Shown: in pieces, positions 1 through 28,043 of the stretch
How the letters are laid out: every line of letters begins with the position of its first letter
Position numbering within the stretch: the stretch's first letter is position 1
From: a virus
Virus record (IMG/VR): IMGVR_UViG_3300034121_001870
Location: 1 to 28,043 of that record
DNA length: 28,043 bases
Direction: 5' to 3' (one strand)
Translations under genes and position numbers: made by a program
The notes under the pieces: generated by a model
Told to the model about the DNA's origin: nothing
Seen by the model: the letters and a program-made list of their open reading frames with translations, nothing else
Databases searched by the model: none

Positions 1-416
1 TAACCAGCACCTTTAGATAACTCAGTTACATCCTTTCCAGTGAAGTTCTTACCAATAGGCGACTTCTTATACTCGAATGTAGCCTTAGCAAGAGCAAGTG
101 CTTCAATTGCAGTTAATGTATCAAGTGCAATGTAATCATATATGGGTTTACCAGCTTTAACGTTTTCAGCTTTAATTAACTTAGCTGTTTCTTCTAATAA
201 TGAACCTAAACCAGTACCGCTAGTAGCAGCTTCTTTGCGTAAGTTAAGTTTAGTACCATCATAATATTCACTACCATCTTCTAGGTCAATAAGTAGACTA
301 TTAGGTAATTTAAGTAAATTTGACGACTTACCTATTTTGGTATTACTTAGTAACACTAAAATACGTGGATCTGTATTAGCTGCAACTGTACTTGTTCTTG
401 GTAATATTAAAGCCAT
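1..416 (-). CDS. Sak4-like / AAA_24 phage nucleotide-binding ATPase, C-terminus cut by window edge
   Basis: The gene starts at ATG 416 after an AGGATAG-type site and runs off the left edge, so only about 138 residues are visible. Near residue 20-30 it has a P-loop of the form LLSNTKIGKSS, followed by a strand ending LLIDLEDG. Further on comes YDYIALDTLTAIE, which fits the Walker B strand of phage RecA-like Sak4 or AAA_24 proteins. The first glycine of the usual GxxxxGK[ST] loop is a serine here. Proteins of this family bind nucleotide and assist single-strand annealing or recombination in phage replication. It is the downstream-most gene of the minus-strand cluster visible. The family call is from memory of motif layout; a DnaB- or RecA-like ATPase of another subgroup is the main alternative. 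Confidence 0.75.
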   Translation of the reverse strand, partial: MALILPRTSTVAANTDPRILVLLSNTKIGKSSNLLKLPNSLLIDLEDGSEYYDGTKLNLRKEAATSGTGLGSLLEETAKLIKAENVKAGKPIYDYIALDTLTAIEALALAKATFEYKKSPIGKNFTGKDVTELSKGAG

Positions 417-423
417 GATAAAT

Positions 424-630
424 CTATCCTAATTGTTCTAAATAAACTGGTTCAACTACGTCATTAATCTTAACTAAAGTACATTTAACATTTAGTGCTA
501 ATTGTATTTCAGCTACTTCACCATATAATACCACACTTTCAACAGTAGCTGTAGTATTTAGAAAGTGAACTCTATCGCCTTTAGTTAAGGTTTGACCATA
601 TTCACGTAACACGGTTGTCATTATCCACAT
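424..630 (-). CDS. small beta-rich protein of unknown function (68 aa)
   Basis: The ATG at 630 overlaps the stop of the upstream gene in TAATG style and follows GGAGA at a good distance, which favours this start over the internal Met4. Residues 17-62 alternate hydrophobic and polar positions (KGDRVHFLNTTATVESVVLY and onward), a pattern seen in small SH3- or KOW-like barrels. No catalytic motif is visible. It sits 7 nt before the Sak4-like gene and is presumably co-transcribed with it. Function unknown. Confidence 0.7.
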   Translation of the reverse strand: MWIMTTVLREYGQTLTKGDRVHFLNTTATVESVVLYGEVAEIQLALNVKCTLVKINDVVEPVYLEQLG

Positions 631-905
631 TAGAGTTTCTCCAGTATGTCAAGGTAATTTAATTGAGGTTCATTAGTATCAGGTAACTCATTATATATAT
701 GCGACCCTACATCTTCAAAATGTCTATCAAAGTCATTTTCTAATTTATCCTCATTGTCTTCTAAATCAGAAAAATCAGCAGATATTGATCTAACAATGTA
801 ACGATTTATTTGAGCGTGAGTTAATCTATTATCTATTTCCTCAATATTTCCACCATATACATTATGTTCAATCATCCAATCTCTAATATCTTTTTTAGTT
901 ATCAT
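630..905 (-). CDS. small acidic protein with C-terminal NYLDILEKL (91 aa), paralogue of next gene
   Basis: The protein begins MITKKDIRDWM and ends NYLDILEKL. The gene immediately upstream (902-1153) begins MFTKKDVRDWM and ends NYLDILDKL, so the two are tandem paralogues. They also share a middle part with RSIS followed by an acidic stretch and a (S/N)xIYNxLPD segment. The pair overlaps by 4 nt, typical of translational coupling. The protein is acidic and predicted mostly helical, with no known catalytic motif. The same C-terminal ending recurs in two other small proteins of the window (3929-4186 and 17214-17378). Function unknown. Confidence 0.75.
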   Translation of the reverse strand: MITKKDIRDWMIEHNVYGGNIEEIDNRLTHAQINRYIVRSISADFSDLEDNEDKLENDFDRHFEDVGSHIYNELPDTNEPQLNYLDILEKL

Positions 906-1153
906 AATTTATCCAGTATGTCAAGATAGTTAATAGTAGGTTCACCGTCTGGTAAATTGTTATAAATACTATTTCCGATCTCTCTAAAGTAAGCATCAAA
1001 CTTAGATTCCCAATTATCATCAAAGTTACATGATATACTTCTAAGTGTTTTATCACCTTTATCTCTTAGTCGTTTGTCTACTTTTTGAACACAATCAACA
1101 TTATATACATTGTTATTAATCATCCAGTCTCTAACATCTTTCTTAGTAAACAT
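902..1153 (-). CDS. small protein with C-terminal NYLDILDKL (83 aa), tandem paralogue
   Basis: This is the upstream member of the tandem pair described at 630-905. Shared blocks are the N-terminal TKKDxRDWMI, the central RSIS, IYNxLPD, and the C-terminal NYLDIL(D/E)KL. It differs by lacking part of the acidic middle. It lies 2 nt downstream of the clpS-like gene and overlaps the next gene by 4 nt, so all three are probably one transcript. No function can be assigned; duplication and retention of both copies argues that the protein is useful to the element. Confidence 0.75.
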   Translation of the reverse strand: MFTKKDVRDWMINNNVYNVDCVQKVDKRLRDKGDKTLRSISCNFDDNWESKFDAYFREIGNSIYNNLPDGEPTINYLDILDKL

Positions 1154-1155
1154 AC

Positions 1156-1428
1156 TTATCTCTCAACAGTTACAGTTAAACCTTCAGCTACCAATTGATC
1201 TCTACTTAATTCAGCAAACGGTTCGGTATATTCTCCTATTAGAGCTTTACCATTAAGATGAGCATCCATCATAATTTGATAACTCTTATCATTACTGAAT
1301 CCCATAACACTACTTAATATCTCTACTACAACTTCAGCAGGAAATATGCTGTCATCATGTAGAATCAACTTAACCATTGGAGCATTGTTAACAAATGTAA
1401 ATGGCTCTCTATCTAATACTGCATTCAT
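1156..1428 (-). CDS. clpS: ClpS-like adaptor of the Clp protease (N-degron recognin)
   Basis: The 90-residue product matches the ClpS fold along its length: a strand followed by LHDD, then PAEVVVEILSSVMG, then SYQIMMDAHLNGKALIGEYT, and a final strand ending TVTVER. Cellular ClpS binds proteins with destabilising N-terminal residues and hands them to ClpA/ClpC. The acidic pair in LHDD and the His in MMDAHLNGKA correspond to the N-degron pocket of bacterial ClpS. The usual pocket Asn appears replaced by His, and there is one extra residue before the conserved Pro, so specificity may differ. The start at 1428 follows GAGGAGA and overlaps the upstream gene by 4 nt. A role in steering host proteolysis is an inference. 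Confidence 0.85.
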   Translation of the reverse strand: MNAVLDREPFTFVNNAPMVKLILHDDSIFPAEVVVEILSSVMGFSNDKSYQIMMDAHLNGKALIGEYTEPFAELSRDQLVAEGLTVTVER

Positions 1429-1775
1429 GATAAAGTCTCCTCGTAATTGTTTAATGCTACTTGATATACGAATAATGCAGCTATTTGACCACGTAATACT
1501 GCATTACGATTAATTATCCATTGTTGATAATCAATTTCAATGTAATCTAGAGCAGGATCACTAGATTCTAATCGGAGTTGATGAAGACGATGATCTGCAT
1601 TACGTTGAGCTATTTGTAATTCAATATCTCGAATTAAATACTCACATTTAAGTATGGCAGTTCGGAGTCTACTTAATGTTAGAAATTTAGGAAACTCTGT
1701 CCAATTGATAGTTTTAATGTCTAGAAAGCGAGGGATTTTGATGCGTTGGTCTGTTCCAGTTGTAGTAGTAACCAT
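1425..1775 (-). CDS. conserved-looking helical protein of unknown function (116 aa)
   Basis: No family recognised. The protein is predicted mostly alpha-helical from about residue 30 (LSRLRTAILKCEYLIRDIEL and onward), with amphipathic spacing and several Arg residues. Its start lies inside the 3' end of the NTase-PcfJ gene (55-nt overlap) and its stop overlaps the start of clpS, so it is embedded in the same polycistron. A GAGG lies about 11 nt before the ATG. Overlap with clpS suggests coordinated expression, nothing more. Confidence 0.65.
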   Translation of the reverse strand: MVTTTTGTDQRIKIPRFLDIKTINWTEFPKFLTLSRLRTAILKCEYLIRDIELQIAQRNADHRLHQLRLESSDPALDYIEIDYQQWIINRNAVLRGQIAALFVYQVALNNYEETLS

Positions 1776-3181
1776 GATATGACAGCCTCAATTCGTGTTT
1801 TAATAGTTGGATATTTGTCAGGTGTCGTGTTGTTGAATGATTTACATTGAACTAATCTCCAATCAGTTATATTATCAGTTCTAGAATATTTACCTTGAGT
1901 AAATTCACAAGTAAATCTATACTTATCAATCCTAATACTGAAGATGCGGCGATTCTCATTAAGTGAATTAGAATAACCACCTACACAGTGATTATTGTAT
2001 CTACCTTCATCTAGTAACTGAAGTGACGTAACTAACTCAATTACTTCACATTCTAGGTAATGTCTATTAATTGGTAATGGAGTTACAAGTACCTTATTTA
2101 ATCTAGTTTTAGCAGAGTTAATTTTTTCAGTTATCTTTAACTTAATTAAATCAATACATAGAGAATCCGAATAAAAGTCATTCTCCAATATACCGATAAC
2201 CCATTTACCTTCAACAGTAACTAGATTCTCAATGAACTTAAATAACTCTAATTGTTTATCTAGATTAAGATACTTAAACCAATTAGTAATTCCACAATGT
2301 TCATTAGTAAACTTACCTAATCGCGCCAATTGAGTTTTCCAACCTTTTGGAAGAGTAAGAAAATAGGTATCATTAGTTATGCAAGCATTACATAACGTGA
2401 TGTATTTAAGTAACTCTAACCATTGTTCCTTCTGATGCTTCTTAACTCCATTACCATATAGTCGTTGAAATACTATGTTCCAGTGTTTATCATTAAATGT
2501 TAATGACTTTAACTCAGGTATTACATAATTAGAAATAACTTCAATTGGTTTAGTATCAACTAATTTAAAGTAATTAGATATCAAATTCAACTCATCTTCA
2601 TTAATAAATGATGGTACTTTAATAGCTGTTGGAGCATACCGTGGATTAATATGTGCGATATAACCAACTATCTTATCTACATCTAAATAAGCATCGGGAT
2701 ATTGACGTTTCTTCTTCAGTAATCTAAATAAAGTAAATTTAGAGGTATTGAAGTTAACTACTTCTATTTGTCGTGTTACTAGAAATGCCGCAAATTCTGG
2801 TCTATATATTAATTGTTTAGTAGCTAGATCAATACCAATCATGCAACAATTAATATCGAATGTGTCAATGATATTAGTTAGTTTACTATTAATTGAATAA
2901 ATATCAACATAGTTAATATTATCAACTCTACTAACATTAAAGATTGTAAAATGCTTATCTTGGTAATATAAGTTTTTAATTTTATGAGTTGTTCGATAAT
3001 AGTCACAATTTTCTTGTGTAACTAATCTAAATACATCTATATCACCATACTCTGATTTAAGTCCAGTTACTGCACTATATACAATAGATGCAATTGCTCC
3101 ACCAGCTACAACACCTTCATTTGGTAGTTCTGGTAATTGAGATAGAATAAAGTCACTTGTGATAGTATCTAAAGTCATCAT
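1721..3181 (-). CDS. nucleotidyltransferase-PcfJ fusion protein (486 aa)
   Basis: Two parts can be seen. Residues about 20-55 carry VVAGGAIASIV followed by YGDIDVFR, the G-G...S and D-x-D pattern of Pol-beta-type nucleotidyltransferases, as in CCA-adding enzymes and minimal NTases. Residues about 390-480 carry LLDEGRYNNHCVGGY and then RIFSIRI, the signature of the PcfJ family found on plasmids and phages, whose biochemistry is not established. The middle is helical and unassigned. The start (two adjacent ATGs, 3181 and 3178) has no Shine-Dalgarno sequence and lies 9 nt after a GC hairpin. Activity could be nucleotide transfer to RNA, protein or a small molecule; the sequence does not say which. 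Confidence 0.8.
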   Translation of the reverse strand: MMTLDTITSDFILSQLPELPNEGVVAGGAIASIVYSAVTGLKSEYGDIDVFRLVTQENCDYYRTTHKIKNLYYQDKHFTIFNVSRVDNINYVDIYSINSKLTNIIDTFDINCCMIGIDLATKQLIYRPEFAAFLVTRQIEVVNFNTSKFTLFRLLKKKRQYPDAYLDVDKIVGYIAHINPRYAPTAIKVPSFINEDELNLISNYFKLVDTKPIEVISNYVIPELKSLTFNDKHWNIVFQRLYGNGVKKHQKEQWLELLKYITLCNACITNDTYFLTLPKGWKTQLARLGKFTNEHCGITNWFKYLNLDKQLELFKFIENLVTVEGKWVIGILENDFYSDSLCIDLIKLKITEKINSAKTRLNKVLVTPLPINRHYLECEVIELVTSLQLLDEGRYNNHCVGGYSNSLNENRRIFSIRIDKYRFTCEFTQGKYSRTDNITDWRLVQCKSFNNTTPDKYPTIKTRIEAVISWLLLQLEQTNASKSLAF

Positions 3182-3190
3182 AATTAAAAT

Positions 3191-3209
3191 GGGGTAAATT
3201 AATTACCCC
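3191..3209 (-). terminator. GC hairpin between genes, terminator-like
   Basis: A 7-bp stem GGGGTAA/TTACCCC with a 5-nt loop, followed on the minus strand by ATTTTAATT. It sits between the stop at 3218 and the start at 3181. The T-rich tail is short, and it is the only leader of the next gene, so it may instead be an mRNA processing or translation element. Confidence 0.55.
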
Positions 3210-3217
3210 AACTAAGG

Positions 3218-3613
3218 TTACTCTATGTCTAATAAATCATCTACATCTTCTACTACATCTTCTGCAACTGGAACATCAGTTAATTGATTTACAACTAATG
3301 CAAGTGATTCACCTTTAGTTTTCCAATCAACTAAACTACTAATTAACTTCAATAACTCAACATTAGTATAATTAAGTTCCTTAAACTCATCAACTATACG
3401 TGTTGAAGCATTCATAACTTCAGGATATAATGTGAGTATTGCTGCTAGTATTAATTCAAACTTACTCTTAATGTCAGTACCACATGACTCAGCATACTTG
3501 AGGATACCTGTTTTACGACGTTTAGGAACACCTGCTATTAAGGCTGCTATCTTTTTTCTAGTTTCATCATCCAATCCCAACTCAACCAATGAATTTTCTA
3601 TGTTATTAGCCAC
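3218..3613 (-). CDS. unknown protein with acidic C-terminus (131 aa), GTG start
   Basis: I place the start at GTG 3613 because TTGGAGAAA lies just upstream at the right spacing; the longer open frame to 3682 has no such signal and would overlap the plus-strand gene more deeply. The protein starts VANNIENSLVELGLDDETRK, has a basic patch PKRRKTGILKYAESCG around residue 30, helices in the middle, and a strongly acidic C-terminus (EDVVEDVDDLLDIE). No family recognised. It overlaps the divergent plus-strand gene by 14 nt at their 5' ends. Confidence 0.7.
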   Translation of the reverse strand: MANNIENSLVELGLDDETRKKIAALIAGVPKRRKTGILKYAESCGTDIKSKFELILAAILTLYPEVMNASTRIVDEFKELNYTNVELLKLISSLVDWKTKGESLALVVNQLTDVPVAEDVVEDVDDLLDIE

Positions 3614-3953
3614 GATTGATTTCTCCAAAATTATAAGTGATCTTGCGCCTATCCTATCTGCTGCTGTTACGGGAATCGGCACTTATTTTCTTACCCGTAA
3701 CAATAATGGTGATAAACTATCTCAACGTGAATACGACTATATAACTCAAGAGCGTAATCGTATTCAAGTATTAATAAATGATGAAATAACTCAGATACGT
3801 AAAGATAAGGATGAATTACGTACTGAATTGATTGAGATACGTAATAAGTTAACTGAGTTAGAGAAAGTTGAAGATGAATGTCAACTTAAACTATATCAGG
3901 CTCAAGTTATTATTACTCAACTACGGGATCATAACGCATCTAATATGTCTTGA
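3600..3953 (+). CDS. membrane-anchored coiled-coil protein, the only plus-strand gene (117 aa)
   Basis: The protein has one N-terminal hydrophobic segment (about residues 10-30, DLAPILSAAVTGIGTYFL) followed by a charged alpha-helical coiled coil (QERNRIQVLINDEITQIRKD and on to LEKVEDECQ). Rz-like inner-membrane spanins and several other small phage proteins have this outline, but no lysis genes lie nearby. The minus strand has no reasonable frame at 3690-3928, which supports this gene being real. ATG 3600 lacks a clear Shine-Dalgarno sequence. It overlaps the minus-strand genes at both ends, 14 nt head-to-head and 25 nt tail-to-tail. Spanin is a possibility only. Confidence 0.7.
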   Translation: MLLATIDFSKIISDLAPILSAAVTGIGTYFLTRNNNGDKLSQREYDYITQERNRIQVLINDEITQIRKDKDELRTELIEIRNKLTELEKVEDECQLKLYQAQVIITQLRDHNASNMS

Positions 3954-4186
3954 TAACTAACATTAGATGATGTAACATTATCATCTAATAAATCAGCGTA
4001 TGTTAGATGAAGATAATCCCGTAAATCTTCTCTATACTTATACCTACTCGTCGAAAATATTAATTCGGTACATATCTTATCTAATGTGTAACGAGATGGA
4101 TAACGTAATAGCAATTTAGTAAGGAAGTTATATGATGTTTCATCTAACTCAACTAGATACTTCAAATACTGCTCTTTAGTCATCAT
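3929..4186 (-). CDS. small protein with C-terminal SYQDILDAL (85 aa)
   Basis: I choose the ATG pair at 4186/4183 (MMTKEQYLKYLVEL) because it overlaps the end of the short upstream frame in ATGATGACTAA, a coupling arrangement common here. The protein is helical, with a YPSRYTLDKI segment and a basic middle. Its last residues, SYQDILDAL, match the ending of the tandem pair at 630-1153 and the 54-residue protein at 17214. Apart from that tail and a TK(E/K) beginning, the body does not obviously align with them. Function unknown. Confidence 0.65.
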   Translation of the reverse strand: MMTKEQYLKYLVELDETSYNFLTKLLLRYPSRYTLDKICTELIFSTSRYKYREDLRDYLHLTYADLLDDNVTSSNVSYQDILDAL

Positions 4187-4268
4187 ATTGACCGATAGAA
4201 ATAGCATCAAATTGACGAATATTTCTAACTAGATAGTTACGAAAATCTCCACCTTCAAACTTAGTCAT
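4176..4268 (-). CDS. possible 30-residue protein coupled to the next gene
   Basis: A short frame starting MTKFEGGDFRNYLVRNIRQF and ending YDD fills the gap between 4186 and 4272. Its stop overlaps the start codons of the next gene. There is no strong Shine-Dalgarno sequence (only TGGTAACTT upstream). It may be a genuine microprotein or a coupling leader. Confidence 0.4.
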   Translation of the reverse strand: MTKFEGGDFRNYLVRNIRQFDAISIGQYDD

Positions 4269-4271
4269 AAG

Positions 4272-4778
4272 TTACCAATCATAAGAATCCTCTGGGTTAT
4301 TGAAACACCGAAAGATATAATCTTCCTCTGCATCATAACCATTTAAATCCTCATGTATTACTTGACATTCACGGTTATTACCTGAATACCACACTTTAAC
4401 ATTTACTACACGTCGCATTTGTAATCGATCATTAATCACATAAATAATTTGTCCAATTTTAGGTATCCAGAACTTATCTGATACATTAACCGTTCTACAT
4501 CTATCTCGCCAACTAACAGCATCAGATTTATTATGATATAACTTTCCTTGAAATTTCCAAGCTGGAACTTCTTCAATGTCACCGAGATTATTAGCATAGT
4601 AAATATCATTAGTTAGATACTTAGCTATGTTAACTAACTCATTATATTCATTGTAGTTAGCTATCTTGAATGTATTAAGTTTATCAGGATCTATCACATC
4701 ACCTCGTAATAGTCCATTGAATATAATAGCAGCTAACTCAGTATCAACACAACGATCAATAACAGGTCTATAATCCAT
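4272..4778 (-). CDS. unknown protein (168 aa)
   Basis: Starts at ATG 4778 behind CTGGAG. The N-terminal half is helical (residues 1-60); the C-terminal part is beta-rich with WYSGNNRECQVIHEDLNGYD and a tyrosine/tryptophan-rich acidic tail. A segment FWIPKIGQIIYVINDRLQMRRVVNVK looks like a small barrel strand pair. No family recognised. It overlaps the upstream gene by 11 nt. Confidence 0.65.
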   Translation of the reverse strand: MDYRPVIDRCVDTELAAIIFNGLLRGDVIDPDKLNTFKIANYNEYNELVNIAKYLTNDIYYANNLGDIEEVPAWKFQGKLYHNKSDAVSWRDRCRTVNVSDKFWIPKIGQIIYVINDRLQMRRVVNVKVWYSGNNRECQVIHEDLNGYDAEEDYIFRCFNNPEDSYDW

Positions 4779-5076
4779 AATACACTCCAGGTTTAGGTAA
4801 ATCTCTATCAGGTAATCCAGTTATAATTGTAATTATCTCTAAATCAATACTAGGTATATAATTACTTAAATACATAGAATTACATGACTTAAATGCTGTA
4901 AATAAATCAATTTCTCTATTAAAGAACTTATCATCTACAGGTAAGAAAACATAGGATTGATAATCATCTTCTTGTTCTAAACATAATGCTAGATGTTTAA
5001 CACCGTTATAATTAACAATTCCCATCATTAAAAAATCATACCATTCATTATCTAATTGATATAGTAGTTTATTCAT
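4768..5076 (-). CDS. unknown small protein (102 aa)
   Basis: Two starts are possible: ATG 5094 and ATG 5076. I prefer 5076 because its ATGAATAA overlaps the stop of the ATP-grasp gene, as elsewhere in this region, but neither has a strong ribosome-binding site. The protein (MNKLLYQLDNEWYDFLMMG at its start) is beta-rich, acidic and aromatic. No motif recognised. Coupling to the ATP-grasp gene suggests they are made together. Confidence 0.6.
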   Translation of the reverse strand: MNKLLYQLDNEWYDFLMMGIVNYNGVKHLALCLEQEDDYQSYVFLPVDDKFFNREIDLFTAFKSCNSMYLSNYIPSIDLEIITIITGLPDRDLPKPGVYYGL

Positions 5077-5845
5077 TCCAGTAATCGTACTCATTAATTG
5101 CTAATTTAGAAACAGTTTCAACTACAGCCGCCAAATCACACTGGTATAAATTGCTACATGATAGGCTGTTCAACTCAAGTACATGATAACTACCATTGGC
5201 GAAACATACATCTACTGTATAGATATCATCTGGACACCAAGTTAATTCATTTAATATTGATTGAAGATATTCAATTGCTGCGTTAGATGTTACATTTGTT
5301 TCAATTGGCAGATATTGAGATCCTGCAACGATAGTATTACCAGTAACTACAAATCTCCACTCCCAATCTACTTTTTTAACTGGTGAACTAATAACTAGTA
5401 ACTCAGGATGGAGATTCAACTTAATGAACTCATCTCTAGTATAAGTTCCACCATTAAACTCCTTGAATCCAATATCAGGTCGAACAAATAATCTATCAGC
5501 ATACCATCGTCTAATTAACTCAGATCCTGACATCATGGTGTAATTGGTATTCAACATATACTTACCCCAGTAAGCATAATATGTTGAACAATTAAAGTTA
5601 TCACGGTTACAATATGTGCCAGGAATCCATAGTGTGTACTCCACTTCACTACTTACATTAAGTGAACCTCTGAATATAACTGGTTGACTTAGTAGTTTAG
5701 TATATCGTTGATTACGTGCTATATCGTCAACGTAGCAATCATGCTTATAATCAATCTCAATCACATTATGACCTTGTTTTCTTACCTCTTCAATAAGTTG
5801 AACTTCGTTATCAAATATACCATGTTCAATAACCCAAGTGACCAT
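5069..5845 (-). CDS. ATP-grasp protein, R2K-like clade (258 aa)
   Basis: The layout fits the short R2K-type ATP-grasp proteins that are common in phages: an N-terminal pre-ATP-grasp part (residues 1-55), PVIFRGSL near residue 55, a central WEWRFVVTGNTIVAGSQY around residues 161-178, and a C-terminal metal/ATP site in VDVCFANGSYHVLELNSLS. The last includes the conserved Asp and the E-x-N pair. ATP-grasp enzymes join a carboxylate to an amine or thiol through an acyl phosphate. In phage genomes R2K proteins are suggested to modify proteins or small molecules; the substrate is not known. It is embedded in a run of small unknown genes. Confidence 0.75.
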   Translation of the reverse strand: MVTWVIEHGIFDNEVQLIEEVRKQGHNVIEIDYKHDCYVDDIARNQRYTKLLSQPVIFRGSLNVSSEVEYTLWIPGTYCNRDNFNCSTYYAYWGKYMLNTNYTMMSGSELIRRWYADRLFVRPDIGFKEFNGGTYTRDEFIKLNLHPELLVISSPVKKVDWEWRFVVTGNTIVAGSQYLPIETNVTSNAAIEYLQSILNELTWCPDDIYTVDVCFANGSYHVLELNSLSCSNLYQCDLAAVVETVSKLAINEYDYWNE

Positions 5846-5847
5846 AA

Positions 5848-6039
5848 TTATTCTCCTAATGGATAAATGTCATCTAAAAACACTAACTTAACCCAATACA
5901 TATCTAATGTAAAATCCTTAGTTATTGATACTACATCAGCATAAGTACCCCAGAAATAAACATAACCAGTATCTAATAACCTGAGAGCTTCTGACTCAGT
6001 AAGAAAAATAGTTATGGTTCTGATTGATGTAAATATCAT
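5848..6039 (-). CDS. unknown small protein (63 aa)
   Basis: A hydrophobic, beta-rich protein (IRTITIFLTESEALRLLDTG, then YVYFWGTYADVV). It is linked to the upstream gene by a 4-nt ATGA overlap and sits 3 nt before the ATP-grasp gene. No family recognised. Confidence 0.6.
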   Translation of the reverse strand: MIFTSIRTITIFLTESEALRLLDTGYVYFWGTYADVVSITKDFTLDMYWVKLVFLDDIYPLGE

Positions 6040-6332
6040 GAGTTTAAGTAATCATATTCTTCCCAATACTTATCTCTGAATTTATAAAGTATCTCTAAAT
6101 TTTCATTACCGTAATCACCTAATGACAACACTCTATTAATAGTATATTGCCAATGATGAGCTTTATCATAATAAGGTGTTATTTTAATGTGACAGTAACA
6201 TCCATCAACTGCAACATCATATATCTGATTAGCTAATATCCAAGTGTCACGATGGGCTAATTTAGCTGCATTATGAGAATCCATACAATCTTGATAGTTT
6301 GTATAACTTTCATATTCAACATCATATAACAA
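6036..6332 (-). CDS. unknown protein, TTG start (98 aa)
   Basis: The frame has no upstream ATG. TTG 6332 is the first usable start after an in-frame TAG, with a weak AAGAGA upstream; the next Met is 17 residues in. The protein is aromatic and acidic, with YCHIKITPYYDKAHHWQY in the middle and a helical C-terminus rich in Tyr. No family recognised. Confidence 0.6.
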   Translation of the reverse strand: MLYDVEYESYTNYQDCMDSHNAAKLAHRDTWILANQIYDVAVDGCYCHIKITPYYDKAHHWQYTINRVLSLGDYGNENLEILYKFRDKYWEEYDYLNS

Positions 6333-6358
6333 TCGTATTATCTCTTGTATCTACATCA

Positions 6359-6772
6359 TTACTTAACATATTTAACCTGCTTAATAATGTAAATAACTAC
6401 ACATAGAATCATTATGGCGGGAATAATATGGATGGCGCGATCTACACACAACTTATTATGTATGTTGACATACTGCCAAGATAGACTAACAAATAAACTT
6501 GGTATGCCTATATCTATTAGTATCTCAACTATGTGAAGTAGTGATCTGTATAAGCTTGACTTCCGCGAGTTATCGTATTCACGTTGAATCTCTAACCAGT
6601 AATGTTCATCATGTCCTAATAGTATAGCTAGATGTTTAGCTAGATATTCATTAATTGGTTTAACACCTTCAATAGTAAGTAATATGTCTGATTCACTATA
6701 TCCAGTTGATTTAGCTATCTGAGATATAGTTACATTACTATTTATTATTGTTGTTCCAAGTTTATCGTTCAT
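6359..6772 (-). CDS. HigA-like HTH protein with two C-terminal membrane segments (137 aa)
   Basis: Residues 14-66 read as a HigA/XRE-type helix-turn-helix: VTISQIAKSTGYSESDIL, then PINEYLAKHLAILLGHDEHY with WLEIQREYD. The last block matches the typical end of HigA antitoxins (A..LA..LG....FW...Q..YD). Residues about 76-100 and 113-131 are two hydrophobic segments, so the DNA-binding domain would be tethered to the membrane. No HigB-like toxin gene lies beside it. It could be a membrane-bound regulator or an antitoxin-derived protein. The HTH call is good; the function is open. Confidence 0.7.
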   Translation of the reverse strand: MNDKLGTTIINSNVTISQIAKSTGYSESDILLTIEGVKPINEYLAKHLAILLGHDEHYWLEIQREYDNSRKSSLYRSLLHIVEILIDIGIPSLFVSLSWQYVNIHNKLCVDRAIHIIPAIMILCVVIYIIKQVKYVK

Positions 6773-6784
6773 TTATTCCTCTAT

Positions 6785-7180
6785 TTAATACTTATTTAAT
6801 AACTGTAAACCTGTACTATCTGCAACTATGTAGTTATCTCCTGGTAGCGATAATTCCCAATATGGTAATTCAGTTTCAGTATCAAGAGAAAACACATCAA
6901 TTGATTTATTATTATCGAAAGTTAAATGTAAATTTAAAGTAAAACTCACAACTACTTCTTTTAATATGTGATTAATTAAATCACCATTAATTACTAAATT
7001 ACTCATCTTAATAACTAATTCATATTCACCTCTCATTAAATCACTTAACTTAGGATGAGTATAATTAGTTAAGTTACCGAAATGTAATACAACTACATCA
7101 CCATAACTATCACTAACTTGAGTTAGAGGTTGTCCAATTAACTCAGATGTTAATTCATTAAACTTATCTATTGTAATCAT
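6785..7180 (-). CDS. unknown protein (131 aa)
   Basis: A mixed alpha/beta protein starting MITIDKFNELTSELIGQPLT, with alternating beta strands and an ending PYWELSLPGDNYIVADSTGL. The second half (strand, acidic turn, strand) resembles small immunity- or regulator-like folds, but I cannot assign a family. It overlaps the stop of the gene upstream (7177) by 4 nt. Confidence 0.6.
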   Translation of the reverse strand: MITIDKFNELTSELIGQPLTQVSDSYGDVVVLHFGNLTNYTHPKLSDLMRGEYELVIKMSNLVINGDLINHILKEVVVSFTLNLHLTFDNNKSIDVFSLDTETELPYWELSLPGDNYIVADSTGLQLLNKY

Positions 7181-7482
7181 GTCAGTCTAAACTCCAGTTG
7201 TCTTATCTCATGTTTAATTGCAGCAATATCTAAATCAATTTGTTTTATAGATTGTTCATTATTTAGTAGTTTAAGTTTAATTGACTTTAGTTTATTCAAT
7301 TGAAATTTAAGTTTTTTCAAACCATATTTAATTTCCCAGTCATCACAATACTTTCCCACGTAAGAAACAAATTGATTAGGATAATGCTTTTTACAATCTT
7401 TATAAGCTTGATATTTGCTGTATTTAGCAGGAGAATATTTAACTTCAGATTTATCGTCTATTGCAAATACATATTGAATCAT
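7177..7482 (-). CDS. unknown protein with C-terminal coiled coil (101 aa)
   Basis: The open frame extends upstream to a TTG at 7548, but that part overlaps the AAA ATPase gene and a hairpin; ATG 7482 gives MIQYVFAIDDKSEVKYSPAK, which I take as the start. Residues about 50-100 form a Lys/Leu-rich coiled coil. The N-terminal half is short and beta-like. The start lies 8 nt after a GC hairpin and has no Shine-Dalgarno sequence. Confidence 0.6.
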   Translation of the reverse strand: MIQYVFAIDDKSEVKYSPAKYSKYQAYKDCKKHYPNQFVSYVGKYCDDWEIKYGLKKLKFQLNKLKSIKLKLLNNEQSIKQIDLDIAAIKHEIRQLEFRLT

Positions 7483-7490
7483 ATTATTAA

Positions 7491-7507
7491 GCGGGCTATT
7501 AACCCGC
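7491..7507 (-). terminator. GC hairpin after the AAA ATPase gene
   Basis: Stem GCGGG/CCCGC plus a U-G pair and a 5-nt loop, 7 nt after the stop at 7514. Followed on the minus strand by TTAATAAT and an ATG. The T content is low for an intrinsic terminator. Confidence 0.5.
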
Positions 7508-7513
7508 ACTACT

Positions 7514-8659
7514 CTAAGCTTCTTTAACGAATGGATAATTAAAATCAATACGACCTTCTCTCATAGCTGCAATATCCCATCGTTCAGTTGTATTGCAAGT
7601 GAAGATTGTAATGATTTGAGGTAAACGAGTTTGTTCAAATGGTGTAATAGCTGTATAGACATTACCATCTAACCAAGATAACATCTTCTCAGTTGCGCCA
7701 TCATTATTAGATGTCCGACTTGGAGCTATGTTATCTGCATCATTAACAACTATGGCTATTTTAGATAGGTATGCTGGAGGTGTAAAACTTCTCATACTAG
7801 CACTATCCATGTTGATGATGATGTAACCTAGTTTAGATAACACTTCCTTACAATAGGAGTTACTCCAACTAGTTTTACCAACACCGGGTTCTCCAGTTAA
7901 TATTACATTGAGTTTATTAATCTCACCTAACTCAAGTTGTTCAACTTTATCATTAATAACATTAGTTAATTCAGCATTATTAACGAAACTACTTAATTCA
8001 TAGTTAGCATTAGGATAACCAATTTGATAATTATCACTTGTTATATAAGCTGCTAAATTAGATGCAGCTTTATCAATGTAACTATGTAATGTAGTTTCAT
8101 CAGCAAAACTAACTCTAATACGCGGATTGTCCCCATATTGAGTATGGATAATACACGTTGCGTTATCCCATTTAACTTCGATAGTTCCAACTAAAGTTAA
8201 CTTAGCAACATCTACATTAACATCATGTGATAGAAATACTCTACGACTATCATCCCATACGTATTGAATAATACTATTAGGTAGACCAAGTAAATTAACT
8301 ATTCGATAGATAATACTTAATTGAAGTAGGTCTAATATGTGAGGTTTATTATTGCTATTATTAACCTTCCCAGTATTACGAGTTGTATCATCTACACTAA
8401 TGTAGTAGAACCCACCTTCATCTTCGATATTACACTTACTAGTTTCAACGATGAACGTATCCCAACTATCAGATACAGTTTCGCTAAATAGAGCAATAAT
8501 ATTAGCTATAGGATGTCTAGTTACATTGAACAATTCATTACTAACTGTAGATATAAACTTACCTGCATTCCAGAGATTAATGCGCGATATATCAATCTCA
8601 GGAGTGAATATTTCCCAACCTTCAGCTACTAGTTGAGCAATTTCTGTTTGTTTAGACAT
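7514..8659 (-). CDS. AAA+ ATPase, BCS1-like core (381 aa)
   Basis: The C-terminal third is a classical AAA module: Walker A GEPGVGKTSW near residue 260, a Walker B-like strand IAIVVNDADN near 308, sensor 1 in TIFTCNTT near 357, and REGRIDF near the end in the place of the arginine fingers of BCS1/FtsH-type AAA proteins. The first 230 residues are a separate beta-rich domain with no match I can name. Start ATG 8659 follows AAAGGAA. The Walker B has an Asn before its first Asp, which is unusual. It is the third ATPase in this block and lies downstream of the MoxR-VWA pairs, so it may serve the same assembly, but that is inference. Confidence 0.75.
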   Translation of the reverse strand: MSKQTEIAQLVAEGWEIFTPEIDISRINLWNAGKFISTVSNELFNVTRHPIANIIALFSETVSDSWDTFIVETSKCNIEDEGGFYYISVDDTTRNTGKVNNSNNKPHILDLLQLSIIYRIVNLLGLPNSIIQYVWDDSRRVFLSHDVNVDVAKLTLVGTIEVKWDNATCIIHTQYGDNPRIRVSFADETTLHSYIDKAASNLAAYITSDNYQIGYPNANYELSSFVNNAELTNVINDKVEQLELGEINKLNVILTGEPGVGKTSWSNSYCKEVLSKLGYIIINMDSASMRSFTPPAYLSKIAIVVNDADNIAPSRTSNNDGATEKMLSWLDGNVYTAITPFEQTRLPQIITIFTCNTTERWDIAAMREGRIDFNYPFVKEA

Positions 8660-8718
8660 TTTAATTCCTTTTTCTTACGTTGTTTAAATAGTGACTTGAA
8701 TTTGCGTCGTCTACTCAT
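8629..8718 (-). CDS. possible 29-residue strongly basic peptide
   Basis: A short frame beginning MSRRRKFKSLFKQRKKKELK bridges the end of the 125-residue gene (8-nt overlap) and the start of the AAA gene (31-nt overlap). Its basic content stands out in a region of acidic proteins. No own Shine-Dalgarno sequence is seen, so translation would depend on coupling. It may be only the leader that carries the AAA gene's ribosome-binding site. Confidence 0.35.
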   Translation of the reverse strand: MSRRRKFKSLFKQRKKKELKCLNKQKLLN

Positions 8719-9088
8719 TAATCAATGATTCAAGTTTCTGTTTAGCTTCAACAGTTTTCATTAACTCAGTGTTATAAATATCCATGATCTTACTTGCCCA
8801 TTCACCTAGAGATCTTTTACGTATACCATAGTTCATGTGCATATACATAACCTGCTCAACTAATTTCATAGCTAATACTGGACTTTTAATTTGATCTGGA
8901 ACATCGTTGAGAAAATCAAAGAACTGATTATCTTTCATTAACTTATAATCTTTAACTGCCTCCTTACGTGGAAACCAATTATAGTTAGCCATAAATCGAA
9001 AGTTATGAATCATTGCATCAAGACGTTTAAACATATAACACCTATCTGACTTATATACGTCAATTTTACAATTAAGACAATTATACAT
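8711..9088 (-). CDS. unknown protein with N-terminal CxxC (125 aa)
   Basis: Begins MYNCLNCKIDVYKSDRCYMF, with a CxxC pair and a third Cys, followed by an almost all-helical body. It starts 1 nt after the VWA gene stop and is therefore in the same operon. A zinc-binding knuckle is possible but incomplete. No family recognised; its conserved-looking place between the VWA and AAA genes suggests a part in the same assembly. Confidence 0.65.
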   Translation of the reverse strand: MYNCLNCKIDVYKSDRCYMFKRLDAMIHNFRFMANYNWFPRKEAVKDYKLMKDNQFFDFLNDVPDQIKSPVLAMKLVEQVMYMHMNYGIRKRSLGEWASKIMDIYNTELMKTVEAKQKLESLINE

Positions 9089-10357
9089 CTAGATTTTCTC
9101 TCTATATGTACCACCACTCTGAAGACTAATGCGACGGAGATCCGCATTCTTACTATCTAATATGAAACTATGCAATTTAGCTCCTTTAAGCATAGACAAT
9201 GTTATGTTACCAGCATAATCATCACCATCATTAACCACTACAAGATGTTTGTCCTTAGCACTTATTTGATTAGGATGTTCAGCAGCTATCTTATCTGCTT
9301 GAAGTAATGCCTCAACTATACAATTACCAACTTCAGTACCTCCTTCATTAAAACCCTCATTTTTAATAACTGAATTGAAGAAACTACTTATATCAGCATA
9401 ATCAAATGGGAGAAAGTAGAATTTATGACAATGTTCCTCAAAGAAAGAGAAGTTGAGCCAACATTCGCCAGCATAAACACGTTTAACTAGGTTATATATA
9501 ATCCCCATAGCTTTATAGTTCTTATTGGCAGAACGCATAGATGCACTATTATCAACTATTAAGTTAACAAATGGAATCTTGGATTGTTTTTCATACCTTT
9601 CATTAACATGACATTCATTCTCAATGATCCGCGAATTAAGTACATTGCGAGGTAGTATTAACTCTCTCGGTGGTATCTTATGCAGTTCATCAAATCCAGT
9701 TATGGGACGACTACGAACTATATCTCCATTAACTTTACGTATTAATGTAGGAGTTGGTGCAGTAGAAAGCGCAGCTATCTTATTCATAACAGCACTAACA
9801 CGTAGTATCTCAGTCCAGGATTTGTCCAATTTAGCAGCACGATTTACGTCATTTACATCATTATTACCAGTTATCTTCATGTCAACTGAATCCATTGACT
9901 TAGCTGCTTCTAATTTCTTCTTAATACTAACTGCTAATTGTTTAGCTCTTCCTCTACTCATGTCTTGATCTTTATCAAGAAACTTTATAGTATTAATAGC
10001 TTGTTCGAGGGGACTATCTCCTGGAACATCTACACCCATTATTTCTTTAATAAACTCCTGAGTATCAGTTTGAACCTTTACGTCATGTTTATGCCATTCA
10101 TCTTGAGCCTGACTTAGCTTGGTTACAGTTCCACCGCTAGGTAACTTATATTCACCATTAGACTCAGTATGTAGATTGCGATAATTAGTATTACTTCTGA
10201 TATGTTTAAGAGTAGTTAATTGACCACCACTCCACATATTAGCTAGATCCGTCACTAATTCTTCATCATAATGCGCGACATTCATCTCACTTGTCATTTG
10301 ACGTATTTCCCTTGGAAATACAGTGTAATAACTACTTGCTTCTGTTCTAATTGTCAT
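9089..10357 (-). CDS. VWA-domain protein, copy 1 of the MoxR-VWA module (422 aa)
   Basis: The C-terminal half is a von Willebrand A domain with the MIDAS motif DNSAS near residue 275 (D-x-S-x-S), the metal-ligand Thr in GGTEVG near 345, and a VVVNDGDD strand. The N-terminal half is helical and Lys-rich. It is clearly homologous to the VWA protein at 11581-12726, sharing RPI(T/R)GFDEL before the VWA domain and the C-terminal LHSFILDS...SGGTYR. VWA proteins of this kind partner MoxR ATPases, as ViaA does with RavA. I use ATG 10357; an ATG at 10387 lies inside a hairpin. Neither has a Shine-Dalgarno sequence. Confidence 0.85.
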   Translation of the reverse strand: MTIRTEASSYYTVFPREIRQMTSEMNVAHYDEELVTDLANMWSGGQLTTLKHIRSNTNYRNLHTESNGEYKLPSGGTVTKLSQAQDEWHKHDVKVQTDTQEFIKEIMGVDVPGDSPLEQAINTIKFLDKDQDMSRGRAKQLAVSIKKKLEAAKSMDSVDMKITGNNDVNDVNRAAKLDKSWTEILRVSAVMNKIAALSTAPTPTLIRKVNGDIVRSRPITGFDELHKIPPRELILPRNVLNSRIIENECHVNERYEKQSKIPFVNLIVDNSASMRSANKNYKAMGIIYNLVKRVYAGECWLNFSFFEEHCHKFYFLPFDYADISSFFNSVIKNEGFNEGGTEVGNCIVEALLQADKIAAEHPNQISAKDKHLVVVNDGDDYAGNITLSMLKGAKLHSFILDSKNADLRRISLQSGGTYREKI

Positions 10358-10364
10358 AGTAATA

Positions 10365-10385
10365 GTGGGGATAATACGTCCCCAC
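10365..10385 (-). terminator. GC hairpin between MoxR copy 1 and VWA copy 1
   Basis: A perfect 7-bp stem GTGGGGA/TCCCCAC with a 7-nt loop. It begins 10 nt after the MoxR stop and ends 7 nt before the VWA start. There is no U-tract, so a role in mRNA processing or translation is as likely as termination. Confidence 0.5.
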
Positions 10386-10395
10386 ATAATGTTAA

Positions 10396-11571
10396 TTACT
10401 TAGTTACTGTTGCAGATGCTAATGCAGGAATTTCATTCATAGTTTTTCTAGCTTGATTACCTACCGTGTTAATAAGATCATTTCTCTCTTTAAATAAACT
10501 ATCTGGAATATCACTAACGTTAATAATTTCAACCTCCATAAGTTGAAGTGCATTAACTAGAGCTAATATAGATACAACATCTTTTTTCGCCTTATATTCA
10601 TTAATCTTATCAACGGCTCTATCAAAGTGAGTCTTAAATGTATCAAGACTAGATTTAGCATCATTGTAAATCTTCTGTTGTTGTATTTCTTCTTCTAAGT
10701 TAGATAGAAGTGATTGATCCCAACTTGGAAGATAATTGAGTACATTAAGTTGTTCAATAGTAGCAACTGATTTATTACTCAGTAACGCCTGAGACTTAAT
10801 CATATTAATAGTCCACATAAACATACGAGGACTAATAATACGACCTTCATTACCAGATTTCTCAGCTAGAGAACACAGAATACCTTGTAACTCTTTATCT
10901 AATTTAACTTCTTCACGAGAAATGCGAGCATCATCAATTTGAGCAATAGTTAACTTGCTATTATCATTCTTCTTATTACTAATAGCACGAATTAATCTAG
11001 AATAATCACTACTATCATGACTATCCCATTCATGACGTACAATAATGAAACGTTGAAGAAACGCATCATAACTATTAGCTTCAGATGGAGGTAGCTGTTC
11101 AATGCGATCATATGGATTAACGTTAGTTGCTCCAACTAACAACCTATTAATACTCTTAACTACTTCGCCATTAAGTGTTAATTGCTTATTAGTAATTATA
11201 GCTTTAAGTACGCTAAGTGCTTGAAAACTAGCATCTAACATCTCTTCATAAAAGAAGCTATGATTACGTAATATACTAGCTCCTACATTATAGTGAGCTA
11301 ATGTAATGTCTTCCTTATCAGTCTTAGTAGTACGAGCTATTGCACCACCTTTAATTAAACTAGCTGTAGTCTCAGGATCACACTCTAACATTGCAGATGA
11401 TCCATCAATGTTGTCAAATACAGCTTTAATCATCTCAGTTTTACCGTATCCTCCCTTACCATATAACATAAGAGGAATACCAGATACAACAGCTAATTCC
11501 ATAGAGTTAGCAAATGTAGCGGTGTTAATAAATCCAGCGTTAGATAAAACGTTGTTTAAATTGAATGTCAT
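10396..11571 (-). CDS. MoxR-family AAA+ ATPase, copy 1 (391 aa)
   Basis: MoxR features in order: Walker A GKGGYGKTEM near residue 38, MLECDPETT and KGGAIART after it, Walker B FFYEEMLDA near 107, sensor 1 LLVGATNVNP near 145, and the sensor 2 SPRMFMWTI near 246. The last 110 residues are coiled-coil-like. Start ATG 11571 follows AGGAGAA. MoxR ATPases act as chaperones that insert or remove metal-dependent or assembled components together with a VWA partner. It forms a pair with the VWA gene downstream and is a paralogue of the protein at 12723-13880, with which it shares MLECDPETT, IKGGAIART and LDASF.AL..LKA.IT.K. Confidence 0.88.
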   Translation of the reverse strand: MTFNLNNVLSNAGFINTATFANSMELAVVSGIPLMLYGKGGYGKTEMIKAVFDNIDGSSAMLECDPETTASLIKGGAIARTTKTDKEDITLAHYNVGASILRNHSFFYEEMLDASFQALSVLKAIITNKQLTLNGEVVKSINRLLVGATNVNPYDRIEQLPPSEANSYDAFLQRFIIVRHEWDSHDSSDYSRLIRAISNKKNDNSKLTIAQIDDARISREEVKLDKELQGILCSLAEKSGNEGRIISPRMFMWTINMIKSQALLSNKSVATIEQLNVLNYLPSWDQSLLSNLEEEIQQQKIYNDAKSSLDTFKTHFDRAVDKINEYKAKKDVVSILALVNALQLMEVEIINVSDIPDSLFKERNDLINTVGNQARKTMNEIPALASATVTK

Positions 11572-11580
11572 GTGATTCTC

Positions 11581-12726
11581 CTAGATATGATTACGATATG
11601 TACCACCACTAGCAATAGATAACTTCTGTAAGTTATAATTACTGCTATCTAATATAAAACTATGTAACTTAAATCCATCTAAATCAGGTAGAGTTAAGTT
11701 ACATTCATCTTGACCATCATTAATTACAATTAGTTGTTTATTAGTTGATATTACACCTCTAGACTTACTAATAGCCTCTTTAATACACCTCTGAACATCA
11801 GTACCCCCTTTATCAAATGATGTATGATAGATAGCATTCCAGATACTAGTAACATCTGAATCCTTAGTTACGTGATACCAATCGAAACAAGTTCTCTCAA
11901 AGTAAGAAAAAAGTAGTTCACACTCGCCCGATTGGACACGCTTAATTATGTTGAATATGATACCAAGAGCCTTATTCATCTTGTTATCACGTTGCATAGA
12001 ACCACTAACATCACATATTAGCGTTATAAATGAAAGTTTATCCTCCTTCCGATATCGTTCAATAATGTGAGATTCATTATTAATGATGCGATAACTGAGA
12101 TAATTAACTGGATTAATCAACTCAATTGGATTGATTAGATTAAGTTCATCAAATCCGCGTATAGGTCTAGTTTCGCAGTATTCACCAGTAGAATCGGCGA
12201 TCATAGTATTACTAGTATCTATGATACCTAACTTATCAAGAGTGTCACTAGCACGTAATACCTCAGCTAATTTATAACTGATTTCACCAGATAGAAGTAA
12301 CTTCTCATCGGCGGATCTACGTCCCAGTGATTTAACAGTTTCCTTAATACTCTTAACCTTTTTTCTTACCTCATGATTATTATTGAATATTGGTAATGTT
12401 AATTCACTATTACTATTATCATCACCAGTTTCACCATTAGCTAATAACTCAAGTATGTTAAATACTTGTTCTAATGGAGATCCCGATAAACTACTAGCTA
12501 ATGATGGTACTTTCTCTAGGAAAGATTGAACATTGACTTCATAATCAATGTTATCTATACACTGTTGCTGCATATATGCAACTGAAGTTAATGTACCTCC
12601 AGTTAACATATTAAACATATCAGTAACTAAAGTAGGACAATAGTTATAAATGTCGAATTTAGCAGCAACTACATCCATTTCATCAGTAGTTGGAGTAACT
12701 GCATCTAGATGTGCGATAGTTCTCAT
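11581..12726 (-). CDS. VWA-domain protein, copy 2 of the MoxR-VWA module (381 aa)
   Basis: VWA domain with MIDAS CDVSGSM near residue 240 (DxSxS), GGTDVQRC near 310, and VINDGQDE near 338. The N-terminal half differs in length from copy 1 but the segment from RPIRGFDEL to the end aligns well. Its start overlaps the stop of its MoxR partner by 4 nt (ATGA), which implies coupled synthesis in equal amounts; copy 1 instead has a hairpin at that junction. The MIDAS is intact in both copies, so both should bind metal. Confidence 0.87.
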   Translation of the reverse strand: MRTIAHLDAVTPTTDEMDVVAAKFDIYNYCPTLVTDMFNMLTGGTLTSVAYMQQQCIDNIDYEVNVQSFLEKVPSLASSLSGSPLEQVFNILELLANGETGDDNSNSELTLPIFNNNHEVRKKVKSIKETVKSLGRRSADEKLLLSGEISYKLAEVLRASDTLDKLGIIDTSNTMIADSTGEYCETRPIRGFDELNLINPIELINPVNYLSYRIINNESHIIERYRKEDKLSFITLICDVSGSMQRDNKMNKALGIIFNIIKRVQSGECELLFSYFERTCFDWYHVTKDSDVTSIWNAIYHTSFDKGGTDVQRCIKEAISKSRGVISTNKQLIVINDGQDECNLTLPDLDGFKLHSFILDSSNYNLQKLSIASGGTYRNHI

Positions 12727-13880
12727 AGTTCAATTGCAACCATTAAGTTATCTCGTGCAATAGCAACTTCATTTAGAAGTGTGCGAAATTCTAACTTAAC
12801 TTCATTGTATTTAACTTCAGTATCATCATCATACGTAACTGTAGTTAAAAATTTATCATACAATTTACTGATTGATGTGTGACATACAGCATAGTTGTAA
12901 TAGTTACTAACAGAGGTATTAAACATACGTCTAGCTGTAACTAATCTACTACTAAAGTTATCTAACTTTTCATTAGATACCTGTCTCAATTCAATCTCCT
13001 CAATTGCTTCATCAACTTCATCCCAATCAACGCTCCAGTAACTTAGATAATCAATAACTCTGAAATCGCATCTCTCAACTACATTAGACCCACGCAATAA
13101 TGCAGCACTTTTAATTAATCGCACTGTCCATTGAAATGCTCTAGGACTAACAGTATTACCACTATTAGCACTATCTTCAGCTAACTTAGCTAATAGTCGC
13201 CATAAGTCAATATTAAATTCAATTAATTTAACATCATTACGCCATTTATCAATGTCAGTTAACTCAAATTGAACAACTGGTAATTCGTTAACTGATGGAT
13301 ATAATGCAACATAATCGTTAGCATTATGAGATTTCCAACCATGTTCAACTATCATGAACCTCTGAAGAAATGCAGCACAACTATTACGTTGATTCTCACG
13401 TACTGTAGATGTTACAGATGTGGGATTAATGTTAGTCGCACATACTAGAATCTTGCAGTTATTAATGATCTCATCACCATTAATATGTATTTTCTTACCT
13501 GTAATCACAGCCTTCAGGAAACTAAGTGCATTGAAACTCGCATCTAATACTTCTTCTAACATGAAGTAGTCATGCTGTAGTAGCGAATTAGCCACATTGT
13601 AATACGCTTCAGTTAAACTACCACCTTCTTGATTAATGGTTCTTGCAATTGCGCCACCTTTAATAGCAGCACTAGTTGTTTCAGGATCACATTCAAGCAT
13701 TCCGAAACGTCCATTGAACAGAGATAATGCACTAATTAACATCTCTGATTTACCATATCCACCTTCACCATGATAGATGATTGGGATGTCAGCTAATACG
13801 CTCAACATAAATGTATCGGCAAACTCATCTACATTAATAAATCCATCATTCTTGAGCTTATTGATTAAGTTATCTAACAT
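12723..13880 (-). CDS. MoxR-family AAA+ ATPase, copy 2 (385 aa)
   Basis: Walker A GEGGYGKSEM near residue 38, MLECDPETT and IKGGAIART, Walker B YFMLEEVLDA near 108, sensor 1 LVCATNINP near 145, sensor 2 SPRAFQWTV near 243, then a helical C-terminal region. Start ATG 13880 follows AGGAGTTT. It is the first gene of a four-gene block (MoxR2-VWA2-MoxR1-VWA1) that looks like an old tandem duplication, because the two copies have diverged well beyond trivial difference. The cellular target is unknown. Confidence 0.88.
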   Translation of the reverse strand: MLDNLINKLKNDGFINVDEFADTFMLSVLADIPIIYHGEGGYGKSEMLISALSLFNGRFGMLECDPETTSAAIKGGAIARTINQEGGSLTEAYYNVANSLLQHDYFMLEEVLDASFNALSFLKAVITGKKIHINGDEIINNCKILVCATNINPTSVTSTVRENQRNSCAAFLQRFMIVEHGWKSHNANDYVALYPSVNELPVVQFELTDIDKWRNDVKLIEFNIDLWRLLAKLAEDSANSGNTVSPRAFQWTVRLIKSAALLRGSNVVERCDFRVIDYLSYWSVDWDEVDEAIEEIELRQVSNEKLDNFSSRLVTARRMFNTSVSNYYNYAVCHTSISKLYDKFLTTVTYDDDTEVKYNEVKLEFRTLLNEVAIARDNLMVAIEL

Positions 13881-13942
13881 GGAAACTCCTATTTATTTAA
13901 TTCTTTGATGCGACGCATGAATACGGTGTAGTTGCTAAATCT

Positions 13943-14440
13943 TCAAGCCAATCTATAACCTTGATTATATATTGTCGCATATTTAATCACTCCCATATCA
14001 GAAAAGTTGTCTATGAAGCGTTGAATTATCGCAGTATCCTGACTTAGTAAGAAAAAAGAAGAGTAATGCGCCGGATTACGTCCTGGTTGGAGATAATTGG
14101 GGTTACTAACACCATTAACCTCAGTTCTACCATCTATCCAATTAATACGGCTGCGACACTTAACATGAACATAGGTTTCAAGTTCAGGTACTTGCCAGCA
14201 TACAGACTCACTGTAACCAGCAAATATGATGTTAACACTCTTATCATTCTCGTATGTCTCAATTGCTTTAATTGCCGCACGACTAGCAGGAATGGGCGGA
14301 TTACAATATACATTACCAGTCCAATCTAATTCATAGCCGCCTGTACCATCAGGAGGAAATGGATCTAAAGTTACACCTAATGTTGAATTAACTTTATCCC
14401 AAATATATGGTGGTGTATACCAACTACTACTATTAGACAT
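13943..14440 (-). CDS. phage-type DNA N6-adenine methyltransferase (Dam family), atypical catalytic motif
   Basis: The layout fits the phage N6-adenine methyltransferase family (Pfam Dam): SSWYTPPYIWDKV at the N-terminus, LDPFP near residue 26, WTGNVYCNPPIP near 40-51, a strand NIIFAGYSE near 70, and a gRi-like CRSRINWIDGRT near 95. These enzymes methylate adenine in DNA, often to protect phage DNA. The catalytic loop is usually NPPY; here it is NPPI, lacking the aromatic residue that stacks on the flipped base, so activity may be weak or lost. Start ATG 14440 overlaps the upstream gene by 8 nt. Confidence 0.75.
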   Translation of the reverse strand: MSNSSSWYTPPYIWDKVNSTLGVTLDPFPPDGTGGYELDWTGNVYCNPPIPASRAAIKAIETYENDKSVNIIFAGYSESVCWQVPELETYVHVKCRSRINWIDGRTEVNGVSNPNYLQPGRNPAHYSSFFLLSQDTAIIQRFIDNFSDMGVIKYATIYNQGYRLA

Positions 14441-14864
14441 TAATCAAGTACATCTTAGCTATATGAAACCAGTGTGGACACAAATCACTTAACTTACTCA
14501 TCAAATACTCAGTTTGTCCAGGTAGGCATGGTTTAACATCGCGTTTATGAATGCGGCGTTTAACTGTAATTAGTTGTCTTTTTCTAGTTACATAACTGAA
14601 ATATTTCTTACCTATTGAGTTATAGCAAAATCCAAGAACATCGGGTTTAAGTTTAGTTACTGGTATACAAGCTCCCCATTTACCATCTTTAATTAAAATT
14701 AAATCACCTCTCTTATTTACACCATCGGATTCTATTAGTATCAGATAATCAGGATTACTAATTGCATAATGGAACAACACTGACCAAGTGTAATTCGCAA
14801 CTAATTTACAGTCAGTACGTTTACTCTCGTTAATTAATTTTATTAGCTGATTCATAAAGTTCAT
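14433..14864 (-). CDS. unknown basic protein (143 aa)
   Basis: I place the start at ATG 14864 (MNFMNQLIKLINESKRTD) because GAGGAG lies directly upstream; the frame continues to 14876. A beta-rich core (DYLILIESDGVNKRGDLILI, WGACIPVTK) is followed by a basic stretch with RKRQLITVKRRIHKR. DNA or RNA binding is possible from charge alone. It overlaps the gene upstream by 35 nt and the methyltransferase gene downstream by 8 nt. Confidence 0.6.
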   Translation of the reverse strand: MNFMNQLIKLINESKRTDCKLVANYTWSVLFHYAISNPDYLILIESDGVNKRGDLILIKDGKWGACIPVTKLKPDVLGFCYNSIGKKYFSYVTRKRQLITVKRRIHKRDVKPCLPGQTEYLMSKLSDLCPHWFHIAKMYLINV

Positions 14865-15993
14865 CAAACTCCTCATTTATGCAATCTAATATATTTTTAC
14901 TTAATCCTCGATAATACTCTATATCCCATGCTATATAGAAACCACTATGCGTGCTAGTTACACGTAAGATATTATGGTAATAACTTATGAGATAATGTCC
15001 ATCGTAATGTAGACTATAGCTAGTACCACAAAAATATAGTACCGCTTTAACATTATTCTCGTATCTAAATGTTATGTAGTTAGTGCGATAAAAATTATTT
15101 TTATCAAACTCACTAGATTTAGGAAATCCAAATAACTCAATTAACATATTAATGTAACGACGCGTATCACTATCTATCTTACCTCTCCATGGTTTATCTA
15201 CTACTTCAGGTAAGATAAATTCACAATTCTGAGGATTGAATTTAACGTCGGCTAGTGGGTATTGATATGTCTTAGAACTCTTTGATCTCATCTTGTAGGC
15301 TTTAGCTAGTAATGATTCATTCATTACTAGCTGATAATAATAGGTACTAGTTGACGCTGTATCTTGATAACCGTTAGCCGCTGACGGAATAAATACTGGA
15401 ATATTTGATCTATGATTACAATGTTTGTATACTGGTGTAGATTGTTGCATAGTACCATGCCACCACTCATTTAAGTCATTAAAGTTACTTAATAATATCA
15501 GAGCATTACCGTATATATTCTCTAACCATAAACCAAATATCTTAGTATGATCAGGATCACTGTACATTATACGTAATTTAGCTCTTGCGGTGAAACCTTT
15601 ACCATCTACTGACATAGATTCTCCAGCTACCCAGAAAAATAGAGTCTTACCTAGATGCTTCATATCTCCATCTATTTTATTCATCCTGGAATTAGCATCA
15701 TGTTTGGCACGATCATCTGTAGCTTGGCATGATGAATAGTAAATCGAATTACCTTGATTGCAACAGGTATCTTCATCACTTACTATACGTGTAGTAGAAT
15801 TTGTTACTGTAGCTGATAATAAATCACTTACATTCTTATTATCTAATCCAATTGATAATAAATGCCTACTTAACTTCTTATTACCTATTCTCTTACTGCG
15901 CCATTCTTCAGGTGTTAATCCACGAGCTAATTCTGCTAATTCAGGCTTGTTAAAATTGATAGCGGCTAACGTGAGCATATCTTGGTATAGCAT
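14830..15993 (-). CDS. conserved-looking phage protein of unknown function (387 aa)
   Basis: Start ATG 15993 (MLYQDMLTLAAINFNKPELA) follows AGAGGA; the longer frame to 16074 includes a hairpin and has no ribosome-binding site. Notable segments are TPEEWRSKRIGNKKLSRHLL near residue 26, a CCNQGNSIYYSSCQATDDR cluster near 75-95 with three Cys, and SVDGKGFTARAKLRIMYSD near 125. The second half is Tyr-rich and beta-like. I recall similar Cys-plus-ARAKLR outlines in hypothetical proteins of large phages but cannot name a family or function. Confidence 0.65.
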   Translation of the reverse strand: MLYQDMLTLAAINFNKPELAELARGLTPEEWRSKRIGNKKLSRHLLSIGLDNKNVSDLLSATVTNSTTRIVSDEDTCCNQGNSIYYSSCQATDDRAKHDANSRMNKIDGDMKHLGKTLFFWVAGESMSVDGKGFTARAKLRIMYSDPDHTKIFGLWLENIYGNALILLSNFNDLNEWWHGTMQQSTPVYKHCNHRSNIPVFIPSAANGYQDTASTSTYYYQLVMNESLLAKAYKMRSKSSKTYQYPLADVKFNPQNCEFILPEVVDKPWRGKIDSDTRRYINMLIELFGFPKSSEFDKNNFYRTNYITFRYENNVKAVLYFCGTSYSLHYDGHYLISYYHNILRVTSTHSGFYIAWDIEYYRGLSKNILDCINEEFDELYESANKIN

Positions 15994-16053
15994 ATTTAGT
16001 CCTCTAATAATTATTAATTCAGACTTAGAAAGTTGATAATTGAATATTAATGG

Positions 16054-16070
16054 GGGAGTATAGAACTCCC
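16054..16070 (-). terminator. GC hairpin, terminator-like
   Basis: Stem GGGAGT/ACTCCC with a 5-nt loop, 11 nt after the TAG at 16081. Downstream on the minus strand is an AT-rich leader and the ribosome-binding site of the gene starting at 15993. No clear U-tract. Confidence 0.45.
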
Positions 16071-16080
16071 ACATAACTAA

Positions 16081-16194
16081 CTATTTCTTGTTAGTGCTAA
16101 ATAATCCAACCAGATATGAATTAGTTAGTACACATAACCATAAATCAACTTGAGTTGTGATACCAAATGTTAATAACCATTTAGTTATAATAAC
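16081..16194 (-). pseudogene. open frame continuing the upstream TM peptide after an in-frame TAA
   Basis: The frame of the 25-residue TM peptide upstream continues past its TAA without another stop for 37 codons, reading IITKWLLTFGITTQVDLWLC and on to a basic end STNKK. It has membrane-like character but no ATG, GTG or TTG start of its own. It could be the second half of a broken 63-residue membrane protein, be reached by readthrough, or start at ATT behind AGGAGG. Presented as a possible nonsense-split gene. Confidence 0.35.
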
Positions 16195-16272
16195 TTAAAG
16201 TAACCATCCTCCTAGTACAAAAACACTAACTGTTAATACTAACGCACCTACAGCTTGTAATGTTAATTTCAT
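16195..16272 (-). CDS. single-pass membrane microprotein (25 aa)
   Basis: ATG 16272 follows GGAGAATCTC, one of the best ribosome-binding sites in the area. The product begins MKLTLQAVGALVLTV, is almost entirely one hydrophobic helix and ends GGWLL. Phages often carry such small membrane proteins, but the role cannot be read from this sequence. The same frame stays open beyond its TAA, see the neighbouring entry. Confidence 0.6.
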   Translation of the reverse strand: MKLTLQAVGALVLTVSVFVLGGWLL

Positions 16273-16282
16273 GAGATTCTCC

Positions 16283-16747
16283 TTATTTAACTACTTCAAC
16301 TAATTGAACTTCAACTAATACTGGTTGGCGCGATTTGTCATTTAGTAATGCTTTTAATACATTACTACTATGATGTTTCATTTTAAAAACACGCGCACTA
16401 GATAACTTCTTTGACCACCTACCCCATTGTGTTCCTGACGCTCTAGATTGTCGCCAATACTCGCCAGTCAACGAGTCTTTAATTATGTGCATTCTATACC
16501 AATCATCCAACCCCGTAATTCCGACTATCAAATCAACTAATTCATCCTCCGACAACTGGCAGTTAGTTAGTTCAGATTGTTTCAGAATATCATTATCTAC
16601 AAACCTATGAAATTTAAAAAGAAGAGTTTCTGCATTTGCAGCACACATTACGTCTTTAAATTCTGTACCATAGTAAATCTTTCCAGTTAAACTCATATCT
16701 GAGTTAATAGTTATATCAGTTAATGTGTAACCTTTATATTCGTTCAT
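16283..16747 (-). CDS. unknown protein with HicB-like N-terminal outline (154 aa)
   Basis: The start is ATG 16747 behind TTGGAG; the frame upstream to TTG 16759 only covers that site. The first 50 residues (YKGYTLTDITI, a G-x-I turn, then ETLLFKFHRFVDN) resemble the strand-strand-strand-helix outline of HicB antitoxins, where a F-x-x-x-VD helix end is typical. No HicA-like partner is beside it. The C-terminal half contains DSLTGEYWRQSRASGTQWG and a basic helix, unassigned. HicB relation is a guess from pattern. Confidence 0.55.
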   Translation of the reverse strand: MNEYKGYTLTDITINSDMSLTGKIYYGTEFKDVMCAANAETLLFKFHRFVDNDILKQSELTNCQLSEDELVDLIVGITGLDDWYRMHIIKDSLTGEYWRQSRASGTQWGRWSKKLSSARVFKMKHHSSNVLKALLNDKSRQPVLVEVQLVEVVK

Positions 16748-16774
16748 TTCTAACTCCAATAACTACAAGTGAAC

Positions 16775-16813
16775 TATTAGTTAATTGAGTTAAGGTACAT
16801 CAATTAACTAATA
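16775..16813 (-). repeat. 14-bp AT-rich inverted repeat in intergenic leader
   Basis: Perfect arms TATTAGTTAATTGA and TCAATTAACTAATA around an 11-nt loop, 15 nt after the stop at 16829 and 28 nt before the start at 16747. No U-tract follows on either strand. It may be an operator, mRNA stability element or weak terminator. Confidence 0.6.
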
Positions 16814-16828
16814 CATAATCTACATCAA

Positions 16829-17116
16829 CTAAACTAATGTGAACTTAGTGAATGTAAGTTTACCATCATTTACATTAGGTACGATAACTTCATCACCTTT
16901 AACTAAAGATTTAATACCTCGTTTACGCTTACCTATATCAATAGATAACGTATCTTTAATTAACTTAACTTTGCGAGACTTAGTGTAACTCAAGTTAATA
17001 GCATTCTCTAATTGCTCTCTATTAAGAAGTGCATTAAACTCTTGATATCTTAATGTACAGTTAGCAGGTAGAATGGAAACAATTGCGGCATTTAGATTAA
17101 GTGCGAAGTAAATCAT
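16829..17116 (-). CDS. possible DUF1874-like protein lacking the ring-nuclease histidine (95 aa)
   Basis: Length and outline recall DUF1874 (family of the AcrIII-1 ring nuclease): a first strand MIYFALNLNAAIVSILPANC, an E-rich segment, a central helix beginning INLSYTKSRK, then VKGDEVIVP and a last strand LTFTKFTLV. In AcrIII-1 the central helix carries a GH motif whose His is catalytic; here the matching position is S-Y, so no ring-nuclease activity is expected even if the fold is right. A promoter candidate lies upstream at 17175-17204. The family call is tentative. Confidence 0.5.
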   Translation of the reverse strand: MIYFALNLNAAIVSILPANCTLRYQEFNALLNREQLENAINLSYTKSRKVKLIKDTLSIDIGKRKRGIKSLVKGDEVIVPNVNDGKLTFTKFTLV

Positions 17117-17174
17117 GTTATCTCCAGTTAGAATGAGTTAATTGAACAGTAGTTAAATAATGTTAATTAAGTGC

Positions 17175-17204
17175 ATTATAATTGCAACTTAATAAATGAG
17201 TTAA
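17175..17204 (-). promoter_or_regulatory. candidate promoter for the gene at 16829-17116
   Basis: On the minus strand TATAAT is preceded by TTAACT with an 18-nt spacer, a sigma70-like match of 6/6 and 4/6. It lies about 60 nt upstream of ATG 17116, in the gap after the stop at 17214. In such AT-rich DNA chance matches are common. Confidence 0.4.
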
Positions 17205-17213
17205 AGATGTTAA

Positions 17214-17378
17214 TCATAACAGATTTAGAATGTCTTTGTATGATGTAGGTTGTTTAACTTGATGTTTGTTTAATTGACGTATAGCAAATCTCCCTAATCT
17301 ATCAAAAGTGACAAAGGTTAAGTTAGTGTTCTCTAAATCAACATCAGGTAAAGTAACTTTAGTAGCCCACTTATTCAT
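17214..17378 (-). CDS. 54-residue protein with C-terminal SYKDILNLL
   Basis: ATG 17378 follows GGAGAAAGTTAA and its ATGAATAA overlaps the stop of the upstream gene. The product starts MNKWATKVTLPDVDLENTNL and ends SYKDILNLL, which matches the ending of the proteins at 630-905, 902-1153 and 3929-4186. The rest of the sequence differs from those. Coding potential is supported by the ribosome-binding site, the coupling and the shared ending. Confidence 0.7.
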   Translation of the reverse strand: MNKWATKVTLPDVDLENTNLTFVTFDRLGRFAIRQLNKHQVKQPTSYKDILNLL

Positions 17379-17826
17379 TTAACTTTCTCCATTGTTCCCA
17401 AGCTTCAGGTAAATATTTTTGTAATGCTTGCCAGTATTCTACTACTTCTGTGTCGGGATAGTAAGTACAAACTTCACAAGCATCTTCATAGTTAAGGAAT
17501 GTAGTAGCGTCATTAGGAGAATTACCCCATTCTAAAGTTCCTCTTTTATAATACTTATTTGTTTTAGTATTCTTAACTACATACTTTGAATTGTTAGTCA
17601 TAGCATAACTTCTTTTTACAGTTTTAGTTGATTCAATACTCATGTAGGTTCTCATTTGATTACTCTCACTTATTTTCTTACTTAATGCAGTTAACATCAT
17701 GATGTCATTCCCTAAATCAGAAATTTCATCTTCGTCATCAATTAAACTAGAGCGAGTTTGATACTTAACTATTAGATTATTAATAGCTAATATTATGAAC
17801 ACTCTATCCTTAAATCCTAAATCCAT
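17371..17826 (-). CDS. unknown protein (151 aa)
   Basis: The N-terminal half is helical (FKDRVFIILAINNLIVKY, then an acidic loop). The second half is a small domain KYVVKNTKTNKYYKRGTLEW followed by ATTFLNYEDACEVCTYYPDT, which looks like a strand-turn-strand-helix unit of the kind that reads display residues (KYYVK...F.s..eA). The 54-residue protein encoded just upstream (17869-18033) has a short version of that unit (QFLTYDEAVELSK). No function known. Confidence 0.6.
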   Translation of the reverse strand: MDLGFKDRVFIILAINNLIVKYQTRSSLIDDEDEISDLGNDIMMLTALSKKISESNQMRTYMSIESTKTVKRSYAMTNNSKYVVKNTKTNKYYKRGTLEWGNSPNDATTFLNYEDACEVCTYYPDTEVVEYWQALQKYLPEAWEQWRKLNE

Positions 17827-17868
17827 AGTAGTTACTTAACTTAGTTACCTCGTTAAGTTGAATGTTAA

Positions 17869-18033
17869 TTACACCTTTACTTTCTTGATTGCACGTTTAA
17901 TTGGTTTACTTAATTCAACAGCTTCATCATAAGTTAGAAACTGTTTATCTCCAACTATGAATACTTCACGTAACTCGAATCTATCAACTACAGATGTACC
18001 GGGTTTAGCAGGTCTAGCGAATACGTTACTCAT
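17869..18033 (-). CDS. small basic protein (54 aa)
   Basis: ATG 18033 follows TTAGGAGAATAAC. The product begins MSNVFARPAKPGTSVVDRFE, contains GDKQFLTYDEAVELSKP, and ends in a Lys-rich helix (IKRAIKKVKV). It lies between a TM microprotein gene and the 151-residue gene and is probably in the same transcript. No family recognised. Confidence 0.65.
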   Translation of the reverse strand: MSNVFARPAKPGTSVVDRFELREVFIVGDKQFLTYDEAVELSKPIKRAIKKVKV

Positions 18034-18034
18034 G

Positions 18035-18127
18035 TTATTCTCCTAATATTTTAGAAAGTAAATCAATTACACTGGATAGAAATAATCCAAATAGTGTACC
18101 AAGTAAGAAAATAAATAGTATTGGCAT
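18035..18127 (-). CDS. single-pass membrane microprotein (30 aa)
   Basis: ATG 18127 follows TTAGGAGATTGACA. The product (MPILFIFLLGTLFGLFLSSV, then IDLLSKILGE) is one hydrophobic helix with a short amphipathic tail. Its end carries the ribosome-binding site of the next gene. A second such membrane peptide lies at 16195-16272. Confidence 0.6.
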   Translation of the reverse strand: MPILFIFLLGTLFGLFLSSVIDLLSKILGE

Positions 18128-18137
18128 TGTCAATCTC

Positions 18138-18689
18138 CTAATAAACTAATAGTTCACTATTAAATCGCACTAACTTAAGTAGAGTTAGCAGTTTCCAATC
18201 TACAGGAAATGACTTGAATCGGAGATCTGTGCGTGATTTAATTTCCATCTGTTTAACCTGTTTCCATTTACGTAACTCCTCAATAACACTATCTTTAATT
18301 GGTACATCTAACCATTTAGATAACTCAATTAATAATTTAAGTGATTCCGTATCAGATGTACATTGAACTACACCTACACTAGATTTATTTCTATGTTGAT
18401 AAAACGCATATTCGCTGGACTTAACTTGAAAACCAAGCCATTGATCATTTCGTTTAACTGCAATGTCTACTTGATATACAGAATCAAGTATGGTGTAATT
18501 TTCAACTAGATACACTTCATCTAATTGAAGTAACTTGAGAATGTTAACTAGATACAACTCTGTTTTCTTACCTTTGTCAACAGCAGCTTTAGTATTGTAA
18601 TTTGGTCTAGTAAGTTTAATTTTATCTAGACCATATATCAGATGATCTAGTGTTAACTCGTATGGTTTGTTGGCGATCTTGAAGCTCAT
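18138..18689 (-). CDS. PD-(D/E)XK-type nuclease-like protein (183 aa)
   Basis: The core of the fold is visible: a helix with KGKKTELYLVNILKLL supplying the Glu near residue 43, then VYQVDIAVKR with the metal-binding Asp near 74, then WLGFQVKSS near 84-92 as the Q-x-K strand. This E...D...QxK arrangement is that of archaeal-type Holliday junction resolvases and many phage endonucleases. I take ATG 18689 (AGAGGA upstream) rather than the longer frame to 18731. The C-terminal third is helical and basic. Substrate unknown; recombination or DNA processing is likely. Confidence 0.65.
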   Translation of the reverse strand: MSFKIANKPYELTLDHLIYGLDKIKLTRPNYNTKAAVDKGKKTELYLVNILKLLQLDEVYLVENYTILDSVYQVDIAVKRNDQWLGFQVKSSEYAFYQHRNKSSVGVVQCTSDTESLKLLIELSKWLDVPIKDSVIEELRKWKQVKQMEIKSRTDLRFKSFPVDWKLLTLLKLVRFNSELLVY

Positions 18690-18707
18690 AACATTGTCCT
18701 CTAAATA

Positions 18708-18722
18708 AATTGACCAACAAAG
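18708..18722 (-). repeat. 15-nt element AATTGACCAACAAAG, copy 1
   Basis: Identical 15-mer to 25169-25183 (written on the plus strand). In both places it lies directly downstream, on the minus strand, of a hairpin and 30-45 nt upstream of a gene start. Confidence 0.6.
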
Positions 18723-18724
18723 AA

Positions 18725-18746
18725 AGCGCAACTTAATTGCTGCGCT
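18725..18746 (-). terminator. hairpin with T-rich tail, terminator-like
   Basis: Stem AGCGCA/TGCGCT with a 10-nt loop, followed on the minus strand by TTCTTTGTT. It follows the stop at 18770 and precedes the nuclease-like gene. Confidence 0.6.
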
Positions 18747-18769
18747 ACCTTAATTGATAATCTATATGG

Positions 18770-18940
18770 TTACTTAAACTTGATATTACTAGTCTCAATC
18801 TTCCCCGTATGTTCCTCAACTTCAATCTTAGTTTCAGTTACCTTCTCAGGTGGAGTATTTTTATCTGCATAACTACTAGTTGTAGTCTTAACTCCATCTT
18901 TAATTACAATTTCAATTCCAACTAATCGTTTATCCGACAT
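18770..18940 (-). CDS. small charged protein (56 aa)
   Basis: ATG 18940 follows GGAGATAAGT and overlaps the stop of the upstream gene. The product, MSDKRLVGIEIVIKDGVKTT at its start, is beta-like and Thr/Lys/Glu-rich, ending TSNIKFK. Last gene before a terminator-like hairpin. No family recognised. Confidence 0.65.
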   Translation of the reverse strand: MSDKRLVGIEIVIKDGVKTTTSSYADKNTPPEKVTETKIEVEEHTGKIETSNIKFK

Positions 18941-19265
18941 ACTTATCTCCTAGATAATGTTTAACTAATGCTAGTGGAACATTACAATAAATATTCTCAG
19001 GATTAGTAATTGATCGAATATGCACATCACCTTTTATACCTTCAGATACAATTTCCCAATCATGTAATCCTAAATGTGGATGAAAGTAAGAAAAAACAGG
19101 TGGTTTGTACAATTCAATATTATTATTATAAACCAGCTTTTCACCCCAATCTTCATGTTCAATTACATAATAATAACCATTTCTAGTTATATATGTAACT
19201 TCAAACACATGACCTTGTGGTTGATTAAGTAAAACAACTTTATCTCCGATATTGAATTTATTCAT
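18930..19265 (-). CDS. small barrel-like protein (111 aa)
   Basis: I take ATG 19265 (MNKFNIGDKVVLLNQPQGHV) because AAGGAG lies 9 nt upstream and the ATGAATAA overlaps the stop of the acidic microprotein frame. The first 55 residues (GDKVVLLNQPQGHVFEVTYI, then YYYVIEHEDWG) fit an SH3/KOW-like barrel; the rest contains WEIVSEGIKGDVHIRSI. No function assigned. Confidence 0.65.
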   Translation of the reverse strand: MNKFNIGDKVVLLNQPQGHVFEVTYITRNGYYYVIEHEDWGEKLVYNNNIELYKPPVFSYFHPHLGLHDWEIVSEGIKGDVHIRSITNPENIYCNVPLALVKHYLGDKYVG

Positions 19266-19341
19266 CTTCATCTTCTCCTTGTGGTGCTGGTATAGTTGGA
19301 CTTTCTTCTCCATTACCTCTTTCATCAGGATCTAACTTCAT
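19258..19341 (-). CDS. acidic microprotein (27 aa)
   Basis: ATG 19341 has GGAGAATCGTA at ideal distance. The product begins MKLDPDERGNGEESPTIPAP and ends GEDEDE: acidic, Pro-rich and probably disordered. The competing frame here lacks a comparable signal. Overlaps its neighbours on both sides. Confidence 0.55.
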   Translation of the reverse strand: MKLDPDERGNGEESPTIPAPQGEDEDE

Positions 19342-19639
19342 TACGATTCTCCATAGCAAATAATTCATCACAAGTTAACTCAACACGATCTAAATCGTTA
19401 TCATCTACAGTGTCATAGAATAACTTCATAAATTTAGCATTATCAACTTTTAATTTCTCCAATAGCTTAAGACATTCAATTAAACCTCTAACATAATAGT
19501 ATTCACCATCAACACGTATTCTGATAGCTATACTTAATATTTTCTTACCATCTTGATCTGTTACTACATTAATAATTGGTTTCCATGCTGTGTAACGTTC
19601 AAGATTAATACCGCCGCATTCAAGTTCAAAATTCTTCAT
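19325..19639 (-). CDS. unknown protein (104 aa)
   Basis: ATG 19639 (MKNFELECGGINLERYTAWK) follows TTAGGAGTATA; an ATG at 19669 exists but has a poorer site. The middle IAIRIRVDGEYYYVRGLIEC looks like paired strands, and the end is acidic (DTVDDNDLDRVELTCDELFA). No family recognised. Confidence 0.6.
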   Translation of the reverse strand: MKNFELECGGINLERYTAWKPIINVVTDQDGKKILSIAIRIRVDGEYYYVRGLIECLKLLEKLKVDNAKFMKLFYDTVDDNDLDRVELTCDELFAMENRNEVRS

Positions 19640-19708
19640 TATACTCCTAATAAGAATCGGTGTGTTCATCAACTTACTCTTTTTCTTACAATTTGAATGT
19701 CTTGTGGT

Positions 19709-20053
19709 TCATACGCTAACATTAATCCTACTATCTGGATATATAACACAAGCACTAAGATAACTACTTACGAACTTTACTAAATCCTCATATTTACCCC
19801 AACCGTTAGCGGGATTTAACTTCCTGTATTTATCAGGATCACTAATTAATTCAATCAACCCTTCAGCTAGAGGTTTAATTAACTCACTAGCATTAGTTAC
19901 TTCTGGATGCCATAAACACTCATACAATCCAGCTAATTCAGCCATTGTATTTAGATTGTGAGTTATGTTAGCAGTAAACACTTCAGTAGTAGTTACTTCA
20001 TCAGATACAACTACAACTGGTTCATCTATCGTTAACCAAACATCTAAACTCAT
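19709..20053 (-). CDS. conserved protein of unknown function with HNLN-MAE and GWG-YEDL motifs (114 aa)
   Basis: Segments THNLNTMAELAGLYECLWHP, then LIKPLAEGLIEL, then LNPANGWGKYEDLVKFVSSY and a final strand, form an outline I recall from uncharacterised proteins spread across phages and bacteria. No biochemical role is known to me. The start overlaps the stop of the upstream gene by 1 nt. Confidence 0.7.
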   Translation of the reverse strand: MSLDVWLTIDEPVVVVSDEVTTTEVFTANITHNLNTMAELAGLYECLWHPEVTNASELIKPLAEGLIELISDPDKYRKLNPANGWGKYEDLVKFVSSYLSACVIYPDSRINVSV

Positions 20054-20295
20054 TATTCTGCGTATATAACAGTAGTTACATCAACAATTACACCATTACG
20101 TGCGAGTATTATAAGTTGATCATCAAGCTTAACATAATAATAATCAGATTCAAGTGGAATATCAGTTAATGCAGATTTAAGTTCACTTGTTAAAGAACTA
20201 AGTTCAGCTTCTTTCTTTTCTCTAGTTACGTCTAACTCTTTAACTTCAGCTTTAGTTTCTAAAATGTTTACGATGATTTGTCCTAATTTACTCAT
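20053..20295 (-). CDS. small coiled-coil protein (80 aa)
   Basis: ATG 20295 follows GGAGGAATTAGA and overlaps the stop of the upstream gene (ATGA). Residues 12-45 form a coiled coil (ETKAEVKELDVTREKKEAEL), followed by a small beta part YYYVKLDDQLIILARNG. No family recognised. Confidence 0.65.
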   Translation of the reverse strand: MSKLGQIIVNILETKAEVKELDVTREKKEAELSSLTSELKSALTDIPLESDYYYVKLDDQLIILARNGVIVDVTTVIYAE

Positions 20296-20414
20296 TCTAA
20301 TTCCTCCATAATTACATCATCGTCATCATCACATGAGAAGAGAAACTCATCATATGATTCCTTGTTAAGTTTAGTTAGAAGAAGACGTGCATCCTCATTG
20401 TGTAGTGTGTACAT
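20292..20414 (-). CDS. acidic small protein (40 aa)
   Basis: The frame begins MYTLHNEDARLLLTKLNKES and has a run of five Asp followed by VIMEELE. Its 3' end holds the ribosome-binding site of the next gene and overlaps it by 4 nt. ATG 20414 has no Shine-Dalgarno sequence and lies 11 nt after a 12-bp hairpin. Confidence 0.55.
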   Translation of the reverse strand: MYTLHNEDARLLLTKLNKESYDEFLFSCDDDDDVIMEELE

Positions 20415-20425
20415 AAACTTAGTTG

Positions 20426-20454
20426 AACTGTAGTTAAATTACTTAACTACAGTT
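20426..20454 (-). repeat. perfect 12-bp inverted repeat before an SD-less start
   Basis: Arms AACTGTAGTTAA and TTAACTACAGTT around a 5-nt loop, 7 nt after the stop at 20462. No U-tract. Could terminate, stabilise mRNA ends, or act in translation of the next gene. Confidence 0.6.
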
Positions 20455-20461
20455 AGTTATC

Positions 20462-20860
20462 CTATCCTAGTTGTTCCAGCATTTTAATCTTCTCTTCCTT
20501 ACTTAATTCTTTAAGTTGTTTAAGGTCATCTTCATGTATTGCTTCTAATAACTGTCGCTTCAGTTGAACCTTATTAGCTAATTTAACTCTAGTTGTTTCA
20601 CGTTCAACAGCTTCAAATGTGAGAGTAGCGTAAACATACTTAATTACTTCACGACGTAATTCAAGTTGTTCAGTTAACTGAGATTTAACTTCACTTAAAC
20701 CATCTTCAACTTGTTCGCGCAATTGACGATTAAGTTCCTTATAAGCTACATCTAAGTCAGGTAACTTACAGTTATATAAGTCTTCAGTAGATATTAATTT
20801 ACCGTTAACAGAGTAACGTAATGCTAAACGAACAGACTTTTCAATTAATGTTGCAGTCAT
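20462..20860 (-). CDS. helical coiled-coil protein (132 aa)
   Basis: ATG 20860 follows AGGAGAATCTC. The protein is almost entirely helical, Leu/Glu/Arg-rich, with heptad-like spacing in VAYKELNRQLREQVEDGLSE and onward and ending EEKIKMLEQLG. Possibly a structural or oligomerisation factor. It sits directly downstream of the 660-residue gene. No family recognised. Confidence 0.65.
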   Translation of the reverse strand: MTATLIEKSVRLALRYSVNGKLISTEDLYNCKLPDLDVAYKELNRQLREQVEDGLSEVKSQLTEQLELRREVIKYVYATLTFEAVERETTRVKLANKVQLKRQLLEAIHEDDLKQLKELSKEEKIKMLEQLG

Positions 20861-20922
20861 GAGATTCTCCTAATTGATTGATTAATACACTTTTACTGGA
20901 TGAGTGTGAACCACAGGAACTG

Positions 20923-22905
20923 TTATACCTTAACTCTCATAGTTCTATTACCATTAACTCTAACTACAAAGTTATTACGTAATGTTGAATTAAATCCAAC
21001 TCCAGATAATTGGTTACTGCAAGATGGTGTCTTTAACTTATCACCAAGTACATCAAATACCTTACGACTATGCTGAACTAATTCAGACTTAAGATACTCA
21101 TTAAAGATAGATCGAGGATTATCTGAATTAACACATCCTTCTAACATAAAGAGATAGTGTTTTTCACCGATAGCAGTTGTCCAATGATTAGGAGATAAAC
21201 TAACTAGATTGACCTTATGGAATAAATTAGTCTTAATACCCCATATCTCCTTAGATGACACACTAGAACCGCTACTATCAAGTGATTTAACAATAGTAAA
21301 TCCTTTTAATTTGTCGAATTTAACAGTAACTACAGGTATTGTCTCTCCACCTCGAAGATTCTTATTATATGCGTAAGAAAAAAGAGTACCATCTATTTCT
21401 AATTCAGCAGTAAATCCGCCATTAGATGTACGAAATGAATAGTTATGAACAAAGTATGTGTATTCACCATCCAGCATTCGGCGGCGATCTATGTGAACTA
21501 TGTTCTCTACTGCAACTCCTCTAGGAACGCGTATATCAACGTCCAACGAGCCACCAGTATTTCTACTAACTTTATTATTGTATGCAATCTCACAATAAAG
21601 AGGTTCTCTACAATGAGCATCGAAATCAATAATGTTATCATTATTATCATTCCATTGAATACTAAACCTACTAACTACATCATCTACACGTCCACCTGCT
21701 GCTTTAACTCTCTCACGCATACTATCAGCATTACCGCCATTGTAAACCCAGCTAAATGAGTTATCCCACTTAAATAATGTAGGTGCTGCACTATCTACAG
21801 CAGTTACTAAACTAACTAAATTACCACTATGGCGCGATTCAAGTAGTAACTCAACATTAGTAGCACCAGGTAACACATCATTAATAAACTCATCTATGTT
21901 AACTTCATCTAACTTAACTAATGACTTAGGATTAACAGGAACTTCATCTAATATGCTATCAAATACATTAGTATTGAGTTTCTGAGAGCGATTAATAAAC
22001 AGAGCATCATTAACGTTAATATCAGCTTCATTTGCAAATCTCCTATTTAATGCAGATTCTAAACCTAGTTCAATTACAAGTTGATTAGCTTCCTCTACTT
22101 GTTTCTTAGTAGAGATAACTTGATTAGTTCTCATGTAGTTAGATGGAGCTACCATAGCTTCATATTTTCTAACTGCAACATTAATATCAACACTATTAGA
22201 TAAATCAATTAATAAACTACCTATTGAAGTGTTTCTAATACCTGCAATAAACGAACTAGAGTTAATCCAACAATAGTTATCCTTATTAATAGTATCCTTG
22301 TATTCTTGTTGATGTTTAAGTAATTCAATTAAACTAGTTTTATTTGATTCACCTCTATATAACTGATTTTGTGCAATTAACTCAAGCACTGTTTCAGTTG
22401 AATCAATTGATAGTTCATTTAATGCTCGTTTAAATGTTTCCTTCTTACTACGTTTATCAGACATCAAGGTATCTTCAGTTAAAGAAGATTGAGTTACTAA
22501 TGTACGAGGTAACTCATAATAAAAATGCTGCCATTCAGTTACTAGAGTTAAACTACGATCTGTACCTAACTTAGATTGTTTAGTTATGAATACATTAGTT
22601 ATGTTAGATTCACTAACTAACTTATCTAATGCAGCTATAACTCCTGCATACATAACGTCATCTACAGTGAAATCCCACATTGACTTAACTTCACCATCTT
22701 TAATTGCAACTACATTACCATACTGTTTAATAAACTGTCTACAACAGTTACAGTTAAATCCTTGACGTTCATCATCAGGAAACGCATTTAAATAAGCATC
22801 CCATAACTCATTCTTATTAACATCAGTTACATATAACCGAACTTGTCCTTCAATGAGTTTATTGAAGTTACTTTGAAACAATACTTTAAATTCATTAAAT
22901 TGCAT
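20923..22905 (-). CDS. large phage protein with CNCC motif and DUF2135/YfaP-like beta domain (660 aa)
   Basis: Start ATG 22905 follows AGGAGACTT. Residues about 1-95 contain LWDAYLNAFPDDERQGFNCN with a C-x-C-C cluster followed by RQFIKQYGNVVAIKDGEV, an outline I recall from hypothetical proteins of large phages. The middle is helical. Residues about 410-530 form a beta-sandwich pattern: IDFDAHCREP, then GGSLDVDIRV, VENIVHI, DGEYTYFVHNYSF. That resembles DUF2135/YfaP-type domains. The Cys cluster might bind metal. No function is known; its length and place suggest a core rather than accessory role. Its DNA carries one copy of the GTAAGAAAA nonamer. Confidence 0.75.
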   Translation of the reverse strand: MQFNEFKVLFQSNFNKLIEGQVRLYVTDVNKNELWDAYLNAFPDDERQGFNCNCCRQFIKQYGNVVAIKDGEVKSMWDFTVDDVMYAGVIAALDKLVSESNITNVFITKQSKLGTDRSLTLVTEWQHFYYELPRTLVTQSSLTEDTLMSDKRSKKETFKRALNELSIDSTETVLELIAQNQLYRGESNKTSLIELLKHQQEYKDTINKDNYCWINSSSFIAGIRNTSIGSLLIDLSNSVDINVAVRKYEAMVAPSNYMRTNQVISTKKQVEEANQLVIELGLESALNRRFANEADINVNDALFINRSQKLNTNVFDSILDEVPVNPKSLVKLDEVNIDEFINDVLPGATNVELLLESRHSGNLVSLVTAVDSAAPTLFKWDNSFSWVYNGGNADSMRERVKAAGGRVDDVVSRFSIQWNDNNDNIIDFDAHCREPLYCEIAYNNKVSRNTGGSLDVDIRVPRGVAVENIVHIDRRRMLDGEYTYFVHNYSFRTSNGGFTAELEIDGTLFSYAYNKNLRGGETIPVVTVKFDKLKGFTIVKSLDSSGSSVSSKEIWGIKTNLFHKVNLVSLSPNHWTTAIGEKHYLFMLEGCVNSDNPRSIFNEYLKSELVQHSRKVFDVLGDKLKTPSCSNQLSGVGFNSTLRNNFVVRVNGNRTMRVKV

Positions 22906-22933
22906 AACTCTAAGTCTCCTAATTGTGTTAACT

Positions 22934-23173
22934 CTAAACTAACTTAATTAACAATGAATAGTTATCACTAAATGTAATAACTATAGTTACATCATCTTCA
23001 TTAACTATAGATAAGATAACCTTACCTATAATATCTTCAATTGGAAATGCTCTACATAATAGACCTAATGATAATGAATAGAAAAGTATTCTACTAAATA
23101 GAAAATAACTAGAATTAGTTAAGTTAATTAGTAGATCATTATCATCATTAAGAGATACATCAGTTACTTTCAT
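22934..23173 (-). CDS. unknown small hydrophobic protein (79 aa)
   Basis: The product has an N-terminal beta part (KVTDVSLNDDNDLLINLTNS), a hydrophobic segment YFLFSRILFYSLSLGLLC that could be a membrane helix, and a final beta pair. The ribosome-binding site is weak. On the minus strand a six-residue frame (MNKQLA) behind GAGGTAAC precedes it at 23210-23190 and may be a leader. First gene after the terminator at 23233-23259. Confidence 0.55.
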   Translation of the reverse strand: MKVTDVSLNDDNDLLINLTNSSYFLFSRILFYSLSLGLLCRAFPIEDIIGKVILSIVNEDDVTIVITFSDNYSLLIKLV

Positions 23174-23232
23174 CTAACTTAACTATTAATTAAGCTAATT
23201 GTTTATTCATGATTAGTTACCTCAAATTAAAA

Positions 23233-23259
23233 ATCTAAGTTAATTGAGTTAACTTAGAT
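23233..23259 (-). terminator. intrinsic terminator at the end of the structured RNA
   Basis: Perfect 11-bp stem ATCTAAGTTAA/TTAACTTAGAT with a 5-nt loop, followed on the minus strand by TTTTTAATTT. The loop and tail orientation fit minus-strand transcription. It would end a transcript coming from the structured block at 23264-23760. Confidence 0.75.
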
Positions 23260-23263
23260 CGGC

Positions 23264-23760
23264 GCATTCCTTATTTTTCTTACTTAACTAAGTATCTATC
23301 TACCTCAGATACTTAGTATACTAATATACTTCACTAACTCGCCCCTTACACTGTTCTAGGAAATTTAGATAGATCTATCCTAAATACCTAACATTACTAC
23401 TACTAGTAGTCTTTTTAACGTTGCGACTTGTTGTTAACTCAGTGCAACTAATTACTTACCATTGATCCTAACTATTGCTAGGTGGTGTCACTTGACTTGT
23501 CGGGACATTACCTGGTATCTCTAGATGTCCGAACATTGTGCAACCGTGATAGTGACCTTCTTTATGTTTTAGCTCTAGAGCCAGGACTTTCACCCTGATC
23601 ACGGTGTAGACTACTGGTGTTCTGAGGTGTCTTGATGAGACCCAGTGCCTACGGAATGAGTAAACCCCTTAAACTCATACTCCGCATACCAGCCAATACC
23701 GTAAACTACGTGACGCAGTATCAAGGGATCTTTCGATATTAGCTAGTAATATCATAACTT
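23264..23760 (-). ncRNA. large structured noncoding RNA candidate (about 500 nt), class unknown
   Basis: No credible frame exists from 23174 to 23785. The block is richer in G+C than its neighbours and, read on the minus strand, contains a series of hairpins: GATATTA/TAATATC (23753-23735); GCGGA..AUGAGU/ACUCAU-UCCGU with a 2-nt bulge (about 23681-23650); CCGUGAU/AUCACGG (23603-23543) enclosing a GAAA-capped hairpin CAGGGU/GUCCUG; UGUUCGGACAU/AUGUCCCGACA with one mismatch (about 23536-23499); CCUAGC-AAUA-GUUAGG (about 23482-23467); GUUGC-ACU/AGU-C-GCAAC (about 23447-23419); UUUAG..CUAAA (about 23378-23358); and an 11-bp stem (23317-23287). A terminator follows at 23259. Short pieces (GAAAGUCC-UGGCUC, CCAGGUAA, GGAUCA..GGUAAG) recall bacterial RNase P RNA in order, and GGGUGAAAGUCC recalls group II intron domain I, but the partner strand for an RNase P P4 helix and a group II domain V are not found. 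A new RNA class is possible. Confidence 0.6.
23735..23753 (-). other. hairpin just downstream of the C-type-lectin gene
   Basis: 7-bp stem GATATTA/TAATATC with a 5-nt loop, 33 nt after the stop at 23786. DGR target genes such as that of phage BPP-1 have a hairpin shortly after the variable repeat that aids mutagenic homing; position here is compatible, sequence is AT-rich unlike BPP-1. It may instead be the 5' hairpin of the structured RNA. Confidence 0.4.
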
Positions 23761-23785
23761 AGTTTTTAATAAATTTACAACTAAA

Positions 23786-24601
23786 TTATTTCAATTTACT
23801 GCACATAGCACTACACACAACCCGAAAACCGCAGAAGTCGTAACGATTGACGCGCAAATTCCACCTGCGAAACGCAGACCGACAGCGCCCAGCAAAGCTG
23901 TCCCAAGAACCGCCACGAAGTACAGCGCGTCCTGATTTGTCACTTAGCTTATCATCACTACTAAACCATGCACTGCCATCTGTGGGTGCATCTTTATAAT
24001 TATCATGCCAGTCATCCAAACACCACTCATATACGTTACCGTGCATATCGTATAAGCCAAAATTATTCGCTACTCCAAAGCTGCCTACTTCTGTTGTTTC
24101 TCTTCTATAAACTCCTTCAACTCCATCGCCATACGTGGATTCACCATCATAATTAGCTAAATCCGTTGTTATCGTTTCTCCAAAGTGAAATGGTGTGGTA
24201 GTTCCGGCTCGACAGGCATATTCCCATTCTGCTTCACTGGGGAGACGGTAGGTTCTACCTGTATATTGTGAAAGGCGATCGCAAAACTCAACTGCATCAT
24301 ACCAAGACACTCTTTCAACAGGGCGATTATCACCTTTAAAGTTAGATGGATCTTGCTCTAACTCACGGTTCACTTGGGGTAACTGAGCAACAAATCGCCA
24401 TTGTGCTTGGGTGACTTGATATTTACCCATAAAAAAGGGTTCTATTGTAACTTCATGTTGTGGACGTTCATCATCATTGCTACCTTCCTCATTTTCTGGT
24501 GAACCCATGATAAAAGTGCCACCGGGGATAGCCACCATTTCTAGTTGAGTGTCGTTAGCTAAGTCTTCTAATGCCAAATCTTTTATTTCTTCTAAGTTCA
24601 T
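23786..24601 (-). CDS. FGE-sulfatase / C-type-lectin fold protein, likely DGR-diversified target (271 aa)
   Basis: The protein follows the FGE-sulfatase outline: [20 protein letters not shown] near residue 22, [20 protein letters not shown] near 48, [19 protein letters not shown] near 93, [17 protein letters not shown] near 118, [17 protein letters not shown] near 182, and RGGSW...CRSA...GFRVVC at the end. In cyanobacteria and their phages this fold often serves as the variable binding protein of diversity-generating retroelements. Between RGGSW and GFRVV, where such proteins usually carry Asn-rich codons, this one has D, S, F, R, W, L, Y, F and C. It contains the only HIP1 site in the window and lacks GTAAGAAAA, so recent host origin is likely. 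Start ATG 24601 follows AGGAGAAA. A true formylglycine-generating enzyme is less likely. Confidence 0.85.
23816..23917 (-). other. putative DGR variable region (3' end of the lectin gene)
   Basis: Read on the minus strand, the codons between the invariant RGGSW and GFRVV are consistent with AAC/AAT templates changed at adenines: GAC AGC TTT, then CGC, TTT, and later TAC GAC TTC TGC, while the A-free codons TGT CGG TCT GCG are the conserved CRSA. No second copy (template) of this stretch is seen elsewhere in the window. Confidence 0.55.
24275..24282. other. HIP1 octamer GCGATCGC
   Basis: Highly iterated palindrome of many cyanobacterial chromosomes. This is the only copy found by eye in 28 kb, inside the lectin gene, which points to a host origin of that gene. 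Confidence 0.8.
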
Positions 24602-24699
24602 GAATTTCTCCTATTATTCTCTAGTTTCGCCAAACTAAGCAACTTAATTAACTGAAGCACTCTAATTTGACTATATCTATTACCAGTTTCATTGTCCAT
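24598..24699 (-). CDS. 33-residue protein coupled to the lectin gene
   Basis: ATG 24699 follows TTGAGGTAACTT. The product begins [20 protein letters not shown] and is a single amphipathic, basic helix. Its TGA overlaps the lectin start (ATGA), so the two are translationally coupled. It is far too short for the Avd accessory protein of DGRs. Role unknown. Confidence 0.5.
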
Positions 24700-24702
24700 A
24701 AG

Positions 24703-25137
24703 TTACCTCAATAACTCATTTTGTTCATCAATGGTCAAACTAGACCATTTATACCAAGCTGACTCCCATATATAATTAGGTTCACAATGAATAGCTAATA
24801 CTTCAATGTTAGGAACACCATTATTAATAGATAACGATGTAAATTTGGGTGCATTTTCATGTACAATTACATACTCGTACATTCTCTTAACATAATCTTG
24901 AGAAATTACTTCAAAACCAGTTCTTAACTCAAAACCTAAATCAATTAACGTCTGTTTATCTAATTCATGTTGTTTCTTACGTTCAACATCTTCTAATTCA
25001 TTCACACGGATTTTCAACAACGATCTTTCTTGTTTAAGTTGCTTTAACTGTTGTGCTAATTCAGATCTCTTCAATTTCTTCTTACATTTCTTAATTTTCT
25101 TGTTAATAACATCTAATTCATGTTGTAAATCAGACAT
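24703..25137 (-). CDS. coiled-coil protein of unknown function (144 aa)
   Basis: ATG 25137 follows TGGAGAATACT. Residues 1-65 are a Lys/Glu/Gln-rich coiled coil (HELDVINKKIKKCKKKLKRS); residues 65-144 are an alpha/beta part with YVKRMYEYVIVHENAPKF and an aromatic YIWESAWYKWSSL. No family recognised. It is in the same transcript as the lectin gene, 3 nt upstream of the 33-residue frame. Confidence 0.65.
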   Translation of the reverse strand: MSDLQHELDVINKKIKKCKKKLKRSELAQQLKQLKQERSLLKIRVNELEDVERKKQHELDKQTLIDLGFELRTGFEVISQDYVKRMYEYVIVHENAPKFTSLSINNGVPNIEVLAIHCEPNYIWESAWYKWSSLTIDEQNELLR

Positions 25138-25168
25138 AGTATTCTCCAGTAGGTTAACATGATCAACT

Positions 25169-25183
25169 AATTGACCAACAAAG
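25169..25183 (-). repeat. 15-nt element AATTGACCAACAAAG, copy 2
   Basis: Identical to 18708-18722 and in the same setting, directly after a hairpin and before a gene start on the minus strand. Confidence 0.6.
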
Positions 25184-25212
25184 TGAGTTAAATAAAGGTA
25201 CTTAACTCACTT
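25181..25212 (-). terminator. 11-bp hairpin, terminator-like
   Basis: Arms AAGTGAGTTAA and TTAACTCACTT with a 10-nt loop, 7 nt after the stop at 25219. On the minus strand it runs into CTTTGTTGG, with few consecutive T. Probably ends the small-gene transcript upstream of the lectin operon. Confidence 0.55.
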
Positions 25213-25218
25213 AATTGA

Positions 25219-25407
25219 CTAACTAATTTTCACCTCAACATTAGATTTAGGTTTATTAGCATATTCAACTGACAGTCGTTCTACTAACTTATCATTAGCA
25301 GCTTGATCTATCTCACTTGTATCTATCGTATATGAGGATACGACGTTTCCGTTACTAAATAAATCAACTTTCCATTTACAATCTTTACAAGTTTTTTCTT
25401 CCATCAT
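25219..25407 (-). CDS. small CxxC protein (62 aa)
   Basis: Begins MMEEKTCKDCKWKVDLFSNG, with one CxxC pair, and ends in an acidic then beta-like tail (NVEVKIS). Two adjacent ATGs (25407, 25404) without a clear Shine-Dalgarno sequence. A zinc or redox role cannot be decided from one CxxC. The start lies about 30 nt after a terminator hairpin. Confidence 0.6.
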   Translation of the reverse strand: MMEEKTCKDCKWKVDLFSNGNVVSSYTIDTSEIDQAANDKLVERLSVEYANKPKSNVEVKIS

Positions 25408-25436
25408 CTGTATAACTCATTCACTTAAAAGAGAGA

Positions 25437-25452
25437 GGGGCTTGATGTCCCC
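25437..25452 (-). terminator. intrinsic terminator after the 83-aa gene
   Basis: GGGG/CCCC stem with an 8-nt loop followed on the minus strand by TCTCTCTTTT, immediately after the stop at 25458. Confidence 0.65.
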
Positions 25453-25457
25453 GCTGT

Positions 25458-25709
25458 CTAATCCTCCAGACTAGTTATCCTATCCTCAATTTGAGAAAGA
25501 AGATTGTCAGCCACCTTACCAAAGAAGTATAATACTTCTTTGTTCTCACCTGTAGGCTTTAGAACCACTACCAAGCGTGATTGGTCACTTCCCGAGGTAA
25601 GTTTATTACCCAGCGGTGTGTATTTGTATCCTGCTACTTCATCAAGTATGAAGCCTCCAACTGCTGCTTGTGTGTCAGAACCTCTTGGAACATAAATAAA
25701 GTCTGTCAT
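25458..25709 (-). CDS. unknown protein (83 aa)
   Basis: ATG 25709 follows TATAGGAGATTAAAG. The product (TDFIYVPRGSDTQAAVGGFI, then SRLVVVLKPTGENKEVLYFF) is beta-rich with a helical end. Codons use more G and C than those left of 23 kb. It marks the start of the compositionally different right end. No family recognised. Confidence 0.65.
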   Translation of the reverse strand: MTDFIYVPRGSDTQAAVGGFILDEVAGYKYTPLGNKLTSGSDQSRLVVVLKPTGENKEVLYFFGKVADNLLSQIEDRITSLED

Positions 25710-25752
25710 CTTTAATCTCCTATATTATGACTAATTACCAATATAGCTGCTA

Positions 25753-25872
25753 TCAAATGGAAGCTGCTTTAGTGCCGAACCCTCTTGGTGGTTGCAACTT
25801 AGTAGTTGTGAATTTAACTGGATCTGGGTTGAGTTTACCGCGAACTTGAGATTTGCGTTGTTTGTCGTTCAT
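25753..25872 (-). CDS. basic small protein (39 aa)
   Basis: The frame begins MNDKQRKSQVRGKLNPDPVK and ends GFGTKAASI. It is basic and Pro/Gly-rich, likely unstructured. ATG 25872 has no Shine-Dalgarno sequence and follows the poly-T tail of a terminator hairpin, so its expression route is unclear. Confidence 0.5.
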   Translation of the reverse strand: MNDKQRKSQVRGKLNPDPVKFTTTKLQPPRGFGTKAASI

Positions 25873-25900
25873 AAATTAAAAAAAAAGTTAATAAAAAAAT

Positions 25901-25926
25901 AAGTAACTAGCGCGAACTAGTTACTT
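25901..25926 (-). terminator. strong intrinsic terminator
   Basis: Perfect 10-bp stem AAGTAACTAG/CTAGTTACTT with a 6-nt loop, followed on the minus strand by ATTTTTTTATT and a further run of nine T. Follows the stop at 25950. Confidence 0.85.
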
Positions 25927-25949
25927 AGTGTTAAAGGATTACCTATTCG

Positions 25950-26321
25950 TTAGTCATCTAAAGACACTAACGAATATACAATCCTTGTTTTTATGTCGGT
26001 ACTTTGTTCTGTTAGTGGTAAGTCCACTAACTCGGAATCAAGCAATAAAACTTTAATTCCAAGATTTGTTAACTTAATTAAAGTCAGTCCCGTGACTGAA
26101 GAGGCTATTATTTGATCGCCTATGTTTAAGGCGATTTTAATCGTGTTCACGACATCTTTGTCGTCGAAACAATATTCTATCTCTTCGACAATGAGGTAAT
26201 TTCCATTTTCTTCCTCCAAATAAAAGAATAAATCATTGCCTCGACTTTCTCTCTCGTAGGAAAAGTCGGGACTAATCCCTAACTTTTCGTTAAAGTCGCA
26301 GGAAATAAAAGAATAAATCAT
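25950..26321 (-). CDS. unknown protein translated behind the hammerhead ribozyme (123 aa)
   Basis: ATG 26321 has TTAGGAGTAAGCA upstream, 14 nt after a CCCAC that can pair with the ribozyme's cleavage product. The protein is acidic, alternating strands (FISCDFNEKLGISPDFSYER; YLIVEEIEYCFDDKDVVNTI; GIKVLLLDSELVDLPLTEQS). No family recognised. Its mRNA would begin with the 3' cleavage product of the ribozyme, leaving a 40-nt leader, and would end at the strong terminator at 25901-25926. Confidence 0.65.
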   Translation of the reverse strand: MIYSFISCDFNEKLGISPDFSYERESRGNDLFFYLEEENGNYLIVEEIEYCFDDKDVVNTIKIALNIGDQIIASSVTGLTLIKLTNLGIKVLLLDSELVDLPLTEQSTDIKTRIVYSLVSLDD

Positions 26322-26356
26322 TGCTTACTCCTAAGTGGGTGTATGTAAAGTGACTT

Positions 26357-26414
26357 CCCACGACTACCGGGGTGGTAGTTTCGGACGGTAGCCAGCCGTC
26401 CATCATCAGGTGGG
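26357..26414 (-). ncRNA. type I hammerhead ribozyme
   Basis: Read on the minus strand from 26414: stem I 5' arm CCCAC (26414-26410); core CUGAUGA (26409-26403); one extra U (26402); stem II GGACGG/CCGUCC with loop CUGGCUA (26401-26383); core GAAA (26382-26379); stem III CUACC/GGUAG with loop ACCCC (26378-26364); cleavage site GUC (U 26363, C 26362); stem I 3' arm GUGGG (26361-26357), fully complementary to CCCAC. All conserved core residues are present in order and all three stems are perfect. Cleavage would fall between 26362 and 26361. The extra U after A9 is unusual, but an extra base there is known in the plus-strand hammerhead of chrysanthemum chlorotic mottle viroid. It begins at the base after the stop of the gene at 26415 and splits the transcript between two genes. 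Confidence 0.9.
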
Positions 26415-26738
26415 TTAAACGGTAATAAAAGGCTGCCAACCTGGTTTTACTCGACGGCTTTCTAGCCACTTGAAGTCTTTTAGTTGCTCTTCTAGCTGAT
26501 GTCTAGTGTAATCAGCTTCGCCAGTAAAGCCTTCCATTACGAAAGTGTCCCCTAATGGGGCGCGTTTAACTGGGGTGAGTGGTGTTAGCCAGTCATAATC
26601 ATCGCCTATTTCTTTAATTTCCCCAGCAAGTTTAATGTCAGGGGATTTGGAATAGCCAACCAAGTCTCCTTGGTTTGTTGTGTAAGCGTATTCAACTAAA
26701 GTATAGTTGTAACCATCTACTGTTATTGTTGTTTCCAT
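26415..26738 (-). CDS. unknown protein upstream of the ribozyme (107 aa)
   Basis: I use ATG 26738 (METTITVDGYNYTLVEYAYT) behind AAAGGAAGGAAACA; the open frame to 26855 crosses a strong hairpin and is unlikely to be coding there. Segments include NQGDLVGYSKSPDIKLAGEI, WLTPLTPVKRAPLGDTF and a helix HQLEEQLKDFKWLESRR. G+C is higher than in the left part of the window. No family recognised. Cleavage by the ribozyme would leave its mRNA with a stem I remnant right at the stop codon. Confidence 0.65.
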   Translation of the reverse strand: METTITVDGYNYTLVEYAYTTNQGDLVGYSKSPDIKLAGEIKEIGDDYDWLTPLTPVKRAPLGDTFVMEGFTGEADYTRHQLEEQLKDFKWLESRRVKPGWQPFITV

Positions 26739-26778
26739 TGTTTCCTTCCTTTGTTCAATGAGTATCTGACTAATTAGC

Positions 26779-26819
26779 CAGCAACATCTATCAAGTCTCG
26801 CATTTGATAGATGTTGCTG
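26779..26819 (-). repeat. perfect 16-bp inverted repeat between genes
   Basis: Arms CAGCAACATCTATCAA and TTGATAGATGTTGCTG around a 9-nt loop. It lies 5 nt after the stop at 26825 and about 40 nt before ATG 26738. There is no U-tract on either strand, so it may be an operator, an RNase III-type processing site or an mRNA stabiliser rather than a terminator. Confidence 0.75.
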
Positions 26820-26824
26820 AATAA

Positions 26825-27040
26825 CTAATGATAGTAATGTAGTTTTACTGCACAATAGAACTTATCATCTTCATAGTGATCTAATGCTGTTATAACAGGT
26901 ATATCAACCTTAGATACTACAAAGGTATTAATAACTGTAGTAATTATGAAGTAGTTACTACGTCTAACTACCATTACTATGTTAGATGTATCTATCGCTA
27001 GAACACTTCCTTTTAAAATTGTGTATCCACCCACTGTCAT
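26825..27040 (-). CDS. unknown small beta-rich protein (71 aa)
   Basis: ATG 27040 has GAGGGAAAC about 11 nt upstream. The product begins MTVGGYTILKGSVLAIDTSN and is made of short strands (VMVVRRSNYFIITTVINTFV), ending with HYEDDKFYCAVKLHYYH. No family recognised. Between it and the gene upstream (27041-27163) there are only frames of about 10-12 codons, such as MEIQPNGEEVFI behind AAAGGAC. Confidence 0.6.
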   Translation of the reverse strand: MTVGGYTILKGSVLAIDTSNIVMVVRRSNYFIITTVINTFVVSKVDIPVITALDHYEDDKFYCAVKLHYYH

Positions 27041-27163
27041 TGTTGTTGTTTCCCTCTTCAGTATTTACAACAGCAGTTTAATGACGTGCTTAGGTCGCAA
27101 AGACTATTTACATTTATATAAAAACTTCTTCGCCATTTGGTTGAATTTCCATTTTACTGTCCT

Positions 27164-27565
27164 TTACTTTACTTTTATTTGCTCAATCTCAAGAAACCAC
27201 TTTTTTTCCGCGTCCAATATCTCTTCCAATTTGCTTTCTAATAAGGAAGAAGCGGCATTGGTAGCTTTATCAAACAACTCCTGACTTGTGGCTTTGTAGG
27301 CATCTACACTAACCCAATCATCGTAGACAAAAGATGGGTACTCCGTTTTTCTAATTTGTACCCGAAATTTACACTGTGTTCCGTTATTGTGGTAATGGAC
27401 GCTGACGCAAACGAACTTTTCGTCTTTTAAACCCCTGTATGAAATATCTTCCAGTTTGCGAATAGCCATTGACGAAAGGAATGTTTGGTGATCACTCCAC
27501 TCCCATCCGCTATCTATCAACGCAGGAGAGAGGTCTTGATAAAATTCTAATTCCGATGGTTGCAT
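27164..27565 (-). CDS. unknown protein (133 aa), host-like codon use
   Basis: Begins MQPSELEFYQDLSPALIDSG and has strands KFVCVSVHYHNNGTQCKFRV then a C-terminal helix SSLLESKLEEILDAEKKWFL. The ribosome-binding site is a distant TTGGAA. Codon use is more balanced than in the left part of the window. No motif recognised; the alternation of strands with a long terminal helix is compatible with a small single-domain protein. Confidence 0.6.
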   Translation of the reverse strand: MQPSELEFYQDLSPALIDSGWEWSDHQTFLSSMAIRKLEDISYRGLKDEKFVCVSVHYHNNGTQCKFRVQIRKTEYPSFVYDDWVSVDAYKATSQELFDKATNAASSLLESKLEEILDAEKKWFLEIEQIKVK

Positions 27566-27607
27566 TTTATTTACTATTCCAACACAAATGATTATAAGGG
27601 ATGTATA

Positions 27608-27659
27608 AAAAAATTCACTAGACCTACATCATTTTAAAGATAAGTCTAGTGAATTTTTT
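27608..27659 (-). terminator. strong bidirectional-type terminator
   Basis: Perfect 16-bp stem AAAAAATTCACTAGAC/GTCTAGTGAATTTTTT with a 20-nt loop. The A/T ends give a U-tract on either strand. It separates the membrane-protein gene at 27742 from the gene at 27164. Confidence 0.85.
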
Positions 27660-27741
27660 ATGCTATTTTGGGTCGCTTAAATTTTGTCTGTGTAGACGCG
27701 ATTTCTAACCATCAGTTTAACTTGTATAATCATTTCTCTCT

Positions 27742-27924
27742 TCAGGGTAAGTTGTTGAGCAAGCAGAGTGCGATTGTGATTACCGAAACAGTAAGGACTC
27801 CTACTAAAACCAATAAATAGTCTGTAAAGTCATCTTCATGACGTGCGATTGTCGGAGCAACATAGGAAACAGCAAGGGAAATAACAAGGATTGCTACTAC
27901 ACCCAATAAATTAAATATTCTCAT
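27742..27924 (-). CDS. small two-helix membrane protein (60 aa)
   Basis: I take ATG 27924 (MRIFNLLGVVAILVISLAVS) because TAGGAGACAAA lies just upstream; the frame continues to 27957. Two hydrophobic helices (residues 3-24 and 37-57) are separated by a charged loop TIARHEDDFTDY. The size and topology are compatible with a holin-like protein but also with many small membrane proteins. No lysis genes are near. The last 86 bases of the window hold no gene that I can see. Confidence 0.65.
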   Translation of the reverse strand: MRIFNLLGVVAILVISLAVSYVAPTIARHEDDFTDYLLVLVGVLTVSVITIALCLLNNLP

Positions 27925-28043
27925 TTTGTCTCCTATCTTTGTATTATCTACTAGCAATTAACTAGCAGTAACGAGTAACTAAATTAAATTAATTACCCGT
28001 AACTGATATTTAATGAATAACTGGAATTAAATCTTCTTTTTTG

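Follow-up and report, generated by a model that had tools for sequence, protein, structure and literature searches.

Between two phage genes, a type I hammerhead with an inserted U9.1 and a loop II pseudoknot probably splits the RNA of a short operon

The window, which is the whole stretch of 28,043 nucleotides analysed here, belongs to a virus record of IMG/VR (IMGVR_UViG_3300034121_001870). On its minus strand, two genes of 107 and 123 amino acids are separated by a short intergenic region in which the elements of a type I hammerhead ribozyme lie side by side. Neither gene has a family match in PHROGs or Pfam, and a protein search with the downstream gene finds one relative in IMG/VR. The ribozyme begins, as a preliminary description of the locus had put it, at the first base after a stop codon, with TAA ending at 26415 and stem I starting at 26414. 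The same description placed the cut 40 nt before the next start codon, which agrees with a predicted cut before 26361 and an ATG at 26321. The features of the locus are the following.

26415-26738, minus strand: upstream gene of 107 aa, counted from its ATG at 26738 (ORF reading)
26415-26417, minus strand: TAA stop codon of the upstream gene, abutting stem I (sequence; similar placement in 93 of 122 listed members)
26357-26414, minus strand: type I hammerhead ribozyme, comprising the catalytic core and its three stems (read directly; covariation; model built without the window)
26410-26414, minus strand: stem I 5′ strand CCCAC, pairing with 26361-26357 (both-side changes at 5 of 5 pairs in relatives)
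26403-26409, minus strand: catalytic core CUGAUGA (read directly)
26402, minus strand: extra U between A9 and stem II, U9.1 (read directly)
26383-26401, minus strand: stem II GGACGG/CCGUCC (26401-26396 / 26388-26383) with loop II CUGGCUA (26395-26389) (sequence, covariation, fold)
26390-26394, minus strand: putative pseudoknot 5′ strand UGGCU within loop II (covariation; swap control)
26380-26382, minus strand: core GAA, G12 A13 A14 (read directly)
26363-26379, minus strand: stem III A-CUACC (26379-26374) / GGUAG-U (26368-26363) with loop ACCCC (26373-26369) (sequence, covariation, fold)
26362, minus strand: C17 (read directly)
26361-26362, minus strand: predicted cut, with C17 (26362) on its 5′ side and G (26361) on its 3′ side (analogy with known hammerheads)
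26357-26361, minus strand: stem I 3′ strand GUGGG, the 5′ end of the predicted downstream product (sequence, covariation)
26351-26355, minus strand: putative pseudoknot 3′ strand AGUCA (covariation; G-U to A-U change in L229)
26335-26339, minus strand: CCCAC, predicted to pair with GUGGG as a 5′ hairpin once the RNA is cut (fold; in all five sequences compared)
26328-26332, minus strand: Shine-Dalgarno-like AGGAG (sequence)
25950-26321, minus strand: downstream gene, 123 aa, ATG at 26321 (ORF reading)
25900-25927, minus strand: intrinsic-terminator-like hairpin 3′ of the downstream gene (12 pairs and a T tract)

Elsewhere in the window, a 660-aa protein matched 504 phage records, every one below 60% identity, and a protein search with the two AAA proteins returned no phage record. 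Weak Pfam matches point to a run of MoxR-like AAA, VWA-like and AAA-lid proteins at 10396-13880 (minus strand). An ATP-grasp protein of the R2K clade is encoded at 5069-5845 (minus strand; Pfam R2K_3, E 3.2e-09), and a protein with an FGE-sulfatase domain at 23786-24601 (minus strand; Pfam E 1.1e-55). FGE-sulfatase domain proteins are sometimes targets of diversity-generating retroelements; within the window, no repeats of at least 40 bases involve this gene.

Read base by base, the minus strand from 26414 to 26357 runs CCCAC, CUGAUGA, U, GGACGG-CUGGCUA-CCGUCC, GAA, A-CUACC-ACCCC-GGUAG-U, C and GUGGG, and all the elements named in the preliminary description occupy the places it gave them, in the right order. 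The CUGAUGA is taken by us to span C3 to A9 in the hammerhead nomenclature. The order of core and stems is that of type I (CUGANGA, stem II, GAAA, stem III and NUH, with stem I open to both flanks), with one U inserted at 26402, where the consensus has no base between A9 and stem II. Stem II is 6 bp long. For stem III, the earlier figure of 5 bp covers five pairs that are present, and the stem reaches 6 bp when A15.1-U16.1 is counted. The minimum-energy fold of 26416-26342 (75 nt) is exactly the hammerhead, at -23.8 kcal/mol; the z-score of this fold, at -1.89, is modest, and 7 of 200 shuffles are equally stable. The earlier description mentions neither the pseudoknot of loop II nor the 5′ hairpin that the cut product may form.

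A single match of this kind might be a chance look-alike, or a hammerhead that has decayed and become inactive, and the additional base in the core together with the silence of Rfam would suit such a reading. The covariance-model match that had been proposed as a check did not appear at the gathering threshold; Rfam gave no match over the window at E<=1 and no hammerhead over 401 bases at E<=10, so the window does not match the Rfam hammerhead model. At gathering, Rfam also reported no hammerhead in 13 loci with relatives carrying the extra U (U9.1) and none in 16 loci whose relatives lack the extra base. The failure therefore reflects the coverage of Rfam more than membership, and the missing match of the window looks like a gap in Rfam. 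A covariance model built from 27 relatives, with the window excluded, found the window at 78.7 bits (E 2.1e-20 in 71 kb), these relatives having been fetched with a pattern derived from the window. Model R1 matched in 24 of 24 records searched, with 1 to 7 copies each; the records were chosen as holders of members and thus carry no information on frequency.

The U9.1 search pattern has 21 fixed bases and prescribes two pairs in stem II and two in stem III; it occurs in at least 119 stretches of IMG/VR. Of the 134 matches listed, which include the window and Aphanizomenon phage CL131 and retain near-duplicates, 122 can build every one of the three stems with 3 bp or more; at a similarity cut of 0.80, 47 of 121 members remain. 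The loci of a first, looser pattern were used solely as extra sequence. When the extra U was replaced by A or C, the same pattern was met in only 12 stretches of the whole IMG/VR, and among its 12 matches 9 lack the three stems and 3 are foldable (two with A, one with C). The pattern without the extra base gave 81 stretches and 84 matches, among which 48 fold insert-free and 9 fold better with a bulged G, while 52 of the 84 pass a simpler fold test. The foldable matches thus carry U in at least 122 cases, no extra base in 48, G in 9, A in 2 and C in 1, the G counts being ambiguous since G can slip its pairing. Under the pattern used, no other extra base comes near U in number, and U also outnumbers the form without an insert. 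The earlier statement that the extra U is the only departure is right with respect to the consensus, but under this pattern the U belongs to the commonest form among the relatives.

Natural exceptions to the consensus at this position are also known. According to the text of PMC3705267, the plus-strand hammerhead of chrysanthemum chlorotic mottle viroid has, like the window, one extra base between A9 and G10.1; its natural base is A, and it serves viroid replication rather than a phage operon. In that hammerhead, a U at the extra position raised trans-cleavage 3-4-fold over the natural form with A, and C and G were harmful. The base counts of the phages agree with these viroid data, as far as the text presents them, for U and C, and not clearly for A and G. 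PMC10085705, in the part considered here, permits one or two inserted bases between A9 and stem II. With the U of the relatives and these known exceptions, the extra U departs from the textbook consensus and not from the relatives of the window.

In 84,980 species genomes, the scan gave at least 119 matches, and 40 of those listed pass the three-stem test. They include genomes titled Nostoc, Anabaena, Sphaerospermopsis and Amazonocrinis, as well as at least one locus (L280) which looks like coding sequence. Genomes under the titles Nostoc, Anabaena and Sphaerospermopsis hold ribozymes with the same U and a pseudoknot. A plasmid search returned five matches with E of 3 to 9, and no match was found in E. 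coli genomes.

The fold can be tested by the pattern of changes among relatives. The set consists of 28 hand-picked relatives, filtered beforehand for three stems and selected for similar loop II length, by which the pairing percentages are biased upward. In these relatives, 95.9% of pair cells hold standard pairs, in comparison to 28.5-49.3% in slid versions, and both sides have changed in 132 cells versus 34.6 in shuffles, a number reached by 0 of 500 shuffles. Such both-side changes back all three stems, at 5 of 5 pairs in stem I, 3 of 6 in stem II and 4 of 6 in stem III; the search pattern fixes one stem I base and, in stems II and III, two pairs apiece, which therefore carry little weight. 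A chance or decayed sequence is made very improbable by these compensatory changes, by near-identical copies in other phages and by the benefit of an extra U to a viroid hammerhead (PMC3705267, as described in its text). The non-foldable matches of an equally long pattern, moreover, number 9 in the whole IMG/VR for two letters, and chance or decay is rejected on this A/C control scan together with covariation and conservation.

The pseudoknot joins loop II to the tail that follows stem I (26355-26351), and its partners covary among the sequences compared. With the window included, 85.0% of its cells are paired. With the window excluded, the value is 84.4% versus 73.1% in shuffles, and there are 22 double changes versus 7.5, neither of which is reached in any of 500 shuffles. 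The outermost pair fails in 7 rows and the innermost in 13, and further pair types are no more numerous than in shuffles (282/500). Across 121 usable listed members, the longest helix between loop and tail has a mean of 4.26 as opposed to 3.88 with swapped tails, and 0 of 300 swaps reach it. In the closest relative, L229, the sole change within the 58 ribozyme bases turns a G-U pair of the pseudoknot into A-U.

Copies of the ribozyme were found between different genes. A blastn search with 1 kb around the ribozyme against 50,697 phage records returned one match of 83 bases, covering ribozyme and leader, which lies at an unannotated spot between gp142 and gp141 of Aphanizomenon phage CL131. In this copy one stem I pair is changed from A-U to G-U and the stem III loop is shorter. 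The ribozyme is common to the window, CL131 and the phages L138, L131 and L134, which are 95-99% alike and counted as one group. Compared with window 25401-28043 by blastn and tblastx, none of these phages has any likeness beyond the ribozyme and about 36 upstream bases, and in L138, L134 and CL131 the neighbouring proteins differ from those of the window. A VWA-domain gene lies near the ribozyme in CL131 too. In the CL131 leader, a candidate SAM-II riboswitch was rejected at 26.5 bits against a gathering threshold of 44; the window has no SAM-II match in Rfam.

The occurrence of the same 60-80 bases between other genes in the window, the L138/L131/L134 group and CL131, along with flanking genes in the window that match no family, would fit an active passenger cassette acquired by recombination. 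Such a cassette would cut without benefit, and the place after a stop codon would be merely a harmless spot for insertion. This we consider unlikely. In L229, 57 of the 58 ribozyme bases and 34 of the 35 leader bases are identical to those of the window, although the flanking genes have drifted to 71% (155/219) in the upstream piece and 88% (327/372) in the downstream gene. The covariation, furthermore, shows selection for the fold, and ribozymes of unrelated classes, pistol and twister-like, stand at gene boundaries in the phages L187 and L155, which points to a use for cutting there.

In L187 (minus strand, 259-3101), seven consecutive gene gaps each contain a self-cutting RNA: two pistols, four hammerheads found by R1, and one insert-free hammerhead which was missed by R1 and detected by a descriptor script. 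One gene pair in this row overlaps and has no gap. L155 has Twister-P1-like matches at 582-661 and 3193-3247 (32.3 and 42.2 bits, below the gathering threshold of 67.2), next to gene starts and on the same strand as its U9.1 hammerhead, and L394 holds two Twister-P5 matches. The pistol and twister ribozymes resemble the window case as same-strand neighbours of such hammerheads at gene boundaries in L187 and L155, and they differ from its hammerhead in fold and core; neither class has an Rfam match in the window. Two more unannotated hammerheads occur in CL131 (L437, 350-418 and 1372-1444, both minus strand). One is a type II match of 36.2 bits against a gathering threshold of 37. The other is of type I, has no extra U and overlaps the annotated 24-aa gp130, which is probably not a gene. 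In the main text of the CL131 genome paper (PMC6293099), a word search found neither "ribozyme" nor "hammerhead". In the tested loci, Rfam misses the type I copies and annotation therefore overlooks them, as in this published phage. A further phage, L231, carries near-identical hammerheads with and without the extra U.

The position between the genes follows a rule that can be counted. For the 122 listed members, the longest upstream frame on the same strand (stop to stop) was taken. Its stop codon ends 1-10 bases 5′ of CUGAUGA in 64 members and is the core's own UGA, within CUGA, in 29, so that the two placements together account for 93 of 122 members, and for 33 of 47 after removal of similar ones. 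At control sites shifted by -450, -300 and +300, such placement is seen in 5/117, 6/118 and 7/112. Of two named phages, L438 has an annotated upstream gene that stops at the core's UGA, and in L439 the annotated upstream gene stops immediately 5′ of stem I. Downstream, 116 of the 122 listed members have a start codon with an open frame no more than 150 nt away (median 40 nt), 86 of these 116 with a Shine-Dalgarno match of at least 4 bases, in a count made without a control and preferring ATG with a Shine-Dalgarno among candidate starts. With placement, covariation and the near-identical copy in other phages, the earlier assignment of a type I hammerhead between two genes is well backed, and the ribozyme of the window is real and probably active.

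A stop codon at or in the core would also be expected of a translation-coupled switch. Ribosomes at the stop codon would then cover stem I and the core and delay the cut, while the uncut fold would hide the Shine-Dalgarno in the core. For the window and L229, the best pseudoknot-free fold indeed joins core CCUGA to UUAGG around the Shine-Dalgarno. L138, L134 and L002, however, do not show this pairing in their best folds, and all these folds omit the energy of the pseudoknot; compact packing alone would equally place the ribozyme at the stop codon. We regard such a switch as improbable.

The preferred reading is that a type I hammerhead with a loop II pseudoknot and a U after A9 stands in a short phage operon and splits the operon RNA, and we hold it to be likely. 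From the sequence, covariation and placement, which are direct, we infer the operon, the cleavage, the refolding and an effect on messages and proteins. The hammerhead would fold once the RNA polymerase has passed 26351, ahead of the competing CCCAC at 26339. The predicted cut at 26362/26361 would part the operon RNA into two messages. The upstream message would end shortly 3′ of its stop codon with two hairpins and a 2′,3′-cyclic phosphate, and the message of the last gene would begin with a 5′-OH and a 40-nt leader. The freed GUGGG may then pair with CCCAC (26339-26335), which would hinder re-ligation, give the message a 5′ hairpin and keep the Shine-Dalgarno accessible two bases beyond it.

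Folding calculations for five sequences (the window, L229, L138, L134 and L002) predict that the product begins with five paired bases, with probabilities of 0.63-1.0. Across relatives, 72.3% of the cells of the 5′ hairpin are paired versus 66.4% in shuffles, with 10 double changes versus 5.5 (reached by 7 of 500 shuffles); the number of pairs with double changes is reached in 59 of 500. The mean helix in 47 members is 4.15 versus 3.75 with swapped heads (0/200) and 3.81 with shuffled tails (3/200). The 5′ hairpin of the cut product thus has moderate support from sequence comparison. In pseudoknot-free minimum-energy folds of about 100 nt of uncut RNA, stem I is lost in 5 of 5 sequences, and in L002 the other stems are lost too. 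In the window, this fold (-27.0 kcal/mol, versus -23.8 for the 75-nt ribozyme by itself) joins GUGGG to the downstream CCCAC, and CCUGA of the core to UUAGG at the Shine-Dalgarno. With such competing folds, RNA that is still uncut might become trapped if folding and cleavage of the ribozyme do not come earlier.

Parts of this picture have been known since 2011, namely the gene-flanking phage hammerheads, the pseudoknot and the idea of mRNA processing (PMC3088659, text). The text of that study, by Perreault et al., reports hundreds of bacterial hammerheads of types I-III, many of them near prophages and in clusters flanking genes, with the pseudoknot in about 40% of all representatives. Three tandem arrays cleave in vitro and one in E. 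coli, and the processing of long phage RNAs is proposed. The window shares with these hammerheads, as described there, the core, the type I topology, the intergenic place in a phage, the helix between loop and 3′ tail, tandem copies and the proposed RNA processing. It has the traits of their gene-flanking form, being intergenic, on the coding strand and provided with a 3′-tail pseudoknot, the last by covariation. The text makes no mention of an extra base after A9, and the figures and data set may hold cases. In the literature covered, the U9.1 form was not found for phages; the figures and data set of PMC3088659 and Jimenez 2011 (PMC3048661) lay outside this scope. The hammerhead of PDB 8YDC, as presented in the part of PMC11300833 considered, likewise has a core held by a pseudoknot. 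There, however, the pseudoknot replaces helix II, whereas in the window stem II is a normal hairpin whose loop would pair with the tail after stem I. What is new, with published alignments outside the comparison, is the window member, the dominance of the extra U, the quantified stop-codon rule and the blindness of Rfam at the tested loci.

A self-cleaving polycistronic mRNA, as the preliminary description suggested and as was proposed earlier for phage hammerheads in the text of PMC3088659, is the best reading of the locus. A wider claim is possible yet doubtful: U9.1 would be the main form of a large, unregistered family that punctuates phage operons, in which the UGA of the core is often the stop codon of the preceding gene and thereby links termination to cutting, and in which the 5′ hairpin of the product opens the downstream Shine-Dalgarno. 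If this were true, the faster core found by mutation of a viroid would be nature's own. The role of prokaryotic hammerheads is named as an open question in a 2017 review (PMC6155905, in the part considered). The U9.1 relatives make this role testable, as 93 of 122 listed copies obey one placement rule. Such testing is aided by the other ribozyme classes at gene boundaries of the same operons and by the L231 pair with and without U, which is a natural comparison for the effect of the extra base.
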